Shown: one piece after another, positions 1 through 64,000 of the stretch | Layout: each line of letters opens with the position of its first letter | How positions within the stretch are numbered: position 1 is the first letter of the stretch | From: Halosegnis marinus | Lineage (GTDB): Archaea; Halobacteriota; Halobacteria; Halobacteriales; Haloarculaceae | DNA: 64,000 nucleotides | Reading direction: 5' to 3' | Assembly: GCF_029338355.1 (NCBI RefSeq) | Contig: NZ_CP119802.1 | Location: 1,550,001-1,614,000, forward strand | The notes under the pieces: generated by a model | What the model saw: the letters and a program-made list of their open reading frames with translations, nothing else | The model's database searches: none | What the model was told of the DNA's origin: nothing | Translations under genes and position numbers: made by a program

Positions 1-95
1 GCGGGGTTGAAGAAGACCCCGTCGCCCGCGCCCTCGCTGGCCCCGTGGCGGGTCTCCGGGACCGTCATCGTCACGCCGCCCTCCGTCACGTCCAT
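1..95 (-). CDS. trm1: tRNA (guanine(26)-N(2))-dimethyltransferase, N-terminal fragment
   Basis: Only the first 31 codons are in the window; the gene continues beyond base 1. The ATG lies at 93-95 on the minus strand. The peptide has a 'VTEGG' start and, after a short Gly/Ala-rich loop, ends in GVFFNP. This matches the N-terminal signature of archaeal Trm1 (VFYNP/VFFNP before a LNRD motif). Trm1 dimethylates G26 of tRNA using S-adenosylmethionine. It is transcribed divergently from the SWIM-finger gene. The call rests on a short stretch, and the catalytic domain cannot be seen. Confidence 0.7.
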
Positions 96-190
96 ACCCG
101 CGTTCCCGCCCCCGCGGCGAAAAGGGACACGGATACGCCCCGGCTTCCCGTGGAGCGCGCCCGCGGAGCCCCGAGCGTCCCCACCGAACC

Positions 191-197
191 CCTTTTG
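191..197 (+). promoter_or_regulatory. TATA-like box of the SWIM-finger gene
   Basis: The T-rich motif CCTTTTGC sits about 28 nt before the GTG at 222. That is the usual spacing for a leaderless haloarchaeal transcript, and it helps choose this start. Confidence 0.45.
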
Positions 198-221
198 CAC
201 GGTCCCCGAGAACCGGGAGCC

Positions 222-569
222 GTGAACGCGGTCGAGGAGTGGCAGGACGCCCTCTCCGAGTCGGGCGAACTCACCCCCGACGTAGTCGACCGCATCCTCG
301 CGGCCCACGGCGAGCGCGGGGCGAAGGCGCTCGACGCCGTCGCCGAGGAGCGCGTCAAGCGGTACAACGACTTCACCGTCGTCGTGGGTCACGAGGACGA
401 GTACGTCGTCGAGGACGGGGCGTGTCAGTGCCGGGACGCCCAGTACAACCTCGACGTCGAGGACCCGACGGCGCTGTGTTGGCACGCCATCGCCGTGGCC
501 GTCGCCGAGCGGGTCGACCGGGTGGACTACCACGACATGTGGTACTCCGACGTGCGGGAGCTGCTCTAG
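222..569 (+). CDS. SWIM-type zinc-finger protein
   Basis: A 115-residue protein starting at GTG 222 (MNAVEEWQD...), chosen because a T-rich promoter element lies about 28 nt upstream. The middle holds CQC, 15 residues, then CWH, which fits the SWIM zinc-finger pattern CxC-xn-CxH. SWIM fingers bind nucleic acid or protein and in archaea occur as small stand-alone proteins near DNA-repair genes. No other domain is present. The reading frame is open further upstream, but that part has no haloarchaeal look (Pro/Arg-rich). Its stop TAG shares the CTAG at 566-569 with the convergent dodecin gene. The substrate is unknown. Confidence 0.75.
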
Positions 570-778
570 GGGTTCCCCTCGCGGACGGGGAAGGCTACCT
601 CGACGGTCGCCTTGTACTCGGTTACCGCTCCGTTCTCGACCTCCGCGGTCCAGTCCTCGACCTCGACGCCGCGGATGTCGTCTATCGTGTCGTTCGCGCG
701 CGCGACCGCCTCGTTCGCCGCGTCCTCCCACGACTCCGCCGAGGTGCCGAGCACCTTGATTATCTTCACTGCCGTCAT
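566..778 (-). CDS. Dodecin, flavin-binding
   Basis: A 70-residue protein of dodecin length. It shows the family layout: a beta strand ([10 protein letters not shown]), then [16 protein letters not shown] as the single helix, then two strands with [11 protein letters not shown] and TVEVAFPV. The Trp in strand two corresponds to the residue that stacks on the flavin isoalloxazine in dodecins. Dodecins assemble as hollow dodecamers that store and protect riboflavin or FMN; Halobacterium dodecin is the type example. It is convergent with the SWIM gene, sharing CTAG. A TATA-like CATAGTTAAC lies at about 805-814 on the minus strand. Confidence 0.88.
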
Positions 779-862
779 GGCGGCTCGACGTCGTTCGACA
801 CGGCGGTTAACTATGCGCGGGCTAGTCGGTCGCGGCGGCGCGCACGAGGAGGTAAGGCCGCG

Positions 863-1507
863 CTACCGCGACGCGCAGTAGTCGACGAAGTTCCGCAGGA
901 TGCGCAGTCCCGTCTCGCCGGACTTCTCGGGGTGGAACTGCGTTCCGAAGACGTTGCCGGCCTCGTTGGCGACGACGGCCGGGAAGTCGACGCCGTAGTC
1001 GGTCGTGGCGACCACCGCGCCGTCGTCGTCGGGGTCCGCGTAGTAGGAGTGGACGAAGTAGGCGTGTTCGCCGTCGACGCCCTCGACGACGGGGTGGTCG
1101 CGCTCGACGGCGAGTTCGTTCCAGCCCATGTGGGGGACCTTCCGCCCCTCGGCGAAGCGGACGTTCCGGCCGGGAATCAGGTCGAGCCCCTCGGCGTCGC
1201 CCTGTCCCGCGCGGTCGGACTCCTCGCTGGAGGTGAGAAGCATCTGCATCCCGAGACAGATGCCGAACAGCGGGCGGCCCGACGCGGCGTACTCGACGAG
1301 CGCGTCGCGTATCGGCTCGGCGTTCTCCATCCCCTCGGCGAACGCGCCGACGCCCGGCAGGACGACGCCGTCGGCCGCGTGGAACGCGTCGGGGTCGTCG
1401 GTGACCTCGACGCTCGCGCCGGCCCGTTCGAGCCCCCGCGTCGCGGAGCGGAGGTTCCCCAGTCCGTAGTCGACGAGGACGACCTCGGCGGCTGTCTGGA
1501 CGCTCAT
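863..1507 (-). CDS. hisH: Imidazole glycerol phosphate synthase, glutaminase subunit
   Basis: A 214-residue class I glutamine amidotransferase. The nucleophile elbow is FGICLGMQML (Cys84), and the His/Glu of the triad lie in GTQFHPEKSG near residues 192-194. The N-terminal VDYGLGNLRS is typical of HisH. It supplies ammonia to HisF, which makes IGP and AICAR in histidine biosynthesis. No other his gene is in the window, so histidine genes appear scattered, as is common in haloarchaea. Confidence 0.95.
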   Translation of the reverse strand: MSVQTAAEVVLVDYGLGNLRSATRGLERAGASVEVTDDPDAFHAADGVVLPGVGAFAEGMENAEPIRDALVEYAASGRPLFGICLGMQMLLTSSEESDRAGQGDAEGLDLIPGRNVRFAEGRKVPHMGWNELAVERDHPVVEGVDGEHAYFVHSYYADPDDDGAVVATTDYGVDFPAVVANEAGNVFGTQFHPEKSGETGLRILRNFVDYCASR

Positions 1508-1573
1508 ACCGTCGCTTGGCGGGGGCGGGTCAAGTCGGTTCCGCCGCCGGCCGTGTCTCCGGTTCGCTGGGGT

Positions 1574-1591
1574 GTTCTATATATACAGAAC
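1574..1591 (+). promoter_or_regulatory. Imperfect palindrome upstream of phnD (candidate operator)
   Basis: GTTCTATATATACAGAAC: the 5-bp outer arms GTTCT/AGAAC are perfect and the AT-rich core is nearly symmetric. It lies just upstream of the phnD TATA box. An ATACAGAA octamer within it recurs at 1611-1618, between the box and the start codon. Confidence 0.4.
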
Positions 1592-1596
1592 CGGAA

Positions 1597-1604
1597 TTTT
1601 TATT
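1597..1604 (+). promoter_or_regulatory. TATA box of phnD
   Basis: TTTTTATT about 33 nt before the phnD ATG at 1634. The same nine bases TTTTTATTG recur before phnC. Confidence 0.6.
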
Positions 1605-1633
1605 GCTGTCATACAGAAGGTTCACCCGTCCGC

Positions 1634-2635
1634 ATGACGAAGCGACGCAATTTCCTCAAGACCGCGGGGGCCGTCGGGGCGGCCGGCCTCATCGCGGGTT
1701 GCAGCGGGAACACGAACAACGGTAGCGACGGCGACGGTGAGGGCGACGGCGAGGGCGACGCCACCGAGACGGCGACGAGCACGCCCGTCCCCTTCGGCGA
1801 CGGTCGGGCGACGTTCTACATGTCCCCCTCGGAGCCGCAGCAGCTCATGGAGGCGCAGTACGCGCCGGTCCAGGAGATGCTGGAATCCGACCTGGACGTC
1901 AACTCCGCGACGCTCCAGTACGCCGCGGGCTACAGCGCGGTGCTCCAGAGCCTCGGCGGCGGCACGGGCGACATCGCCGAGACGGGGCCGTTCGCGGCCG
2001 CGCTCGGCGTCGCGAACGACCGGTGTGACATCATCCTCCAGCGGTTCGGCTACGGCTCGTGGACCTACGCCTCGGTCATCGTGACCCAGGAGGGCTCCGA
2101 CATCGAGTCGCTCTCGGACCTCGAGGGCGAGCGCGTCGCCTTCGCCGACCGGCTGTCGGCGTCGGGCGCGCTGTACCCGCTGTACATGCTCAAGCAGGCC
2201 GGCCTGAGCATCGGCGACCTCCCGACCGACACGGGCGACGCCGACTTCACGCCGCAGTTCTCCAGCCACGCCGAGGCGTTCGCCGCGCTCGAACGCGGCC
2301 AGGTCGCTGCGGCCGGCGTCGGGCAGTTCATCACCCTGAACGACAACCGCGAGCTCATCGACGGGTTCCGCTACGTCGAGACCACCGAGGACATCCCGCG
2401 CGCGCCCATCGTCGTCAGCCCGGAGCTGTCCGACGAGGAGCAGACCGCGGTCAAGGAGGCGTTCCTCGACGCCGGCGACGAGCTGTACCTCGGCGAGGAC
2501 GGCGAGGCCGACACCGAGGACGACCTCTGGTTCTCCGACGTCCGCGAGGCGGACAACGAGACCTACCAGCCCGTCGTCGACGTCGCCAACGACCTCGGCG
2601 TCTCCGCCGAACTGCTCGACTCGGGCGGTTCCTAA
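1634..2635 (+). CDS. phnD: Phosphonate/phosphite/phosphate ABC transporter, substrate-binding lipoprotein
   Basis: A 333-residue extracytoplasmic binding protein. The N-terminus MTKRRNFLKTAG has a twin-arginine motif, followed by a hydrophobic stretch and the lipobox IAGC (Cys23), then a Ser/Thr/Asp/Gly-rich linker of the kind that tethers haloarchaeal Tat lipoproteins. The mature part shows PhnD-family features: a FYMSPSEPQQLMEAQYAPVQEML start, an ETGPFAAALG segment, and SDLEGERVAFADRLSASG as the ligand-binding turn. The ATG at 1634 is chosen because it opens directly into the Tat signal. It heads a phnD-phnC-phnE set. The ligand could be phosphonate, phosphite or phosphate; the sequence does not decide. 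Confidence 0.9.
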   Translation: MTKRRNFLKTAGAVGAAGLIAGCSGNTNNGSDGDGEGDGEGDATETATSTPVPFGDGRATFYMSPSEPQQLMEAQYAPVQEMLESDLDVNSATLQYAAGYSAVLQSLGGGTGDIAETGPFAAALGVANDRCDIILQRFGYGSWTYASVIVTQEGSDIESLSDLEGERVAFADRLSASGALYPLYMLKQAGLSIGDLPTDTGDADFTPQFSSHAEAFAALERGQVAAAGVGQFITLNDNRELIDGFRYVETTEDIPRAPIVVSPELSDEEQTAVKEAFLDAGDELYLGEDGEADTEDDLWFSDVREADNETYQPVVDVANDLGVSAELLDSGGS

Positions 2636-2650
2636 CCGAGAATAGCCGCG

Positions 2651-2658
2651 TTTTTATT
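2651..2658 (+). promoter_or_regulatory. TATA box of phnC (internal promoter)
   Basis: TTTTTATT 28 nt before the phnC ATG, in the 46-bp gap after phnD. It suggests that phnCE can be transcribed without phnD. Confidence 0.55.
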
Positions 2659-2681
2659 GTTTAATCCAAACAGATAGATAC

Positions 2682-3476
2682 ATGCCAAGCGTCTCGCTCC
2701 AGAACGTCACCAAAATATACGGCCAGGACACGGTGGCCCTCGACGACGTCTCCTTCGAGATAGACGCCGGGGAGTTCGTCGTCGTGCTCGGCCCGTCGGG
2801 CGCCGGGAAGTCCACCCTCCTCCGTATCCTCAACGGGCTCACCCCCCCGACCGAGGGCACCGTCGAGATCGGGGGGAACCCCGTCTCGAACGCCGGCAGC
2901 GAGGTGGGGATGGTGTTCCAGATGCACTACCTCATCGAGTCGATGTCGGCGTACCGCAACGCGCTCACGGGCTCGCTCGGCCGCACGAACGACCTCCGGA
3001 GCGTGCTGACGCTCAACGACGGCGACGACAAGCGCGAGGCGCTGCGCGCGCTCGACACCGTCGGCCTGCTCCAGGAGGCCGAACAGCGCGCCGGCTCGAT
3101 GTCCGGCGGGCAGAAACAGCGCGTCGGCATCGCCCGCGCGCTGGTCCAGAACCCGGCGCTGCTGCTCGCCGACGAGCCGGTGTCGAGTCTCGACCCCAAG
3201 GCGGCCCGCGACGTGATGAGCTACATGAAGCAGGCCGCCCGTGAGCGCGAACTCACGACGCTGGCGAGCCTCCACCAGGTGAACATCGCCCGCGAGTTCG
3301 GCGACCGGTTCATCGGCATCCGCGACGGCTCCGTCGTGTTCGACGGGTCGCGCGACGACCTCTCGATGGAGGTCGTCGACGAGCTCTACTACGGCGAGAG
3401 CGGCGCCGGGAACTTCTCGGACGACGACGGGGAGACGGAAACCATCGGCGCCGAGACCGGGGGTGCGGGGTCGTGA
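2682..3476 (+). CDS. phnC: Phosphonate ABC transporter, ATP-binding protein
   Basis: A 264-residue ABC ATPase. Walker A is GPSGAGKST (residues 37-45), the signature is MSGGQKQRVGIARAL (from about 140), Walker B is LLADEPVSSLDP (from about 162), and the H-loop is in LASLHQVNIA. The VSSLDP D-loop and the HYLIESMSAYRNAL segment are typical of PhnC. The C-terminus is a short acidic tail. It powers uptake through PhnE; its stop overlaps the phnE start by 4 bp (GTGA), indicating translational coupling. Confidence 0.93.
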   Translation: MPSVSLQNVTKIYGQDTVALDDVSFEIDAGEFVVVLGPSGAGKSTLLRILNGLTPPTEGTVEIGGNPVSNAGSEVGMVFQMHYLIESMSAYRNALTGSLGRTNDLRSVLTLNDGDDKREALRALDTVGLLQEAEQRAGSMSGGQKQRVGIARALVQNPALLLADEPVSSLDPKAARDVMSYMKQAARERELTTLASLHQVNIAREFGDRFIGIRDGSVVFDGSRDDLSMEVVDELYYGESGAGNFSDDDGETETIGAETGGAGS

Positions 3477-4474
3477 GTACCGACTCCGTCGACGACATCC
3501 TCACACGGATCGAGCGCCGCATCGCCATCCGACGGCTCCTCGGCATCGCCTCGGTCGCCGTCGCGGCCGCGGCGGTGTACTTCGGCACGGGCTTCCTCGG
3601 CGCGCGACCGGTGCCCGATATCGTCCGGTTCGCGCAGTTCGACTTCTTCATCGCGGAGTTCCTCAAGTACACCCGACCGACGTTCATCGACTTCACCTTC
3701 TACACGCAGCGCAACGAGGTCGGCGGGCTGTACGCCATCGTGGCGAGCCTGCTCAACCCCTCGACGTTCGCCGAGACCGTCACGTCGCTTCGCTCCAGCC
3801 TCATCGTCTCCGCGGTCGTGATGACGCTGACCATCGGTATCGTCGGCACCATCCTCGGCTTCCCGCTCGCGCTGTTCTTCGGCGTGCTCGGCTCCGAGCG
3901 CGTCACGCCGTTCCCCTTCAACTTCCTGTTCCGCGGCGTCATGTCCACCATCCGCGCCATCCCGGCGCTCGTGTGGGTGTTCATCTTCGCGGCGCTCGTG
4001 CCGCTGTCGCCGTTGACGGCGATGCTCGCGGTCGCGACCGACACCATCGGCAACCTCGGCCGCCTGTTCACCGACGAGCTGGAGGAGATCGAGGAGGGGC
4101 CCATCGAGGCCATCCGCTCGACGGGCGCCTCCCGGCTGCAGGTCATCAACTTCGGGATGCTCTCGCAGGTGTCCTCCTCGTTCGTCGCGTGGACGCTGTA
4201 CATCCTCGAGATCAACACCCGCATCGCCGTCTCGCTCGGCGTCGTCGGCGCGGGCGGGCTGGGCCAGTACATCCAGCAGAACCTGAACCTGTTCAACTCC
4301 TACCGCGCCGGCGCGGGCCTGGTGACGCTGCTGGTGCTCGTCCTCTCCATCGAGCTGATCTCCTCGCGGCTGCGCGCGCGGCTTCGTCCCTCCGAACACG
4401 AGTCGAAGGGGTTCATCGACTCGCTGCGCGGCCTGTTCGACGGCGACAAGTGGATCGGTCGCTCGTCGGACTAG
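3473..4474 (+). CDS. phnE: Phosphonate ABC transporter, permease
   Basis: A 333-residue inner-membrane subunit starting at GTG 3473 inside the phnC stop. It has an N-terminal membrane segment (about 19-37), a periplasmic loop, then several helices. The ATPase-docking EAA loop EEIEEGPIEAIRSTGAS is near residue 204, followed by the GLGQYIQQNL motif of PhnE permeases. It imports the PhnD ligand. Its TAG stop shares CTAG (4471-4474) with the convergent glycosylase gene. Confidence 0.93.
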   Translation: MSTDSVDDILTRIERRIAIRRLLGIASVAVAAAAVYFGTGFLGARPVPDIVRFAQFDFFIAEFLKYTRPTFIDFTFYTQRNEVGGLYAIVASLLNPSTFAETVTSLRSSLIVSAVVMTLTIGIVGTILGFPLALFFGVLGSERVTPFPFNFLFRGVMSTIRAIPALVWVFIFAALVPLSPLTAMLAVATDTIGNLGRLFTDELEEIEEGPIEAIRSTGASRLQVINFGMLSQVSSSFVAWTLYILEINTRIAVSLGVVGAGGLGQYIQQNLNLFNSYRAGAGLVTLLVLVLSIELISSRLRARLRPSEHESKGFIDSLRGLFDGDKWIGRSSD

Positions 4475-5064
4475 AACTCCCCTAACCGGGACTGCCCCTC
4501 CCCGCTTTCGCCCGCACCCGACAGCTCCGCGGCCCGCGCCACGGTGTCCACGAACGTCTCCGCCTGACTCCGGTCGTACAGCGTCGCGGCCGGGTGGACG
4601 CTGACGAGCAGCCGGTACGAGCGGTCGCCGATCCGCGCGTCGTACACGTCGCCCGCCTCCGAGGTCACCGCGACGGAGCGCCCGAGCAGGTGTTCGGAGG
4701 GCACCTTCCCGAGCGTGACGACGAGTTCGGGGTCGAGCCGGTCGAGTTCGGTTTCGAGGTAGCCGCGGCAGTTCGACAGCTCCTCCGTCGTCGGGTCGCG
4801 GTTCTCCGGCGGTCGACACCGCACGCAGTTCGTGATGCGAACGTCCGCGCGCGACAAGCCGGCGTCGCGCAGCGCGTCGTCCAGCACGGTGCCCGAGCGT
4901 CCGACGAACGGCTCGCCCTCCTCGTCCTCGTTCGCGCCCGGCGCCTCGCCGACGAAGACGAGGGCCGTGTCGTCGGGGCCGACGCCGTTGACGATGCGCG
5001 ACCGCGACTCGCAGAGTTCCGGACACCGCTCGCAGGCGGTCACGTTCAGCCCGTCCATGCTCAT
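4471..5064 (-). CDS. Uracil-DNA glycosylase, family 4 type (Fe-S)
   Basis: A 197-residue protein starting at ATG 5062-5064. The N-terminal cysteines ACERCPELC (11, 14, 18) plus C in NCVRCRPPENR are the [4Fe-4S] ligands of family 4/5 enzymes. The catalytic motif is GEAPGANEDEEGEPFVGRSG (from residue 39), and the DNA-binding motif near the C-terminus is SVHPAA. It removes uracil from DNA made by cytosine deamination. Longer forms of the frame upstream are Arg-rich and unlikely. A serine/glycine-rich tail follows the domain. Family 5 is the alternative, but GEAPG fits family 4. Confidence 0.9.
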   Translation of the reverse strand: MSMDGLNVTACERCPELCESRSRIVNGVGPDDTALVFVGEAPGANEDEEGEPFVGRSGTVLDDALRDAGLSRADVRITNCVRCRPPENRDPTTEELSNCRGYLETELDRLDPELVVTLGKVPSEHLLGRSVAVTSEAGDVYDARIGDRSYRLLVSVHPAATLYDRSQAETFVDTVARAAELSGAGESGEGQSRLGEF

Positions 5065-5149
5065 ACCCGTGGGTCGCGCGGCGCGCCTATGAATCGGTCG
5101 CGTCCGACCCGCGGCGGCGCGCGTCCGCCTCGGCGGCCCGGGCCGCGTG

Positions 5150-5737
5150 TCACTCCGTTCCCGCGTCCCCGTTCGGCCGACTCCCGTACGCGTCGCCGGC
5201 CCGGGCCGCCAGCCGCGCGACACGTAGCGGCTCGGGACGGCCGCCCTCCGGGGTGAACGCGCGGACGACCTCGGCGGCGCGGTCGTCGTCGAGGCCCGCC
5301 ACCCGGACCCACACGCGCTCGCCGTTCACCGAGACGGGCCGGCGCGGCGGCTGGCGCTCGTACACCTCGCGGCGGGCGGTCAGCGCGTCGCCGGAGAACT
5401 CGCTGGCGAGCGCGTCGGCGAGCCCGGGGCTGGCCTCGAAGGAGACGGCGAGGACGGGTCGGTCGGTCGACTCGCGGAGGGCGGGGAGGTCGAGGAGGTT
5501 GAACCACGCGGGGGCGACGCCCGCGAGGAAGAGGTAGCGGGCGTCCGGGCGGTCGAGCCGGTCGAGGAGGTCGGCGACGGCGTCCGTGGCGTCCGTGCCG
5601 CCGACGGTACAGCGGCCGAACGCGAGGCCGTCGACGGCGCGGTCGCGGCGCACGACGGCCGCCGCGAGGGTGCTCTCGCTCCCCTCGCGCCCGTCGTACG
5701 ACTCCGCGACCCCGACGGCGCGGACGCCGGGTTTCAC
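5150..5737 (-). CDS. DUF99 family protein (UPF0215, endonuclease V-like fold)
   Basis: A 195-residue protein. It opens with KPGVRAVGVAESY, the hallmark start of DUF99 (KxGxRxxGIxxS). It then has a VVRRDRAVDGLAFGRCTVGG strand, a central hydrophobic FLAGVAPAWFNLLDL, and the PVLAVSFEAS strand. DUF99 proteins have an RNase H-like fold related to endonuclease V, but their function is not established. It is followed 3 bp upstream by the DUF5786 gene, and the two are probably co-transcribed. Confidence 0.8.
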   Translation of the reverse strand: MKPGVRAVGVAESYDGREGSESTLAAAVVRRDRAVDGLAFGRCTVGGTDATDAVADLLDRLDRPDARYLFLAGVAPAWFNLLDLPALRESTDRPVLAVSFEASPGLADALASEFSGDALTARREVYERQPPRRPVSVNGERVWVRVAGLDDDRAAEVVRAFTPEGGRPEPLRVARLAARAGDAYGSRPNGDAGTE

Positions 5738-5740
5738 CCC

Positions 5741-5938
5741 TTACTCCTCGGCCTCGGCGCGGTCGTCCTTCATCTGCTGGAACTGGTCGAGCAGTTCGTC
5801 CGAGGAGCTGTCCTCGAAGTCGAACGAGACCTCGCCCTTGTGGTCGTGTTCCTTGGCGTTGACACCCTCGCTGTCCTCCAGATCCGTGTCGTAGTCCTGG
5901 TTCTCCTGCTCGGACTCGTCGTAGCTCCCGAAGCCCAT
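5741..5938 (-). CDS. Small acidic haloarchaeal protein, DUF5786-like
   Basis: A 65-residue, very acidic protein beginning MGFGSYDESEQENQ, a start conserved in a haloarchaeal family that I recall as DUF5786. The middle is Asp/Glu/His-rich (KEHDHKGEVSFDFED) and the end is a short charged helix (SSDELLDQFQQMKDD). No enzyme motif or membrane segment is visible. It lies just upstream of the DUF99 gene on the same strand. Function unknown. Confidence 0.75.
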   Translation of the reverse strand: MGFGSYDESEQENQDYDTDLEDSEGVNAKEHDHKGEVSFDFEDSSSDELLDQFQQMKDDRAEAEE

Positions 5939-6021
5939 TGTACCGAAACCTAACGGGTGTGTACGGAAAAGTCCCTTGCCGCGCCCGCCACCCTCAAGCG
6001 TCCGCGGCCCGCGGCCCGACT

Positions 6022-6633
6022 ATGGACCCCATCAACGTCACGGCCGACGCCGAGACGTTCACGTGTAACGCCTTCCTCGTCGACGGCGCGACGACGACGC
6101 TCGTCGACGCCGGCGCGATGGACGGCGTCGCGGACGTCGTCGCGGCCCACGTGGACGACCTCGACCGGGTCGTACTCACCCACCAGCACGGCGACCACGT
6201 CGCACAGCTCGACGCCGTCGTCGAGCGGTTCGACCCGGACGTGTACGCCTACGCCGACCAGGAACACCGGACCCATGAACTCGCGGACGGCGACACGGTC
6301 GCGGTCGGCGACGAGTCGTTCGACGTGGTGTACACGCCGGGCCACGCGGCCGACCACGTCTCGTTCGTCTCCGACTCGACGCTGTTCTCGGGCGACGTGG
6401 TCGTGTACAGCGACGGCGCGTTCGACGACGGGAGCTTCGGCCGCACGGACATGGCCGGCCAGTCGCGCGAGCGACTCATCGAGTCGATACGCCTCCTGCT
6501 CGACCGGATGCCCGACTCCGTCGAGGGCTTCTACGCCGGACACGGCGAGCCCTTCCACGGCGACGTGCGGGCGGTCGTCGAGCGGGCGCTGGAGCGGGCC
6601 GAGCGCCGCGAGCCGAAGTATCCCGAGGAGTAG
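6022..6633 (+). CDS. MBL-fold metallo-hydrolase (glyoxalase II-like)
   Basis: A 203-residue metallo-beta-lactamase-fold enzyme. The metal motif is THQHGDH (His54, His56, Asp58, His59); the later ligands are in YTPGHAADHVSF and LFSGDVVVY, and the final His is in YAGHGEPF. The start at ATG 6022 gives the family's normal first strand (FTCNAFLV...TLVDAG). The compact size is like haloarchaeal glyoxalase II-type hydrolases, but the substrate cannot be read from the sequence. It is monocistronic, convergent with the L40e gene. Confidence 0.85.
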   Translation: MDPINVTADAETFTCNAFLVDGATTTLVDAGAMDGVADVVAAHVDDLDRVVLTHQHGDHVAQLDAVVERFDPDVYAYADQEHRTHELADGDTVAVGDESFDVVYTPGHAADHVSFVSDSTLFSGDVVVYSDGAFDDGSFGRTDMAGQSRERLIESIRLLLDRMPDSVEGFYAGHGEPFHGDVRAVVERALERAERREPKYPEE

Positions 6634-6694
6634 CGCCCGCCGCTCGGAGCGACGGCTGCCGAACGGGGACGGGGACGCGAGAAAGGAAGCCGAC

Positions 6695-6844
6695 TTACGC
6701 CGCCCGCCGCTCCTTCGCCTTCGGGCGGAGCTTGTCGTAGCCGCACTTGCGGCACCGCTCCGCGCGCTGGGCGTTGCGCGCGTTACAGCGCATGCAGATC
6801 ATCTTGCTCAGCGTTCGCGCTTCCGCTTCCTCGAAACTGGCCAT
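6695..6844 (-). CDS. rpl40e: Large ribosomal subunit protein eL40 (L40e)
   Basis: A 49-residue gene that is easily missed because of its size. The protein starts [20 protein letters not shown], carries two zinc-knuckle pairs (CMRC and CRKC) and ends with a basic tail ([13 protein letters not shown]). This is the archaeal L40e form without the ubiquitin fusion seen in eukaryotes. It binds zinc and rRNA in the 50S subunit. The start codon is at 6842-6844, the stop TAA at 6695-6697. Confidence 0.93.
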
Positions 6845-6935
6845 ACTCACGGTACCGGGACGCCGCGGTTAAACCTTTCCGAGTGTCTCCGGCCCCCTCG
6901 CCGGCGTTTATGAGCCTTGGGCGCCTCTTCGGGGT

Positions 6936-7955
6936 ATGCGACGCTACGATATGGTTCGGGAGTTCCCCGTCGAGGTGTCGGGGCTGACGCTCTCGCGCCG
7001 CGAGCGCGACGTGTCGAGCGGCTTCACGCGCGTCACGACGACGGTGGAACTGTCGGGCGCGGGCGAGACGGGCCGCGGCGAGGACGTCTGCTACGAGACC
7101 GAGGACCACGACGACTACCCGCGGCCGGACCTGACCGGCGAGTACACGTTCGGGGAGTTCGCCGACGCCGTCGGCGAGGCGGACCTGTGGCCGGCGGAGC
7201 CGAACCAGCACCACGCGCCGGCCTTCCGCCGGTGGGCCTTCGAGTCCGCGGCGCTGGACCTCGCGCTGAAGCAGGCGGACACGACGCTCGCGACGGCGCT
7301 CGACACCGACGCCGAGCCGGTGCGGTTCGTCGTCTCCACCCGGCTGGACGGCTTCGAGCGCATCGAGGCGATACTCGACGCGAACCCCGACGCGGAGTTC
7401 AAACTCGACCCCGTGCCGGAGTGGTCCGACGACCTCGTCGACCGGCTGGCCGACACCGGCCGCGTCCGGACGCTCGACCTGAAGGGGCTCTACGAGGGAA
7501 CGGAGGTGGACACCGACCCGGACCCCGAGTTCTACGCGCGGCTGTTCGAGGCGTTCCCCGACGCGGTCATCGAGGACCCCGCGGTCACGGCCGAAACGAT
7601 GGACCTCGTGGAGGCCGAACGCGAGCGCGTCGCGTGGGACTACCCCATCACGGGCGTCCCCTCGGTGCAGGCGCTCCCGTTCGAGCCGTCGGTGCTGAAC
7701 GTCAAACCCTCGCGGTTCGGGAGCGTCGAGTCGCTGTTCGACACGCTCGACTACGCCGACCGCCTCGGCCTCGACCTGTACGGCGGCGGCCAGTTCGAAC
7801 TCGGTGTCGGCCGCGAGCAGATACAGGCGCTCGCGGCGGTCGCCTACCCCGGCGGCGCGAACGACGTGGCCCCCGGCGCGTACAACGACTCGGACCTCTC
7901 GGGGTCGCTCCCGCGCAGTCCGCTGGACCCGCCCGTCGGCTTCGGTCGGCGCTGA
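6936..7955 (+). CDS. Enolase-superfamily-like protein, substrate unknown
   Basis: A 339-residue protein. The RRWAFESAALDLALKQ helix looks like the helix between the capping domain and the barrel of enolase-superfamily enzymes. It is followed by barrel-like segments EFKLDPVPEW, LDLKGLYEG and AVIEDPAV (an IEEP-like strand end), and near the end by QFELGVGREQIQALAAV, like a GNxELGxGR motif. The classic KxK catalytic pair of the muconate-lactonizing group is not clear, so catalysis may be altered or lost. It stands alone between L40e and the DUF5519 pair. It is a recurrent haloarchaeal protein, and I would not name a reaction. Confidence 0.55.
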   Translation: MRRYDMVREFPVEVSGLTLSRRERDVSSGFTRVTTTVELSGAGETGRGEDVCYETEDHDDYPRPDLTGEYTFGEFADAVGEADLWPAEPNQHHAPAFRRWAFESAALDLALKQADTTLATALDTDAEPVRFVVSTRLDGFERIEAILDANPDAEFKLDPVPEWSDDLVDRLADTGRVRTLDLKGLYEGTEVDTDPDPEFYARLFEAFPDAVIEDPAVTAETMDLVEAERERVAWDYPITGVPSVQALPFEPSVLNVKPSRFGSVESLFDTLDYADRLGLDLYGGGQFELGVGREQIQALAAVAYPGGANDVAPGAYNDSDLSGSLPRSPLDPPVGFGRR

Positions 7956-8010
7956 GTTACCGGCTGTTACTGCCGGTGTTATGCCGCTCGCGCGCGTCGT
8001 CTAACGTGCT

Positions 8011-8445
8011 ATGGCTATCGCACAGTCCGTAGAACAGGCTATCGTATCGCGCGCGAGCGAGTGGGACGGCGTCACGACGGCGACCCGGCGCGGCGGCCGC
8101 GTCGAGTTCGTCTACGACGGCGAGGACATCGGCCACATCGACGACGACGGGTCGCTCGACCTGCCGTTGTCCATCCCCGTTCGCGAGGCGCTCGTCGCCG
8201 CCGGGCGCACGCACGCCCACCCCACCTACCCGAAGACCGGGTGGACGACGTTCGACATCCGCGGCCAGGACGACGTCGAGGAGGCCGTCCGCCTGCTCCG
8301 CCTCGCCTACGTCTACTACGTGTTGGAGGCGAGCAACGACGACGGGCGGGCGGCGCTGGCCGACTCGATAGCCCTCGACGCCGAGATGGCGGCGTTCGAC
8401 GCGAGCGACGACCTCCGCGAGGCGATGGCGGCCGTCGCCCGCTGA
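8011..8445 (+). CDS. DUF5519 ('luciferase domain') family protein, copy 1
   Basis: A 144-residue protein with the DUF5519 pattern: GGRVEFVYDGEDIGHIDDDG, LDLPLSIPVREALVAAG, then HPTYPKTGWTTFDI and LLRLAYVYY. The family name comes from a database label; no luciferase chemistry is implied. A second, diverged copy lies 65 bp downstream on the same strand. The shared core is G-x-EF ... GH-x-D-x-DG ... L(D/P) ... SGWTTF. Function unknown; there are no metal or nucleotide motifs. Confidence 0.7.
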   Translation: MAIAQSVEQAIVSRASEWDGVTTATRRGGRVEFVYDGEDIGHIDDDGSLDLPLSIPVREALVAAGRTHAHPTYPKTGWTTFDIRGQDDVEEAVRLLRLAYVYYVLEASNDDGRAALADSIALDAEMAAFDASDDLREAMAAVAR

Positions 8446-8510
8446 CTCCGCACGGCCCCGTGTTCGCGTCCGCCGACACGACGCGCGCACAGTTATTGCC
8501 TCACACGCCC

Positions 8511-8954
8511 ATGAGTACGGGCATGAGCCACGACACCGCCTCGCCGAGCCGCGCGTCCATCGACCGTGTGGTCGAGACCGTGGCCGCGCTCCCGGGCGTC
8601 GGGACCGCACCCCACCGCTTCGGCGGCACCGAGTTCACGCTGCGCGGCCGCGAACTCGGGCACGTCCACGCCGACGGCTACCTCGATATCAGCTACCCGC
8701 GCGCCGTCCGGGACGCCCTCGTCGCGGAGGGGTGGACCGGGCCGCACCACCTCTACCCCGACTCGGGGTGGACGACGTTCCACCTGACCGTCCCCGCGAA
8801 CGTCGCGCACGCCACGGCGCTCGTCACGCTGTCGTACCTGTGGCACGCCGCGGCGCTGTCGAAGCGCCACGCCGACGTGCCCGCGCCCGACACTGAGGGC
8901 GAACTCGCCCGCCTCGACGCGCCGGCGTCGGTGCGGCGGCTGTTCGCGCGCTGA
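8511..8954 (+). CDS. DUF5519 ('luciferase domain') family protein, copy 2
   Basis: A 147-residue paralogue of the preceding gene, and closer to the family consensus: GGTEFTLRGRELGHVHADGY, LDISYPRAVRDALVAEG, then HHLYPDSGWTTFHL and a final YLWHAAAL helix. Two starts are possible, ATG 8511 (MSTGMSH) or ATG 8523-8525. The pair probably arose by tandem duplication, with copy 1 more acidic. It is convergent with tsr3, with adjacent stops and no gap. Confidence 0.72.
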   Translation: MSTGMSHDTASPSRASIDRVVETVAALPGVGTAPHRFGGTEFTLRGRELGHVHADGYLDISYPRAVRDALVAEGWTGPHHLYPDSGWTTFHLTVPANVAHATALVTLSYLWHAAALSKRHADVPAPDTEGELARLDAPASVRRLFAR

Positions 8955-9452
8955 CTACTCCTCCGCGAGGTCGAGGTACTCCTGTTGGACCGCGACGACC
9001 TCCGCGGAGTCGGCACACCCCGCGTACCGCTCTAGAGGCTCGGCGTTGAGTTCGAGGAAGGTGTGGCCCCACCGGAACTTCGACATGAGTTCCGCCGCGA
9101 GCGACTCGTGGCCGAGGATGTACGCGCCCGCGGCGAACGCCTCCGCGGTGTTGAGCCGGAACGGCGTCCCGTGGCTCACGGGGTTGCCCGCGACGAGGAA
9201 GGGGAGCGCACGGTGGGGGCCGTCCAGCTTGAACGCCTCCGCCTCGGCCGTCTCCCACGAGCAGTCGAGCGCGACCAGCACGTCGTCGGGGTCGGCCGGC
9301 GACAGCGCCCGCTCCGCGTGGGGGTCGAGTACGACGCCCGAGGGCACGCTCCGGGGCGACCGATGGAGCGCCGCGAGGTCGAACCGCGCGAGCTTCCGGG
9401 CCGTGCACTTGTCGGGGTCGTCGTCCCCCTCGTAGCGGACGTGCAGTTCCAC
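8955..9452 (-). CDS. tsr3: rRNA aminocarboxypropyltransferase (Tsr3, DUF367)
   Basis: A 165-residue protein. The start [20 protein letters not shown] fits DUF367, then [14 protein letters not shown] gives the signature D-C-S-W motif, and [33 protein letters not shown] and [11 protein letters not shown] follow in family order. Tsr3 transfers an aminocarboxypropyl group from SAM to a hypermodified uridine of small-subunit rRNA, a late step in 40S/30S maturation. The fold is SPOUT-like. Its length is near the usual archaeal form. Confidence 0.9.
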
Positions 9453-9522
9453 ACCGCCGCTCTGCCGCGCGCAGGTAAAAGGCGCTCGCCACGCTTTTCG
9501 GCGGCGCGCGCTACCTTCCCCT

Positions 9523-9849
9523 ATGGACCGAACGGGCGCCGTCCGCGCCTACTACGACGCGCTCGACGCCGGCGACTACGGGCGCCTGCGCGACCTGTTG
9601 GGCCCCGAGTTCAGACAGGAGCGGGGCGACCGCACCTTCGAGGGCCGCGAGGCGTTCGTCTCGTTCATGCGCGACGACCGGCCGGAGACGGACACGACAC
9701 ACGCCGTCGACGCCGTGTACGAGTCGGACGCGGGGGTCGTCGCGGAGGGGACGCTCCGCCGGGCCGACGGCTCCGTCTGGTTTCGGTTCGCCGACGCGTT
9801 CGCGTTCGAGGGGGAGGAAATCGCGGAACTGCGGACCTACACCCGCTAG
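9523..9849 (+). CDS. SnoaL/NTF2-like protein
   Basis: A 108-residue single-domain protein. [25 protein letters not shown] is the first helix pair of an NTF2-like cone, then [12 protein letters not shown], and the sheet strands [22 protein letters not shown] and EIAELRTY. Such proteins may be polyketide-cyclase-like enzymes or simple ligand-binding folds; the catalytic residues are not diagnostic. It stands alone, convergent with serS with touching stops. Confidence 0.75.
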
Positions 9850-11226
9850 TCAGTCCTTCTTCCCGGCGCCGACGGCCGACTCGCCGACCGGCTCCGACCC
9901 CTCGATGCGGTCGGTGTTCATGTACTCGCGCAGGGGCTCGGGCACCGTCACGGTGCCGTCCTCGTTCTGGTAGTACTCCAGTATCGCGACCAGCACGCGC
10001 GGGACGGCGACGCCCGACCCGTTCAGCGTGTGGAGGTACTCCGCGGACTCGTGGCGCTCCGGGCGGAACTGGATGCCCGCGCGCCGGGCCTGGAAGTCGC
10101 GGAAGTTCGACACCGACGACACCTCCAGCCAGCGGCCGCCCTCTGCGGGGCCGTCCTCGTCGTCGTTGCCGGGGGCCCACACCTCGACGTCGTACTTCTT
10201 GGCCTGCGTGAACCCCATGTCGCCGGTACACATCTCCAGCACGCGGTAGGGAAGCCCGAGCGCGTCGAGCACCGAGGTGGCCTCCTCGACCAGCCCGTGG
10301 AACCGCTCGTCGCTCTCCTCCGGGCGGACGAAGTTGACGAGTTCCACCTTGTTGAACTGGTGGACGCGGACGATGCCCCGCGTCTCGGTGCCGTGTTCGC
10401 CCGCCTCGCGCCGGAAGTTCGGCGAGTACGCCTGATGCTTGAGCGGGAGGTCGTCGTCCAGCAGTATCTCGTCGCGGTACATGTTCGTCACCGGCACCTC
10501 CGCCGTCGGGAGCAGCCACAGGTCGTCGTCGTCGTACGGCTCGTCGTTGTCGCCGCCCAGCCGGTAGGCGTCCTCCACGAACTTCGGGAACTGGCCGGTG
10601 CCGCGCATCGACGCCGAGTTCACCGGAATCGGCGGGAACACGTCCGAATAGCCCTGCTCGCGGTGGGTTTCGAGGAAGAACTGGACGAGCGCGTGTTCGA
10701 GCATCGCGCCCTCGCCCTTCGCGAAGTAGAAGCCGCCGCCCGACACCTTCGCGCCGCGCTCGAAGTCGAGGACGTCGAGCTCCTCGCCGATGTCGTAGTG
10801 GGGGACCACCTCGTCGGGCAGCTCGCGGCGGTCGTCGAACCCCTCGCGACGGACCTCGACGTTGTCGCTCTCGTCGTCGCCGACCGGGGCGTCCTCGTCC
10901 GGGACGTTCGGGAGCGTCAGCAGGAGCCGTTCGAGTTCGGCCTCCAGTTCGTCGGCGCGGTCCTCCACCTCTTCGAGCTCGGCCTTCAACTCGCCCGAGC
11001 GTTCGATGGCGTCCTGGGCCTCCTCCTCCTTCCCCGCCTGTTTGAGCTCGCCGATGCGCGAGGAGATGCGGTTGCGCTCGCCGCGGAGGTCGTCGCCCTC
11101 CGACTTCAGCGCGCGCCACTCCTCGTCGACGTCGAGGAGCGCGTCGAGGTCCACGTCGACCCCCTTCGTGTCCAGCGCCCGACGCACCTCGTCGGGGTGC
11201 TCGCGGACGAACTGTCGCGATAGCAT
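9850..11226 (-). CDS. serS: Serine--tRNA ligase
   Basis: A 458-residue class II synthetase of the common (non-methanogen) type. The N-terminal arm MLSRQFVREHPDEVRRAL is followed by a long charged coiled coil (about residues 30-105) that grips the long variable arm of tRNA-Ser. Motif 2 lies around QAYSPNFRREAGEHGTETRG and motif 3 around LNGSGVAVPRVLVAILEYYQ. The start at 11224-11226 is chosen because the frame upstream is non-conserved. It charges tRNA-Ser, and also tRNA-Sec where present. Confidence 0.96.
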   Translation of the reverse strand: MLSRQFVREHPDEVRRALDTKGVDVDLDALLDVDEEWRALKSEGDDLRGERNRISSRIGELKQAGKEEEAQDAIERSGELKAELEEVEDRADELEAELERLLLTLPNVPDEDAPVGDDESDNVEVRREGFDDRRELPDEVVPHYDIGEELDVLDFERGAKVSGGGFYFAKGEGAMLEHALVQFFLETHREQGYSDVFPPIPVNSASMRGTGQFPKFVEDAYRLGGDNDEPYDDDDLWLLPTAEVPVTNMYRDEILLDDDLPLKHQAYSPNFRREAGEHGTETRGIVRVHQFNKVELVNFVRPEESDERFHGLVEEATSVLDALGLPYRVLEMCTGDMGFTQAKKYDVEVWAPGNDDEDGPAEGGRWLEVSSVSNFRDFQARRAGIQFRPERHESAEYLHTLNGSGVAVPRVLVAILEYYQNEDGTVTVPEPLREYMNTDRIEGSEPVGESAVGAGKKD

Positions 11227-11334
11227 TGTCCGTCCTTTTCGGGTTCGGGGCAAAGGGGTGTCGGTGGCGTGCGACCCCGTGCCGGGTGGAAACCGACCAC
11301 CGGCTTCATTAGCCGGGTCCACCAGGGGACGCGC

Positions 11335-12243
11335 ATGGCTATCGGCGACCTCTACGAAGTCGATTACCCCTCCGTGTCGGACGTGTACTACCTCGACACG
11401 GGGATGTACGACGCCGAGGCGTACGGCGCGCTGTACATCGTCGACGCGCCCGAACCGGCCGTCATCGACACGGGGATGGGGACGCACGTGGACAACACCG
11501 TCGCCGCGCTCGACACCCTCGGTATCGACGCGCCGACCTACATCGTGCCGACGCACGTCCACCTCGACCACGCGGGCGGGGCGGGCTACCTCGCGGCCGA
11601 GTACCCCGACGCGACCGTCGTCTGTCCCGACCTCGGCGTCCGCCACCTCGTCGACCCCTCGCGGCTGTGGGCGGGGACGAAAGCGGCGGTCGGCAAGCAG
11701 ATAGAGTTCTACCGCGAGCCGAAACCGATACCCGAGGAACGCATCCGGTCGGTGTCGGGCGGCGACGAACTCGACCTCGGCGACCGCGCGTTGGACGTGT
11801 ACGACGCTCCCGGTCACGCGCCCCACCAGGCCGTGTTCCACAGCCCCGACGACGACGCGACGTTCGTGGCCGACGCGGCGGGCATCTGGGCCGAGTCGGC
11901 GAAGGCGGTGCGACCGACCTCGCCGCCGTCGAACTTCGACCTCGAACGGTGTCTCGCCGACGTGCAGACGCTCCGCGACCTCGACCCCGCCGTCCTCATG
12001 TACGCCCACTACGGGCCGACCGCGACGGGGAACAAGCTCGACCGCTACGAGCGCGTGCTGACCGACTGGGTCCGGCTGGTCGAGGCGACCCGCGAGGAGT
12101 ACGAGGACGACGACGCGGTCGTCGAGGCGGTCGCCTCCGAGGTGGAGGTCGTCGAGCCGTGGTCCGAGCGGAAGGTGTACGAGGAGGCCGCGATGAACGT
12201 CCGCGGCGTCCTCCGCTACCTCGACGAGCGGGGAGACGAGTGA
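11335..12243 (+). CDS. MBL-fold metallo-hydrolase (larger type)
   Basis: A 302-residue metallo-beta-lactamase-fold protein. The metal motif is PTHVHLDHAGG (His74, His76, Asp78, His79), with later ligands in APGHAPHQAVF, FVADAAG and YAHYGP. About 80 C-terminal residues (LTDWVRLVEATREEYEDDD...) extend beyond the catalytic domain as an acidic helical region. The start at ATG 11335 is supported by a conserved-looking first strand. The substrate is unknown. Confidence 0.83.
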   Translation: MAIGDLYEVDYPSVSDVYYLDTGMYDAEAYGALYIVDAPEPAVIDTGMGTHVDNTVAALDTLGIDAPTYIVPTHVHLDHAGGAGYLAAEYPDATVVCPDLGVRHLVDPSRLWAGTKAAVGKQIEFYREPKPIPEERIRSVSGGDELDLGDRALDVYDAPGHAPHQAVFHSPDDDATFVADAAGIWAESAKAVRPTSPPSNFDLERCLADVQTLRDLDPAVLMYAHYGPTATGNKLDRYERVLTDWVRLVEATREEYEDDDAVVEAVASEVEVVEPWSERKVYEEAAMNVRGVLRYLDERGDE

Positions 12244-12372
12244 TCGTGGACACTCGTACGGGAATCGAGCGTCTCAGTCGCGAACCGTTGGCCGATGTTG
12301 CCGAACATTCGCGTCGGAATACGGGAGCTTATCAATAGGGCCGCCGAAGCCGGCACCGATGGAGGGTCATTG

Positions 12373-14280
12373 ATGGCCGGCGGGCCGGACTTGCTTATCC
12401 CGACGGTCGCGGCGATCATCGGCCTCGGCGTCGGCGCACAGATACTGTCGGACCGCTTCGAGGTCCCGAGTATCATCTTCCTCATCGGCGCGGGCATCGC
12501 GCTCGGGCCGGAGGGGCTGGGCGTCGTCACGCGGAACTCCTTCGGCGACGCGCTCCCGGCCATCGTCGGGCTGTCGGTCGCCATCATCGTCTTCGAGGGG
12601 GCGTTCCACCTCCGGGCGTCGAAACTGCGGGAAGCGCCCGCGGACAACGTCCGACTCGTCACCGTCGGGGCGCTCATCGCGCTGGTCGCCACCGCCGTGG
12701 TGACGAAGTTCGCCTTCGACGCGCCGTGGGACATCTCGTTTCTCATCGGGGCGCTGCTCGTCGCCACCGGGCCGACGGTCATCGCGCCCATCCTCGAAGT
12801 GGTTCCCGTCCGGGACCGCGTCGAGGCCGCGCTGGAGACGGAGGGTATCGTCAACGACGTGACGGCGGCCATCATCGCCGTCGTCGTCTTCGAGATAATC
12901 ACGGCCGGCGACGCCGCGCCGAACCAGTTCCTCGTGCTGTTCGCGGAACGGCTCGGTACTGGGCTGCTCGTCGGCCTCGTCGTCGCCGTCGTCGTCTGGT
13001 ATCTGCTCCGGTACGTGGACCTCTCGCCGGGCAACGCGCCACAGAACGCCCGCCTGCTCGTACTCGCGGGCGCGCTGGTCGCGTACGCCGGCGCGGACTA
13101 CCTGTTCGCCGAGGCGGGCGTCGCCGCCGTCGCGACGGCCGGCATCATCCTCGGCAACCTCGACGTCCCCTACGAGGAGGAGATATCGGCGTTCAAGGGC
13201 GACGTGACGCTCGTCGTCCTCTCGTTCGTGTTCATCGCGCTCGCGGCGCTGCTGGAGTTCGAGGACCTGCTCGCGCTCGGCTGGGGCGGCGTCGTCGTCG
13301 TCCTCGCGGTCGCGCTCCTCATCCGGCCGACGGTCGTCTTCCTCTCGACGGTGGGCGACCGCTTCACCCGCGGCGAGAAGCTGTTCATGAGCTTCGTCGG
13401 GCCGCGCGGTATCATCCCCGCGTCCGTGGCGACGCTGTTCGCCGTGGAGCTTCAGAGCCGGGCGGAGGAGCTCCGGGCGGCGGGCGAGACGATGCAGGCG
13501 GCGCAGTTGCAGTCGAGCGCGACCCTGCTCGTCGGGGTCGTGTTCCTCGTTATCCTCGCGACGGTCGTGTTCGAGGGCGGCCTCGCGCGGTACATCGCTG
13601 AGTACCTCGACGTGATTCCAATGCGTGTACTCGTCATCGGGGGCGGACAGGTGGGCCGGGCGCTCGCCGAACGCCTCGAAGACCGGGGAGAGAACGTCGT
13701 CATCATCGAAGTCGACGAAACGAAGGTGGAGGCGGCCCGCAACGAGGGCCACACCGTCCACATCGGGGACGGGACGGACACGGACGTGTTACAGGCCGCG
13801 GGGGCGGGCAACGCCCGTATCGTCGCGGCCGCCACCGGCGACGACGACGCGAACCTGCTCGTCGCCCAGCTCGCGTCCTCGAAGTTCGACGTCGAGACGA
13901 TCATCGCCCGCGCGAACAACCCCGACAACGTGGACGCGTTCGAGGACCTCGGCGTGCGGACCATCTCGTCGGCGCTCGCGACGGCGCAGGCGCTCGACAA
14001 CGCCATCGAACGGCCCGCCCTCGCCAACTGGATGGGCGAACTCGGGCGGAGCGGCGACGTCCAGGAGATAGAGGTCACGAGCGAGGAACTCGTCGGGCGG
14101 ACGGTCCGCGACGTCGGGCCGGAGCTGCCGCCGGCGACGCTCATCGCGCTCGTCTCTCGCAACGGCGAGACGACGGTACCCGAGGCGGACTACACGCTGG
14201 AGAAGGGTGACCGCATCACGCTCATCGGCCAGCGCGAGTCCGTCCGCGAAGCCATGTCCTACTGCAACCCGGACTCGTAA
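12373..14280 (+). CDS. Monovalent cation:proton antiporter (NhaP/CPA1) with C-terminal TrkA domains
   Basis: A 635-residue membrane protein with about 12-13 hydrophobic helices up to residue 415, including ALLVATGPTVIAPILEVV and EGIVNDVTAAIIAVVVFE, which carry the acidic residues of CPA antiporters. A cytosolic TrkA-N Rossmann domain starts at residue 417 (MRVLVIGGGQVGRAL, GxGxxG). TrkA-C follows from about 560 (EIEVTSEELVGRTVRD). It should exchange Na+ (or K+) for H+, with gating by nucleotide binding. ATG 12373 is preferred over ATG 12295 because the extra 26 residues are not hydrophobic and a CTTATCAA box lies at about 12325-12335. Confidence 0.88.
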   Translation: MAGGPDLLIPTVAAIIGLGVGAQILSDRFEVPSIIFLIGAGIALGPEGLGVVTRNSFGDALPAIVGLSVAIIVFEGAFHLRASKLREAPADNVRLVTVGALIALVATAVVTKFAFDAPWDISFLIGALLVATGPTVIAPILEVVPVRDRVEAALETEGIVNDVTAAIIAVVVFEIITAGDAAPNQFLVLFAERLGTGLLVGLVVAVVVWYLLRYVDLSPGNAPQNARLLVLAGALVAYAGADYLFAEAGVAAVATAGIILGNLDVPYEEEISAFKGDVTLVVLSFVFIALAALLEFEDLLALGWGGVVVVLAVALLIRPTVVFLSTVGDRFTRGEKLFMSFVGPRGIIPASVATLFAVELQSRAEELRAAGETMQAAQLQSSATLLVGVVFLVILATVVFEGGLARYIAEYLDVIPMRVLVIGGGQVGRALAERLEDRGENVVIIEVDETKVEAARNEGHTVHIGDGTDTDVLQAAGAGNARIVAAATGDDDANLLVAQLASSKFDVETIIARANNPDNVDAFEDLGVRTISSALATAQALDNAIERPALANWMGELGRSGDVQEIEVTSEELVGRTVRDVGPELPPATLIALVSRNGETTVPEADYTLEKGDRITLIGQRESVREAMSYCNPDS

Positions 14281-14709
14281 TCAGGCGTCGTCCGCGTTCC
14301 CCCACGCGGTCTCGCCCTCGCCGCCGCCCGTCTTGTAGACGCCGCGCGCCTCGGCGACCTGTGCTCCCTCGCCGTCCGTGACGGTCACGTCCGCGACGGC
14401 GACGCTGTCGCCGAACCGCACCACCTCGGCCTCGGCCTCGATGCGGTCGCCGTTCGACGGCGCGAGGTAGTCCATGCGCATATCGACCGTCGGCGTCGGC
14501 TTCATCGCCACCGACATCACCGCCGCCCCGCCGACGCTGTCCGCGAGCGTGTAGGGGACGCCGCCGTGGGCGACGACCCGGTCGGGCGTCGAGGAGTGTT
14601 CCGCGCCGAGTTCGATGTAGCCGGCGGCCTCCCCGTCGGCCGCGGCGGTCATCTCGATCCCGACGTGCTCGGCGAAGGGCATCGCGTCGAATATCTCCCG
14701 CAGGTCCAT
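14281..14709 (-). CDS. PaaI-family hotdog thioesterase
   Basis: A 142-residue single hotdog domain. It has FAEHVGIEMTAAADGEAAGYIELG, then VVAHGGVPYTLADSVGGAA, the PaaI catalytic HGG...D loop, and MRMDYLAPSNGDRIEAEAEVVRFG as the core strands. It hydrolyses acyl-CoA esters, probably aryl- or medium-chain acyl-CoA. A thiolase lies about 0.5 kb away on the same strand, but a joint role in fatty-acid degradation is inference. Its stop abuts that of the antiporter gene. Confidence 0.85.
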   Translation of the reverse strand: MDLREIFDAMPFAEHVGIEMTAAADGEAAGYIELGAEHSSTPDRVVAHGGVPYTLADSVGGAAVMSVAMKPTPTVDMRMDYLAPSNGDRIEAEAEVVRFGDSVAVADVTVTDGEGAQVAEARGVYKTGGGEGETAWGNADDA

Positions 14710-14788
14710 ACCCCTGCCAGGCGCTCCGTCGAGTCAAGGTTTCGATAGCGGCGAGCGGTTTCATGTCGGCCGGGGCCCAAGCGGACGC

Positions 14789-15154
14789 ATGGTCGAAACG
14801 ACGACGCTCGCGGTCGGCGGCGCGGCGCTCGCGGTCCTGCTCGTGCTCGTGGCGGTCCTGCTCCGGCTCCGCGGCGGGGACGGGAAGTACGACGACGCCG
14901 AGGCGCAGGCCGCCCACGAGCGCGCACGGGAGCGCGACGCCGCCGAGGCCGCCCCGGTGGGAACCGAGACGACCGCCGTGGTGCTCGAACTCGTGGACGG
15001 GGGCGAGACGGCCCGCGTCTCGGTGAACGGGCTGTACACGTTCGTCCACGACGTGCCGGACGACGTGGCGGAGAACGACACGGTCCGGCTGAAGGTGACG
15101 AACCACAGCCCCGACGGCAACGCCGCGCAGGCGACGTATCTGGGGCGGGCGTAG
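14789..15154 (+). CDS. Membrane-anchored TRAM-domain protein
   Basis: A 121-residue protein. Residues 7-26 form one strong transmembrane helix (a run of Val/Ala/Leu), followed by a charged linker (RGGDGKYDDAEAQAAHERARERD). The last 60 residues look like a TRAM beta-barrel: TAVVLELVDGGETARVSVNG, YTFVHDVPDDVAENDTVRLK, then NAAQATYL. TRAM domains bind RNA. The predicted topology puts it on the inner face of the membrane. The combination is unusual but recurs in haloarchaea. Function unknown. Confidence 0.7.
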   Translation: MVETTTLAVGGAALAVLLVLVAVLLRLRGGDGKYDDAEAQAAHERARERDAAEAAPVGTETTAVVLELVDGGETARVSVNGLYTFVHDVPDDVAENDTVRLKVTNHSPDGNAAQATYLGRA

Positions 15155-15181
15155 TCGAAAGAAGTCGAGGCGGCGACGCCT

Positions 15182-16321
15182 TCAGTTCGGCAGCGAGAAC
15201 TCGATAGCCGCGCCCTGCCCGAAGCCGACACACTCCGTGGCGAGGCCCTTCTCGGCGCCGCGCTTGTGCATCTCGTGGATGAGCGTGACCGGGAGGCGCG
15301 CGCCGGAGGCGCCGAGCGGGTGGCCCAGCGCGATGGCGCCGCCGTTCACGTTGTAGATGTCCTCGTCGAAGCCGAGTTCCTGCCGGCAGTACTCGCACTG
15401 GGAGGCGAACGCCTCGTTGAGTTCGACGAGGTCGTAGTCGTCGGCCGTGGTGCCCGAGCGCTCGAACAGCTGTTCGCAGGCGGGAATCGGACCGATGCCC
15501 ATGACCTCGGGCTCGACGCCGGCGACGGCGTTGTTGCCGACCTCCGCGAGGACCTCGAGGTCGTGTTCCTCCGCGAACGCGCGGGAGGTGACCATCGTGC
15601 CGGCCGCGCCGTCCGTGATCTGGGAGGCGTTACCGGGGGTGACCGTCCCGTCGGCCTTGAACACGGTCGGGAGCTCCGCCATCTTGTCGCGGTCGATGTC
15701 GTGGCGGATGCCCTCGTCCGAGTCCACCGTCCCGTCGGGGGTGTCGATGGGGACGATCTCGTCGTCGAAGCGGCCGGACTCCGTCGCCTCGCTGGCGCGG
15801 ACGTGGCTCCGGTACGCGAAGTCGTCCTGCGTCTCGCGGGAGACGTCGTAGCGGTCCGCGACCTCCTCGGCGGTCATCCCCATCGAGAGGGCCGCGAGGT
15901 TGTAGTCCTCGTTCATGCGCGGGTGGATCTCGTTGTTCGCGTCCATCTTGACGCGGGACATCGACTCGACGCCGCCGGCGATGATGCAGTCGCGCTGGCC
16001 CGCGCGGATGGCGTCCGACGCGGAGATGATGGTCTGGGCGGAGGAGGCACACCAGCGGTTGACCGTCGTCGCGGGGACGGACTCGCCGAGGTCCGAGAGC
16101 AGCGCGATGACGCGCGCCATGTTGTTCCCCTGCTCCGAGCGCTGCTGGGCACAGCCCCACATCAGGTCGTCCACGTCCTCGCCGGAGATGCCCGTCTCCG
16201 CGAGCATCTCGTCGACGAGCGCGATGGAGAGGTCCTCGGGTCGGACGTCGGCGAACGCGCCGTCCTCCTTCCCGAACGGTGTCCGCACGGCCTGCACGAT
16301 AACCGGGTCGCTGTCGCTCAT
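15182..16321 (-). CDS. Acetyl-CoA C-acyltransferase (thiolase)
   Basis: A 379-residue thiolase. The start MSDSDPVIVQAVRTPFGKEDG is the usual first strand. The nucleophilic Cys is in TTVNRWCASSAQTI (about residue 90), the active His in GGAIALGHPLGASGAR, and the second Cys in ATECVGFGQGAA near the C-terminus. It cleaves 3-ketoacyl-CoA, or condenses acetyl-CoA. The start at 16319-16321 is chosen over an upstream GTG because a promoter palindrome with TATA-like sequence sits 27-37 nt upstream. The direction of catalysis is not decidable. Confidence 0.93.
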   Translation of the reverse strand: MSDSDPVIVQAVRTPFGKEDGAFADVRPEDLSIALVDEMLAETGISGEDVDDLMWGCAQQRSEQGNNMARVIALLSDLGESVPATTVNRWCASSAQTIISASDAIRAGQRDCIIAGGVESMSRVKMDANNEIHPRMNEDYNLAALSMGMTAEEVADRYDVSRETQDDFAYRSHVRASEATESGRFDDEIVPIDTPDGTVDSDEGIRHDIDRDKMAELPTVFKADGTVTPGNASQITDGAAGTMVTSRAFAEEHDLEVLAEVGNNAVAGVEPEVMGIGPIPACEQLFERSGTTADDYDLVELNEAFASQCEYCRQELGFDEDIYNVNGGAIALGHPLGASGARLPVTLIHEMHKRGAEKGLATECVGFGQGAAIEFSLPN

Positions 16322-16346
16322 ACACCCGTCCTTTCGGTTCCTCCGT

Positions 16347-16358
16347 GGTAAACTTACC
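16347..16358. promoter_or_regulatory. GGTAA-AC-TTACC palindrome at the thiolase promoter
   Basis: A 12-bp inverted repeat with 5-bp arms, centred about 32 nt before the thiolase start. It overlaps the position of the TATA box on the minus strand (AAGTTTACC). It may be a repressor site or an AT-rich core promoter with chance symmetry. Confidence 0.4.
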
Positions 16359-16439
16359 TCGTCGTGGCGGCAACACTCGTAAACCGATAGGGGGTTTCCG
16401 CTTACCAACGATAACTCCCGGGGGCCCCGCGGACGACGC

Positions 16440-16446
16440 GCTTATC
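16440..16446 (+). promoter_or_regulatory. TATA-like box of the AAA ATPase gene
   Basis: GCTTATC about 30 nt before ATG 16473. Confidence 0.45.
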
Positions 16447-16472
16447 ACTCGCCCGGCCCTGACCTCCGTGAG

Positions 16473-17789
16473 ATGACGAGTCCCGAGGTCGATGTCGTCG
16501 AGTTCCTCCTCACGACGCGCCTCTACAACGAACACGACGAACTGGACGAGCGCGACCTCCCCCCGGCGTACCGACGCGTCTTCTGGTCGGAGGGGGAAGT
16601 CGAGCGGCCGCTGAACGCGACGAACTCGAACGCCGCCGCCGCCACCGGTATCGACCGCCCGTGGGACGCCGTCTCCGGGCTGATGTTCACCGACCGCGAC
16701 GACTTCTCCGGCACCGTCTCCTTCACCGACGAGGGGATGGCGGAGACGTGGCTCCTCGACCGCCTCGACGCCGACGCCGTCGCCGAGAACCCGACGCTCG
16801 CGTTCGTCTTCGGCGACCAGTTCGGCGTCGAGTACGAGCGCGCCCGCGAGGCGAACCGCCCCATCCACGCCGACCGGGTCTGGATCGACTCGCTGCTGGA
16901 GGAGATGTTCGACGAGGAGGAGGAGGAGATGCTCGACCTCGTGGACGTGCGCGCGCCCGAGGAGATAGAGATGAAGCTCGACGACCTCGTTCTCACCACC
17001 GACCAGGAGGAGGAGATAGAGAAGGTCGTCAAGGCCATCGAGCACCGCGACTACCTCGCGCGCATCGGTCTGCGCGAGATCGGGAAACTGCTGTTCGTCG
17101 GGCCGCCGGGCACCGGCAAGACCTCCGTGGCGCGCGCGCTCGCCCACCAGCTCGACCTCCCGTTCGTCGAGGTGAAGCTCTCGATGATAACGAGCCAGTA
17201 CCTCGGCGAGACGGCCAAGAACGTGGACAAGACGTTCGAGGTGGCGAAGCGGCTCTCGCCGTGTATCCTGTTCATGGACGAGTTCGACTTCGTGGCGAAG
17301 ACGCGCTCGTCGGACGAACACGCGGCCATCAAGCGCGCGGTCAACACCCTGCTCAAGAGCATCGACGAGGTGAGCCTGATCCAGGACGACGTGCTGCTCA
17401 TCGGCGCGACGAACCACCCCGACCAGCTCGACTCGGCGGCGTGGCGCCGCTTCGACGAGATCGTGAACTTCCCGAAGCCGGACCGCGGCATGCGCCGCGA
17501 CATCCTCAACGTCGTCACCCGCCGGATGGACATCGACGAGTTCGACCCCTCCGCCATCGCCGACATCACCGAGGGGCTGACGGGGAGCGACCTCCGGCTC
17601 GTCCTCCGCGAGGCCGTCCTGAACGCGCTCACCGAGGAGCGGACGACCCTGACGCAGGCCGACCTGGAGGAGGCCGTCGAGGGGTTCGAGGAGCGGGACA
17701 ACCTCAAGAACATGGACATGATGTCCGACGAGTCGGCCCCGGTCGCGGGCGACGGCGGTCACGACCACGACCACGATCACGACCACTGA
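16473..17789 (+). CDS. AAA-family ATPase with N-terminal recognition region and poly-His/Asp tail
   Basis: A 438-residue protein. Residues 1-150 form an acidic N-terminal domain that I do not recognise. The AAA module has Walker A GPPGTGKT (210-217), Walker B FMDEFD (267-272), a sensor in LIGATNHPD and an arginine-finger region AAWRRFDE. The C-terminal LTGSDLRLVLREAVLNAL is the AAA lid, as in Cdc48/FtsH-type ATPases. There is no protease domain, and only one AAA cassette. The tail ends GGHDHDHDHDH, a likely metal-binding strand. The stop is one base before the MBL gene, so the two are probably coupled. Confidence 0.85.
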   Translation: MTSPEVDVVEFLLTTRLYNEHDELDERDLPPAYRRVFWSEGEVERPLNATNSNAAAATGIDRPWDAVSGLMFTDRDDFSGTVSFTDEGMAETWLLDRLDADAVAENPTLAFVFGDQFGVEYERAREANRPIHADRVWIDSLLEEMFDEEEEEMLDLVDVRAPEEIEMKLDDLVLTTDQEEEIEKVVKAIEHRDYLARIGLREIGKLLFVGPPGTGKTSVARALAHQLDLPFVEVKLSMITSQYLGETAKNVDKTFEVAKRLSPCILFMDEFDFVAKTRSSDEHAAIKRAVNTLLKSIDEVSLIQDDVLLIGATNHPDQLDSAAWRRFDEIVNFPKPDRGMRRDILNVVTRRMDIDEFDPSAIADITEGLTGSDLRLVLREAVLNALTEERTTLTQADLEEAVEGFEERDNLKNMDMMSDESAPVAGDGGHDHDHDHDH

Positions 17790-17790
17790 G

Positions 17791-18609
17791 ATGGAGGTCA
17801 CGCTGCTCGGGACGGGCGACACCACGGGGACGCCCACGCCGGGCTGCGACTGCGACACCTGTACGGCCGCGCGCGAGCGCGGCGTCGAGCGCACCCGATT
17901 CTCGGTCCACGTCCGCAACGAGGCCACCGGCGAGTCCTTGCTCGTGGACGCCTCGCCGGACTTCCGCCAGCAGTTCCTCCGCGAGGGCGTCGCCCTCCCC
18001 GACGAGATACTCGTCACGCACATCCACTTCGACCACCTCGACGGCGTGGGCAACGCCTACCGCCTGCTCTCGGACGTGCCGGTCCACGCCGCGAACGAGA
18101 CGGACCCGGAGACGGGCGAGTCCGTCGCGGAGACGGTCGCCCGGAAGTACGACTACCTCGACGCCGTCTCGGTCGTGGGGCACGCGCCACACACGCGCTT
18201 CGAGGCGTGCGGCTTCGAGGTGCGGCTCGTCCCCGTCGTCCACCCGCCGCTCGTCTGCTACGGCGTCGTGATAGAGGCCGAGGGCGCGAAGCTCGCCATC
18301 ACGGGCGACACGAACTTCGCCGTCCCGGCCGAGTCGCGCGAGGCCATGCGCGGCGCGGACCTCCTGCTCGCGGACGGTATCGTCCCCGCGTCCCTCTGTG
18401 AGTACCACCCGCTCGGCGGCGACCACCACGACGACGAGGGCGTCCCCCGGACCTTCGGGACGAAACACATGACGACCGAGGGAGCCGTCGCGCTCGCCGA
18501 CGAACTCGACGCCGAGGACTACCGCGTGGTCCACGTCTCGCACTTCCCCTCGCCCGACGAGGCCTTCGGCGACCCGCTCGCCGTCGACGGGGAGCGCTAC
18601 GAACTGTAG
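17791..18609 (+). CDS. PhnP-like MBL-fold phosphodiesterase
   Basis: A 272-residue metallo-beta-lactamase-fold protein. The N-terminus MEVTLLGTGDTTGTPTPGC is followed by CDCDTC (Cys19, 21, 24), the zinc-knuckle seen in PhnP that builds the dimer. The catalytic metal motif is THIHFDHLDG (His77, His79, Asp81, His82), with further ligands in VVHPPLVCYG, AITGDTNFA and VVHVSHFPS. PhnP hydrolyses ribosyl cyclic phosphates in C-P lyase pathways. No C-P lyase genes are present here, and archaeal relatives may act on other cyclic nucleotides. It is one base after the AAA ATPase gene. Confidence 0.82.
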   Translation: MEVTLLGTGDTTGTPTPGCDCDTCTAARERGVERTRFSVHVRNEATGESLLVDASPDFRQQFLREGVALPDEILVTHIHFDHLDGVGNAYRLLSDVPVHAANETDPETGESVAETVARKYDYLDAVSVVGHAPHTRFEACGFEVRLVPVVHPPLVCYGVVIEAEGAKLAITGDTNFAVPAESREAMRGADLLLADGIVPASLCEYHPLGGDHHDDEGVPRTFGTKHMTTEGAVALADELDAEDYRVVHVSHFPSPDEAFGDPLAVDGERYEL

Positions 18610-19541
18610 AAGTCGAGCCCCGCCTGCGTGCGCTTCGCGCCCGCCGGGTCGCGCACCCACGGCGAGCCCTCGGCGCGCCGCGCGTCGATGTCCACCTCGG
18701 GACCCGTTCCCTCGGCTCCGCAGGCGTCCGCGGGCCGGACGTACCGCTCCTGTCGCGTACAGTAGGCCAGCCCGCCGACGCCCGCGACCGACCGCTCCTC
18801 GACGTGCGGGCAGTCGGGAAAGGGCACGCGCCACCCCTTCCCGTAGGCGCGCTCGGCGACGCGACGGCGGTATCGGGCCTTCGTGTCGGCATCGACGGGG
18901 CGTATCTCCGTTCGGCCGGGGTGTTCGTCCACGACCTCGATACCCGGGCCGTCCGCGTCGAGCGGCGTCGCCTCCCGGACCGTCTCGCGCTCGCCCGTGT
19001 CGGGGTCGACCCGCCAGACGCCGACCTCAGGCGGGATGCGGTTCAGGTGCGCCCCGGTGACGTGGCTCGCCGTCGCCAGCCACACCCGGTCGAACAGCGC
19101 GAGCGAGACGTCCTTCCGGAGCTGGAGCTCGAGGTCGCCGGGCCGCCCGAGGTCGGGCTTGTTCTCGACGCCCGTGAGCGACGCGAACCAGTCGTCGGGG
19201 TAGCGGGCGGTCGCGCGCACGTACGCCTGGCCGCCGCGGCGCTCGCGTTCGAGGTAGCCGCAGTCCACGCCGGCCTCGACGGCCGCGCTCGCGTAGCCCG
19301 ACGAGCCGACCGCCTCGCTCGGCCGCCGTGCCGTCCCCGCCCCGAGGTCCGATTCGAGCAGGCGGTGGGGAATCGACCGCTCCGTGATGCGCGTCCGCGC
19401 GTCGAACCCCGGCCCGGGCTCCACGACGACGGTGTCCATCACCCGCGAGCCGTGGACGCCGCCGGCGAGCTGGCGGGAGACGAGTTCGCCCTCGCTCTCC
19501 AGGCCCGCACAGACGGCCAACTCGAACCCGAACTCGCGCAC
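18597..19541 (-). CDS. DUF5787 family protein (haloarchaeal)
   Basis: A 314-residue protein, probably starting at GTG 19539-19541 (VREFGFELAVCAGLESEGEL). The start carries the haloarchaeal pattern REF-x-FEL-x-CA-x-LE...VSRQL-GGVHG, followed by DTVVVEPGPGFDARTRIT. Conserved Cys residues occur in FPDCPH, AYCTRQERYVRP and DACG, so a metal-binding C-terminal part is plausible. It may be a nuclease-like (PD-D/ExK) fold from the DTVVVE segment, but that is speculation. It overlaps the end of the convergent MBL gene by 13 bp. Confidence 0.72.
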   Translation of the reverse strand: MREFGFELAVCAGLESEGELVSRQLAGGVHGSRVMDTVVVEPGPGFDARTRITERSIPHRLLESDLGAGTARRPSEAVGSSGYASAAVEAGVDCGYLERERRGGQAYVRATARYPDDWFASLTGVENKPDLGRPGDLELQLRKDVSLALFDRVWLATASHVTGAHLNRIPPEVGVWRVDPDTGERETVREATPLDADGPGIEVVDEHPGRTEIRPVDADTKARYRRRVAERAYGKGWRVPFPDCPHVEERSVAGVGGLAYCTRQERYVRPADACGAEGTGPEVDIDARRAEGSPWVRDPAGAKRTQAGLDFYSS

Positions 19542-19606
19542 GACCGCGGTTGGACCGGGCCGAGCAAAAGCCCCGCGCCTATGTCGGCTCCCGCCGAAGC
19601 CGGGGC

Positions 19607-19699
19607 ATGGACTGGGCCGACCTGTTCGCGCGGGGCGAGGAGTACGGGGTCGAGAAGGAGGACGTGACGGACGCGCTCGCCGTGGTCCGCGATGACTGA
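19607..19699 (+). CDS. Hypothetical 30-residue protein upstream of the PIN-like gene
   Basis: A short ORF opening MDWADLFARGEEYGVEKED and closing in an acidic helix (about -5 net charge). It overlaps the following gene by 8 bp in the string ATGACTGA, which holds the start of one and the stop of the other. Codon use (GAC, GAG, CTC/CTG) matches neighbouring genes, and a short helix-turn-helix-like pattern (EEYGVEKEDVTDALA) is visible. Such tiny ORFs are normally missed. It could be translated as a leader for the PIN-like gene, or as an interacting partner. Confidence 0.5.
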   Translation: MDWADLFARGEEYGVEKEDVTDALAVVRDD

Positions 19700-20165
19700 C
19701 GCGCCGGACCCGACCCGGGTGGTCGCCGACGCCGACGTGCTCGCCGCGGACCTCCTGGTCGGCGGGGCCGCCCGCGAGGCGCTCGACCGCCTCCGCGAAC
19801 ACTCGTGGACGACGCTGGTCGCCTCGGAGGCCCTGCTCGCGGACACGGAAGCCGTCGTCGCACGGCTCGCTGACCCCGACCTCGCGGCCGACCACCGCGC
19901 GAAACTCGACGCGTGGACGGAGCGCGTCGACCACCCCGAGGGTGACCATCCCGGACTCGCCTCCGCCTACCGCGGCGAGGCGGCCCACCTGCTCTCGTTC
20001 GACCCGTCGCTGACGAGCGTCGCGGCCGGCGCGAACCTCAAGCCGCACGTCACGGTGAGCGTCCGGGAACCGGACGCCTTCGCGCGGCTGTTCGACCCCG
20101 AGCGGCTGTGGCCGGAGGTCGGCGACGGGCCGTACCCCGGCCCCGACCGCGACCCGCGCGCCTAG
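19692..20165 (+). CDS. PIN-like domain protein
   Basis: A 157-residue protein. RVVADADVLAADLLVGGAAREALDRL is a PIN-like first strand with Asp residues (VADADVLAAD), followed by the WTTLVASEALLADTEAVVARL helix-strand block. The end has LLSFDPSLTSVAAGANLKP. VapC-type PIN proteins carry four acidic residues; some are visible here (D13, D15, D19 and later E/D), but the match is loose. It is coupled to the 30-codon ORF upstream. Whether it has RNase activity is unknown. Its stop shares CTAG with the GNAT gene. Confidence 0.6.
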   Translation: MTDAPDPTRVVADADVLAADLLVGGAAREALDRLREHSWTTLVASEALLADTEAVVARLADPDLAADHRAKLDAWTERVDHPEGDHPGLASAYRGEAAHLLSFDPSLTSVAAGANLKPHVTVSVREPDAFARLFDPERLWPEVGDGPYPGPDRDPRA

Positions 20166-20617
20166 AGGTCCTTCCGCATCTCGACCACCGCGATGCCGCC
20201 GGGGCTCTCGCCCTCGCCGACGCGCTCGTAGCCCGCCCGCTCGTAGAACCCGACCGCGTTCAGCGACGACTGGAGCGTCAGTTCCGAACAGCCCGCCCCG
20301 GCAGCGTACCCCTCCAGATGGGCCAGTATCGCGCTCCCGACGCCCCCGCGCTCGCGGTCGGGGCGGACGTACACCGCCCGAACCTCGCGCTCGTCGGGCA
20401 CGACCTCGCCGAAGCCGAGGACCCCGGCATCGACGGCCACGACGAACCGGCTCGCCGGGTCGTCCACCGGGTAGTCGTCGCCCGACCGCTCGCCGCGCTT
20501 CGCCCACGCGGCGGTCGTCTCGGCGTCGTAGGCCCGCGCGCCGCCGGCCTCGGCCGCGGCCGTGTGGAGTTCCGCCACGGCCGCGAGTTCCTCGCTCTCG
20601 GGCGGACGTACCTGCAT
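20162..20617 (-). CDS. GNAT-family N-acetyltransferase
   Basis: A 151-residue GCN5-type fold. The acetyl-CoA loop is VRPDRERGGVGSAILAHLEGYA (R/Q-x-x-G-x-G/A pattern), and the last strand is LTLQSSLNAVGFYERAGYERVG. A preceding FVVAVDAGVLGFGEVVP strand and EREVRAVYV complete the core. The acceptor substrate cannot be told. Monocistronic. Confidence 0.88.
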   Translation of the reverse strand: MQVRPPESEELAAVAELHTAAAEAGGARAYDAETTAAWAKRGERSGDDYPVDDPASRFVVAVDAGVLGFGEVVPDEREVRAVYVRPDRERGGVGSAILAHLEGYAAGAGCSELTLQSSLNAVGFYERAGYERVGEGESPGGIAVVEMRKDL

Positions 20618-20858
20618 GCCCCCGCCTTCGGGTCGAGCGACGAGAAGCGCTGTGGTCCGACAGGTGAGACTGTCCGTTACGCTCCTGGCGGACCGGAAGG
20701 GCGAGCGGGCTCACGACCCCCGGACGACGCAAGCACCGCAGGTGTCGCGCGGAGCGCGACCCGAGGAGCGCAGCGAGTCCCGGCGAGCGAGCGCGCGACG
20801 GCTTCCGAGGTGTCGTCGTCCTCCGTGTCGTGGTTGACCGCGAATACGAAAAAACGGA
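20618..20858. other. Intergenic stretch with GC-rich repeat-like sequence
   Basis: 241 bp with no gene visible on either strand. The stretch 20750-20800 is made of short GAGCG/GCGAG tandem units, including GAGCGCAGCGAG and CGAGCGAGCG. The last 30 bases before the XTP pyrophosphatase stop are more AT-rich (CGAATACGAAAAAACGG) and could act as a T-poor transcription end on the minus strand. Confidence 0.6.
20766..20793 (+). repeat. GC-rich dispersed element, intergenic copy
   Basis: GAGCGCAGCGAG at 20766-20777, six bases, then CGAGCGAGCG at 20784-20793. The same pair of blocks lies inside truA (59557-59587). Confidence 0.55.
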
Positions 20859-21506
20859 CTACCGCTCGGCGTACCAGTCGGCGAACTTCGCGAGCGCCCG
20901 CCCGCGGTGGGAGATGGCGTTCTTCCGCTCGGCGTCCATCTCGGCGAACGTCTCGCCGTCGTGTTCGAATATCGGGTCGTAGCCGAAGCCGCCGTCGCCG
21001 CGCGGCTCGACGATGCGGCCGGGAACGGCCCCCGTGAACAGCTTCACCGGCACGTCGCCCTCCGCGACGGTGTCGTCGGTCGCGGCGCTGTCGCGGTCGG
21101 CGGCGTCGAGGTCCTGGCCGCGCCGGTCGCCGCGGTCGACGGGTTCGGGCGTCGCGGCGAAGTCCTCGCCGTCGCAGTAGGCCAGCACGCAGCGGAAGTG
21201 CGCGCGCGTCGCGTCGGCCTCGCGGGCGACGCGGCCGACGCGCTCGACGCCGAGCGTGTCCTCGACGTACGAGGAGTAGGGGCCCGGAAAGCCGTCCAGC
21301 CCGTCCACGAACAGGCCGGCGTCGTCCACGACGACCGGCTCGCCGGCGACGCGGAACGCCTCGCGCGCGCCGAACGCGGCCACCGATTCGAGGTCGTCGG
21401 CCTGTATCTCGGTGTAGTCGTAGTCGAGCTGGGTGACGCCCGAGTCGAGGTACTCCAGCGCCTCGCGTATCTTCCCCTCGTTCGTCGTGACGTAGCGGAG
21501 GCTCAC
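20859..21506 (-). CDS. rdgB: XTP/dITP pyrophosphatase (RdgB/HAM1)
   Basis: A 215-residue protein with start GTG 21504-21506, giving MSLRYVTTNEGKIREAL, the canonical nucleotide-binding start (TxNxGK). The core motifs are VVVDDAGLFVDGLDGFPGPYSSYV and, near the end, GGFGYDPIFEHDGETFAEM with SHRGRALAKF. It removes non-canonical purine NTPs (ITP, XTP). A 32-residue Asp/Arg-rich insertion (about residues 122-153: EPVDRGDRRGQDLDAADRDS...) interrupts the usual loop between ALAYCDG and KLFTGAVPG, making it longer than the family norm of about 190. Confidence 0.92.
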   Translation of the reverse strand: MSLRYVTTNEGKIREALEYLDSGVTQLDYDYTEIQADDLESVAAFGAREAFRVAGEPVVVDDAGLFVDGLDGFPGPYSSYVEDTLGVERVGRVAREADATRAHFRCVLAYCDGEDFAATPEPVDRGDRRGQDLDAADRDSAATDDTVAEGDVPVKLFTGAVPGRIVEPRGDGGFGYDPIFEHDGETFAEMDAERKNAISHRGRALAKFADWYAER

Positions 21507-21544
21507 GGACGGACTCGGGGCGAGGGGAGTAAAGTCGCGTCGGA

Positions 21545-21820
21545 CTACTCGTCGACGAGGACCTCGACGGGGTCGTCGTCCTCCTCGGCGGCGGCCTTCT
21601 CGGCGGACTGCTGTTGCTGGTAGAACAGGCCGCCCGCGACGAGCAGGACGAGCCACGAGCGCCAGTTCGCGAGGTTCAGCGTGTAGCCGACGCCGAACGG
21701 CTTCTCGACGAGCATCCCCTCGCCGGGCTGCCAGTAGGAGGACAGCATCCGGCCGATGGAGGGCCGCTCGAAGTTGTACGGGACGCCGAACAGTTCCCCG
21801 GACTGCGGTTTGTCTGCCAT
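21545..21820 (-). CDS. DUF5808-like small membrane protein
   Basis: A 91-residue protein. MADKPQSGELFGVPYNFERPS and SSYWQPGEGMLVEKPFGVGYTLNLA form the conserved N-terminal half, ending in one transmembrane segment (WRSWLVLLVAGGLFYQQ) and an acidic tail (AAAEEDDDPVEV). I recall the family as DUF5808, found across haloarchaea. The topology puts the acidic tail on one face of the membrane. No function is known. Confidence 0.8.
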   Translation of the reverse strand: MADKPQSGELFGVPYNFERPSIGRMLSSYWQPGEGMLVEKPFGVGYTLNLANWRSWLVLLVAGGLFYQQQQSAEKAAAEEDDDPVEVLVDE

Positions 21821-21865
21821 GTCCCGGCGTACGCCGGCATCGCAGAAGGACCTATCGGTGGGGTG

Positions 21866-23533
21866 TCACTGGTAGCGCCCGCGCGACTCTATCTCGCGCA
21901 GTTGCGCGACCACCTCGGGGTCGCCGGCCGCGGCGTAGGCGTCCTCGAACGCCGCCGCGAGCGCCGTCGCGTCGTCGCTCGTCCCGGCGAGCGACCCCTC
22001 GAAGACGTGGAGGTCCATCGCGTAGTCCTCGACGTGCTCGGTGTGGTAGCCGAGGCCGAAGTCGATGAGGTAGGTGCGGTCGTCCGACTCGCGTGTCGCG
22101 TCGCGGTCGCTCGCTCCCGTCTCCCGCGTCACCCGTTCGCGGCTTCGCCGCTCGCCGTTCGGTGGCTCGCTCGCCGCGCTCGCCACCCGCACGTTCCGCG
22201 GCGTCGGGTCGCCGTGGACGAAGCCGGCCGCGTGACAGGCCGCGAGGTGCCGCCCCACGTCGCGGACCCGAGCCTCCGTCAGTTCCGCGACGAGGTCCGC
22301 GTCGCCGACGCGCTCGAACACGAGGCGCGATTCGTGGTCGTCCACGTCGTAGACGACGGGCGTGGGGACGCCCTCGCGCCGGGCGAGGCTCGTCAGCCGC
22401 GCCTCGCTTCTGGTGCGCTCGCGGCGGAGGCGCTCGTCGAGGGCGGGGTGGCGGTACCCCTTCCCGACGCGGGACTTCTCGACGCGCTCGCCGAGGCGGA
22501 CGACGGCCTCCGCGCCGCGTATCTCCCCGGTTTCGGCGCGCGTCACGGCCACGTCGCCTCCGGCGTCCCACGTCACCTCCACCTCGTCCGGGCGGAAGTC
22601 GGGGTCCACGGCCGACTCAGCGACCGCTATCGTGTCGCCGGCCTCGTACATCCGCGCGCCGAGGACGGCTATCATCCCGGCGTTGTCGCGGAGGAAGCGC
22701 GGTTCGGGCGCGTGGAAGTCGGCGCCGCGGGCCTCGCACATCTCCGCGAGCATCGACCGCAGGCGGGTGTTCTGTCCGACCCCGCCGCCGAGGACGAGTT
22801 CGTCCGCGCCGGTGAGCGACAGCGCGCGCTCCGAGACCTCCGCGAGCATCGCGAAGACGTTCTCCTGGAGGGAGAAACAGACGTCCTCGACGGGGACGCC
22901 GTCGTCGACGGCGTGTTTCGCGGCGCTCATGATGCCGGAGAAGGAGAAGTCCATCCCCTTCACGACGTACGGGAGGTCGACGTACTCGCCCGCCCTCGCG
23001 CACTCCTCCACCTTCGGGCCGCCGGGGTGCGACCAGCCGAGGTGGCGGGTGAACTTGTCGATGGCGTTGCCGACCCCGGTGTCCATCGTCTCGCCGAGCA
23101 CGCGGTACCGGCCGTTCCGGTAGCCGAGCAGGTGGGCGTTCGCGCCCGAGGCGTTGAGACAGACGGGCGAGTCGAATCCGGAGGTGTGGCGGCCGATTTC
23201 GAGGTGTGCCACCATGTGGTTGACGCCGACGAGCGGCACGTCGAGGCGGAGCGACAGCGCCCGCGCGGCCGTGGCGACGATGCGGAGACACGGCCCGAGA
23301 CCGGGGCCGCGCGAGAACGCCACCGCGTCGATGTCGTCGCCCGCGTGCTCGCGCACGGTTCCCACCACGTCGGGTATCGCCTCGCGCATGTGCTCGGCGG
23401 CCTCGCGCGGGTGGATGCCGCCCGACTCGGGTTCGTAGGCCTCGGACTCGATGTACGTCTCGTCCGTGGCCGTGTCGTGGAGCGCGGCGCTGGCACACCA
23501 CGCGGTCCCCTCGATGCCGAGGATTCGGGTCAC
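21866..23533 (-). CDS. kae1-bud32: Fused tRNA N6-threonylcarbamoyladenosine transferase Kae1 and kinase Bud32
   Basis: A 555-residue two-domain KEOPS protein. Kae1 (1-325): MTRILGIEGTAWCASAAL and metal-binding VNHMVAHLE (His106, His110), SGANAHLL, SFSGIMSAAK, VLGGGVGQN. Bud32 kinase (about 340-555): the catalytic loop HGDPTPRN (440-447), then DFGLGYHTEHVEDYAMDLHV (from 491). It makes t6A37 in tRNA with Sua5-made threonylcarbamoyl-AMP. Residues 452-485, between the catalytic loop and DFG, are a Ser/Arg/Glu-rich insertion of 34 residues, where archaeal Bud32 usually has about four. The Kae1-Bud32 fusion is known in many archaea. Confidence 0.96.
   Translation of the reverse strand: MTRILGIEGTAWCASAALHDTATDETYIESEAYEPESGGIHPREAAEHMREAIPDVVGTVREHAGDDIDAVAFSRGPGLGPCLRIVATAARALSLRLDVPLVGVNHMVAHLEIGRHTSGFDSPVCLNASGANAHLLGYRNGRYRVLGETMDTGVGNAIDKFTRHLGWSHPGGPKVEECARAGEYVDLPYVVKGMDFSFSGIMSAAKHAVDDGVPVEDVCFSLQENVFAMLAEVSERALSLTGADELVLGGGVGQNTRLRSMLAEMCEARGADFHAPEPRFLRDNAGMIAVLGARMYEAGDTIAVAESAVDPDFRPDEVEVTWDAGGDVAVTRAETGEIRGAEAVVRLGERVEKSRVGKGYRHPALDERLRRERTRSEARLTSLARREGVPTPVVYDVDDHESRLVFERVGDADLVAELTEARVRDVGRHLAACHAAGFVHGDPTPRNVRVASAASEPPNGERRSRERVTRETGASDRDATRESDDRTYLIDFGLGYHTEHVEDYAMDLHVFEGSLAGTSDDATALAAAFEDAYAAAGDPEVVAQLREIESRGRYQ
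22170..22181 (-). repeat. GC-rich dispersed element inside the Bud32 insertion
   Basis: Read on the coding strand, this is GAGCGCGGCGAG, one base different from GAGCGCAGCGAG at 20766 and 59557. It runs directly into CGAGC. It lies at the start of the 34-codon insertion in Bud32. Confidence 0.4.
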
Positions 23534-23596
23534 GGTCGCGTCGCTGCCCGGGTCGAGCGCGCGGTGAAAGAACGGTCGGTCATGCCCGCGGCGGGC

Positions 23597-23731
23597 TCAG
23601 TTGAACTCGGTGTAGCTGCACTTGCCGCAGTGCAGGCGGTCGCCGTAGTCGCCGAGGAAGGTGTCGCCGCAGCGGGGACACTGCTCCTTGTCCGTCGTCC
23701 CGTCGTCGTTGTAGTACTCGTGGCGCGCCAT
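23597..23731 (-). CDS. rps27ae: Small ribosomal subunit protein eS31 (S27ae)
   Basis: A 44-residue zinc-ribbon protein starting [20 protein letters not shown]. It has two CxxC pairs (CPRC, CGKC) and ends YTEFN. This is the stand-alone archaeal version of the eukaryotic ubiquitin-fused S27a. Part of the 30S head. It sits one base downstream of S24e and upstream of kae1-bud32, an order common in archaea. Confidence 0.95.
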
Positions 23732-23732
23732 C

Positions 23733-24035
23733 TCAGGCCTCGGCCTCCTCCTCGCCGTCCTCGATCTTGTTGCGTTCGAGCATGTACTCCTGTTCGACCT
23801 CGGCGGCGGCGTCGGCCGTCTCGTACACCTTCGCGTAGCCGAGCGTCTTGCGCATCCCGTACTTCGTGTCGAGGCGGTGGACGACGACCTCGCTGGCGTC
23901 CTTGTTCAGCTTCGCGGCGAGCGAGTCGCGCACGGAGAGGCGCGACGGGCTGGCCTCCTCGTGGGTCACCTCGAACCGCACGTCCGAGCGATGCAGCATA
24001 GGGTTCTCCTCCTCGGAGATGACGTCGATTTCCAT
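23733..24035 (-). CDS. rps24e: Small ribosomal subunit protein eS24 (S24e)
   Basis: A 100-residue protein. [21 protein letters not shown] is the archaeal S24e start. Core strands [21 protein letters not shown] and [19 protein letters not shown] match the family, and the end is an acidic, helix-like tail. It binds 16S rRNA in the 30S body. A TATA-like CCTTTTACG lies upstream on the minus strand at about 24067-24075. Confidence 0.95.
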
Positions 24036-24091
24036 GGTTCGTTGCCACTAGATGCCGCCGAAACGCGTAAAAGGATTTCGAGTCGGGAGAC

Positions 24092-24625
24092 TCAGACGCC
24101 GAGCGTCTCGTACGCGGCCGCGTGGTCCCCGGCGAAGCGGTCGAGCAGGTCGCGCATCTCCGCCCGGAGCTCGTCGGTCACCGTCGCCAGCACCATCCCC
24201 TCGTCCGGCTGGCCGTACACGACGCTCGCGCCGTCGGGAAGCACGAGCACCGCGGGCAGCGCCGCGAGGTCCTCCTCGCCGAGCACCTCCACGAGGGTCG
24301 TCCCGTCGCCGACGCCCTCGCGGAGCGCGGCGAGCAGTTCCTCGGAGAGGCCGCCCGCGGGCGACTCGACTTCGACGGTGCGGTCGAACCCCTCCATCGC
24401 GTCGCGAACCGCGGCCCGGACGCGCTCGCGCTTCGTCTTCCCGTCGACCAGCGCCAGCGTCGGGTGGTAGCCCGCCTCCAGCAGGTGGTAGGTGACGATG
24501 TCGCCGACGGCGACCACCGGCTCGCCGGCCTCGGCGAGCAGGGCTTCCGCGTCGGTGTGTATCGGCCCGAGCGGCTCCTTCAGTTCGTGGCGGAGGTCGG
24601 CGGGCAGTTCGAGGAGGACGGACAC
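24092..24625 (-). CDS. GTP-dependent dephospho-CoA kinase (DPCKG)
   Basis: A 177-residue DUF359 protein. LRHELKEPLGPIHTDAEALLAEA, then VVAVGDIVTYHLLEAGYHPTLALVDGKTKR contains the conserved GD and DGK/TKR motifs, and EVLGEEDLAALPAVL, VVYGQPDEGMVL complete it. It uses GTP to phosphorylate dephospho-CoA, the last step of archaeal CoA synthesis, and is not related to bacterial CoaE. It is the start of a tight run with spt4 and rpo7 on the minus strand. Confidence 0.92.
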   Translation of the reverse strand: MSVLLELPADLRHELKEPLGPIHTDAEALLAEAGEPVVAVGDIVTYHLLEAGYHPTLALVDGKTKRERVRAAVRDAMEGFDRTVEVESPAGGLSEELLAALREGVGDGTTLVEVLGEEDLAALPAVLVLPDGASVVYGQPDEGMVLATVTDELRAEMRDLLDRFAGDHAAAYETLGV

Positions 24626-24626
24626 C

Positions 24627-24824
24627 TCAGCGTACCTTCAGCGCGTACCGGCCCGGCTCCGTTATCTCCATCTCCGTCGCTATCTGCGACGTCTCGGGGT
24701 GGGTGATGACGACGTAGCCGGCCCAGTCCTCCGTCAGCGAGTTCGAGCCGCAGGCGGGACACTGCTCGCCGTCGTCCACGTCGAGCACGCGGTGACAGTC
24801 GCGGCAGACGAGTCGTTGCGCCAT
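24627..24824 (-). CDS. spt4: Transcription elongation factor Spt4
   Basis: A 65-residue protein. MAQRLVCRDCHRVLD and EQCPACGSNSLTEDWAGYVV give the four-Cys zinc finger (CxxC-x13-CxxC) that starts Spt4, then VVITHPETSQIATEM is the Spt5-binding strand. With Spt5-NGN it clamps RNA polymerase and raises processivity. Its ATG overlaps the stop of the upstream rpo7 gene at 24824 (1 bp shared). Confidence 0.95.
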   Translation of the reverse strand: MAQRLVCRDCHRVLDVDDGEQCPACGSNSLTEDWAGYVVITHPETSQIATEMEITEPGRYALKVR

Positions 24825-25405
24825 CAGTCACCACCGGCCGCGCGCTTGTTGCGCTCCTCCTCCAGCCACTCGTGCTTGCCGAGCCCCACCTGCTTCGCCG
24901 TGAGCCCGATCTTCGAGTCGCGGGGGTTCCGCTCGTCGATGCTCTTGGTGACGATGCGCGTGCGGACGGCGTCGCCGACGCCGAGCACGCGGTTGGAGTC
25001 GCGGGAGGCGAGCTGCTGGTTCTCGCCGTCGAACGCGAGGTACTCGTCGGAGATCTGCGAGACGTGGAGCAGGCCGTCCACCGGGCCGATACCGACGAAC
25101 GCGCCGAAGTTCACCACCTCGACGACCTCGCCGTCGACGACCTCCTGCATCTGCGGGTCGAAGGTGATGGCGTCGAACTCCGCCTCGTAGTAGACGCTCG
25201 GGCGGTTCGGCACGACGGCGCCGTCGCCGATGTCCGTGACCTCGGTGACGGTGACGACGGAGCCGACCTCCTCGTCCATCCGTCCTTCGAGCTTGTCCTG
25301 GAGCAGTCGCTTGATGAGCTCCGGCGGTACCTCCGGTTCCGTTCGGTCGGGGAGGTGTTCGGGGGGCACCTCCACCGTGTCCTTGAGTCTGACCCTCTTG
25401 TACAT
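24824..25405 (-). CDS. rpo7: DNA-directed RNA polymerase subunit Rpo7 (E')
   Basis: A 193-residue protein with an N-terminal RNP fold (MYKRVRLKDTVEVPPEHL...) and a C-terminal S1/OB domain (VEVVNFGAFVGIGPVDGLLHVSQIS). With Rpo4 it makes the stalk of archaeal RNA polymerase. Conserved between the PIN gene and spt4 in many archaea. Confidence 0.95.
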   Translation of the reverse strand: MYKRVRLKDTVEVPPEHLPDRTEPEVPPELIKRLLQDKLEGRMDEEVGSVVTVTEVTDIGDGAVVPNRPSVYYEAEFDAITFDPQMQEVVDGEVVEVVNFGAFVGIGPVDGLLHVSQISDEYLAFDGENQQLASRDSNRVLGVGDAVRTRIVTKSIDERNPRDSKIGLTAKQVGLGKHEWLEEERNKRAAGGD

Positions 25406-25406
25406 G

Positions 25407-25775
25407 TTATTGCGTTACCGCGAGTTTCGTCCCGCCCCGTAAACAGATTACGGGAACGTCGGCGTCCGCGAGCCGCCGACGCAGCGGTTTGTCGTTCGTG
25501 ACCGCGTAGTCGCAGTCCGCGCCCAGTTCCACCATCGCGTCGTCCGCGTAGTCGGCCTCGGTGGACACGACCGTACACCGGTCGGCGAGGTCCCGGCCCA
25601 CGGAGGCCGCGGTGGCCGCCTTCCCGTTGCCGTCGGCGAGCTTCTCCAGCTCGGCGACGACGGCCTCGGGGACGACCGCCTCGTACGAGCCGACGACCCG
25701 GTCGAGTTCGTCGAACAGCCGCACGTCGCACTCGACCGGCATCATCAGCGCGTTCGTGTCCACCGCGACGCGCAT
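25407..25775 (-). CDS. PIN-domain protein of the rpo7-aif2g cluster
   Basis: A 122-residue PIN-domain protein. MRVAVDTNALMMPVE is the first acidic strand (D6), PEAVVAELEKL gives the E, and the last acidic pair is in DYAVTNDKPLRRRL. The four-acidic pattern suggests an active RNase. The family sits in this position across archaea (rpo7, PIN, aIF2-gamma), so a role in rRNA or translation is likely. It is not part of a VapBC pair: no antitoxin gene is next to it. Confidence 0.85.
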   Translation of the reverse strand: MRVAVDTNALMMPVECDVRLFDELDRVVGSYEAVVPEAVVAELEKLADGNGKAATAASVGRDLADRCTVVSTEADYADDAMVELGADCDYAVTNDKPLRRRLADADVPVICLRGGTKLAVTQ

Positions 25776-26987
25776 CTACGTCAGCGTCCCGACGCCGATG
25801 AGCCGCCAGCGCGCGCCGACGCGTCGGTTGATGGCTATCTTCGCGCCCTCCTCGGCACAGACGGGGCGCTTGAGCGCGACCTCCGCCTCGTCGCCGCGCG
25901 CCGAGGTGACGGAGCCGACCGTCGTGGCCGTCCCCACCGTGAGCATGAGCGGCTCGCCGGTCGAGACCTGCTCTATCTCCTCGTCCACGGAGACGACCCG
26001 GTCGAGCAGCTCGATGTCCATCGTGAACTGCTCGTGGACCGGCGGGAGCGACTCCTCGGGGCCGGCGACCTGGCCGGCCAGCCCGTCGCCCTTCGTGAGC
26101 GAGGGGTCGAGGCCCGTCCCGACGCCGATGAGGCCGCCGGGCGTGGCCGAATCGACGGAGTCGCCGCCCGCCTGCAGCGAGCGAACGGTCGTGGACACCG
26201 GCTCGTAGCCGTCGTCCGTGTCGCGACCGGGGCGGAGCTGGATGTCGTCGTCCACTTCGAGGGTCCCCTGCGTGAGCGAGCCGCCGATGACGCCGCCGAG
26301 CAGGCCGTCGAAGGTCGTGCCCGGGCGGTTGATGTCGAACGAGCGAGCGACCTGCATCCGCGCGGGCGCGTCCGGGTCGCGCTCGGGGGTCGGAATCGTC
26401 TCCTCGATGGCGTCGATGAGCACGTCGATGTTGATCTCCTGCTGGGCGGAGATGGGGACGACGGGCGCGTCCTCCGCGACCGTGCCCTCGACGAACTCCT
26501 GTATCTGCTCGTAGTTCTCTCTCGCGCGCTCGGCGTCGACGAGGTCGATCTTGTTCTGCGCGATGACGATGTTCTCGATGCCGATGATGTCGAGCGCCAT
26601 CAGGTGCTCCTCGGTCTGGGCCTGCGGGACGTCCTCGTTGGCCCCGACGACGAGCACGGCGCCGTCCATGATGGCCGCGCCCGAGAGCATCGTCGCCATG
26701 AGCGTCTCGTGGCCCGGCGCGTCGACGAAGGAGACGGTGCGGACGAGCTCGGTCTCCTCGCCGTCGACCTCCTCCTCGACGGTGTAACACTCGGGGGCGT
26801 CGACGCCCGGGACCTTCCGGAAGGTCGCGTCGGCGTACCCCAGCCGGATGGAGATACCGCGTTTCATCTCCTCGGAGTGCTGGTCGGTCCACGCGCCAGA
26901 GAGCGCCTGCACCAGCGTCGTCTTCCCGTGGTCGACGTGGCCGACCAGCCCGATGTTCACCTCCGGTTGTCGGTGGTTCGTGGTCAT
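25776..26987 (-). CDS. eif2g: Translation initiation factor aIF2 subunit gamma
   Basis: A 403-residue GTPase of the EF-Tu/aIF2-gamma type. P-loop GHVDHGKTT (16-24), switch region with [19 protein letters not shown] (G3) and QNKIDLV (G4), then SAQQEINID (G5). Domains II and III follow, with [14 protein letters not shown] and [26 protein letters not shown]. It binds initiator Met-tRNA and mRNA 5' ends. The zinc knuckle seen in many archaeal homologs (C-x-x-C) is replaced in this copy by a single Cys region ([10 protein letters not shown]), as in other haloarchaea. Confidence 0.96.
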
Positions 26988-27019
26988 TGAGTAATTGTGT
27001 GGTTTTCGCCCCGTCCGAC

Positions 27020-27028
27020 TGATAAACC
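27020..27028 (-). promoter_or_regulatory. TATA box of the aIF2-gamma gene
   Basis: GGTTTATC on the minus strand, about 36 nt from the start codon at 26987. Confidence 0.45.
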
Positions 27029-27112
27029 TACCGTGTCACGCCCGATGGCGCGGCTACGACGGCCGCTCGCGGCCGCGCCGCCGGCGTGTGACGGCGGCCC
27101 GCTCCCAGCCAA

Positions 27113-27120
27113 GAGTTTAG
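27113..27120 (+). promoter_or_regulatory. TATA-like box of the wHTH regulator
   Basis: GAGTTTAG, about 28 nt before ATG 27144. It supports that start over the longer open frame. Confidence 0.45.
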
Positions 27121-27143
27121 CCGTTGGACGTACATCCTCGGGT

Positions 27144-28064
27144 ATGAGCGACTCGCAGACCGAGGACGCCGACTCCATCCTCGCGTGCGGGGAGTGCATC
27201 TCGCCCGCCGAGGCGTTCGCCGTCGTCGGCAACGAGACGCGTCTCTCCATCCTCGAAGCCCTCTGGCGGATGGACCGCCCGGCCGCCTTCTCCGACCTCC
27301 GCCGCGAGGTGGGGATGAGCGACTCCGCACAGTTCAACTACCACCTCTCGAAGCTGACGGGCCAGTTCGTCCGCAAGACCGACGACGGCTACGACTTCCG
27401 CTCGGCCGGCCGGTCGGTCATCGCGGCCGTGCTCTCGGGCACCCTCAATCAGGACCCGCGGCTCGACCCCTTCGAGGTCGAGGGGGAGTGCGTCGACTGC
27501 GGCGCGGCCCTGGAGGCGTACTACCGGAACGAGGAGGTCCGCATCCGGTGTAGCGACTGCGGGCGCAACCACGGCGGCTACTCGTTCCCGCCCGGAGGGC
27601 TGGAGGACCGCACGCGCGAGGAGCTGATGGACGCGTTCAATCAGCGCGCGCGCCACCTCTCGTGTCTCTCCGCGGACGGCGTCTGCCCGGAGTGTTCCGG
27701 CCGGATGGAGACGCGGCTGTTCGACGTGGACGGCGAGAACGGCTTCGACCTCGACGTGCGCGTCGAACACGAGTGCCGGCGGTGTCACCACACCATCTAC
27801 TCCTCCGTGGGGCTCGTGCTTCTGGACGACGCGGAGGTCGTCTCCTTCTACCGCGACCACGGAATCGACCTCAACGCCGTCCCGTACTGGACGCTGGAGT
27901 GGTGTGTCACCGACGAGTACACGACCGTCGAGCGCAACGGCGGGTCGGACGGGACGTGGCGCATCACCGTCGCCGTCCCCGTCGAGGACGAGGAACTGGT
28001 CGTCTCGCTCGACGGCTCGCTGAACGTCCTCGACACGGAACGGCGGGCGCGCGCCGAGGCCTGA
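27144..28064 (+). CDS. Winged-helix/zinc-ribbon transcriptional regulator (ArsR-like)
   Basis: A 306-residue protein. The N-terminal SPAEAFAVVGNETRLSILEAL and FSDLRREVGMSDSAQFNYHLSKL is an ArsR-type winged helix. The middle has two zinc ribbons (CVDCGAALEAYY ... CSDCGRNHGGY, then CPECSGRMETRL ... CRRCHH), and the C-terminus is a domain without a clear name. This build is typical for a large haloarchaeal family (DUF7351-like, from recall). The ligand is unknown; the zinc ribbons could sense redox or metal state. It faces away from the aIF2-gamma gene and is followed by a HAD gene. Confidence 0.8.
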   Translation: MSDSQTEDADSILACGECISPAEAFAVVGNETRLSILEALWRMDRPAAFSDLRREVGMSDSAQFNYHLSKLTGQFVRKTDDGYDFRSAGRSVIAAVLSGTLNQDPRLDPFEVEGECVDCGAALEAYYRNEEVRIRCSDCGRNHGGYSFPPGGLEDRTREELMDAFNQRARHLSCLSADGVCPECSGRMETRLFDVDGENGFDLDVRVEHECRRCHHTIYSSVGLVLLDDAEVVSFYRDHGIDLNAVPYWTLEWCVTDEYTTVERNGGSDGTWRITVAVPVEDEELVVSLDGSLNVLDTERRARAEA

Positions 28065-28127
28065 CGGCGTGCACGGGGCGTGCGAAACGCCCCCACGGCT
28101 AAGACGCCGGGCCGCGTGGCCCCGGCC

Positions 28128-28805
28128 ATGCTGGACCGCGACGCCGTTTCCGTCCTGACGTTCGACTCGTACAGCACCATCGTCGACGTGGGCTCGACCG
28201 TCGCCGCGCTCGACGGCTACGTCGAGGACCCCGAGGCCGTCGCCGCGCAGTGGCGCGCCCACTCGCTTATGTACTCGATGGCCGCCAACGACGTGGACGC
28301 CTACGAGCCGTTCTACGAGCTGAACCGCCACGCGCTCACCTACGCGCTCGCGGAGGCGGGCGTGGACGTGACCGACGAGGTGCGCGACGACGTACTCTCC
28401 GTCTATCACGACCTCCACGTCTTCGAGGACGTGCGCCCCGGCGTCGAGCGGCTGGCCGAGGGGTACGACCTCTGGGTCGTCTCGAACGGCAACCCGGAGA
28501 TGCTCGACACGATGTTCGAGGCCGCCGACCTCGACGGCCACGTGGAGGGGTACGTCAGCGCCGACGAGCCGGAGACGTTCAAGCCCGACCCCGGTATCTA
28601 CACCCACGCCGCCGACCGCATCGGCGTCGGCGTGGAGGAGATGGCCCACGTCACCGCGGCGTGGTTCGACGTCGCCGGCGCGGAGGGCGCGGGCGCACAG
28701 GCGGTGTGGGTGAACCGCGACGACGGGCCGTACCCGGAGTTCGGGCCGCGCCCCTCGCTCGAAGTCGCGTCGTTCGTCGCGCTCGCCGACGAACTGGACC
28801 TGTGA
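28128..28805 (+). CDS. HAD-superfamily haloacid dehalogenase type II
   Basis: A 225-residue HAD enzyme. Motif I is LTFDSYSTIVDVGS (nucleophile Asp), motif II is in LWVVSNGNPEML, motif III is ETFKPDPGIY (Lys), and motif IV lies in AAWFDVAGAEGAGAQAVWVNRD. Type II haloacid dehalogenases share the FD(S/A)YGTL nucleophile strand; here it is FDSYSTI. Dehalogenase activity is not proven, and a general phosphatase role is possible. The ATG 28128 start gives the first strand. Confidence 0.85.
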   Translation: MLDRDAVSVLTFDSYSTIVDVGSTVAALDGYVEDPEAVAAQWRAHSLMYSMAANDVDAYEPFYELNRHALTYALAEAGVDVTDEVRDDVLSVYHDLHVFEDVRPGVERLAEGYDLWVVSNGNPEMLDTMFEAADLDGHVEGYVSADEPETFKPDPGIYTHAADRIGVGVEEMAHVTAAWFDVAGAEGAGAQAVWVNRDDGPYPEFGPRPSLEVASFVALADELDL

Positions 28806-28843
28806 ACCACTAGGCCTATACCCGGCGACACGTCACCGCGAGT

Positions 28844-30163
28844 ATGAATGCGGCGCGCGCGGTCGCCCTCGCGGCGGTCGTTCTGCTCTCCTCGACGCTG
28901 CTGGCCGGCGTCGCCCTCTCCGGCGACGGCGGCCCCCCGTCCCCCGTCGCCGGCAACGAGACGTACCCCGGGCAGACCCTCATCGGCGTGCAGGCCGAGG
29001 GGTGGTTCGGCGAGAACAACGGCTACGCGGCCGTCGTCGCCCCGAACGGGAGCGTCATCTGGCAGTGGTCGGTTCCCGACTCGCGGGTGTTCGACACCGA
29101 GCACCTGCGCAACGGGAACATCCTCGTCAGCGTCGCCGTCGCCGTCCCGGCCGCCGACTGTCCCGACGCCTACGACGACCGCCCCAACTGCGTCCACAAC
29201 CGCGTCGTCGAGGTGGACTACGACACGAAGGAGGTCGTCTGGGAGTACGACTGGTACGACGTGTTCCCGAACCACCACGAGGTCCACGACGCCGACCGCC
29301 TCCCGAACGGGGAGACGGCCGTCGTGGACATGGGGAACGACCGCGCGTTCACGGTGAACGAGGGCGGCGAGATAACGTGGCAGTGGAACGCGAGCGAGCA
29401 TATAGCCCGCGGGACCGACTGGTTCGACGAACACGTCCCCGAGGGGCGCGAGGAGGAGTTCGCCTCCGAGGGGCCGGAGTCGGACTGGACCCACATGAAC
29501 GACATCGACCTGCTGGAGAACGGCCACTTCACGCTCTCGGTGCGCAACTTCGACGTCGTGCTGGAGGTGGACCGCGCCGGCGACATCGTGCGCACCTACG
29601 GCTCGCCCGGCGACCACGGGACGATGAACGAACAGCACAACCCGAACCTGCTGGAGCGGCGCGGCACGATGCTCGTCGCCGACTCCGAGAACGACCGCAT
29701 CGTCGAGATAGACCGCCGCACGGAGCGCATCGTCTGGGAGTACGCTCGGGTCCCGGCCGAGTCGCCGGCGGAGCCGAAGGCGCTCCAGTGGCCCCGCGAC
29801 GCCGACCGCCTCCCGAACGGCAACACCCTGATAACCGACTCCCGGCAGTTCCGCGTCGTCGAGGTGACGCGCAACGGCACCGTCGCGTGGTCGTTCGACG
29901 GCCGCGAGGAGTTCGGCACGCGCACCATCGTGTACGAGGCCGACCGCATCCGGCTCGACGGCCCGTACCTCCCCGAGGAGCCGGACGCGGTGCCGGCGGG
30001 CGTCGACGCCCGGAGCGTCCGGGGGACCGCCCTCGCGCGCGGGTACGCGACGCTCGACTCGTGGCTCGGCTTCGCCCTCCCGGCGTGGATGGGGCCGATG
30101 GAGCTCCTCGTGGTGCTCGGCGACCTCGCCGCGCTCGGGCTGCTCGCCCGCGAGCTCCGGTAG
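28844..30163 (+). CDS. Arylsulfotransferase-like (ASST) protein, membrane-anchored
   Basis: A 439-residue extracytoplasmic protein. The first 27 residues are a signal/anchor helix. The body is a six-bladed propeller of repeats such as GNILVSVAV, NGETAVVDMGN, NGHFTLSVRNFD, MLVADSENDRIVEID and NGNTLITDSRQFRVVEV. Residues 410-435 are a second transmembrane helix. PF05935-type ASST enzymes use a catalytic His to transfer sulfate from aryl sulfates; the NHHEVHD segment is a candidate for that site. The lack of a DsbA/DsbL partner and the archaeal location make another role possible. Confidence 0.8.
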   Translation: MNAARAVALAAVVLLSSTLLAGVALSGDGGPPSPVAGNETYPGQTLIGVQAEGWFGENNGYAAVVAPNGSVIWQWSVPDSRVFDTEHLRNGNILVSVAVAVPAADCPDAYDDRPNCVHNRVVEVDYDTKEVVWEYDWYDVFPNHHEVHDADRLPNGETAVVDMGNDRAFTVNEGGEITWQWNASEHIARGTDWFDEHVPEGREEEFASEGPESDWTHMNDIDLLENGHFTLSVRNFDVVLEVDRAGDIVRTYGSPGDHGTMNEQHNPNLLERRGTMLVADSENDRIVEIDRRTERIVWEYARVPAESPAEPKALQWPRDADRLPNGNTLITDSRQFRVVEVTRNGTVAWSFDGREEFGTRTIVYEADRIRLDGPYLPEEPDAVPAGVDARSVRGTALARGYATLDSWLGFALPAWMGPMELLVVLGDLAALGLLARELR

Positions 30164-30236
30164 GTCGCCCCGACCGGGGTGTCGGCTGTTCACACGTCTC
30201 CGTCACGGATTAGCCCCTCCGCGTCGTGTAGCCGGC

Positions 30237-31067
30237 ATGAACGGTTCCCACACGCGACGGTCGGTACTGGCGCTCGGCGCGGCGACGGGGCTCGCCGGGC
30301 TGGCGGGCTGTGCCGGCTACCTCGGCCCGACGGAGACGGACGAATCGACCGAGACGGTGCCGCTCGACGGCGCGCGGGAGCTCTCGGTCGCGACGGACAA
30401 CGGCGACGCCCGCGTCGTCGCGAGCGACGACCTCTCGGACACGGTCGAGGTCGTCGTCACCAAGCGGGTCCGCGGCGACGCCGGCCTGTTCGGCGACGTC
30501 GCGCTCGCCGTCGCCGGGGGCGGGGACCGCGTCGAGGTGAGCGTCGAGTATGACCGGCCCGCCGCGCGCCGCGTGAGCGTGGACCTCGACGTGCGGGTGC
30601 CCGCCGATGTGGCCGTGACGCGCGTCGCGACGGCGAACGGGGACGCGACGGTCGAGAACACCGCCGGCGACACGGCCCTCTCGACGGCGAACGGGGACGC
30701 GACGGCCACGGGCGCGTCGGGCGTCGTCCGCCTCCAGTCGGGCAACGGCGACGTGACGGCCCGCGACTGCGCCGGCGTGCGGGTCGCCCGCACCGGCAAC
30801 GGCGACGTCGACGTCGAGGTGCGCGGGGTCGCGGGGCCGCTCGACGGCGTCTCCGGCAACGGGGACGTCGCGGTCGGAATCCCGGCCGACACGGACGCCG
30901 AGGTGGAACTCTCGACGGGGAACGGGGAGATAACGACGGAGTCGCTGACGTTCGCCGATTCGACCGCGAGCGACGACCGCTTCGAGGGCGTGCTGGGCGC
31001 CGGCGGCCCGGCGATATCGCTCTCGTCGGGCAACGGCGACGTCCGGCTGTACGCGCGGGAGAACTAG
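30237..31067 (+). CDS. Tat lipoprotein with DUF4097-like beta-helix repeats
   Basis: A 276-residue protein. A twin-arginine signal (HTRRSVLALGAATG) is followed by the lipobox LAGC (Cys25). The remainder is a beta-strand-rich region with at least eight copies of an A/S-x-x-NGD(A/V) turn (about every 20-24 residues), e.g. VATDNGDARVV, TANGDATVE, LQSGNGDVTA and RTGNGDVDV. This is the DUF4097/DUF2807 adhesin-like parallel beta-helix. Likely a cell-surface protein. Its stop shares CTAG with the acyltransferase gene. Confidence 0.8.
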   Translation: MNGSHTRRSVLALGAATGLAGLAGCAGYLGPTETDESTETVPLDGARELSVATDNGDARVVASDDLSDTVEVVVTKRVRGDAGLFGDVALAVAGGGDRVEVSVEYDRPAARRVSVDLDVRVPADVAVTRVATANGDATVENTAGDTALSTANGDATATGASGVVRLQSGNGDVTARDCAGVRVARTGNGDVDVEVRGVAGPLDGVSGNGDVAVGIPADTDAEVELSTGNGEITTESLTFADSTASDDRFEGVLGAGGPAISLSSGNGDVRLYAREN

Positions 31068-32002
31068 GACTCGCGGTGGCGGTCGGCGGCCGTCGATAGC
31101 TCCGGCGGGCGGCCGAACTCGTCGAAGCGGTCGAGGTCCTCGGGGAGGGTGTAGCCGAGTTCGCGGTCCGCCTTGTTGTCCGTCAGGCGGTCCCCGACGG
31201 GGTCGGCCTCGTCCTCGAAGCCGGGCTTGACGCGGACGCTCTTGGCCGGCTGGCCGACGACGATGTGGTGGGCGGGCACGTCGCCCGTGACGGTGGCGCG
31301 CGCGCCGACGACGCTGTTCCGCCCGACGCGGACGCCCGCGGTCACCATCGCGTCGTAGGTGACCCGCGCGTCGTCCTCGATGACCGTGTGGTAGTTCAGC
31401 ACCTCCGTCTGGTCGACCACGTCGTGGTCGTGGCTGTACACGTGGACGTCGTCGGAGATGGAGACGCGGTCCCCGACGGTGAGCTTCCCGCGGTCGTCGA
31501 GGTGGACGTCGTCGTGGACGACGGTGTTGTCGCCCATCGTGATGTTGTGGCCGTACGAGAACGTGACGCCCTTGAAGATGCGGAGGTTCTCGCCCGTCTC
31601 CTCGAACAGGTGGCCGGCGAGCATCTCGCGGAAGCGGAGCGCGAACGCGATGTTGTCGGCCATCGGCGTCGCGTCGAACTGCCGCCACAGCCACTGGAGG
31701 TGCTTCGAGCGCTCGAAGCGCTCCTCGTCCTTCTCGGCGTAGTACTCGGCCTCCAGCGTGGCGTTACACGGGTCGTACCCCTGCAGGCGGACCTGCTCGG
31801 CCGCGGAGACGTCCTTGCCCGACTGCCACCGCTCGTACGCCTCGCGGTCGCCGTACAGGTCCACGAGCACGTCCTGGACCACGTCGCAGGTGCTCTCGGC
31901 GGCGTCCGGTCCCGCGGCGGTCAGGCGCTCGTCCACCTCGTCGATGAACGCCGTCAAGCCCTCCTCCGCCCCCGACGGCAACGACACGTGGCGCTTGGTC
32001 AT
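31064..32002 (-). CDS. Left-handed beta-helix acyltransferase
   Basis: A 312-residue protein. The N-terminal 110 residues are helical and acidic. Residues about 140-255 are a hexapeptide-repeat helix: NITMGDNTVVHDDVHLDD, GKLTVGDRVSISDDVHVYSHDHDV and MVTAGVRVGRNSVVGARATV, ending in HIVVGQPAKSVRVK. It resembles maltose O-acetyltransferase and serine-acetyltransferase-type enzymes. Likely acceptor: a sugar or an amino sugar in cell-surface synthesis; the substrate is not readable. Confidence 0.83.
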   Translation of the reverse strand: MTKRHVSLPSGAEEGLTAFIDEVDERLTAAGPDAAESTCDVVQDVLVDLYGDREAYERWQSGKDVSAAEQVRLQGYDPCNATLEAEYYAEKDEERFERSKHLQWLWRQFDATPMADNIAFALRFREMLAGHLFEETGENLRIFKGVTFSYGHNITMGDNTVVHDDVHLDDRGKLTVGDRVSISDDVHVYSHDHDVVDQTEVLNYHTVIEDDARVTYDAMVTAGVRVGRNSVVGARATVTGDVPAHHIVVGQPAKSVRVKPGFEDEADPVGDRLTDNKADRELGYTLPEDLDRFDEFGRPPELSTAADRHRES

Positions 32003-32061
32003 GGCCTACGGTTCTCCCGGCAGCCGCATGAGGGTTTCCGTCCGTCTGCCGTTACGCCGCG

Positions 32062-32074
32062 GTAACCCGGTTAC
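32062..32074. promoter_or_regulatory. GTAACC-C-GGTTAC inverted repeat between acyltransferase and aldo/keto reductase
   Basis: A 13-bp inverted repeat with perfect 6-bp arms, plus another GTTAC at 32051-32055. It lies in the 160-bp divergent gap and is a candidate binding site for a dimeric regulator. Confidence 0.42.
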
Positions 32075-32162
32075 ACGGCCGCCACGCGGTCGTCGCGCGC
32101 CCGGACGGGCCCGCCGTCCCCCGAACCGTTTCCGCTAAGTGGCCGAGCCCCGTAGCGCGGGT

Positions 32163-33215
32163 ATGCATTACCGCGAACTCGGCGATTCGGGGGTCGAGGT
32201 GAGCGAGGTCGGCTTCGGCGCGTGGGTCGTCGGCACGGACTGGTGGGGCGACCGCGACGAGGCCGACGCGCTGGAGATGGTCGAGTACGCGCTCGACGCG
32301 GGCATCACGTACTTCGACACGGGCGACGTGTACGGCCACGGCCGCTCGGAGGAGCTGCTCGGGAAGGTGCTCGCGGAGCGCGGCGACGAGATGACCGTCG
32401 GCACGAAGGTCGGCTACGACTTCTACAACAACCCGCAGGCCGGCCACGGCGAGCTGCCGAAGGACTACTCCGTCGAGTACCTCCGCGAGGCCGTCGAGGG
32501 GTCGCTCGACCGCCTCGGCGTCGACCACGTCGACTACCTCCAGCTCCACAACCCCGACGTGGCGGAGCTGACGCCCGCGGTCCTCGAACTGCTCGACGAG
32601 CTTCGCGAGGAGGACGTGGCGGACGCCATCGGCGTCGCGCTCGGCCCCTCCATCGGCTGGCTCGCCGAGGGGGACTTCGCCATCGAGGAGGAGTTCGACG
32701 GCGTCCAGTACGTCGGTAACATGCTCGAACAGGACGTCCACCGCCACTTCGTCGAGACGGTCGAGCACACGGGGTCGAGCACCTCCCTGATTCCGCGCGT
32801 TCCCCACTCCTCGGGGCTGCTGAACGAGCAGGTGACGCCCGACACGGAACTGGAGGCCGGCGACCACCGCGGCTTCCGCCCGGACGAGTGGTACGACACC
32901 GGCTTCGAGAAGGTGGAGGCGCTGCGGTTCCTCGAGCGCGACGGCGAGCGCACGATGGGACAGGCCGCGCTCCAGTGGCTCCTCTCGTTCGACGCCGTCG
33001 CGAGCGTCACTCCGACGTTCCGCTCGACGGACGACATCGACGAGTGGGCCGCCGCGCCGGAGACGCCCGCGCTCTCCGACGAGGAGCGCGACCGCGTCGC
33101 CGACCTCTACGCGACGGACTTCGGCGTCGACCGCTTCGACGGCATGGAGAAGGAGGACTACCGCACGAGCGTCGGCGGCGAGGACCTGCGCGGCGCGGGC
33201 ATCCTGGGCGACTGA
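32163..33215 (+). CDS. Aldo/keto reductase
   Basis: A 350-residue TIM-barrel oxidoreductase. The start MHYRELGDSGVEVSEVGFGAW is the family N-terminus, and the tetrad is in FDTGDVYGHGRSEELLG (Asp, Tyr), VGTKVGYDFY (Lys) and YLQLHNPD (His). The NADP-binding C-terminus carries VTPTFRSTDDIDEWAAA. It reduces a carbonyl using NAD(P)H; the substrate is unknown. Its 3' region is convergent to the PitA-like gene. Confidence 0.92.
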   Translation: MHYRELGDSGVEVSEVGFGAWVVGTDWWGDRDEADALEMVEYALDAGITYFDTGDVYGHGRSEELLGKVLAERGDEMTVGTKVGYDFYNNPQAGHGELPKDYSVEYLREAVEGSLDRLGVDHVDYLQLHNPDVAELTPAVLELLDELREEDVADAIGVALGPSIGWLAEGDFAIEEEFDGVQYVGNMLEQDVHRHFVETVEHTGSSTSLIPRVPHSSGLLNEQVTPDTELEAGDHRGFRPDEWYDTGFEKVEALRFLERDGERTMGQAALQWLLSFDAVASVTPTFRSTDDIDEWAAAPETPALSDEERDRVADLYATDFGVDRFDGMEKEDYRTSVGGEDLRGAGILGD

Positions 33216-33363
33216 GCCGACCCTGACCAGTCAAGCACCGCCCTATTCCCGCGTCCGGCTGTTGGTCCCGCCGTCGCGGTCCGCCCGACCGCGGCCGCGG
33301 GGCGCACGGTTCCTCTGACATATGCGTCCCGCAGCTCTTCCCGGCGAGCCGCGGCGTTCCCGA

Positions 33364-35280
33364 TCAGGCGAGGAAGACGTGTCGCGGCCGGTCGGCGAGC
33401 ACGTCGCGGCCCCACTGGACCGTGTCGCGGAACGCGTCCGACCGGAAGAAGCCCATCGCGTCCTCGCGCTCGTTCCACTGGCTGGCGATGAACATGTCGT
33501 TCTCGTCCTCGACGTTCACCATCAGGTCCGTCTCGATGTGGCCCTCCATCTCCGCGAGCATCCCGCCGACGGTGTCGAACCGCTCGACGAAGTCCTCGCG
33601 GTGTTCGGGCTTGACGGTGTAGAACATCCCCATCGTGCCGAAGTGCGACCCCTCGCCGGCCCGCCGGACGACGCCGGGCAGGTCGGAGAGGTAGTCGCCC
33701 GCGGTGCCCGCGGCGTCGCGGGTGTCCCACAGCGAGACGACGGCCGCGCGGTCAGTCGCGGAGCCCTCGTACAGCGAGGTGCCGGCGTGGGTGTCGTAGC
33801 GGTCGAAGCCGCCGCGCAGCGACTCCACCTCCCCGCGCAGGTCGTCGAGGTCGGCCTCGGAGTAGACGACGATGGCGTACACGTCCTCGCCGTGGGGCTG
33901 GCCCGCGTAGATGTCGAGGTCCGCGAGTTCGCCCCGGATGTCGTCGTCCTCGTCGGTGGCGCCGACCTCGTCGCCGTGGTCCGCCGTCTCGTCCGGGCGG
34001 TCGGCCGCGTCGGCCGCCCCGTCGCCGGCCTCCACCGCCGCGCCGATGCCCTCGCCCTCGACGCCCGCGAGGTCGCCGAGGAAGCCCGAGGCGGTGTTGG
34101 CCGCCCGCTCGTTCTTCCACAGCGAGACGACCGCCGACCGGCCCGCGTCCGCGCGCACCGTCGTCAGCACGTGGGTGTCGTAGTGCTCGAAGTTCGAGCG
34201 GAGGCCGTCCACCTCCTCGACCAGCGTGTCGGCGTCCTCCTCGGTGTAGAACACGAGGCCGTAGCCGGCCTCGCCGTGCTCGTCCGCGTCGACGCCGAGC
34301 CGCCGGAGCTCCTCCGCGAACTCCTCGACGGTGGCCTCCTCGTGGGGCGGCTCGCCGGAACTCGGACGGCCGCCGGAGCCGCCCGAGTCGTCCCCGCTCT
34401 CCTCGCTCTCGGTGCCGGCCGCCTCCGTCCCCTCGGCGGAGGCGCTCGCCGCGGCCGATTCCTCGCTCTCACTCGGTTCCTCGCCGTAGGCCGGGAGCGA
34501 CTCGCCGGCGAACAGCCGCGGGAGGTGTTCGGGCGCGAAGCGCCGCCCGAAGTAGAACGGCCCGAACTCCGCGTAGCGCGACGACGAGGGGTCGAAGCGC
34601 ATGTCGGCGAGCAGGTGTTTGAACTCCGTCGCGTCGTCCGCGAACAGCGTCACGCCCCACTCGTAGTCGTCGAACCCCATCGAGCCGGTGATTATCTGTG
34701 TCACTTTGCCGGCGTACTCCCGGCCCACGTCGCCGTGGCCCGAGATGAGCGCCGCGCGCTCGTCGAACGGGAGGTCGTACCAGTTGTGCTCCGGCCCGCG
34801 GCGCTTGTCCATCGGGTAGAAGCAGACGTGTTCGGCGTCGGGAATCGAGGGGTGGAGCCGCTGGAGCATGTAGTTGCGCGTCCCGTCGGACTCGATGTTC
34901 TCGATTCCCCCGGAGAGCTCCTCGGTGACGTACCCCGACACCTCGGTGACGGAGACGTAGGAGGTGGCGCGCTCGGTGAAGCCGGCCAGCGCCGTCCGCT
35001 CGAAGGCGCGCTCCGCGCGGTCGAGGTGTTCCGTCGTCGGGCGCAGGTGGAGCACCATCACGTCGGCCTTGTGGCCCGTGACGGCGAAGACGGCCGAGAC
35101 GCCCTCCTCCGCGTCCTCGACGTCCTCGTGCGAGCGGAGGTACTCGACGCCCTCGGAGAGCGCCCGTTCGCGCTCGCGCTCGGGGGCGTCGCGCCACGCG
35201 TCCCAGTCGATACGCCGCAGGTCGTGGAGCGCGTACCAACCCTCCTCCGTCGCCGGGGCCTCGCGCCGTGTCGCGTCCAT
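33364..35280 (-). CDS. pitA: PitA-like heme protein: chlorite dismutase/HemQ domain plus repeated ABM-type domains
   Basis: A 638-residue fusion. Residues 1-265 are a HemQ/chlorite-dismutase-like domain (GWYALHDLRRIDW, FYPMDKRRG, GSMGFDDYEWGVTLFADD, FKHLLADM, FGPFYFGRRF). Residues 266-316 are a Ser/Glu linker. Residues 317-407 and 447-537 are two related segments, sharing (F/V)Y(T/S)E(E/A)D(A/L), (H/R)YDTH and (A/S)AVVSLW. Residues 546-632 form an ABM-type domain (MGMFYTVKPEHREDFVERFD, ASQWNERED). PitA of Haloferax is a known HemQ-ABM fusion; this copy is longer. HemQ makes heme from coproheme in many prokaryotes, but the exact role in haloarchaea is not settled. Confidence 0.88.
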   Translation of the reverse strand: MDATRREAPATEEGWYALHDLRRIDWDAWRDAPERERERALSEGVEYLRSHEDVEDAEEGVSAVFAVTGHKADVMVLHLRPTTEHLDRAERAFERTALAGFTERATSYVSVTEVSGYVTEELSGGIENIESDGTRNYMLQRLHPSIPDAEHVCFYPMDKRRGPEHNWYDLPFDERAALISGHGDVGREYAGKVTQIITGSMGFDDYEWGVTLFADDATEFKHLLADMRFDPSSSRYAEFGPFYFGRRFAPEHLPRLFAGESLPAYGEEPSESEESAAASASAEGTEAAGTESEESGDDSGGSGGRPSSGEPPHEEATVEEFAEELRRLGVDADEHGEAGYGLVFYTEEDADTLVEEVDGLRSNFEHYDTHVLTTVRADAGRSAVVSLWKNERAANTASGFLGDLAGVEGEGIGAAVEAGDGAADAADRPDETADHGDEVGATDEDDDIRGELADLDIYAGQPHGEDVYAIVVYSEADLDDLRGEVESLRGGFDRYDTHAGTSLYEGSATDRAAVVSLWDTRDAAGTAGDYLSDLPGVVRRAGEGSHFGTMGMFYTVKPEHREDFVERFDTVGGMLAEMEGHIETDLMVNVEDENDMFIASQWNEREDAMGFFRSDAFRDTVQWGRDVLADRPRHVFLA

Positions 35281-35320
35281 ACCCGGCGTACGGGCCGCGC
35301 CTCAATTGAGGGTTCGGTTC

Positions 35321-37087
35321 TCAGGCAAGCAGCGTCGGCCCGAATATCATGACGAGGAGGCCGGCGAGCATCGTCAGCCCCACCGAGAGCGTCACCGCGC
35401 GGGTGGCGGAGCGGGCGTCGTCGACGGGCAGGCGGGTCGTTATCGCCTGCGTCGAGGTGCGGAGGATGTGGCCCCCGTCGAGCGGGAAGGCGGGCACGCA
35501 GTTGAACAGCCCCAGTTGGATGTTTATCCACCCGATCCAGAAGGCGGCGTTCGCGAGCGTGAACACGGTCCCGCCGAGCGCCGCGAGCGGCCCCTGCACG
35601 GTGTAGAAGCCGGCGACGCCGGCGTTGAACCCCGCGAAGTTGTACACGAAGCCGGGCGAGATGGCCCCGATGAAGGGCAACAGCAGTAGCCCGGTGATGC
35701 CCTGGACGAAGCCCGCGATGCCGCTCCCGCCGCTCCCGCCGAGGATGGCGAGGAACGTCGCCGCGGGGTACGGGTCGATGCCGGTGTCGGTGAAGACGAC
35801 GCCGCCGACGCCGCCGCGCAGGAAGACGCCGAGCAGGGCGTTCCCGTCGCTCCCGCCGAGCGTCACCTCGTACTCGCCGGCCTCGCCGTTCACGTACGCC
35901 TCGACGGTCACGGTGTCGCCGGGGTCGTAGCCGTCGAGCACCGTCGAGAGCTCGCTCGACGTGAGGACGCGCTCGCCGCCGACCGCCGTCACGACCACTT
36001 GCGCGTCCGGGTCGTCCGTGACGCCCGCGTCGCCGAGCGCGCTCTCCTCGGAGAGCCGGGTCACGTACGCGCCCGCGACGAAGGAGGTGTTCCCCTCGTC
36101 CGTCGTCAGCGTCGCGGTCGGGTCCTCGACGACGGCGGCGCGGAGTTCGTCCGCGGTGAACACCGGCTCCCCGTTCACCGCCTCGATGCGGATGGCGTCG
36201 GTGCCGATGTCGATGCCGGGCAGGGCGCTCGGGACGGCGCGCGTGGCGATGAGGTACCGCTCCATCGTCACCGTCTCGCCCGAGCGGAGGCCGAGCGTCA
36301 CCGTCCGGTCGCGCTCGGCGAGCGCGGCGGCGAACTCGCCGGTGCCGTCAACGGCCTCGCCGTCCACCGAGGTCACCACGTCGCCGAACTCCAGCCCCGC
36401 GGACTGGGCCGCGGAGCCGTCGAGCGCGTCGCCGACGGGGACGCCCGCGACGGGCGCGATGGCCCCGACGAGCGGGCCGAACAGGAGCAGAAAGGCGACG
36501 ACGGAGACGGCGAAGTTGTTCGTCACGCCGGCCGCGAACATCCGGGTCTGCGAGCCGCGGTTCGCGGCGGTTCGCGATTCCTCGTCGGGTTCGACGAACG
36601 CGCCGACGGGGATGAAGGCGAACAGCGCCAGCCCCATCGAGTCGATGTCGATGTCCTCGACCCGGCACAGCAGGCCGTGGCCCCCCTCGTGGACGACGAG
36701 GCCGACGAGCAGGCCGAGGAGGATGGCCGGCGCGGCCGACACCGGGAGGAAGTCGTTCACGCCGGGGATGACGAGCACGTTCTGCGGCTCCGTGATGGCC
36801 GACGCCGTCGGGTTCTGGAAGGTGTTCGCGGCCGCGAAGAGGATGAGCGCGAACGAGCCGACCATCACCACGAGCGCGATGCCGATGCCGAAGTTGCCCC
36901 ACGCGCGCCAGAACCGCTTGGGTCCGGCGAGCCAGTCGAGGAAGCTCTTCCCCCGCTCCGTGTGGAGGGTCGTGATGGGACCGGAGAGCCGGACCCACGA
37001 GGGGAGGAGGCCGCGCGACTTCGCCGCGAGCGCGAGGAGCGTGTAGACGAGGACGCCCGCGGCGACGAGCGTCAGCGTATCCACCAT
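35321..37087 (-). CDS. Site-2 protease-family (M50) with PDZ-like domains
   Basis: A 588-residue intramembrane protease. The catalytic HExxH lies in VVHEGGHG (133-137), the third ligand is in PAFPLDGGH (about 536-540) near the C-terminus. In between is an extramembrane region with PDZ-like segments (AQSAGLEFGDVVTSVDGEAVD and VVVTAVGGERVLTSSE). About six to seven hydrophobic helices. It likely cleaves regulatory membrane proteins within the membrane. The substrate is unknown, and another M50 protease lies about 4.3 kb away. Confidence 0.88.
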   Translation of the reverse strand: MVDTLTLVAAGVLVYTLLALAAKSRGLLPSWVRLSGPITTLHTERGKSFLDWLAGPKRFWRAWGNFGIGIALVVMVGSFALILFAAANTFQNPTASAITEPQNVLVIPGVNDFLPVSAAPAILLGLLVGLVVHEGGHGLLCRVEDIDIDSMGLALFAFIPVGAFVEPDEESRTAANRGSQTRMFAAGVTNNFAVSVVAFLLLFGPLVGAIAPVAGVPVGDALDGSAAQSAGLEFGDVVTSVDGEAVDGTGEFAAALAERDRTVTLGLRSGETVTMERYLIATRAVPSALPGIDIGTDAIRIEAVNGEPVFTADELRAAVVEDPTATLTTDEGNTSFVAGAYVTRLSEESALGDAGVTDDPDAQVVVTAVGGERVLTSSELSTVLDGYDPGDTVTVEAYVNGEAGEYEVTLGGSDGNALLGVFLRGGVGGVVFTDTGIDPYPAATFLAILGGSGGSGIAGFVQGITGLLLLPFIGAISPGFVYNFAGFNAGVAGFYTVQGPLAALGGTVFTLANAAFWIGWINIQLGLFNCVPAFPLDGGHILRTSTQAITTRLPVDDARSATRAVTLSVGLTMLAGLLVMIFGPTLLA

Positions 37088-37126
37088 TACCTCCGGGAAG
37101 GTGCGGGCCGCGCAAGAGGGTTCCGC

Positions 37127-38773
37127 CTACCCGCGCAGGCGGAGGCGGTCGAGGACGAACGTCGTGTCCAGCGCCGCGAGGAACGGGCCGAGCCGCGGCC
37201 CCTGCGCCTCGTTCAGGAAGAGGCGGTAGCCGGCGGTGAAGAAGTCGCCCACGTCCACCCCGTGGTCGCGGGCCGTCTCGTAGACGGCCTCCTGGAGCGC
37301 CTCGCCGTCCGGCTCCTCGGCCTCGACGAAGCCGGCGAGGTCGGCGAGCGCGTTCGTCGTCGCGTCGTCGAACGACACGTCGGGGAGCTCCTCCGCGAGC
37401 CGGTAGTTGTACTCGTTGTCCGTGCGGACGGCCCAGTTGCGCGCCTTCTCGACGCGGGCGAGCGCCCGCTCGACCCGCTCCGCCGTGGCGTCCGCGGGGA
37501 TGTGGCCCGACCGCCGGGCCATCGTCTCGCGGAGGTCGGGGTCGTCGGTCATCCCGAGCACGGCCGCGAAGGTGTACGGGATGCGGACGCGGTCGGGGTC
37601 CGGGTCGGCGACCACGAACGGGTACGCGCGCTCGGCGCGGGCCACGTCCGCCTCCTCGCCGGTCTCCTCGCCGAAGTGGAGCCGCTCGAAGCGGTCGAAC
37701 TCGTCCACGAGCAGGTCCAGCCGCTCGACGGAGAAGTCCCGGGCGCGCTTGGGGTCCTTCGCGAAGAAGTGGCGCACCACCTCGGGTTCGAGGAGGTCGA
37801 GCACCTCCGAGACCATCACGACGTTCCCCTCCGAGGAGGAGAACGCCTCGCCGTCGAGGGTGAACCACTCGTACACCATCGGGACGGGCGGCTCGTCGCC
37901 GAACAGGTCGCGGGCGATGTGTTCGCCGGAGGGCCACGACCCCTCCGCGTGGTCCTTCCCGAACGGCTCGAAGTCGACCCCGAGCACGCGCCACTGGGCG
38001 GGCCACTCGAAGCGCCACGGCAGTTTCCCTTCCCTGAGGGTCGCGGTCCCCTCGTGGCCGCAGCCCTCGATGACGCGGCCGCCGGCCTCCATGTCGGTAC
38101 AGCGGTACTCGACCGTGCCGGCCGCGGCGTCCACCGCGGTCACCGTCTCCGTCACCTTGCCGCAGGACCCGCAGACGGGGTTGAAGGGAACGTACGACTC
38201 GTCAACCTTGTCCTGGTACTCCGAGAGTATCGCGCGGGCCTCGTCGGCGTGTTCGAGGACGTGGCGGGTCGCCTCCTCCAGCCGCCCGGACTCGTAGAGG
38301 TCGGTGTTCGACTCCACCTGGATGTCCACGTCGAGCAGGTCGGCCGACTGGCGGATTATCTCCGAGAAGTGGTCGCCGTAGGAGTCACAGCAGCCGAACG
38401 GGTCCGGGATGGCGGTGTACGGCTTGCCGAGGTTCTCGCCGAGCGCGGCCGCGTCCACCTCGCCGAGGCCGACGATGTTGCCGTCGAGGTCGGCGAGCTT
38501 CCGGGGGAGCTTCCGGAGCGGGTCGCGGTCGTCGGTGGTGAACACCTGCCTGACCTCGTGGCCCCGCTCGCGGAGCACCTCGGCGACGAAGTGGCCCCGC
38601 ATCAGCTCGTTCATGTTGCCGAAGTGGGGGACGCCCGACGGCGAGATGCCCCCCTTGATGACGACCGGGTCGTCGTGCTCGTCGGCGGTCCCGACGCGCT
38701 CCTCGACGGCGTCGGCGGCCGCGTCGGCCCAGAAGTCGTACCGGCGGCCGGAGAGGGTGTGCGGGGAGGTCAT
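37127..38773 (-). CDS. lysS: Lysine--tRNA ligase, class I
   Basis: A 548-residue class I (Rossmann-type) LysRS, the archaeal form also called LysK. The HIGH-like motif is GVPHFGNMNEL (in the usual PSGxxHxGN context) and the KMSKS-like motif is EAFSSSEGNV. A Cys4-like zinc site lies in CGSCGK ... CTDMEAGGRVIEGCG. It charges tRNA-Lys. It overlaps pyrH by 4 bp, which suggests co-translation. Confidence 0.95.
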   Translation of the reverse strand: MTSPHTLSGRRYDFWADAAADAVEERVGTADEHDDPVVIKGGISPSGVPHFGNMNELMRGHFVAEVLRERGHEVRQVFTTDDRDPLRKLPRKLADLDGNIVGLGEVDAAALGENLGKPYTAIPDPFGCCDSYGDHFSEIIRQSADLLDVDIQVESNTDLYESGRLEEATRHVLEHADEARAILSEYQDKVDESYVPFNPVCGSCGKVTETVTAVDAAAGTVEYRCTDMEAGGRVIEGCGHEGTATLREGKLPWRFEWPAQWRVLGVDFEPFGKDHAEGSWPSGEHIARDLFGDEPPVPMVYEWFTLDGEAFSSSEGNVVMVSEVLDLLEPEVVRHFFAKDPKRARDFSVERLDLLVDEFDRFERLHFGEETGEEADVARAERAYPFVVADPDPDRVRIPYTFAAVLGMTDDPDLRETMARRSGHIPADATAERVERALARVEKARNWAVRTDNEYNYRLAEELPDVSFDDATTNALADLAGFVEAEEPDGEALQEAVYETARDHGVDVGDFFTAGYRLFLNEAQGPRLGPFLAALDTTFVLDRLRLRG

Positions 38774-39459
38774 CGCTCACCGACGACGCGGGTGCCGTCG
38801 AACTCGCCGGCCTCCACCGCGCGCCGGACGCGCTCGGGGTCGGAGCCGTCGAGGACGATGGTTTCGAGGCCCGCCCGCTGGATGACCTTCGTCGCGAGCA
38901 GGTCCACGGGCGCGGAGGCCCCGGCGGTCATCTCCATCGTGGCGACCGTCTCGACCAGTTGCTCGGCCGTGAGCTCGTCGTGGCGCTCGGCGTCGGGGTC
39001 CTCGTTCGGGTCGGCGGTGAACACGCCCGGCACGGAGGTGGCGTACACCAACAGGTCCGCGTTCACGTACTCCGCGAGCGCGGCGGCGACGGCGTCGGTG
39101 GTCTGTGCCGGCACGACGCCGCCCATCACCGCGATGTCGCCGCGGTGGAGCGCCTCGTCGGCGCCCTCGTAGTTCTCGGCGACGGTGGAGGCGGCCACCG
39201 GCTCGTCCAGCGCCGCGAGCAGGAGGCGGGCGTTCAGGCGGGTGACGGCGATGCCGAGCTGGTCCAGCTCTATCTCGTTCGCGCCGAGGTCGCGGGCCGC
39301 CCCGATGTACTCGCGGGCGACGCCGCCGCCGCCGACGACGGCGGCGACCTCGTGGCCCGACGCGGCCAACCCCTCGATGACGGCGGCGTACGGCTCGACC
39401 CGGTTCTCCTCCGGGGTCGGGACGAGCACGCTGCCGCCGACGGAGACGACGACTCTCAT
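38770..39459 (-). CDS. pyrH: UMP kinase
   Basis: A 229-residue protein of the archaeal/bacterial amino-acid-kinase fold. MRVVVSVGGSVLVP is the nucleotide strand with GGS, VVGGGGVAREYIGAARDLGA and VMGGVVPAQTTDAVAAALAEY are the substrate-binding segments, and GVFTADPNEDPDAERHDELT matches UMP kinases. It phosphorylates UMP to UDP. It is not related to eukaryotic UMP/CMP kinase. Confidence 0.93.
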   Translation of the reverse strand: MRVVVSVGGSVLVPTPEENRVEPYAAVIEGLAASGHEVAAVVGGGGVAREYIGAARDLGANEIELDQLGIAVTRLNARLLLAALDEPVAASTVAENYEGADEALHRGDIAVMGGVVPAQTTDAVAAALAEYVNADLLVYATSVPGVFTADPNEDPDAERHDELTAEQLVETVATMEMTAGASAPVDLLATKVIQRAGLETIVLDGSDPERVRRAVEAGEFDGTRVVGER

Positions 39460-39514
39460 TGTGCGTGGTGAGCCGCGTTCGCCGCTTAAGGCTTGTCAAC
39501 CGGGGAGTCCGGCG

Positions 39515-39850
39515 CTATGCGGTGTCACGCCGGTCGGCGCGGAGTCCGCGCACGCCGGCCCGGACGACCTCGACGACCGCGCCGACGACCATCGCCTCGA
39601 GGACCATCACGAACAGGGCGACGGCCCAGAAGCCGACGCCGGTTCCGAGCGCGGGAACGGCGAGCTCGCGCAGCGCCGTGGCGGCCGCGACGCCGAGATA
39701 CCACGGGAGGACGACGGGGTACAGCAGGGTCACGGCGTCGGGGCCGAGCAGGCCGCTCGCGTACGCGAGCCAGAAGCCGAGTATCGCGGCGAGCGGGACC
39801 GCGACGGTCGCCGACAGCGGGTACCGGCCGAGGTGGAGGGCTCGTGCCAT
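39515..39850 (-). CDS. Hypothetical membrane protein
   Basis: A 111-residue protein starting at 39848-39850 (MARALHLGRYPLSATVAVPL). Three predicted transmembrane helices: 13-34, 40-60 and 75-97, with a short Arg/Asp-rich tail. No family motif is recognised. It is divergent from the MoaE-fusion gene and downstream of pyrH in a different reading direction group. Confidence 0.65.
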   Translation of the reverse strand: MARALHLGRYPLSATVAVPLAAILGFWLAYASGLLGPDAVTLLYPVVLPWYLGVAAATALRELAVPALGTGVGFWAVALFVMVLEAMVVGAVVEVVRAGVRGLRADRRDTA

Positions 39851-39927
39851 ACGCTCCCTTCGCCCCGGCGACGCAAAGTCGTTCCCCACGGCGACACCTA
39901 CAAGCGCTCGGCGGCGGACCTTCGGGT

Positions 39928-40725
39928 ATGTACACGCTCGGTATCGACGGGCCGGACGCCGGCGCCGCGACGGACCGCATCGCCGCGGCGCTGGACGGTC
40001 GCGTCGCCGTCGTCAGACACCTCGTGGAGGACGGGGCGGTGGGAGCGGCGGCCGCGACCCCGGCGACGACGTACGACCTCGGCGACGGGTGGCGCGCGAC
40101 GGGCGACGACGACCTCTCGCTCGACGGCGCGCTCGACCGCCTCGCGCCCGACCACGACTACGCCCTCGCGGTGGGGTTCCCGAAGGCCCGTATCCCGCAG
40201 GTCGCGCTCGGCGGGGTGGACGTGGCGGACGAACTCGTCCGCGTGCCCGACGCGGACGCGCTCGACCTCGATGCCGTGGTCGAGGCGCTCCACGACCGAC
40301 CCGAGCGGGAGACGCTCGACTCGCTCGTCGCGCGGGTGAAGCGCTCGCCGGACGCCGACCGGGCGGGGGCCGTCGCCACCTTCACCGGCCGGGTGCGCGC
40401 CCGCGACGCGGCCGACGACGCGCCCACCGAGTACCTGGAGTTCGAGATGTACGACGGCGTGGCCCAGCGGACGATGCGCCGCATCGAGGCCGAACTGGAG
40501 GAACGCGACGGCGTCCTCGCGGTGGCGATGCACCACCGACAGGGGGTCATCCCCGACGGCGAGGACATCGTCTTCGTCGTCGTGCTCGCGGGCCACCGCG
40601 GCGAGGCGTTCGAGACGGTGTCGGACGGCATCGACCGGCTGAAGGACGAGGTCCCTATCTTCAAGAAGGAGGTCACGGCCGAGGAGACGTTCTGGGTCCA
40701 CGAGGCCGAGCGCGACGGGGCCTGA
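39928..40725 (+). CDS. moaE: Molybdopterin synthase large subunit (MoaE) fused to MobB-like N-terminal domain
   Basis: A 265-residue protein. The N-terminal 120 residues resemble MobB, but the P-loop is degenerate: IDGPDAGAATDRIA replaces the expected GxxxxGKT. The C-terminal half (about 128-265) is MoaE: GAVATFTGRVRARD, VAMHHRQGVIPDGEDIVFV and the active-site PIFKKEVTAEETFWV. MoaE with MoaD inserts sulfur into precursor Z to form molybdopterin. The fused part may position the cofactor, but binding ability is unproven. No moaD or other moa genes are near. Confidence 0.88.
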   Translation: MYTLGIDGPDAGAATDRIAAALDGRVAVVRHLVEDGAVGAAAATPATTYDLGDGWRATGDDDLSLDGALDRLAPDHDYALAVGFPKARIPQVALGGVDVADELVRVPDADALDLDAVVEALHDRPERETLDSLVARVKRSPDADRAGAVATFTGRVRARDAADDAPTEYLEFEMYDGVAQRTMRRIEAELEERDGVLAVAMHHRQGVIPDGEDIVFVVVLAGHRGEAFETVSDGIDRLKDEVPIFKKEVTAEETFWVHEAERDGA

Positions 40726-41030
40726 GCGGCCCGACGAACCGGCGTCAGCGCGGCCCGCTACGGACCGCGCGCGAGCGGTTCCGTCCGACGCACGACCGAC
40801 GAACCGGGGCCGAAACGCCCGCGGAACGGTCCCGAAGCGAGGGGTGAACGGCGACTCTCTTGACTCCGACATTAAAGCTTCTGCTGGCTTCGTAAAACGT
40901 CTAAGCGCTTCTCAACGCTCGATGAAAGGTACGTTTTCCGCCGATTCGACCCGAATTCGCCCGAAGCAGCCCTAAGCTTCCTCCCTTTATATACTATCCT
41001 GGCTACAAGCGGGGAGCGAGGCGAATCCCA
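40726..41030 (+). promoter_or_regulatory. Regulatory gap before the wHTH gene, with a strong TATA box and repeats
   Basis: 305 bp without a gene, clearly more AT-rich than the neighbourhood from 40860 on. It holds three copies of a TAA(A)GC(GC)TTC motif at 40873, 40902 and 40973, an inverted repeat AAAACGT (40894-40900)/ACGTTTT (40931-40937), and a TATA box TTTATATA at 40986-40993. The long spacing and the repeats suggest regulated transcription of the 41031 gene, and a small RNA is possible. Confidence 0.6.
40986..40993 (+). promoter_or_regulatory. TATA box of the wHTH gene
   Basis: TTTATATA, the strongest TATA match I see in the window. ATG 41031 follows after about 40 nt, leaving a short leader of some 15 nt. 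Confidence 0.65.
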
Positions 41031-41273
41031 ATGAGCGCCACTACCCCCGCAAACGAGTCCGACACGAAGGAGAGCCGGCTCAAGAGCTACCTCGCGCAGA
41101 AGGCGGCCGACGGCGAGATGTACTTCAAGTCGAAGTTCATCGCGGACGAGGTCGGCCTCTCCCCCAAGGAGATCGGCGCGCTGATGGTGAAGCTCCGCGA
41201 CTCCGCGACCGACCTCGAGATCGAGAAGTGGTCGTACACGAGCGCCACGACGTGGCGCGTCACCACGGCGTAA
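41031..41273 (+). CDS. Small winged-helix-like protein, DUF7123-type
   Basis: An 80-residue protein. SRLKSYLAQKAADGEMYFKSKFIADEVGLSPKEIGALMVKLRD is a helix-turn-helix-like fold with a recognition helix at ADEVGLSPKEIGAL, then a YTSATTWRVT beta wing at the end. It is haloarchaeal and conserved in length; I recall it as DUF7123. The N-terminus is polar and flexible. Its long regulated promoter suggests a specific regulator, or a high-level structural DNA-binding protein; the target is unknown. Confidence 0.75.
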   Translation: MSATTPANESDTKESRLKSYLAQKAADGEMYFKSKFIADEVGLSPKEIGALMVKLRDSATDLEIEKWSYTSATTWRVTTA

Positions 41274-41347
41274 CGCCGCCGTAGCCCTCCCGCCCTCCGC
41301 CCTCCTGCGGCCGGGGATTTATCCCCGCCAACCCCCTCGTTCGACCG

Positions 41348-42526
41348 ATGAGTAACGAGTACGTCGCGGGCGGTCCCGCGACGGACGCCCCCGCTCCCGA
41401 CCGGCTCGCCGACGTGTTCCGCGTCGAGTCGGTCCGCCGGGACGACGACCGCATCCTCTATCTCGGCGAGCCGCTGGTCGGCGCCGACGAGCTGGAGCGC
41501 CGGGTGTACCCCGCGTTCCGCGAGGCCGGCTACGACGTGCGCCTCGCCACGGTGCAGGACACGGAGACGGACCCCATCTCCGGGGTCGAACTGCGGAGCC
41601 GGCGGCGCGCGCTGGTCGCCCAGCCGGCCGACGGCCGCATCGACTCCGTGCCGTGGACGAACGTCGTCATGCTCGCCGCCACCGTCCTCACGACGCTGTT
41701 CGCCGGCTCGGTCTGGTACTACGAACCCCTGACCGGCCCGCTCGACCTCTTCACGGGGGACAAGTGGAAGTTCTCGGTCGCGGTGCTGTCGGTGCTCGCG
41801 GTCCACGAACTCGGCCACTACGTCCTCTCGCGCTACCACCGCGTGAACGCCTCGCTCCCGTACTTCATCCCGATTCCCTCCTTTATCGGGACGCTCGGGG
41901 CCGTCATCCGGATGAAGGGGCGCATCCCCGACCGGAAGGCGCTGTTCGACATCGGCGTCGCCGGCCCGCTCGCCGGCCTCGTCGCCGCGGTGGTCGTCAG
42001 CGCGGTCGGCCTCCTGCTCCCGCCCATCGCGGTCCCCGAGTCCGTCCTCGGGAGCGCGAACGCGGTGGAGATACGCTTCGGCTATCCGCCGCTCCTCCAG
42101 TTCCTCTCGACGGTGCTCGACCGCCCCCTCAGCTACGCGGACCCGTCGCGGGCCGTCAACCCCGTCGTCTTCGGCGGCTGGGTCGGGATGTTCGTCACCG
42201 TCCTCAACCTCCTTCCGGTGGGCCAACTCGACGGCGGCCACCTCGTCCGCGCGATGGCCGGCGACCGCGCCGAGACCGTCGCCGCGCTCGTCCCCGCCGC
42301 GCTGTTCGGGCTGGCGGGCTACCTCTACCTGTTCACGGACGTCGGGTTCAACGCGCCCTTCCTGTGGGGCTTCTGGGGCGTGTTCTCGCTCGGGCTGGCG
42401 TACATGGGGTCGGCCGACCCGGTGTTCGACGAACCGCTCGACGCGAAGCGGATGGCGGTGGGCGTGCTCACCTTCGCCCTCGGCGCGCTGTGTTTCGTCC
42501 CGGTCCCGTTCGAACTGATGAGCTAG
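41348..42526 (+). CDS. Site-2 protease-family (M50) protein
   Basis: A 392-residue protein. The HExxH is in VHELGHYVLSRYH (153-157), the third ligand is in PVGQLDGGHLVR (294-298). Six or so hydrophobic helices surround this; the 120 N-terminal residues are soluble and acidic. It lacks the PDZ part of the larger M50 protein at 35321, and resembles the plant EGY-type branch. A role in signal-linked membrane proteolysis is likely. Confidence 0.9.
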   Translation: MSNEYVAGGPATDAPAPDRLADVFRVESVRRDDDRILYLGEPLVGADELERRVYPAFREAGYDVRLATVQDTETDPISGVELRSRRRALVAQPADGRIDSVPWTNVVMLAATVLTTLFAGSVWYYEPLTGPLDLFTGDKWKFSVAVLSVLAVHELGHYVLSRYHRVNASLPYFIPIPSFIGTLGAVIRMKGRIPDRKALFDIGVAGPLAGLVAAVVVSAVGLLLPPIAVPESVLGSANAVEIRFGYPPLLQFLSTVLDRPLSYADPSRAVNPVVFGGWVGMFVTVLNLLPVGQLDGGHLVRAMAGDRAETVAALVPAALFGLAGYLYLFTDVGFNAPFLWGFWGVFSLGLAYMGSADPVFDEPLDAKRMAVGVLTFALGALCFVPVPFELMS

Positions 42527-43383
42527 TGGGTGTAGCCGCGGTCGGGAAGCGGGTCGCCGTCCAGCCGCACCCCCGATTCCGTGACCGCGCCGACCCGCGT
42601 CACCGGCGTCGGTGACGCCCCCGCGGCCGCCTCGGGGTCGGGCGTCGCGAACACGAGTTCGAAGTCCTCGCCGAAGTGGAGGGCCATCTCCCGGGCGTCG
42701 TCGGCCCCGTCGGCCGTCTCCTCGACGGCGTCGGCCACCGGAACGCGGTCGCCCTCGACCGCGAACCCGCAGCCGGAGGCCTCGGCCAGCTGGTGGAGCG
42801 AGCGCGCCAGCCCGTCGCTCGAGTCCAGCATCGCCGTCGCGTGCGGGGCGAGGGCGACGCCCGCCCGGACCCGCGGCTCGAACCGGAACAGGTCGTTCGC
42901 CCGCTCGTCGTCCGTCCCGAACAGCCGCAGGGCCGCGGCCGACCGCCCGAGCGTCCCGGTGACACAGAGGGCGTCGCCCGGTTCGGCCCCCGACCGCAGC
43001 ACCGGGTCCTCGGTCGCGCCGAGCGCCGTCGTCGCCACGGTGAACTCGTCGTGCCCGTCGAGGTCGCCGCCGACGTACTCCCCGCCGACGGTCTCGCACA
43101 CCTCGCGCGCGCCACGGAGGAAGTCGCGGAGTTCGGCCCCCTCGAAGGTCGGCGCGGCGTACACGGCGACGGCGGCGGTCGCGGACGCGCCCATCGCGGC
43201 CACGTCGGACAGCGAGGCTCCGACGGCGCGCCAGCCGGCGGTGTAGCGGGTCGTCCCCGCCGGGAAGTCGGTCGTCTCGTGGAGCATGTCGGTGGAGACG
43301 ACCGTCCCGTCGAGGACGGCGCAGTCGTCGCCCGCCGCGTCGAGTTCGGCGCCGACCAGCGCGAGCGCGGCGCGTTCGTCCAT
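42523..43383 (-). CDS. thiL: Thiamine-phosphate kinase
   Basis: A 286-residue protein of the PurM fold. The N-terminus MDERAALALVGAELD...DDCAVLDG, VVSTDMLHETTDFPAG, RAVGASLSDVAAMGA and LDGHDEFTVATTALGATE match ThiL. ATP- and Mg-binding Asp residues occur in DSSDGLARSLHQLAE and FGEDFELVFATP. It converts thiamine phosphate to the diphosphate. Its stop shares CTAG with the convergent M50 gene. Confidence 0.92.
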   Translation of the reverse strand: MDERAALALVGAELDAAGDDCAVLDGTVVSTDMLHETTDFPAGTTRYTAGWRAVGASLSDVAAMGASATAAVAVYAAPTFEGAELRDFLRGAREVCETVGGEYVGGDLDGHDEFTVATTALGATEDPVLRSGAEPGDALCVTGTLGRSAAALRLFGTDDERANDLFRFEPRVRAGVALAPHATAMLDSSDGLARSLHQLAEASGCGFAVEGDRVPVADAVEETADGADDAREMALHFGEDFELVFATPDPEAAAGASPTPVTRVGAVTESGVRLDGDPLPDRGYTH

Positions 43384-43470
43384 GCCCGAGGGGCGGCCGA
43401 CGCCCGGAAAGCGGTGTCGGTGACGTGCCGACACCGAACGCGATAAACGACCGCCCCGACAAACGCGGCC

Positions 43471-44496
43471 ATGGACATCGACCTCCGCGCGACCGTCGTC
43501 GGGTTCGCCCTCGCCGCCGTCGTCCTCGCGGGGGTCCTCTCGCTCGTCGGCATCGGTCGGGTCACGGAGGCCATCGTCGCCGCCGACCTCGCGACGCTCG
43601 CGGCCGTCCTCGGGGTCGCCGTCTGCTGGCTCTCCGCGTGGGGGCTGGCGCTCCACACCGTCCTCTCGGGGCTCGGCTCGTCCGTCCGCCGGCACGTCGC
43701 CGTCCTCGTGTTCGCGGCCGCGACGTTCGCCAACAACGTCACGCCGTTCGGGCAGGCGGGGGGCGAACCCGTCGCGGCGCTGTTCGTCTCGCGCGCCGGC
43801 GACACGGAGTACGAGACGGGGCTCGCGGCCATCGCCAGCGTGGACTCGCTCAACTTCGTCCCCTCCATCCTGCTCGCGTCGGGGGGTATCGCCTACTTCT
43901 CGACGCGCGTTGCGTTCGGCGACCGGCTCCGCTTCGCCTCCTACGCCGTCGGCGCGCTCGCGCTCGCCGTGCCCGTCCTCGCCGTCGTCGGCTGGCGCTA
44001 CCGCTACCGGGTCGAGGGCGCCGCCATCCGCGCGGTGACGCCCGTCGTCCGCTTCCTCGGCCGGGTCGTCCCCGGCCGGATGCCGCCGGCCCGCGACGCC
44101 ATCCGCTCGCGCGTCGAGGGCTTCTTCCACGCCATCGAGCGCGTCACGGGCGACCGGCGGCGACTGGCGCTCGCCCTCGGCTTCTCGACGCTCGGCTGGC
44201 TCTGTCTCGCCACCTCGCTGTGGCTCTCGCTCGCCGCGCTCGGGGAGGCCGTCGCCTACCCGGTCGTCCTCGTCGTCGTTCCGGTCGGGGCCATCGCCGG
44301 CATCACGCCCCTTCCGGGGGGGCTCGGCGGCGTCGAGGCCGTCCTCATCGCCCTGCTCGCCGCGCTGGGCGTGCCGGCCGGCGCGGCCGCGGCCGCCGTC
44401 GTCGTCCACCGCCTCGGCACCTACGTCCTCCCAACCGTCGTCGGGGGCGGGGTCGCGGGGGTCCTCGGGTCGAACCGATTCACGTCGTCCGGGTGA
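43471..44496 (+). CDS. Lysylphosphatidylglycerol synthase TM-like (UPF0104) membrane protein
   Basis: A 341-residue protein with seven or eight hydrophobic helices. FANNVTPFGQAGGEPVAALF is the signature of the UPF0104/LPG synthase TM family, and the C-terminal GITPLPGGLGGVEAVLIALLAALG is the second signature. Relatives act as lipid flippases or as glycosyltransferase partners. Which lipid this one handles is unknown. Followed by the S19e gene with a separate promoter. Confidence 0.83.
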   Translation: MDIDLRATVVGFALAAVVLAGVLSLVGIGRVTEAIVAADLATLAAVLGVAVCWLSAWGLALHTVLSGLGSSVRRHVAVLVFAAATFANNVTPFGQAGGEPVAALFVSRAGDTEYETGLAAIASVDSLNFVPSILLASGGIAYFSTRVAFGDRLRFASYAVGALALAVPVLAVVGWRYRYRVEGAAIRAVTPVVRFLGRVVPGRMPPARDAIRSRVEGFFHAIERVTGDRRRLALALGFSTLGWLCLATSLWLSLAALGEAVAYPVVLVVVPVGAIAGITPLPGGLGGVEAVLIALLAALGVPAGAAAAAVVVHRLGTYVLPTVVGGGVAGVLGSNRFTSSG

Positions 44497-44596
44497 CGAG
44501 GCGAGCCCCGACACGCCGCTCGCCGGCGTCCGCGTGTCGCTCGTGTTCCCTGTCGCGGCCCCGCTCCGCCCGGCCGCGACGGGCGTCTAACGTCAG

Positions 44597-44603
44597 AGTT
44601 AAA
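44597..44603 (+). promoter_or_regulatory. TATA box of rps19e
   Basis: AGTTAAA about 29 nt before ATG 44629. Confidence 0.55.
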
Positions 44604-44628
44604 CGACGCGGCCGGGAACGGAACGGTA

Positions 44629-45084
44629 ATGGCGACACTCTTCGACGCTCCGGCGGAGGACCTCATCGAGGCCACCGCGGAGAAGCTGGCGGACGAGCTT
44701 GAACAGCCGGACTGGGCCGAGTTCGCGAAGACCGGAACCGCCCGGGAACTCCCGCCCGAGCAGGAGGACTTCTGGGCGCTGCGCGGCGCCTCCCTCCTCC
44801 GGAAGGTGGCCGTGGACGGCCCGGTCGGCGTCGACCGGCTCTCCACCGCCTACGGCGGCGCGAAGAAGGGCTCGACGCGCTACCGCGTCCGCCCCCACGG
44901 GAAGACCTCCGGCTCGAAGAAGGTCATCCGGACGCTGCTCCAGCAGCTCGACGACGCCGGCTACATCTCCACGAACGAGAAGCGCGGCCGCGAGGTCACG
45001 GGGCCGGGCCGACAGCTGCTCGACGAGACGGCCGCCGAGGTCATCGAGGACCTCGACCGCCCGGAACTCGAACGCTACGCGTAA
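44629..45084 (+). CDS. rps19e: Small ribosomal subunit protein eS19 (S19e)
   Basis: A 151-residue protein. [20 protein letters not shown] is the archaeal start, [20 protein letters not shown] is the rRNA-binding helix, [21 protein letters not shown] is the conserved basic loop, and [18 protein letters not shown] closes it. It is needed for 30S maturation. It is followed 43 bp later by the PDCD5 gene, an arrangement common in archaea. Confidence 0.96.
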
Positions 45085-45127
45085 CGACGGCGAAACGGTT
45101 TTTCTTCCGTGTCGTGAATACCCGTCC

Positions 45128-45478
45128 ATGAGCGGACAGCCCGACGACGAGGACATCGAGGAGCTCCGGAAGCAGAAGCTCGAACAGCTGAAGGAACAGC
45201 AGGGCGGCGGCGCCGACGAGGAGGCCCGCGAGGCCCAGCGCCAGCAGGCGGAGGCCCAGAAGAAGGCGATGCTCCGCCAGACGCTCACGGACGGGGCGCG
45301 ACAGCGGCTCAACTCCGTGAAGATGTCGAAGCCGGACTTCGCGGAGCAGGTCGAACAGCAGGTGGTCGCGCTCGCCCGGAGCGGCCGCGTCCAGGGGCAG
45401 ATCGACGAGGAGCAGATGAAGTCGCTCCTCCAGGAGCTCCAGCCCGATCAGCAGGACTTCAACATCAAACGGCGGTAG
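45128..45478 (+). CDS. DNA-binding protein, PDCD5/TFAR19 family
   Basis: A 116-residue protein of almost only helices. The N-terminus is an acidic/Gln-rich coiled region ([18 protein letters not shown]), and the core is [29 protein letters not shown] with the conserved LT...AR-RL-N-(I/V)-K. It ends in [17 protein letters not shown], typical of archaeal PDCD5. The family binds DNA and helps protein folding in eukaryotes. Its stop is directly followed by the PP-loop gene at 45479. Confidence 0.94.
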
Positions 45479-46069
45479 ATGCGGGCGGGAGTGCTGTTCT
45501 CCGGGGGGAAGGACTCCACGCTCGCGGCGCTGCTGTTGGACGGCTTCTACGACGTGACGCTGGTCCACGCGGGGTTCGGCGTGGGGGAGGCCGCCGACCA
45601 CGCCCGCGAGACGGCCGACGCTATCGGCTTCGCGTTCGACGACGCGACGCTCGACGACGCGGTGGCCGAGGAGGCCGTCGAGCGGATGGCCGAGGACGGC
45701 TTCCCGCGCAACGGCATCCAGACGGTCCACGAGGCCGCGCTGGAGGCCGTCGCGGGCGCCGGCTACGACGCCGTGGCCGACGGCACCCGGCGCGACGACC
45801 GCGTCCCGACGGTGTCGCGGGCGCGGGCACAGGCGCTGGAGGAGCGCCACGGCGTCGACTACCTCTCGCCGCTGGCCGGCTTCGGCCGCGGCGCGGTCGA
45901 CCGGCTCGTCGACGAGCAACTGGAGGTCGAGGAGGGGCCGGCGGTCGAACTCGCGAAGGGGGATTACGAGGCGGAACTGCGCGAACTCGTCCGCGAGCAC
46001 GGCGGCGACGAACTGGCGGCCGAGGTGTTCCCCGACCACGTCCAGACGCGGGTCACGGGCCGCCGCTGA
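45479..46069 (+). CDS. PP-loop ATP pyrophosphatase (alpha hydrolase, DUF7411-like)
   Basis: A 196-residue protein. LFSGGKDSTLAALLLD (PP-loop SGGKDS at 8-13) and DAVADGTRRDDRVPT show the N-type ATP-pyrophosphatase fold. Relatives include tRNA thiolation and NAD synthase-like enzymes. The C-terminal acidic helix (YEAELRELVREHGGDEL) is not diagnostic. The ATG begins the base after the PDCD5 stop, so both are probably co-transcribed. The modified substrate is unknown. Confidence 0.8.
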   Translation: MRAGVLFSGGKDSTLAALLLDGFYDVTLVHAGFGVGEAADHARETADAIGFAFDDATLDDAVAEEAVERMAEDGFPRNGIQTVHEAALEAVAGAGYDAVADGTRRDDRVPTVSRARAQALEERHGVDYLSPLAGFGRGAVDRLVDEQLEVEEGPAVELAKGDYEAELRELVREHGGDELAAEVFPDHVQTRVTGRR

Positions 46070-46110
46070 GGCGGGCTAACCTTTTGGTCCGTGGTGACAT
46101 ACGCCACGCC

Positions 46111-46761
46111 ATGTTCGTTATCGTCGGCTACGGCCGGGTCGGGCGGCGTACCGCGGCGGATCTCCGTGCGGAGGGGTTCGACGTGTCCGTGGTGGAGGTC
46201 GACCCCGAGCGGGCGGAGTGGGCGCGGGCGGACGGGTTCGACGTGGTCGAGGGCGACGGGGAGGACGAGCGGGCACTCGAACGCGCGGGCGTCGCGGAGG
46301 CGGACGCCGTCGCCGCGCTGACGGGCGACCTGAACACGAACTTCGCGGCCTGCATGATCGCGAAGGGGTACGGCTGTCGCACCGTGATGCGCATCGACGA
46401 GGACTACCGCCAGGAGATATACGAGCGGTACGCCGCCGACGTGGACGAGATAATCTACCCCGAGCGGCTGGGGGCGGCGGGCGCGAAGAACGCCCTGCTC
46501 GGCGGCGACCTGAACGTCCTCGCGGAAGTGACCGAGCAGCTGACGCTCGCCACGGTGGACGTGCCCGACGGCTCGCCGCACCTCGGCTCGCGGGTCGTCT
46601 CGCTGGAGCTGCCCGGCGACGCCCGGGTGTACGCCCACGGTCACCGCGGGGAGCCGATGGAGGTGCCCCTGCCGAGCGTGGAACTCGCCGTCGGCGACCA
46701 GCTCGCGGTCATCGCGGACCGGACCTCGCTCGACGGCGTGGAGTCGTACCTCGCCGGCTGA
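46111..46761 (+). CDS. trkA: TrkA-type potassium regulatory protein
   Basis: A 216-residue protein. FVIVGYGRVGRRTAADLRAEG gives the Rossmann GxGxxG, VVEGDGEDERALERAG and VAALTGDLNTNFAACMIA are the NAD-binding strands, and the last 75 residues (EVTEQLTLATVDVPDGSPHL...) are a TrkA-C/RCK_C domain. It gates K+ uptake by binding nucleotides. No trkH gene is near. The start at ATG 46111 is supported by a CCTTTT element about 29 nt upstream. Confidence 0.9.
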   Translation: MFVIVGYGRVGRRTAADLRAEGFDVSVVEVDPERAEWARADGFDVVEGDGEDERALERAGVAEADAVAALTGDLNTNFAACMIAKGYGCRTVMRIDEDYRQEIYERYAADVDEIIYPERLGAAGAKNALLGGDLNVLAEVTEQLTLATVDVPDGSPHLGSRVVSLELPGDARVYAHGHRGEPMEVPLPSVELAVGDQLAVIADRTSLDGVESYLAG

Positions 46762-46789
46762 GTGGGGCGCGCGGGAGGATGGGAAGTGA

Positions 46790-46853
46790 GGCCGTCTGTG
46801 CGCGCCCGACGGACGACAGTACGTCGCTCGGCATAAATCCGCGTCAGACGGCC
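46790..46853 (+). terminator. Long inverted repeat after trkA
   Basis: GGCCGTCTG (46790-46798) and CAGACGGCC (46845-46853) form a 9-bp stem around a 46-nt loop, which itself contains GACG...CGTC. It could be a terminator hairpin for trkA or a leader element for the DapA-like gene. No T run follows. Confidence 0.4.
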
Positions 46854-46909
46854 GTTCGACGCCCACGCGGCTCCCGAAGGTTTTCGACGCGCCCCCGTCC
46901 AGTACGCGT

Positions 46910-47764
46910 ATGCAGGGCACCGGACTCCCGCTCGCCACGCCGTTCGACGCGGCCGGCGACGTGGACCACGGCGCGCTCGCGGCCCTCGTCGAGTGGGTCG
47001 AGGCGCGCGGCGTCGACTTCATCGTCCCGTGCGGTTCCAACAGCGAGGCCCCCCTCCTGACGCGCGAGGAGCGGGCCGCGGTCGTCGACACGGTCGCCGA
47101 CGCGACCGACCTCCCCGTCCTCGCGGGCACCGGGGCGGAGGGGGAACGGGAGACGCTGGCGCTCACCCGCGACGCCGCCGAGGCCGGCGCGGACGCCGCG
47201 CTCGTCGTCACGCCGTACTACTTCGAGCACGGCCCCGACGCGATGGCCGACTACTACCGCCGGGTCGCCGACGCGAGCCCCGTCCCCGTCTATCTCTACT
47301 CGGTGCCGGCGTTCACCGGCCGCGCGCTCGCGCCGGAGACCGTGGGCCGGGTCGCCGACCACCCGAACGTCGCCGGCATGAAGGACTCCTCGGGCGACAT
47401 GGCCGCGTTCAAGCGGATTCTCGCGCGGACCCCCGACGACTTCGACCTGCTCGTCGGGAGCGGGGGCGTCTACGCCGAGGCGCTCGCGCTCGGGGGGTCG
47501 GGCGGCGTCCTCGGCGTCGCCAACCTCGTGCCCGAACTCGCCTCGGCCGTGTACGCGGCCGACGACCCGGCCGTCGCGCGCGAGCGCAACGACGCGTTCG
47601 TCGAACTGAACCACCTCGTCACGAGCGACTACGGGATTCCGGGGCTGAAGGCCGCGATGCGGTCGCGCGGCGCGCCCGCGGGTGTCGTCCGCTCGCCGCA
47701 CACGCCCGTTCCGGAGGCGGTCGCCGAGGAACTCGCCGCCGCCGTCGAGCGCGCGCTCGATTAG
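46910..47764 (+). CDS. DapA/KDG-aldolase-family lyase
   Basis: A 284-residue TIM-barrel aldolase. Schiff-base Lys158 is in VAGMKDSSGD, and the proton-shuttle Tyr130 in VYLYSVPAFTG. FIVPCGSNSEAPLLTREER is the pyruvate-binding (GTTGE-like) loop, with a Ser/Asn in place of Thr/Thr-Gly. It could be 2-keto-3-deoxygluconate aldolase or dihydrodipicolinate synthase; the altered loop favours a KDG aldolase or N-acetylneuraminate-lyase-like role. The stop overlaps that of the ModE-like gene. Confidence 0.85.
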   Translation: MQGTGLPLATPFDAAGDVDHGALAALVEWVEARGVDFIVPCGSNSEAPLLTREERAAVVDTVADATDLPVLAGTGAEGERETLALTRDAAEAGADAALVVTPYYFEHGPDAMADYYRRVADASPVPVYLYSVPAFTGRALAPETVGRVADHPNVAGMKDSSGDMAAFKRILARTPDDFDLLVGSGGVYAEALALGGSGGVLGVANLVPELASAVYAADDPAVARERNDAFVELNHLVTSDYGIPGLKAAMRSRGAPAGVVRSPHTPVPEAVAEELAAAVERALD

Positions 47765-48441
47765 GTCTCGACGCCGCGGGTCGCCGTCGCCTTGAACGAG
47801 GCGACGACCGACGCCCCCGCCTCCAGCCCGAGCCGGTCGGCGCTGTCCGTCGTCACGAGCGCCGCGAGCGGGTCGTCCGCGCCCACGTCCACCGCGACCC
47901 GGACGACGGCGGCCCCCCGGTCGAGCGCCGTCACGGTGCCGGCGAGGCGGTTGCGCGCGCTCGTCGCGTCCGCGTCGGGGACCTCGGCGGGCGCGTGGAG
48001 CGTGACGGCGTCGGCCCGGAGGGTGAGCGCCACCCGGTCGGCGCCCGGCGGGACGAGCGCGCGCACGGTGCCAGCGGCCGTCTCCACGGCCGCGAGTTCG
48101 CCGTCGCGCTCGGTGACGCGGCCGTCGAGCACCGTCTCCTCGACGGCGGCGACGGCGTCGAAGCCGGCGCGCAGGCGGTCGAACCGCGCCAGCAGGTCGC
48201 GCGCGCCGTCCGTGAGTTCGGAGCCGCCGCCGCCCGCGCCGCCGCGCGTCCGCTCGACGAGCGGGCCGAACGCGGCCTCCAGCGCCGTGAGTCGCTCGTG
48301 GGCCCGGGCGTACGAGCGGCCGAGCTCCCCCGCCGCGGCGTTGAGCGACCCGGCCTCGTCCACGGCGCGCAGGAGGGCGGCGTCGCGGGCGTCGAAGCTC
48401 ACGTCCCCCTCGTGGAGTCGCGCGTCGAACTCGGCGTCCAT
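47761..48441 (-). CDS. ModE-type regulator with TOBE domains
   Basis: A 226-residue protein. The N-terminal winged helix (AVDEAGSLNAAAGELGRSYARAHERLTALEAAFG, then GGAGGGGSELTDGARDLLARFD) is the ModE DNA-binding domain. The C-terminus carries two TOBE-like oxyanion-binding parts (LVPPGADRVALTLRADAVTL and RNRLAGTVTALDRGAAVVRVAVD). It senses molybdate or tungstate and controls uptake. It is the last gene of the tup operon. Confidence 0.9.
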   Translation of the reverse strand: MDAEFDARLHEGDVSFDARDAALLRAVDEAGSLNAAAGELGRSYARAHERLTALEAAFGPLVERTRGGAGGGGSELTDGARDLLARFDRLRAGFDAVAAVEETVLDGRVTERDGELAAVETAAGTVRALVPPGADRVALTLRADAVTLHAPAEVPDADATSARNRLAGTVTALDRGAAVVRVAVDVGADDPLAALVTTDSADRLGLEAGASVVASFKATATRGVET

Positions 48442-48478
48442 ACCGGCCCTTCGAAGCCCGGCACAAAACGGTTCGCGG

Positions 48479-49243
48479 TCAGTAGACGAGTTCGCCGTCG
48501 ATGAACGCCCGGGCGCGGTCGTCGTCCGGGGCGTCGAACACCTCGGCGGCCGGCCCCTGCTCGATGAGCGTCCCGTCGAGCATGACGCCGACGCGGTCGG
48601 CTATCCGCTCGGCCTGCTGCATGTCGTGGGTGGCGATGACCACGGCGATGTCGCGGTCGCGGGCGGCGTCCACCGCCTCCTCGATGAGCGCCGTGTTGCG
48701 CGGGTCGAGGTTCGAGGTGGGCTCGTCGAGCAGCAGCACCTCGGGCTCGGTCGCGAGCGCCCGGGCGAAGGCGACGCGCTGTGCCTCCCCGGCCGAGAGC
48801 GACGACGCCGGGTCGCGGACCTTCCCCCGGAGCCCCACCGTGTCGAGCGCCTCGGCGACCGACTCGGGCAGGGGCGGCTCGCCGGCCAGCCCCCGGAGCC
48901 AGCGTCCCGCACGGTCGGTCCACGACCGCCTGACGGCGAGTCCGTACGCGGCGTTGTGGGCGACGCTCGTCGAGAACAGCGACCGGCTCTGGAACACCAT
49001 GCCGACGCGCCGGCGCACCCGCGTCCGCTCCGCCCGCGACAGCGTCCACACGTCCCGGTCGTCGGCGGTGACGGTTCCCCCCTCCGGCGGGTCGAACAGC
49101 GCGAGCAGGCGGAGGAGGGTCGTCTTCCCCGTTCCCGAGGGACCGATGAGCGCGAACGTCTCGCCCGGTTCGGCGGCGAGCGACACGTCCGCGAGGACCC
49201 GCTCGTCGCCGTACCCGAACCCGACCCCGTGGGCGGCTATCAC
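48479..49243 (-). CDS. tupC: Tungstate ABC transporter, ATP-binding protein
   Basis: A 254-residue ABC ATPase. Walker A GPSGTGKTT (34-42), signature SLSAGEAQRVAFARAL, Walker B VLLLDEPTSNLDP, H-loop VVIATHDMQQAE. The Walker A and LSAGE/Q motifs fit oxyanion importers. It overlaps tupB by 4 bp. Confidence 0.93.
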   Translation of the reverse strand: MIAAHGVGFGYGDERVLADVSLAAEPGETFALIGPSGTGKTTLLRLLALFDPPEGGTVTADDRDVWTLSRAERTRVRRRVGMVFQSRSLFSTSVAHNAAYGLAVRRSWTDRAGRWLRGLAGEPPLPESVAEALDTVGLRGKVRDPASSLSAGEAQRVAFARALATEPEVLLLDEPTSNLDPRNTALIEEAVDAARDRDIAVVIATHDMQQAERIADRVGVMLDGTLIEQGPAAEVFDAPDDDRARAFIDGELVY

Positions 49244-49989
49244 GCTCGCCCCCGCTCGCGGACGACGTTCCCAAGCGCGTTCACCGACAGCGCGATGGCG
49301 AGCAGCACGACGCCGAGCGCGATGCCGGTCCCGTAGTTCCCCTGTCTCGATTCGAGCGTGATAGCGGTCGTGAGCGTTCGGGTGAACGCGACCCGCGCGC
49401 CCCCCTCCGTGGCGATGGCGATGTTCCCCCCGACGATGAGGACGGAGCCGACCTCCGAGACGGCCCGCCCGAACCCGGCGAGGACGGCCGTCACGACGCC
49501 GTACCGCGCTTCCCTGACGACCGCGACCTGCACGTCGCGGGCGGTTCCCCCGGCGGCGAAGGCCGCGTCGCGTATCGAGTCGTCGACCCCCTCGATGGCC
49601 GAGAGGGTGACGCTCGTGATGACGGGCGTCGCGAGAATCACCTGCGAGACGACCATCGCCGTCGGCGTGTAGAGGAGCTCGACGCCGCCGAAGGTGTAGA
49701 GGACGCCCACGCCGGGCAGGCCGAGCGAGAAGCCGCCCCCGACCGGCCCGGCGTTCGACAGCAGCAGGAGGACGAGGAGGCCGACGACGACGCTCGGAAA
49801 GCCCATCCCCGTGTTGACGACGGAGACGACGGCCTGCCGCCCGCGGAAGTCGCGGAACCCGAGCAGGCCGGCGAGCAGGAGGCTGACGACCGTACTGACC
49901 GCGACCGCCGCGAGGCTCACCTGCAGGGTGACGCGGACGATGCTTATCAGGTACCGCGTACCGAACTCGGCGAGGACGCCGTCGAACAC
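49240..49989 (-). CDS. tupB: Tungstate ABC transporter, permease
   Basis: A 249-residue membrane protein of about five to six helices. The EAA-like loop is SIRDAAFAAGGTARDVQVAVVREARYG, and the last helix is GIALGVVLLAIALSVNAL. The N-terminus ISIVRVTLQVSLAAVAVSTV fits TupB. It pairs with TupC and delivers tungstate (or molybdate) into the cell. Confidence 0.92.
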   Translation of the reverse strand: MFDGVLAEFGTRYLISIVRVTLQVSLAAVAVSTVVSLLLAGLLGFRDFRGRQAVVSVVNTGMGFPSVVVGLLVLLLLSNAGPVGGGFSLGLPGVGVLYTFGGVELLYTPTAMVVSQVILATPVITSVTLSAIEGVDDSIRDAAFAAGGTARDVQVAVVREARYGVVTAVLAGFGRAVSEVGSVLIVGGNIAIATEGGARVAFTRTLTTAITLESRQGNYGTGIALGVVLLAIALSVNALGNVVRERGRA

Positions 49990-50012
49990 GCGTGGAAGCT
50001 ACACCCCGGGGG

Positions 50013-51047
50013 TCAGAAGTCCTCCGGGACCATCGTGTCCACCCAATGCTGGAAGCGCACCGACTGCATCGACGTGTTCTCCCAGTCCATCGGCACGTAC
50101 TGCTGGAAGTCCGGCTCCGGCGCGAGCGCGTTCGGGAAGAACAGCTGTGACCCGTTCGCCGTGTAGTCGGCGATGGCCTGCTGGCCCCGCGGGCTGGTCA
50201 GGAAGGAGACGTACGCCATCGCGGCCTGGTAGTTCACGTTGTCGTGGACGGCCGGGTTGACCGGGATGACGCCGTAGGGGTTCTGGAGTATCTCCGGACC
50301 GTCGCGCAGCGGCCCCTGCACGTGGATGACGAGGCTGATGTTGTCTTGCTGGGAGAGGTAGGTCCCGCGGTCGGCGAGGGTGTAGCCGCCCGTCTGGTTC
50401 GCCTGGTTCAGCGTGTCGCCCATCCCCTGTCCCGTCTCGCGGTACCACGACCCCGAGGGGTCGACCCCCGCGGCCTCCCAGATGTTGAGTTCCTTCGTGT
50501 TCGTCCCGGAGTCGTCGCCCCGCGAGAGGAACGTGGCCTCCTGCTCGGCGATGGTGGCGAACGCCTCCGTCGCGCTCGACATCCCGTTGATGCCCGCGGG
50601 GTCGTCCTCCGGGCCGACGATGACGAAGTCGTTGAACATCACGTCCCGGCGGTTCACCCCCGCGCCGTCGCGGAGGAACTGGTCCTCCGGGCCGCGCGCG
50701 TGGACGAGGATGACGTCCGCGTCGCCGTTACGCCCCGTCTGGATGGCCGCGCCCGTCCCCTGCGAGATGGTCCGGACCGTGACGCCGAACGTCTCCTGGA
50801 AGGTCGGATTGATGGCGTCCAGCAGGCCGGTGTCGTACGTGCTGGTCGTCGTCGCCAGCACCAGCTCGCCGTCGCCGATGTCGGACCCCATCGACGCGGA
50901 CTCGTCACCGCCCCCGCCGCCGTCGGTCGGCGTCGCCGTCCCGTTCCCGCTCGTACAGCCGGCGAGGCCGAGCGCCGTGCCCACTCCGGCCGCCTGCATC
51001 AGTCGCCGTCGTGTGGTCTTCCCCGACCGCTCCCGTTCTTCCGACAT
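50013..51047 (-). CDS. tupA: Tungstate ABC transporter, substrate-binding lipoprotein
   Basis: A 344-residue protein. Twin arginine near [11 protein letters not shown] (residues 11-21), lipobox LAGC (Cys31), then a Gly/Ser/Asp linker. [20 protein letters not shown] is the TupA signature (TTTSTxxSGLL) whose side chains hold the oxyanion. [19 protein letters not shown] and [13 protein letters not shown] are further TupA motifs. The ligand is likely tungstate, with molybdate possible. The first gene of the tup operon. Confidence 0.94.
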
Positions 51048-51051
51048 GGAT

Positions 51052-51073
51052 ACAACGGCGTTGTCTCGGACAA
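51052..51073. promoter_or_regulatory. Two overlapping inverted repeats at the tupA promoter (candidate operator)
   Basis: ACAACG-G-CGTTGT (51052-51064) and TTGTC-TCG-GACAA (51061-51073) sit between the tupA start and its TATA box. A dimeric regulator bound here would block transcription start. The operon's own ModE-like protein is the obvious candidate. Confidence 0.5.
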
Positions 51074-51082
51074 TGTATAACG
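51073..51082 (-). promoter_or_regulatory. TATA box of tupA
   Basis: On the minus strand CCGTTATACAT, about 30 nt from the tupA start at 51047. Confidence 0.55.
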
Positions 51083-51223
51083 GTTTCGACGGGTCGGACC
51101 GTGACCGTTCCGTGGCCTGAAACCTCCGACCGGGCGAAACCGCTGGAGATTACTCCCAACGTGCCCGACGGTCGTTTCCGGTTTCTGACAACTCTGAAGG
51201 CCGGCCGCCTCCAGTCCCGGACG

Positions 51224-52303
51224 ATGAGCTTCGACGTCGGGCGCCGCCGCGGCCTCTCCCTCGACACCGGCGAGGTCACCGGCGCGCTCGGCGACTCGCT
51301 GACGGTGTTGCCCGTCGTCGTCGCGCTGGCGGCGCTCACCGACGCGTCGCTCGCCCACCTGTTCGTGGGGTTCGCCGTCTTCCAGGCGGTGTGGGGACTC
51401 TACTACGGCCTACCGCTCTCCGTCGAGCCGATGAAGGCGCTCGCCGGACTGGCTATCGCCGGCGCGCTCACCTACGGCGAACTGATGGCCGCGGGGCTGG
51501 CGGCGGGCGCGATACTGCTCGCCGCCGCACGCTTCGACGCCGTGGGCCGGGTCGCCGCGTTCGTCTCGACACCCGTCATCAAGGGGGTACAGCTCTCCGT
51601 CGCCGCCCTGCTCGCGCTCGCGGGGCTCGAACTCGCGGCGGGTGCGCCCCGCGTCGCCGCGCTCGGCGTCGCGGCCGCCGTCGCGGGCACCCTGCTCCAC
51701 CGGAAGGCGGGGGCGCTCGCCGTCCTCGGGGCCGGCACCGCCGTCGCCGCGCTCGGGGGGCTCCCGTCGCCGACGCTCCCGTCGGTCGTCCCCTTCCCGG
51801 CCGGGCTCCCGACGTTCACCCTCGCCGCGGCGGAGGGGCTGGTCGGTCAGCTCGCCATGACCGTCGGCAACGCCGCCGTCGCCACCTCGCTGCTCTGCTC
51901 GGAGCTGTTCGACGCCGAGGTGTCGCCCGACGAACTCGCCGGGAGCATGGGCGCGATGAACCTCCTCGCCGTCCCGCTCGGGGCCGCGCCGATGTGTCAC
52001 GGCTCGGGCGGCCTCGCCGGGAAACACGCGTTCGGGGCGCGCACGGGCGGCGCGAACCTCGTCCTCGCGGCGCTCTACCTCGGGGCGGCCGTCGTCGCGC
52101 CGCTGTGGGCCGGCTTCCCGCTGGCGGCGCTCGGCGTCCTCCTGCTCGCCGTCGCCGCCCACCTCGCCCGGGTCGCGCTCGACACCGACGGCCGGGGGCT
52201 CGCGGTCGGGATGGCCGTCCTCGCCGTCGCGTCGAACGTCGGCGTCGCCTTCCTCGCCGGCGTCGCGGCCGACCGCCTGCTCGCCCGCGTCCGGGGTCGG
52301 TAG
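51224..52303 (+). CDS. MOT1-type molybdate transporter
   Basis: A 359-residue membrane protein of about 10-11 helices. LPLSVEPMKALAGLAIAGAL is the MOT1 motif (PVQPMKAIAA), and PMCHGSGGLAGKHAFGARTGG is the second MOT1 motif, which is very specific. The family sits close to the sulfate permeases (SulP) and carries molybdate with high affinity. It is divergent from tupA with 176 bp between, so both anion importers may share regulation. Confidence 0.92.
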   Translation: MSFDVGRRRGLSLDTGEVTGALGDSLTVLPVVVALAALTDASLAHLFVGFAVFQAVWGLYYGLPLSVEPMKALAGLAIAGALTYGELMAAGLAAGAILLAAARFDAVGRVAAFVSTPVIKGVQLSVAALLALAGLELAAGAPRVAALGVAAAVAGTLLHRKAGALAVLGAGTAVAALGGLPSPTLPSVVPFPAGLPTFTLAAAEGLVGQLAMTVGNAAVATSLLCSELFDAEVSPDELAGSMGAMNLLAVPLGAAPMCHGSGGLAGKHAFGARTGGANLVLAALYLGAAVVAPLWAGFPLAALGVLLLAVAAHLARVALDTDGRGLAVGMAVLAVASNVGVAFLAGVAADRLLARVRGR

Positions 52304-52339
52304 GGAACCGCCTTTGTGGACACGCGCCGAGGGGCGCGC

Positions 52340-52783
52340 ATGGACCTGACGTACCTGCTCGACGAGGGAGTGACCGCCGAGCGCCGCGCCACGGTGACCG
52401 AGTCGCAGGCGACGACGGTGTTCGGCGACCACCCCGACCCGCCGGCCCGCCCCGCGGCCGGCGACGCCCGGCCCGAGGAGGCGACGGACGTCCTCGGCTC
52501 GCCCGGCGTGCTCGCGTGGGTGGAGTTCGTCGGGCGCGACGCGCTCCACGGCCGCCTTCCCGACGGCACGGGAACCGTCGGCGTCCGCGCCGAACTCGAC
52601 CACCTCGGGGCCGCGCCCGTCGGCGCGGAGATACTCGTCCGCACCGACCTGACCGCGGTCGAGGACGCGACGCTCACCGTCGAGGGGCGCATCGAGCGCG
52701 CCGACGGCCGCCCCGTCGGCGAGGTGACCACCCTCTTCCGCGTCGTGGACCGTGACCGGTTCCGCGCCTCCCTCGATGAGTGA
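52340..52783 (+). CDS. FlK-like hotdog thioesterase
   Basis: A 147-residue protein. RATVTESQATTVFG, LGSPGVLAWVEFVGRDALHG, GTVGVRAELDHLGAAPVGAEI and LTVEGRIERADGRPVGEVTTLF follow the fluoroacetyl-CoA thioesterase-like hotdog order, with the Glu and His in AWVEF and ELDHLG as the likely catalytic pair. A 30-residue Pro/Ala/Asp-rich insertion sits after VFGDHPD. Its stop overlaps the next gene's start by 8 bp (ATGAGTGA). Substrate unknown. Confidence 0.78.
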   Translation: MDLTYLLDEGVTAERRATVTESQATTVFGDHPDPPARPAAGDARPEEATDVLGSPGVLAWVEFVGRDALHGRLPDGTGTVGVRAELDHLGAAPVGAEILVRTDLTAVEDATLTVEGRIERADGRPVGEVTTLFRVVDRDRFRASLDE

Positions 52784-53492
52784 GCCGCGCGCCGTCGCGG
52801 TCAACGTCGGCGCGAACACGAACGAGCCGGGCTTTCGCGCCCCCGTGTTCGCGGACGGCACGTTCGCGTTCGTCCCCATCCCCGAGTCCGAACCCACCCG
52901 CGGGGACGTGCCCACGTACGGCGACCTCGCGCCGCATCTCCCGGTGGAGGTCCCCGACGACCTGACGGGGACGCCGGTCCACCTCGACCCGGAGTTCGCG
53001 GGCTACCCGTACTGCGAACGCCACACCTACGGCGACCCCCACGGCGTGAAGGCGCGCCCGCTCGCCGACCTCGCGCGCGGCGACTACGCGCTCTTCTACG
53101 CGACGCTCGACGTGGCGGAGGGGGCCGACTGGCAGCCCCCGAACTGGGGCGCGTTCCTCGTCGGGGCGATGCGGCTGGCGCGCGACCCCGTCACCGACTA
53201 CGACGCCCTCCCGGCCGACGAACGGGCCGTCTTCGCCAACAACGCCCACGTCAAGCGCGCCGAGATGGACGCCGCCGTCCTCCTCCACGGCGACGACTCC
53301 TCGGGCCTGTTCGACCGCGCCGTCCCCCTCTCCGCACCCTCGGCCGGCGTCGACGCGAACCGGCTCGTCACCGGCCTCTCCGCCGACTCCGGGAAGGGTC
53401 CGTGGTGGCGGCGGCCGCTCCGCTACGACGCCGACGCGACGGCGACCCTGCTCGACGTCCTCGACACCCGCGCGTTCGACCCGTGGCTGTGA
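52776..53492 (+). CDS. Nmad3-like domain protein
   Basis: A 238-residue protein. VAVNVGANTNEPGFRAPVFADGTFAFVPIPESEPT, VHLDPEFAGYPY and LARGDYALFYATLDV match the order I recall for Nmad3 (nucleotide modification associated domain 3): an N-terminal anchor, a FxPIPE/S loop, an (H)xDP motif and a GDxxFFYA strand. Nmad proteins occur with DNA-base-modification genes in phages and bacteria. Here there is no such partner, only the thioesterase gene, with which it shares an 8-bp overlap. The assignment is by memory of motifs and needs a profile search. Function unknown. Confidence 0.5.
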   Translation: MSEPRAVAVNVGANTNEPGFRAPVFADGTFAFVPIPESEPTRGDVPTYGDLAPHLPVEVPDDLTGTPVHLDPEFAGYPYCERHTYGDPHGVKARPLADLARGDYALFYATLDVAEGADWQPPNWGAFLVGAMRLARDPVTDYDALPADERAVFANNAHVKRAEMDAAVLLHGDDSSGLFDRAVPLSAPSAGVDANRLVTGLSADSGKGPWWRRPLRYDADATATLLDVLDTRAFDPWL

Positions 53493-53529
53493 CCGACGGA
53501 TACGTGCCGGTGCGGGCACACGTCCCGGT

Positions 53530-53892
53530 ATGGCAGTCGACCTCGACGACGCCTTCGACCGCATCGACGACTTCTGGGACCCGCACGTCGCCGCCGAACT
53601 CAACGGCCAGCACGTCAAGCTCGCCCGGCTGAAGGGGGAGTTCGACTGGCATCGCCACGACGACGCCGACGAACTGTTCTACGTCCACGAGGGCGACCTC
53701 ACCATCCGCCTGCGCGACGACCCCGATATCGAGCTGTCGGCCGGCCAGCTCCACGTCGTGCCGGCCGGCGTCGAGCACCAGCCCGTCGCCGAGGAGGAGT
53801 GTCGCGTGCTGCTGTTCGAGCCGGCGGGCACGCTCAACACGGGGAACGTCGAGAGCGAGCGGACGGTCGTGGAAGAGAAGCGGCTGGACTGA
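53530..53892 (+). CDS. Cupin-domain protein
   Basis: A 120-residue single cupin. The metal motif is FDWHRHDDADELFYVHEGDLTIRL (G-x5-HxH-x3,4-E-x6-G, His His Glu) and the second motif is LSAGQLHVVPAGVEHQPVA. It ends in TLNTGNVESERTV. Likely a mannose-6-phosphate isomerase-like or small dioxygenase; the substrate is unknown. Confidence 0.88.
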   Translation: MAVDLDDAFDRIDDFWDPHVAAELNGQHVKLARLKGEFDWHRHDDADELFYVHEGDLTIRLRDDPDIELSAGQLHVVPAGVEHQPVAEEECRVLLFEPAGTLNTGNVESERTVVEEKRLD

Positions 53893-53902
53893 GGCGGCCC
53901 GA

Positions 53903-54322
53903 CTACGCCGCGACGACCTCGCCGTCCGTCTCCGCGACGACCTCGTCCGCGGTCACGGTCGCCACGAAGTTCGTGTCCGCGGGGACGTTCGAGAGGTCGA
54001 ACGTCGCCGCGAACGTGCCGTTCTCGACGGTCGCGGTGTCCGTGTGGAGGAACGGGCTGTCGCCGCTCGCGCGCAGGCGGACGGTCACCTCGGTGCCGTC
54101 GGCGAGGTCCGTCACGCCGGTCACCCGCTGGTCGGTCGTGTTCGCCAGCGTGAGCGCGTCGCCGTCGTAGTCGAGGCTCGTCCCCTCGACGGGCGTCGCG
54201 GTCGCGGTGGCCGTGGGCGTTTCGGTCGCGGTCGGGGTCGCGGTCGCGCCGCCGCCGAGGGCGTTACAGCCCGTTAGCGGGACGAGGACCGCGAGCGTCA
54301 ACAGGAGGGCTACTTTTCGCAT
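53903..54322 (-). CDS. Secreted lipoprotein with BGTF-like domain
   Basis: A 139-residue protein with start at 54320-54322 (MRKVALLLTLAVLVPLTGC). The lipobox LTGC (Cys19) follows a hydrophobic signal without a twin arginine, so Sec export is possible. A Thr/Ala/Pro repeat (TATPTATETPTATATATP) follows, then a single beta-sandwich domain with TVRLRASGDSPFLHTDTATV and GTFAATFDLSNVPADTNF, the BGTF surface domain pattern. It is likely a cell-surface protein. The Thr tract would be a site for O-glycosylation. Confidence 0.75.
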   Translation of the reverse strand: MRKVALLLTLAVLVPLTGCNALGGGATATPTATETPTATATATPVEGTSLDYDGDALTLANTTDQRVTGVTDLADGTEVTVRLRASGDSPFLHTDTATVENGTFAATFDLSNVPADTNFVATVTADEVVAETDGEVVAA

Positions 54323-54428
54323 GCGGCTTCGGCTACGAGGGAGGAGGGAAAGGAGCCGGCGGAAGCGCAAACGCCGGCTTGTGTTACGATGTCGCAGATG
54401 GGACTCGGGAGCGAGCGGAGGCGAGGAG

Positions 54429-54499
54429 TGTGCCGTCCGGGAATTGAACCCGGGCTATTAGCTTGGGAAGCTAATGTCCTACCACTGGACCAACGGCAC
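54429..54499 (-). tRNA. trnG: tRNA-Gly (CCC)
   Basis: A 71-nt gene on the minus strand. Acceptor stem GTGCCGT/ACGGCAC is a perfect 7 bp with discriminator A. The D arm is GTCC AGTGGTA GGAC, the anticodon stem TTAGC/GCTAA with loop TTCCCAA, giving anticodon CCC. The variable loop is 4 nt and the T arm CCGGG TTCAATT CCCGG. All stems pair fully. There is no intron and no encoded CCA. It reads GGG codons. Confidence 0.97.
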
Positions 54500-54601
54500 C
54501 CTGTGAGCGTTCCTCCGTACCCGAGCGCCGCACTTGAACGTAGCGCTTCGCCGTCCGGGCGGAGAGTGGACGAACGTCCACCCGCGAGGGCCGTACGGCA
54601 C

Positions 54602-54608
54602 CTATTTG
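54602..54608 (+). promoter_or_regulatory. TATA-like box of nadE
   Basis: CTATTTG about 29 nt before ATG 54634. Confidence 0.45.
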
Positions 54609-54633
54609 CGCGTCGCGTTCCAACGAGTCTCCA

Positions 54634-55464
54634 ATGTCACAAGCCGAGCCGCTGGTCGAGGGGAGTCCGGTCTCGCTCGACCTCTCGGAGGCGGAACTGG
54701 CGGCGCACCGCGACCACATCACCGAGTTCATCGCGTCGGTCGTCGACGACGCCGGCGCCGAGGGAGCGGTCATCGGGCTCTCGGGGGGTATCGACTCGAC
54801 GCTCACCAGCCACCTCGCCGTCGAGGCGCTGGGCGCCGACGCCGTCCACGGGCTGGTGATGCCCTCGGAGGTGAACACCGAGGGGAACATGAGCGACGCC
54901 GAGCGCGTCGCGGAGATGCTCGACATCGAGTACGACGTGCTCGACATCGAGCCCATCGTGGACGCCTTCTTCGACGCCTACCCCGAGGGCGCGGAGGACC
55001 GGATGGCCGCGGGCAACGTCCGGGTGCGGACCCGCGCGGTTCTCAACTACTTCGTCGCGAACACGGAGTCCGGCGTCGTTCTCGGCACGGGCAACCGGAG
55101 CGAGGCGATGACGGGCTACTTCACGAAGTACGGCGACCAGGCCGTGGACTGCAACCCCATCGGCAACCTCTACAAGCGACAGGTGCGCCAGCTCGCCAGT
55201 CACATCGGCGTGCCCGACGACCTCGTGACCAAGCCGCCGAGCGCGGAGATGTGGCTCGGTCAGACCGACGAGGAGGAGATGGGGCTGGGCTACGACACGC
55301 TCGACGCGATACTCGCGCTCCACATCGACGGCCCGTTCTCGCGGACCGCCACGGTCGAGACGCTCGGCGTCCCCGAGTCGGCCGTCGAGCGCGTCGTCGA
55401 ACTCGTCGAGACGAGCGAACACAAGCGGCACATGCCGCCCGCGCCCGCCGAACTGGACCGCTGA
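54634..55464 (+). CDS. nadE: NAD+ synthase, ammonia-dependent
   Basis: A 276-residue protein without a glutaminase domain. The PP-loop is GLSGGIDST (50-56), YDVLDIEPIVDAFFDAY, GTGNRSEAMTGYFTKYGD and NPIGNLYKRQVRQLASHIGVP follow in the order of archaeal NadE. It makes NAD from deamido-NAD with ammonia and ATP. Promoter element as noted upstream. Confidence 0.95.
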   Translation: MSQAEPLVEGSPVSLDLSEAELAAHRDHITEFIASVVDDAGAEGAVIGLSGGIDSTLTSHLAVEALGADAVHGLVMPSEVNTEGNMSDAERVAEMLDIEYDVLDIEPIVDAFFDAYPEGAEDRMAAGNVRVRTRAVLNYFVANTESGVVLGTGNRSEAMTGYFTKYGDQAVDCNPIGNLYKRQVRQLASHIGVPDDLVTKPPSAEMWLGQTDEEEMGLGYDTLDAILALHIDGPFSRTATVETLGVPESAVERVVELVETSEHKRHMPPAPAELDR

Positions 55465-55534
55465 GCGCCGGTCCCCCTTTTGCCGCCGCGCGCCGGACGG
55501 AACGCCTAACCCGGAGCCACGCGCCACCGCGACC

Positions 55535-56821
55535 ATGCACGTGGATATCGGGAACGCGCTGGCGGAGGTCGCCACTCCCGGCGTCTCCGAGGCGGCGCTC
55601 GAACGGCTCGACGCCGAGGTGGCCGACGCACACGAGACGATAGCGGCCGGCATGTCGAACGCCGTGTTCGGCTACGCGAGCCTGAACCTCCCGGAGACGA
55701 CGAGCGCGTCGGGTATCGAGCGCGCCGTCGCCGACGTGGACGCCGACGCCGTCCTCACGGTCGGCATCGGCGGGTCGGCGCTGGGCGCGCGGACGGTGAC
55801 GGCGGCGCTGGGCGAGCCGGAGCACTACGTCCTCGACAACGTCGACCCCGAACACGCGACGCGGCTGCTCGACTCGCTGGACCTCCCGCGCACGGCCGTC
55901 AACGTCGTCTCGCGCTCGGGGACGACGGCCGAGACGCTGGCGAACTTCCTCGTCGTCCGCGAGGCGTACGAGGACGCCGGCGTGGACTGGACCGAGCGCA
56001 CCGCGGTCACGACGGGCGAGACGGGGCCGCTCGCCGACCTCGCCGACGCGGAGGACCTTCCGACGCTCGCGGTGCCCGAGGGCGTCCCGGGCCGCTTCTC
56101 GGCGCTGTCGGCCGTGGGGCTGGTGCCCGCGGCGATACTCGGCCACGACGCCGAGGCGGTCCTCGCCGGTGCCCGCGAGGCCCGCGACACGCTCTCGGGG
56201 AGCCTGTTCGACTGCCCCGCGTACGCCTACGGCGCGGTCGCGGTCGCGCTGGAGCGGCGCGGCGCACACACCAACGCCTTCGTTCCCTACGCCGAGGCGC
56301 TGGAGCCGTTCGCGGAGTGGTTCGCACAGCTGTGGGCCGAGTCGCTCGGGAAGGAGGGACAGGGCCAGACCCCGGCGCGGGCGCTCGGCGCGACGGACCA
56401 GCACTCCCAGCTGCAACTGTACCGCGCGGGCCGCCACGACAAGGTCGTCACCCTCCTGCGCGCGACGGAGCGCGACGACCGCGCGATACCCGACACGGAC
56501 GTCGAGGGACTCGCCTACCTGGGGGACGCGACGCTCGGGGAACTGCTGGACGCGGAGTTCGAGGCGACGGAGGCGAGCCTCGCGGCGGCGCGACAGCCGA
56601 ACGTCCGGGTCGAAGTCGAGCGCGTGGACGCCCGCGGCGTCGGGGACCTGCTGTTCTCCTTCGAGGCGGCCTGCGTCCTCGCTGGCGAACTGATGGGCGT
56701 CGAGACGTTCACCCAGCCGGCGGTCGAGTGGGGGAAGAACGCGGCCCGCGGGCTGCTCGGCGCGGGCGAGACCGAGGAGGCCGCGGCCGTCCGGGGGAAG
56801 CGCGAGTACCGGATTGAGTAA
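55535..56821 (+). CDS. pgi: Glucose-6-phosphate isomerase
   Basis: A 428-residue PGI/SIS-fold protein. VLTVGIGGSALGARTV, VNVVSRSGTTAETLANF, and QHSQLQLYRAGRHDKV with the Gln-His motif are in the usual order, and EGVPGRFSALSAVGLVPAAILG closes the substrate loop. It is the classic PGI family with SIS domains, not the cupin PGI of some euryarchaea. It converts glucose-6-P and fructose-6-P. Confidence 0.94.
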   Translation: MHVDIGNALAEVATPGVSEAALERLDAEVADAHETIAAGMSNAVFGYASLNLPETTSASGIERAVADVDADAVLTVGIGGSALGARTVTAALGEPEHYVLDNVDPEHATRLLDSLDLPRTAVNVVSRSGTTAETLANFLVVREAYEDAGVDWTERTAVTTGETGPLADLADAEDLPTLAVPEGVPGRFSALSAVGLVPAAILGHDAEAVLAGAREARDTLSGSLFDCPAYAYGAVAVALERRGAHTNAFVPYAEALEPFAEWFAQLWAESLGKEGQGQTPARALGATDQHSQLQLYRAGRHDKVVTLLRATERDDRAIPDTDVEGLAYLGDATLGELLDAEFEATEASLAAARQPNVRVEVERVDARGVGDLLFSFEAACVLAGELMGVETFTQPAVEWGKNAARGLLGAGETEEAAAVRGKREYRIE

Positions 56822-56852
56822 GAGGTATTGTCCGCTGGCCGTTAGGGGGCCT

Positions 56853-57602
56853 GTGTCCACCCCGCCCGTCTCGGACGAGTCCTCGCCCGGTCTCCTGCCG
56901 CTGGTGAAGGCGGTCATGCTGGCCGGCGGCGGCTTCCTGACCGGAATCGTCGCGTTCGCCGTCCTCGGAAACCTCGCCGTACTGGGCGGCGTCGACGTTC
57001 AGGGGAGCGTCGTCACCCAGACCGTCCTCAACGTGATCGCGCTCCAGGGCATCGGTTTCCTCGTCGCGTCGCTCGTGTTCCTGCGTGTCCGCGACCGGTT
57101 CGACCTCGTCTCGGTCCGACGGCCGACCGTTCGCGACGCCGGCTACGCCGTCGGCGGCGTGTTCGTGCTGTTCGCGGGGCTCATACTCCTCAACGCCGTC
57201 TACACCGCGCTCGGCATCGAGACGGGAACCCAGACGATAGTCGAGCAGAGTCTCGACACGCCGACGCTCGCCCTGTACTCCATCCCGTTCTCCTACCTGC
57301 TCGTCGGACCCGGCGAGGAACTGCTGTTCCGCGGGGCGATACAGGGAATCCTCAGGGAGTCGTACGGCGTCGTGCCGGCTATCGTCGTCGCGTCCGTCGT
57401 CTTCGCCGCCGCCCACGGTCTCGGCATCACCGGAACGCCGACGGAGATCGTCGCGTCGCTGTCCGTCATCTTCATGCTCAGCCTCGTCTTCGGCGCGGTG
57501 TACGAGCGGACGGGGAACATCCTCGTTCCGGTGTTCATCCACGGGACGTACAACGCGTTCACCTTCCTCAGCCTGTACCTCCGCGGCACCGGAGCCGTCT
57601 GA
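56853..57602 (+). CDS. CPBP-family intramembrane protease (CAAX-like)
   Basis: A 249-residue membrane protein with about seven helices. Motif 1 is GPGEELLFRGAIQG (EExxxR), motif 2 in VFAAAHGLG and motif 3 in VFIHGTYNAF, the metal-binding His/Asn set of CPBP/Rce1 proteins. Start: GTG 56853 (VSTPPVSDESS) is taken instead of the longer open frame, whose extra 13 residues overlap pgi. Related proteins process prenylated or bacteriocin-like peptides. Substrate unknown. Confidence 0.85.
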   Translation: MSTPPVSDESSPGLLPLVKAVMLAGGGFLTGIVAFAVLGNLAVLGGVDVQGSVVTQTVLNVIALQGIGFLVASLVFLRVRDRFDLVSVRRPTVRDAGYAVGGVFVLFAGLILLNAVYTALGIETGTQTIVEQSLDTPTLALYSIPFSYLLVGPGEELLFRGAIQGILRESYGVVPAIVVASVVFAAAHGLGITGTPTEIVASLSVIFMLSLVFGAVYERTGNILVPVFIHGTYNAFTFLSLYLRGTGAV

Positions 57603-57643
57603 CCCCGGCTCCGACGCTCGGCTGACGGCCGTCTGACGTGTCT

Positions 57644-57649
57644 TTATTG
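57644..57649 (+). promoter_or_regulatory. TATA box of the small RHH gene
   Basis: TTTATT about 26 nt before ATG 57672, which supports the 51-residue gene. Confidence 0.5.
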
Positions 57650-57671
57650 TGTGGTGTAGAGTAGCACGGCC

Positions 57672-57827
57672 ATGCGCCGTTTCACCTTCGCGCCCTCGCC
57701 GGCCACCGCCCGCGAGATCGAGGCGTTGGCGCGCGAGTTCGACCTCTCCGAGTCCGAGGTCGTCGCACAGCTCGTCGAGCTGGGCCTGGAGGAGGTCGAG
57801 GGGACCGAGCGACGCGTCACGGAGTGA
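57672..57827 (+). CDS. Small ribbon-helix-helix-like protein
   Basis: A 51-residue protein, MRRFTFAPSPATAREIEALA, then REFDLSESEVVAQLVELGLEEV. A short strand (RRFTFA) followed by two helices with an S-x-S turn is the CopG/MetJ fold. A TATA box in the right place and matching codon use make it a real gene, though short. It lies 45 bp before hisS on the same strand. It could regulate its own promoter or hisS. Confidence 0.65.
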   Translation: MRRFTFAPSPATAREIEALAREFDLSESEVVAQLVELGLEEVEGTERRVTE

Positions 57828-57872
57828 CCCCCGACCGTAGCACGTTTACCCGGGCCGCGGGAAGCCGACGGT

Positions 57873-59180
57873 ATGTACGACCGGCTGAAGGGGTTCCGCG
57901 ACTTCTACCCCGAGGAGATGGCCGCGCGCCGCGAGGTGGTGGACACCGTCGAGGACGCGTGTCGTCGCTACGGCTTCCGAGAGGTCGGGACGCCGTTCCT
58001 CGAACGCGCGGAGATGTGGACCGACAAGTCCGGCGAGGACATCGTCGACGAGCTGTACGCCTTCGAGGACAAGGGCGGCCGCCACGTCACCCTCGCGCCG
58101 GAGCTCACCCCGACCGTCGCGCGGATGGTCACGGCGAAACAACAGGAGCTGTCGAAGCCCATCAAGTGGTTCTCGACGCGGCCGTTCTGGCGGTACGAAC
58201 AGGTCCAGCAGGGTCGCTTCCGCGAGTTCTACCAGACGAACGTCGATATCTTCGGCACGGACGACCCGCGCGCCGACGCCGAGGTCATCGCGCTCGCGGC
58301 CGACTACCTCGCCGACTTCGGGCTGACGGCCGACGACGTGGACGTCCGCGTCTCGCACCGCGACATCCTCGGCGCGCTGCTCCGCTCGTTCGACGCCGAC
58401 GTGGACGTGCGCGCCGCGATTCGCGCCGTCGACAAGAGCGAGAAGGTTTCCACGGCGGAGTACCACGACCTGCTCGCCGGGGCCGGCCTCTCGTACGACG
58501 AGGCCGCCGAGTTCGACGACCTGCTGACCGGCACGGACCGCGACTCGCTGTCCGACCTCGTCGAGTTCGCCGGCGGCGACGAGATACGCGACGCCGTCGA
58601 GAACCTCGACGCCGTGCTCGACGCCGTGGACGCGCTCGGCGCGGGCGACTTCTGTGAGCTCTCGCTGGAGACGGCCCGCGGGCTGGACTACTACACGGGC
58701 GTCGTCTTCGAGTGCTTCGACGCGACGGGCGAGGTGTCGCGCGCGGTGCTGGGCGGCGGCCGCTACGACGACCTCATCGAGGAGTTCGGCGGCCAGCCCA
58801 CCCCCGCGGTCGGCTTCGGACAGGGGTACTCGACGCTCCCCCTGCTGCTCGAACGCGCCGGCGTCCACCCCGACGAGGCGCTCTCGACCGACTACTACGT
58901 CCTGCAGGTGGGCGACACCGAGGCCGAGGCCGCGGCGATGGCCCGCGACCTCCGCGCGCTCGGCCACGTGGTCGAGACGGACGTGTCGGGCCGGAGCTTC
59001 GGCGCGCAGATGGGCTACGCCGATAGCATCGACGCCGAGACGGTCGTCATCGTGGGCGAACAGGACCTCGCGAACGACGAGGTGACGCTGAAGGACATGG
59101 ACTCGGGCGACCAGACGACCGTCCCCGTCGCCGAGTTCCCGCCGGAGTCGGGCCGCCCGACGTACGAGGACTACGAGTAG
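57873..59180 (+). CDS. hisS: Histidine--tRNA ligase
   Basis: A 435-residue class II synthetase. LKGFRDFYPEEM opens it, motif 2 is around FWRYEQVQQGRFREFYQTNVDI, the His-A region is ARGLDYYTGVVFE, and motif 3 is in VGFGQGYSTLPLLL. The C-terminal anticodon-binding domain (DYYVLQVGDTEAEAAAMARDL ...) is complete. It charges tRNA-His. Four bases separate it from truA, so both are probably one transcript. Confidence 0.96.
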   Translation: MYDRLKGFRDFYPEEMAARREVVDTVEDACRRYGFREVGTPFLERAEMWTDKSGEDIVDELYAFEDKGGRHVTLAPELTPTVARMVTAKQQELSKPIKWFSTRPFWRYEQVQQGRFREFYQTNVDIFGTDDPRADAEVIALAADYLADFGLTADDVDVRVSHRDILGALLRSFDADVDVRAAIRAVDKSEKVSTAEYHDLLAGAGLSYDEAAEFDDLLTGTDRDSLSDLVEFAGGDEIRDAVENLDAVLDAVDALGAGDFCELSLETARGLDYYTGVVFECFDATGEVSRAVLGGGRYDDLIEEFGGQPTPAVGFGQGYSTLPLLLERAGVHPDEALSTDYYVLQVGDTEAEAAAMARDLRALGHVVETDVSGRSFGAQMGYADSIDAETVVIVGEQDLANDEVTLKDMDSGDQTTVPVAEFPPESGRPTYEDYE

Positions 59181-59184
59181 CGGG

Positions 59185-60045
59185 ATGCGCCGCGCCTTCC
59201 GGGTCGCGTACGACGGCACCGGCTACCGCGGCTACCAGCGCCAGCCCCACGCCGAGACGGTCGAGAACGAACTGTTCCGCGCGCTCGCCGCGCTCGGGGT
59301 CGCGGAGACGCCGACCACCCCGCCGGACGGCTACGCCGCCGCGGGCCGGACCGACGCGGGCGTCTCCGCCGTCGCCCAGACCGTCTCGCTCGACGCGCCC
59401 GAGTGGCTCACGCCCGCCGCGCTCAACGCCGAACTCCCCGGGGACGTGCGGGCGTGGGCGAGCGCCGACGCGCCCGACGGCTTCCACGCGCAGTACGACG
59501 CCCGGCGGCGCGGCTACGAGTACCACCTCCACGCCCCGGAAGCGGACCGCGCGGGCGAGCGCAGCGAGACCGCGGAACGAGCGAGCGACACCGTCGCGAG
59601 CCTCGCCGCGGAGGTCTGCGACCGGCTCTCGGGCGAGCACGACTTCCACAACCTCACGCCCGACGCCGAGGGCACGGACCGCGACCTCGCCGCCGCCTGC
59701 GAGCGCGACGGGGACTTCCTCGTCTGTACGTTCGCGGCCGGCGGGTTTCCCCGTGAGTTCGTCCGGCGGGCGGTCGGCCTCGTCGCGGCCGTGGCGACGG
59801 GCGAGCGCCGTATCGACCACGTCGAGCGCGTCCTCTCCGACGAGCACCTGCAGGGGCCCGACGGTATCGGCCCCGCGGCGCCCGAACCCCTGTTGCTTCG
59901 TCGGGTCGAGTACGACCTCGACTTCGCCGTGGACGAGGCCGCCGCGACGAGCGCGCGGACCGTCTTCGAGGAGCGACGTATCCGCCGCGAGACGGGCGCG
60001 CGGGTCGCGGCGCGGCTCCGCTCGGGCGCGAGCCGGAACCCCTAG
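59185..60045 (+). CDS. truA: tRNA pseudouridine synthase A
   Basis: A 286-residue protein. FRVAYDGTGYRGYQRQP opens, catalytic Asp in YAAAGRTDAGVSAVAQ, then FHAQYDARRRGYEYHL and HDFHNLT, and FVRRAVGLVAAVATG. It isomerises U38-40 in tRNA anticodon arms. Residues 123-135 (GERSETAERASDT) form an insertion coded by the GC-rich element GAGCGCAGCGAG...CGAGCGAGCG. The stop shares CTAG with the M28 gene. Confidence 0.94.
   Translation: MRRAFRVAYDGTGYRGYQRQPHAETVENELFRALAALGVAETPTTPPDGYAAAGRTDAGVSAVAQTVSLDAPEWLTPAALNAELPGDVRAWASADAPDGFHAQYDARRRGYEYHLHAPEADRAGERSETAERASDTVASLAAEVCDRLSGEHDFHNLTPDAEGTDRDLAAACERDGDFLVCTFAAGGFPREFVRRAVGLVAAVATGERRIDHVERVLSDEHLQGPDGIGPAAPEPLLLRRVEYDLDFAVDEAAATSARTVFEERRIRRETGARVAARLRSGASRNP
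59557..59587 (+). repeat. GC-rich dispersed element inside truA
   Basis: GAGCGCAGCGAG at 59557-59568, nine bases, then CGAGCGAGCG at 59578-59587, the same two blocks as at 20766-20793. The length between the two blocks keeps the frame open in truA. Confidence 0.55.
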
Positions 60046-61382
60046 TCCCAGCCGTCGGGCCAGACGCCCGCGGCGCGCATCCCCGGCTCCGCCCCCGCGT
60101 CCTCCAGCTCCGCCCGGAGGTCGTCGGTGTCGCGGCGCGGCACGTCCCGCCCGGCGAGGTCCGCGACGAGCAGCGCGGTCAACAGCGCGTGGTCGCGGAG
60201 GTTCCGGGGGTCGGCCTTGTCGCGGGTGTCAGCCGACGTGTGCCCCCAGCCGCGCCCGCGCTCGTGGCCGGTCGCGGGCTGGCTGTGGAGCTGTATCGCC
60301 GGCACCCCCTGCTGCAGGAAGGGCCAGTGGTCGCTGTACGGGTGGGGCGTCCCCTCGACGTGAACCGGCCGGCCGGCCCGTTCGGAGAGGCGCTCCGCCG
60401 CCTCGCGGCTCGCGTCGCTCCCGTGGGTGAGCGCCCGGAGGTCGCGGTGGCGGCCCGCGCCGTCGACGTTCACGACCGCGCGCACCCGGTCGGGGTCGAC
60501 GTGTTCCGCGAGCGCGCTCGCGCCGAGCAGCCCCGTCTCCTCGCAGCCGACGCCCGCGACCCACACCCGCGAGTCGAGGTCGACGTCGGCGAGGTAGCGG
60601 GCCGCCGTGGCGACGGTCGTGATGCCGCAGCCGTTGTCGAGCGCGCCCTCCGCGATGTCGTGGGCGTCGTGGTGGCCGACGACCAGGACTCCCTCCTCGG
60701 TGTCGGGGCCGAGCCGCCCGAGCGTGTTGTGCGAGACGCCGTCCTCCGTGGTCGCGTCGACGCGGAGGCGTATCTCCGCGCCCTCGCCGGCGTACTCGCG
60801 GAGCCACTCGCCCGTCTCGTAGGAGACGCCCACGGCCGGCACTGCGCCCTCGTGGCCGAACCGGAGCGTCCCCGTCGGTGCCAGCTGACCGGGCTCGTGG
60901 TGGGCGAAGACGAACGCCTCGGCACCGGCCTCGACCGCGTGGCCGTACTTCTCCATCCGGTGGACGTAGCGCCCGCCGCCCGGTGAGTCCGTGTCCGCGA
61001 GCGCGACCGTCCCAGCGAGGTCGGCGGCGTCCGTCTCGTCGGGCGTGCCGTGGCCGGCGTCGGTCAGGGGCGCGCGTACGTCTCCCGGCGGGGAGTACGG
61101 GAGCGCGATGGCCTCGAACGACCGCTCGACGGTGCCCCGGTCGCGCTTGACCCGGACCGCGAGTTCGGCGTCGCCGCGCTTCCACCGCCGGATCGGGAAG
61201 TCGAGCACCTCGGGGTCGGCCCCGGCCCCTTCGAACGCCGTCGCCACGAGGTCGGCCGCGCGGCGCTCGCCGGGGGAGCCGCCGAGCCGCGGGCCGGCCT
61301 CCACGAGGTCGGTCAGGAAGCGCCACGGGAACGGGTCGTCGTAGGCGCGCCCCGCGAGCGCGCGCATCGTGTCGTCGTCCAT
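60042..61382 (-). CDS. M28-family metallopeptidase
   Basis: A 446-residue protein starting at 61380-61382 (MDDDTMRALAGRAYDDP). Di-zinc ligands: VVGHHDAHDIAEGALDNGCG (His, Asp), GCEETGLLGASAL (Glu-Glu), AVVNVDGAG (Asp) and a late His in HPYSDHWPF. Residues 100-200 carry a PA-like insertion (TVALADTDSPGGGRYVHRMEKYG). It removes amino acids from peptides. No signal peptide is clear, so it probably acts in the cytoplasm. Confidence 0.9.
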   Translation of the reverse strand: MDDDTMRALAGRAYDDPFPWRFLTDLVEAGPRLGGSPGERRAADLVATAFEGAGADPEVLDFPIRRWKRGDAELAVRVKRDRGTVERSFEAIALPYSPPGDVRAPLTDAGHGTPDETDAADLAGTVALADTDSPGGGRYVHRMEKYGHAVEAGAEAFVFAHHEPGQLAPTGTLRFGHEGAVPAVGVSYETGEWLREYAGEGAEIRLRVDATTEDGVSHNTLGRLGPDTEEGVLVVGHHDAHDIAEGALDNGCGITTVATAARYLADVDLDSRVWVAGVGCEETGLLGASALAEHVDPDRVRAVVNVDGAGRHRDLRALTHGSDASREAAERLSERAGRPVHVEGTPHPYSDHWPFLQQGVPAIQLHSQPATGHERGRGWGHTSADTRDKADPRNLRDHALLTALLVADLAGRDVPRRDTDDLRAELEDAGAEPGMRAAGVWPDGWD

Positions 61383-61433
61383 ACCCGGGCGACGGCGCGC
61401 GTGCCGAAAAGCCCCGTGGCACCCGATAGCGAT

Positions 61434-61441
61434 GCGTTTAC
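61434..61441 (+). promoter_or_regulatory. TATA-like box of pepF
   Basis: GCGTTTAC about 29 nt before ATG 61467. Confidence 0.5.
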
Positions 61442-61466
61442 ACCGAGCGGGTCGCAAACGTTGCCA

Positions 61467-63257
61467 ATGAGTTCGGTTCCCGAACGCGGCGACCTCGACG
61501 AGGAGTACACCTGGGCGCTCGACGAGATGTTCGCCACGGACGACGAGTGGGAGGAGGCGTACGCGGCGGTCGAGTCGCGACTGGACGAGCTGGACGAGTA
61601 CGAGGGCCGCGTGGCGGAGTCGGCCGACACGCTGCTCGCCGTGCTCGAACTGCGCGAGGAGCTGATGCGGCAGGTGTCGAACGTCGCCTCCTACGCGCGG
61701 ATGCGTTCGGACGAGGACACCCGCGACCAGGAGTACCAGGCGCTGTCGGCGCGCGCCCAGTCGCTCGCCTCCGACGCGTCGAGCGCGGCCTCGTTCATCG
61801 AACCGGAGCTCCAGCGTGCCGACCGGGAGACGCTCGACGGCTACCTCGACGCGGAGCCGGAGCTCCGGCGGTACGAGCACTACCTCGACGACGTGATGCG
61901 GATGAAGCCGCACACGCGCTCGCCCGAGGTGGAGGAACTGCTCGCGGAGCTGTCGGAGGTCACGGGCGCCTCGTCGGACATCTACGGGATGCTCTCGAAC
62001 GCGGACATGACGTTCCCGACCGTCGAGAAGCCGGACGGGAGCGAGGTGCAGGTGACGCAGTCGAACTTCACCTCCCTGCTGAAGAACACGGACCGCGACT
62101 TCCGCCAGCGGGTGTACGAGGGGTACATGGACGAGTGGGGCGACTTCCGCAACACCGTCGCCGCCTCGCTGAAGAACAGCGTGAAGGCGGACGTGAAGAC
62201 CGCCCGCGCCCGCGACTACGACACCGCCCGCGCGGCGGCGCTCGACGGCCCGAACGTCCCCGTCGAGGTGTACGACACGCTGGTCGAGACGGTCGGCGAC
62301 AACCTCGACGTCCTCCAGCGCCACGTCGACCTGAAGGCCGACCGGCTCGGCGTCGACGAGGTGGCGATGTACGACCTCTACGCGCCGCTCACGGCCGACG
62401 AGGCCCCGGACATCGAGTACGAGCAGGCGAAGGAGTGGGTCGTCGAGGCCGTCGCCCCGCTGGGCGAGGACTACCAGTCGCGGCTCGCCGAGGGGCTGGA
62501 GTCGCGGTGGGTCGACGTGTACGAGAACACGGGCAAGCGCTCGGGCGCGTACTCCGGCGGCACCTACGACAGCCAGCCGTACATCCTGATGAACTACCAG
62601 GACGACGCGGCCTCGGTGTTCACGCTCGCGCACGAACTCGGCCACTCGATGCACTCGGAGCTGACGAGCGACGAGCAGCCGTACGTCTACTCGAACTACG
62701 AGATATTCACGGCGGAGGTGGCGAGCACGGTGAACGAGGCGCTCCTCACCCACCACCTGCTCGACACCGTGGAGGACGAGACGCTGCGCCGGCACATCCT
62801 CGACGAGTACCTCGAACGGTTCCGCTCGACGCTGTTCCGCCAGACGCTGTTCGCGGACTTCGAGCACCGGATTCACGGTATCAGCGAGGAGGGCGGCGCG
62901 CTCACCCCGGACACGCTCGACGAGACGTACGGCGACCTGAAGCGGGAGTACTACGCGAACGCCGACGTGGACGAGCGCATCGAGCGCGAGTGGATGCGTA
63001 TCCCCCACTTCTACTACAACTACTACGTCTACCAGTACGCCACCGGCATCTCCGCCGCGAACGCCATCGTCGAGCGCATCCTCGACGAGGGCGAGCCGGC
63101 CGCGACGGACTACCTCGACTTCCTGAAGCAGGGGTCGCGGGAGTACCCGCTCGAACTGCTGCGCGGCGCGGGCGTGGACATGGCGACGCCGGCGCCGGTA
63201 CGGGCCGCCATCGACGCCTACGAGGGCTACGTCGCGGAGTTCGAGGACCTCGCCTGA
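61467..63257 (+). CDS. pepF: Oligoendopeptidase F
   Basis: A 596-residue M3-family zinc peptidase. The HExxH motif is LAHELGHSMHSEL (389-393), and the third ligand Glu is in NYEIFTAEVASTVNEAL. The N-terminal helical region is typical, and the C-terminal YYNYYVYQYATGISAANAIVER is the PepF substrate-binding Tyr block. It degrades oligopeptides of about 7-17 residues, downstream of proteasome products. The proteasome-activating ATPase gene follows. Confidence 0.95.
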   Translation: MSSVPERGDLDEEYTWALDEMFATDDEWEEAYAAVESRLDELDEYEGRVAESADTLLAVLELREELMRQVSNVASYARMRSDEDTRDQEYQALSARAQSLASDASSAASFIEPELQRADRETLDGYLDAEPELRRYEHYLDDVMRMKPHTRSPEVEELLAELSEVTGASSDIYGMLSNADMTFPTVEKPDGSEVQVTQSNFTSLLKNTDRDFRQRVYEGYMDEWGDFRNTVAASLKNSVKADVKTARARDYDTARAAALDGPNVPVEVYDTLVETVGDNLDVLQRHVDLKADRLGVDEVAMYDLYAPLTADEAPDIEYEQAKEWVVEAVAPLGEDYQSRLAEGLESRWVDVYENTGKRSGAYSGGTYDSQPYILMNYQDDAASVFTLAHELGHSMHSELTSDEQPYVYSNYEIFTAEVASTVNEALLTHHLLDTVEDETLRRHILDEYLERFRSTLFRQTLFADFEHRIHGISEEGGALTPDTLDETYGDLKREYYANADVDERIEREWMRIPHFYYNYYVYQYATGISAANAIVERILDEGEPAATDYLDFLKQGSREYPLELLRGAGVDMATPAPVRAAIDAYEGYVAEFEDLA

Positions 63258-63304
63258 GCCGGCGAGCGGCCGGTTCCGGCCGGTCGTGGGACGACCCAAA
63301 GACA

Positions 63305-63311
63305 CATTTAC
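63305..63311 (+). promoter_or_regulatory. TATA-like box of pan
   Basis: CATTTAC about 30 nt before the ATG at 63338. Confidence 0.45.
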
Positions 63312-63337
63312 GCACGCTCCTAATCCGAAGTAGCTAG

Positions 63338-64000
63338 ATGTCTCGCAGTCCCTCGCTTCCGGAACGGCCCAAGCTCGATCTCGATCCGGACATGACACAG
63401 TCGGAGCGGCTCGACGCGCTCCGCGACCACTTCGAGGATATCGTGACCGTCCACGACGAGCTGGCGACCCAGCTGGAGGACGCCCGCGAGCAGCAGGACG
63501 AGCTCCGCGAGGAGGTCGACGGGCTCCAGCGGGAGAACGAGGCGCTCAAGACCTCGTCGCTGTACATCGCCACGGTCGAGGAGGTCGGCGACGACGAGGA
63601 GGTCGTCCTCAAGCAGCACGGCAACAACCAGGAGGTCCTGACCGACGTGTCGCCGCGCCTCTCCGACGAGCTGGCGGCCGGCGACCGCGTCGCCATCAAC
63701 GACTCCTTCGCCGTCCAGCGGCTCCTGGACGACGAGACCGACGCCCGGGCGCAGGCGATGCAGGTGACGAAGAAGCCGTCCGTCGAGTACGCCGACATCG
63801 GCGGCATCGACGAGCAGGTCCGGGAGGTGCGCGAGGCCGTCGAGGACCCGCTCGCCAACCCCGAGCAGTTCGAGCAGGTCGGCATCGAGCCGCCGACCGG
63901 CGTCCTGCTCCACGGCCCGCCGGGCACCGGGAAGACGATGCTCGCGAAGGCCGTCGCCAACGAGACCGACGCCACCTTCATCAAGATGGCCGGCTCCGAA
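63338..64000 (+). CDS. pan: Proteasome-activating nucleotidase, N-terminal part
   Basis: 221 residues of a longer gene that runs past the window. An N-terminal coiled coil (about 35-68: LEDAREQQDELREEVDGLQ) is followed by an OB domain (YIATVEEVGDDEEVVLKQHG). The AAA module begins at EYADIGGIDEQVREVREAVE with Walker A GPPGTGKT (193-200); the rest is outside. PAN unfolds substrates for the 20S proteasome. It has no stop in the window. Confidence 0.96.
   Translation, partial: MSRSPSLPERPKLDLDPDMTQSERLDALRDHFEDIVTVHDELATQLEDAREQQDELREEVDGLQRENEALKTSSLYIATVEEVGDDEEVVLKQHGNNQEVLTDVSPRLSDELAAGDRVAINDSFAVQRLLDDETDARAQAMQVTKKPSVEYADIGGIDEQVREVREAVEDPLANPEQFEQVGIEPPTGVLLHGPPGTGKTMLAKAVANETDATFIKMAGSE

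Follow-up and report, generated by a model that had tools for sequence, protein, structure and literature searches.

Known ModE operators

ModE and its operator are already known. The E. coli ModE consensus, as quoted in the accessible portion of PMC545781, is ATCGNTATATA-[N6]-TATATANCGAT, and the same portion gives CGGTCACG-[N14]-CGTGACCG for the Desulfovibrio sites associated with ModE domains. In the Methanosarcinales, ModE controls modABC according to the excerpted text of PMC9765008, and the title of the paper by Studholme and Pau (2003) claims conservation of the ModE element in Archaea. No study of a haloarchaeal ModE operator was recognisable in the literature searched, where the word "mode" swamps several of the result lists and makes this weak evidence of absence. 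Descriptions of a haloarchaeal box at the start codon, of doubling at 25 bp, and of loss together with ModE in Haloferax were likewise not found, a negative that is equally weak.

The window studied here, a 64,000-nucleotide stretch of the Halosegnis marinus genome, contains two 24-bp boxes in front of a tupA-like gene. The boxes resemble the E. coli-type operator in their 24-bp core, which is laid out as 9-6-9 and has CG at either end, and in covering the promoter of an ABC importer for oxyanions, here at a TATA-like sequence and the tupA start codon. They differ from it at the ninth base of the arm, mostly C in place of A, and at position 5, which is often G; moreover, the box spans the start codon and is sometimes doubled at a 25-bp spacing. 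Like the Desulfovibrio sites, as far as these are described in the portion cited, the boxes are inverted repeats before an oxyanion transport operon (for molybdate in Desulfovibrio), whereas half-site and spacing are unrelated. With a probability of roughly 0.86, the interval from 51034 to 51082 is predicted from its sequence context to be a tandem operator at which a ModE-like repressor, the product of the operon's own last gene, acts.

Genes of the locus

An intergenic gap of 176 bp (51048-51223) separates the tupA-like gene from a divergent gene matching PF16983 (MFS_MOT1). The genes on either side are as follows.

50013-51047, minus strand: tupA-like substrate-binding protein gene (NF041772, 216.8 bits, cut-off 400; PF12849, 158.8 bits)
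49240-49989, minus strand: tupB-like permease gene (NF038017, 183.5 bits, above cut-off; NF041773 TupB, 116.5 bits, cut-off 320)
48479-49243, minus strand: tupC-like ATPase gene (PF00005, 111.7 bits)
47761-48441, minus strand: ModE-like regulator gene with an N-terminal LysR-type HTH and one TOBE/Mop domain (domain profile matches)
51224-52303, plus strand: divergent MOT1-family transporter gene (PF16983, 121.8 bits, cut-off 30, two stretches; not evidently under the boxes)

An earlier note on this DNA had named a ModE/TOBE regulator as the last gene of the operon and a MOT1 gene across the gap, and both assignments hold: the gene encoding HTH and TOBE domains is the last of the tupA-strand genes, giving the operon tupABC-modE, and the PF16983 match starts with the ATG at 51224. 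The ATG of tupA is the complement of 51047-51045. The gene is called tupA-like because its product does not reach the NCBIfam equivalog cut-off for TupA. Gene order and family matches are like those of the TupABC tungstate importer, whereas the window TupA scores 216.8 bits against a cut-off of 400; since the equivalog cut-offs for both TupA and TupB are missed, the importer may take molybdate and/or tungstate.

The C-terminal TOBE/Mop region of the regulator scores above cut-off with PF03459 (58.6 bits) and TIGR00638 (61.1 bits). Its HTH scores above cut-off with PF00126 (30.7 bits) and matches NCBI's ModE model TIGR00637 with an E value of 1.1e-15, at 57.4 bits below its cut-off of 98.5. The closest solved relatives of the protein are the E. 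coli ModE structures, with PDB entry 1o7l matching over the HTH (E value of 3.3e-13), and the protein is the sole TOBE match in the whole genome. It is named ModE-like because it has one TOBE stretch, compared with the two tandem TOBE domains of E. coli ModE. On the other side of the gap, two genes downstream of MOT1 and after a FlK-like thioesterase, the plus strand encodes an Nmad3 protein (PF18754, nucleotide-modification associated; 52776-53492).

Two 24-bp boxes at the tupA promoter and start codon

Read on the minus strand toward tupA, the sequence CGTTATACATTGTCCGAGACAACG-C-CGTTGTATCCATGTCGGAAGAACG consists of two 24-bp units one base apart, with the following elements.

51059-51082, minus strand: ModE-type box 1, CGTTATACA-TTGTCC-GAGACAACG, with the TATA-like TTATAC inside its left arm
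51034-51057, minus strand: ModE-type box 2, CGTTGTATC-CATGTC-GGAAGAACG, set 25 bp from box 1 and extending across the tupA start codon
51075-51080, minus strand: TATA-like hexamer TTATAC, called from sequence, which precedes the tupA ATG by 28-33 nt
51052-51064, no strand: ACAACG-G-CGTTGT, the junction of the boxes, made of the outer arm of box 2, a 1-bp spacer at 51058 and the outer arm of box 1

The box pattern is CGTTRTnTC-N6-GAnAYAACG. Box 1 matches at 12/12 arm positions, is the only such site in the genome, and has counterparts in the relatives G034 and G016. Box 2 matches at 11/12 arm positions and has the top PWM score of the window (27.6), compared with 2.5 for the best site outside both boxes. 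When the 24-bp core of the E. coli consensus is run over the 64 kb, box 1 ranks first with 12/16 (arm CGNTATATA), and box 2 scores 10/16, level with seven other sites in the window. In the genome as a whole, the box model returns only these two sites at an E value of at most 10, with values that are weak in themselves (0.034 and 1.74), and a wider ModE regulon in this genome was rejected on that result. Allowing no more than one arm mismatch gives 14 sites in the genome, 12 of which are outside the two boxes; these are mostly inside overlapping open reading frames, no Mo/W gene is recognisable by eye among them, and one (L149) looks promoter-like. A scan of 22 relatives gave 20 box matches at an E value of at most 0.1, including one inside what appears by eye to be a gyrB/parE-like reading frame.

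Across 55 tupA loci, the A+T content peaks (0.75-0.87) at 16-20 nt upstream of the primary box, which would be the expected TATA position for a transcript starting near the ATG. In Haloferax volcanii, 72% of protein-coding transcripts are leaderless, according to the accessible part of PMC4983044.

The earlier note had drawn attention to two overlapping inverted repeats, ACAACG-G-CGTTGT and TTGTC-TCG-GACAA (51061-51073). Both are present and have 51061-51064 in common, and ACAACGNCGTTGT is found once only in the genome. As units in their own right, these palindromes were rejected because their counts match shuffle expectation: with arms of 5 and loops of up to 6, the 176-bp gap contains 3 inverted repeats versus 2.07 in dinucleotide shuffles (P = 0.35), and with arms of 6 it contains 1 versus 0.60 (P = 0.38). 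What exceeds chance is the larger two-box element, in which the first palindrome is the junction between the boxes and the second lies within box 1. Conservation in relatives, which the note had set as its own test, is divided accordingly: the 24-bp box is kept, whereas TTGTC-TCG-GACAA is absent from relatives that keep box 1 (L007 in G034 and L009 in G016). The suggestion that a ModE-like regulator acts on repeats at the tupA promoter is probably right, with the units redrawn as the two boxes. The overlap of the palindromes had also been placed where RNA polymerase would start; it is about 14-16 bp downstream of TTATAC, somewhat upstream of the expected transcription start.

Conservation of the box in haloarchaea

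Of 116 genomes, 59 contain TupA, that of H. marinus among them, and 67 tupA loci were examined, with G037 (a match starting mid-gene) and G101 (a near-duplicate of G019) left out. A locus was scored as boxed when CGTTRT-N12-AYAACG was matched near the gene start at 10 or more of the 12 arm positions. The box is present in 55 of the 57 main-group tupA loci (window included), 47 of which reach at least 11/12; shuffled sequences reach at least 10/12 in 2.0% of cases and at least 11/12 in 0.1%. The pattern was fixed after the first 30 loci had been viewed, and the PWM was built on tupA loci; all 28 of the main-group loci unseen when the pattern was set score at least 10. The box is also the best or equal-best match to the E. 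coli consensus in 55 of 57 tupA regions, with scores of 9-13 at the box, compared with maxima of 7-10 in stretches of equal length within the same genes. Among further named haloarchaeal tupA loci, 25 of 35 have a site with a PWM score of at least 12 near the start, compared with 0 of 36 non-haloarchaeal tupA loci; nine more loci repeat genomes already counted and were set aside. None of the 10 paralogous second tupA copies has the box. Second TupA-like copies (L093-L096 and L131-L135) are 48-55% identical to the window protein and are without any ModE-type box.

The same kind of box occurs at the start of wtpA-like genes beside modE. In modE neighbourhoods without tupA (L097-L130, 34 loci; L136 has a box and stands outside that count), the adjacent gene is WtpA-like in the four proteins tested, all of which score under the cut-offs of the WtpA models. 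A site with a PWM score of at least 14 was found in 28 of the 34 neighbourhoods and is missing in L102, L110, L116, L124, L126, and L130. Three of these (L102, L110, and L130) belong to genomes whose boxed tupA lies elsewhere, and in G007, the genome of L116, a box is at the start of another binding-protein-like gene (L192). A second site with a PWM score of at least 5 accompanies the box at -25 in 13, at -27 in 3, at -29 in 1, and at +25 in 1 of the 27 such loci with a usable box; L106, whose site (15.5) is away from the gene start, was left out of this spacing count. The window is one of the few tupA loci with the doubled form, as a partner at -25 is present in only 3 of 55 (the window, G016, and G079), and G034 keeps box 1 without a scoring box 2.

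The divergent MOT1 gene

The gap of only 176 bp is common to tupA and MOT1, and the earlier note had proposed a single switch for the two importers, in which the same repeats would also control MOT1. The transporter does recur beside these operons: in G034, G016, G020, G048, and G059 it comes directly after tupC on the same strand, with roughly 90-105 bp between the two genes; in G013 and G032 it is found near wtpA-like genes, beyond them; and in G022 it comes after modE. The boxes, however, have their centres at the promoter and the start codon of tupA, at a distance of 142-190 bp from where MOT1 starts, and a box with a PWM score of at least 12 between -250 and +40 is carried by 0 of 55 MOT1 homologues in relatives, a scan that left out two partial matches (G075 and G095:C8). 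The two other divergent tupA-MOT1 pairs at a similar gap (G110 and G088) occur in genomes without the box and without a ModE gene. Where MOT1 follows tupC, the 90-105 bp between them contain in several cases a recurring GTTTCTGA-type string, which suggests that MOT1 has its own promoter. A box common to tupA and MOT1 is thus unsupported by the homologues, and shared control of both importers is considered unlikely.

The recurrence of MOT1 beside these operons makes it likely that the importers are functionally tied, and in those neighbour genomes read-through could possibly join the expression of MOT1 to that of the operon. A GTTTCTGA-type string precedes MOT1 in the window (at about 51181-51192) and in L152, L155, L156, L157, and L193, and is perhaps a separate promoter or a regulator site. 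MFS_MOT1 (PF16983) homologues were found in 57 of the 116 genomes; Table 3 of PMC6147048, in the part of that paper available, lists no MOT1 for archaea.

Co-occurrence of the box with ModE

In the first set of genomes, a ModE gene is present in 54 of the 55 with a boxed tupA and in neither of the two without a box (G088 and G110); the boxed genome lacking it, G080, is 78% complete. A fresh test, in which ModE was searched for in 28 genomes, found it in 17 of 18 boxed genomes, with Halorientalis salina (G138, L261) as the exception, and in 0 of 10 boxless genomes, all of them Haloferax (L237, L239, L241, L242, L247, L251, L253, L255, L256, and L259). Seven boxed loci (L229, L257, L260, L265, L266, L270, and L275) were left out of this search. 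Pooled, ModE is present in 71 of 73 genomes with the box and in 0 of 12 without it. Because the boxless cases are confined to a few clades (Haloferax and the genus of G088 and G110), they represent a handful of independent losses and not 12. The modE gene is at most 6 kb from tupA in 48 of the 56 ModE-bearing tupA genomes, downstream on the same strand in 35, as in the window, and divergent in 13.

A different transcription factor could use the boxes, with ModE merely a neighbour, and the two boxed genomes in which no ModE gene was detected, G080 and G138, would fit such an arrangement. For the boxes in these genomes (L080 and L261), an assembly gap, a recent loss, or another regulator are suggested alternatives. 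Against a different factor, the presence or absence of the box agrees with that of ModE in 83 of 85 genomes and the box sequence conforms to the ModE consensus of E. coli, which makes this explanation improbable.

Constraint on DNA, protein, or RNA

Conservation around the start codon could alternatively result from coding constraint on a twin-arginine signal (M-x-I-Q-R-R) combined with ordinary promoter composition. The right arm encodes the Gln-Arg of the signal peptide in 43 of 53 tupA loci and 18 of 25 wtpA-like loci, and as this arm is often coding, part of its conservation could be protein constraint. Codon usage, however, is skewed within the box: Gln is encoded there by CAA in 43 of 44 tupA loci, compared with 80 of 753 Gln codons elsewhere in the same genes, and in 18 of 19 wtpA-like loci, compared with 47 of 232 elsewhere. 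This biased use of CAA indicates that selection appears to act on the DNA (the codon count leaves out L081, L086, L101, L104, and L106, for which a wrong reading frame or start had been assigned). In addition, the left arm precedes the start codon in most loci, the entire box precedes the ATG in three of the tupA loci (L037, L038, and L079), the position of the ATG within the box varies while the arms stay, and Haloferax tupA loci are without the box. Coding constraint as the full explanation is therefore very improbable. An N-terminal x-Q-R, for which the operator arm CAACG codes, is common to the TupA-like and the WtpA-like proteins (L097-L129 and L037-L092).

A hairpin in the RNA, formed at the 5' end of the transcript and acting like a riboswitch or in translational control, would match the 9-bp inverted repeat with its 6-nt loop around the start codon and was rejected as scarcely credible because the arms do not covary (a score of 0.091 versus 0.095 in shuffles for 40 boxes chosen by the analyst, with columns 5/20 unpaired in 22/40 and columns 7/18 in 20/40 sequences), and because box 1 covers the TATA-like sequence and so would not be transcribed, just as the left arm, given the TATA position, would fall largely upstream of a leaderless transcript. 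The lack of covariation fits independent half-sites for a protein better than it fits an RNA stem.

Predicted operation of the tandem operator and its implications

The boxes, their position and conservation, their co-occurrence with ModE, and their E. coli-type 9-6-9 layout are the observations from which the following operation of the tandem operator is proposed. Each 24-bp box would bind one dimer of the ModE-like protein, and the two boxes may cooperate. Box 1 would place the protein over the TATA-like sequence and box 2 over the expected transcript start and the start codon, the transcript probably being leaderless. With ample molybdate and/or tungstate in the cell, the TOBE domain would be occupied by oxyanion, which would favour DNA binding, and the bound ModE-like protein would exclude TBP/TFB and RNA polymerase and silence tupABC-modE; scarcity of the metal would release the operon. 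Repression by occlusion, rather than activation, is suggested because box 1 covers TTATAC and the A+T peaks lie 16-20 nt upstream of the primary boxes.

A broader reading, held with slightly less than even confidence, is that a doubled ModE operator with fixed 25-bp phasing, with one dimer over the TATA box and another over the start codon, forms a steep oxyanion switch in haloarchaea; that selection on the operator imposed the Gln-Arg (CAA-CGN) N-terminus on the TupA-like and WtpA-like families, because the second box is translated; and that losing the repressor led to erasure of the box, as seen in Haloferax. If this is true, regulatory DNA writes protein sequence in two families of binding proteins. 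An operator that overlaps the start codon would bias the encoded N-terminus, and conservation close to the ATG in leaderless genes would then not be due to protein constraint alone. Molybdenum and tungsten uptake in haloarchaea would gain a concrete control element, with the prediction that the tup operons of Haloarcula, Halorussus, and Haladaptatus respond to ModE and metal and that those of Haloferax do not.
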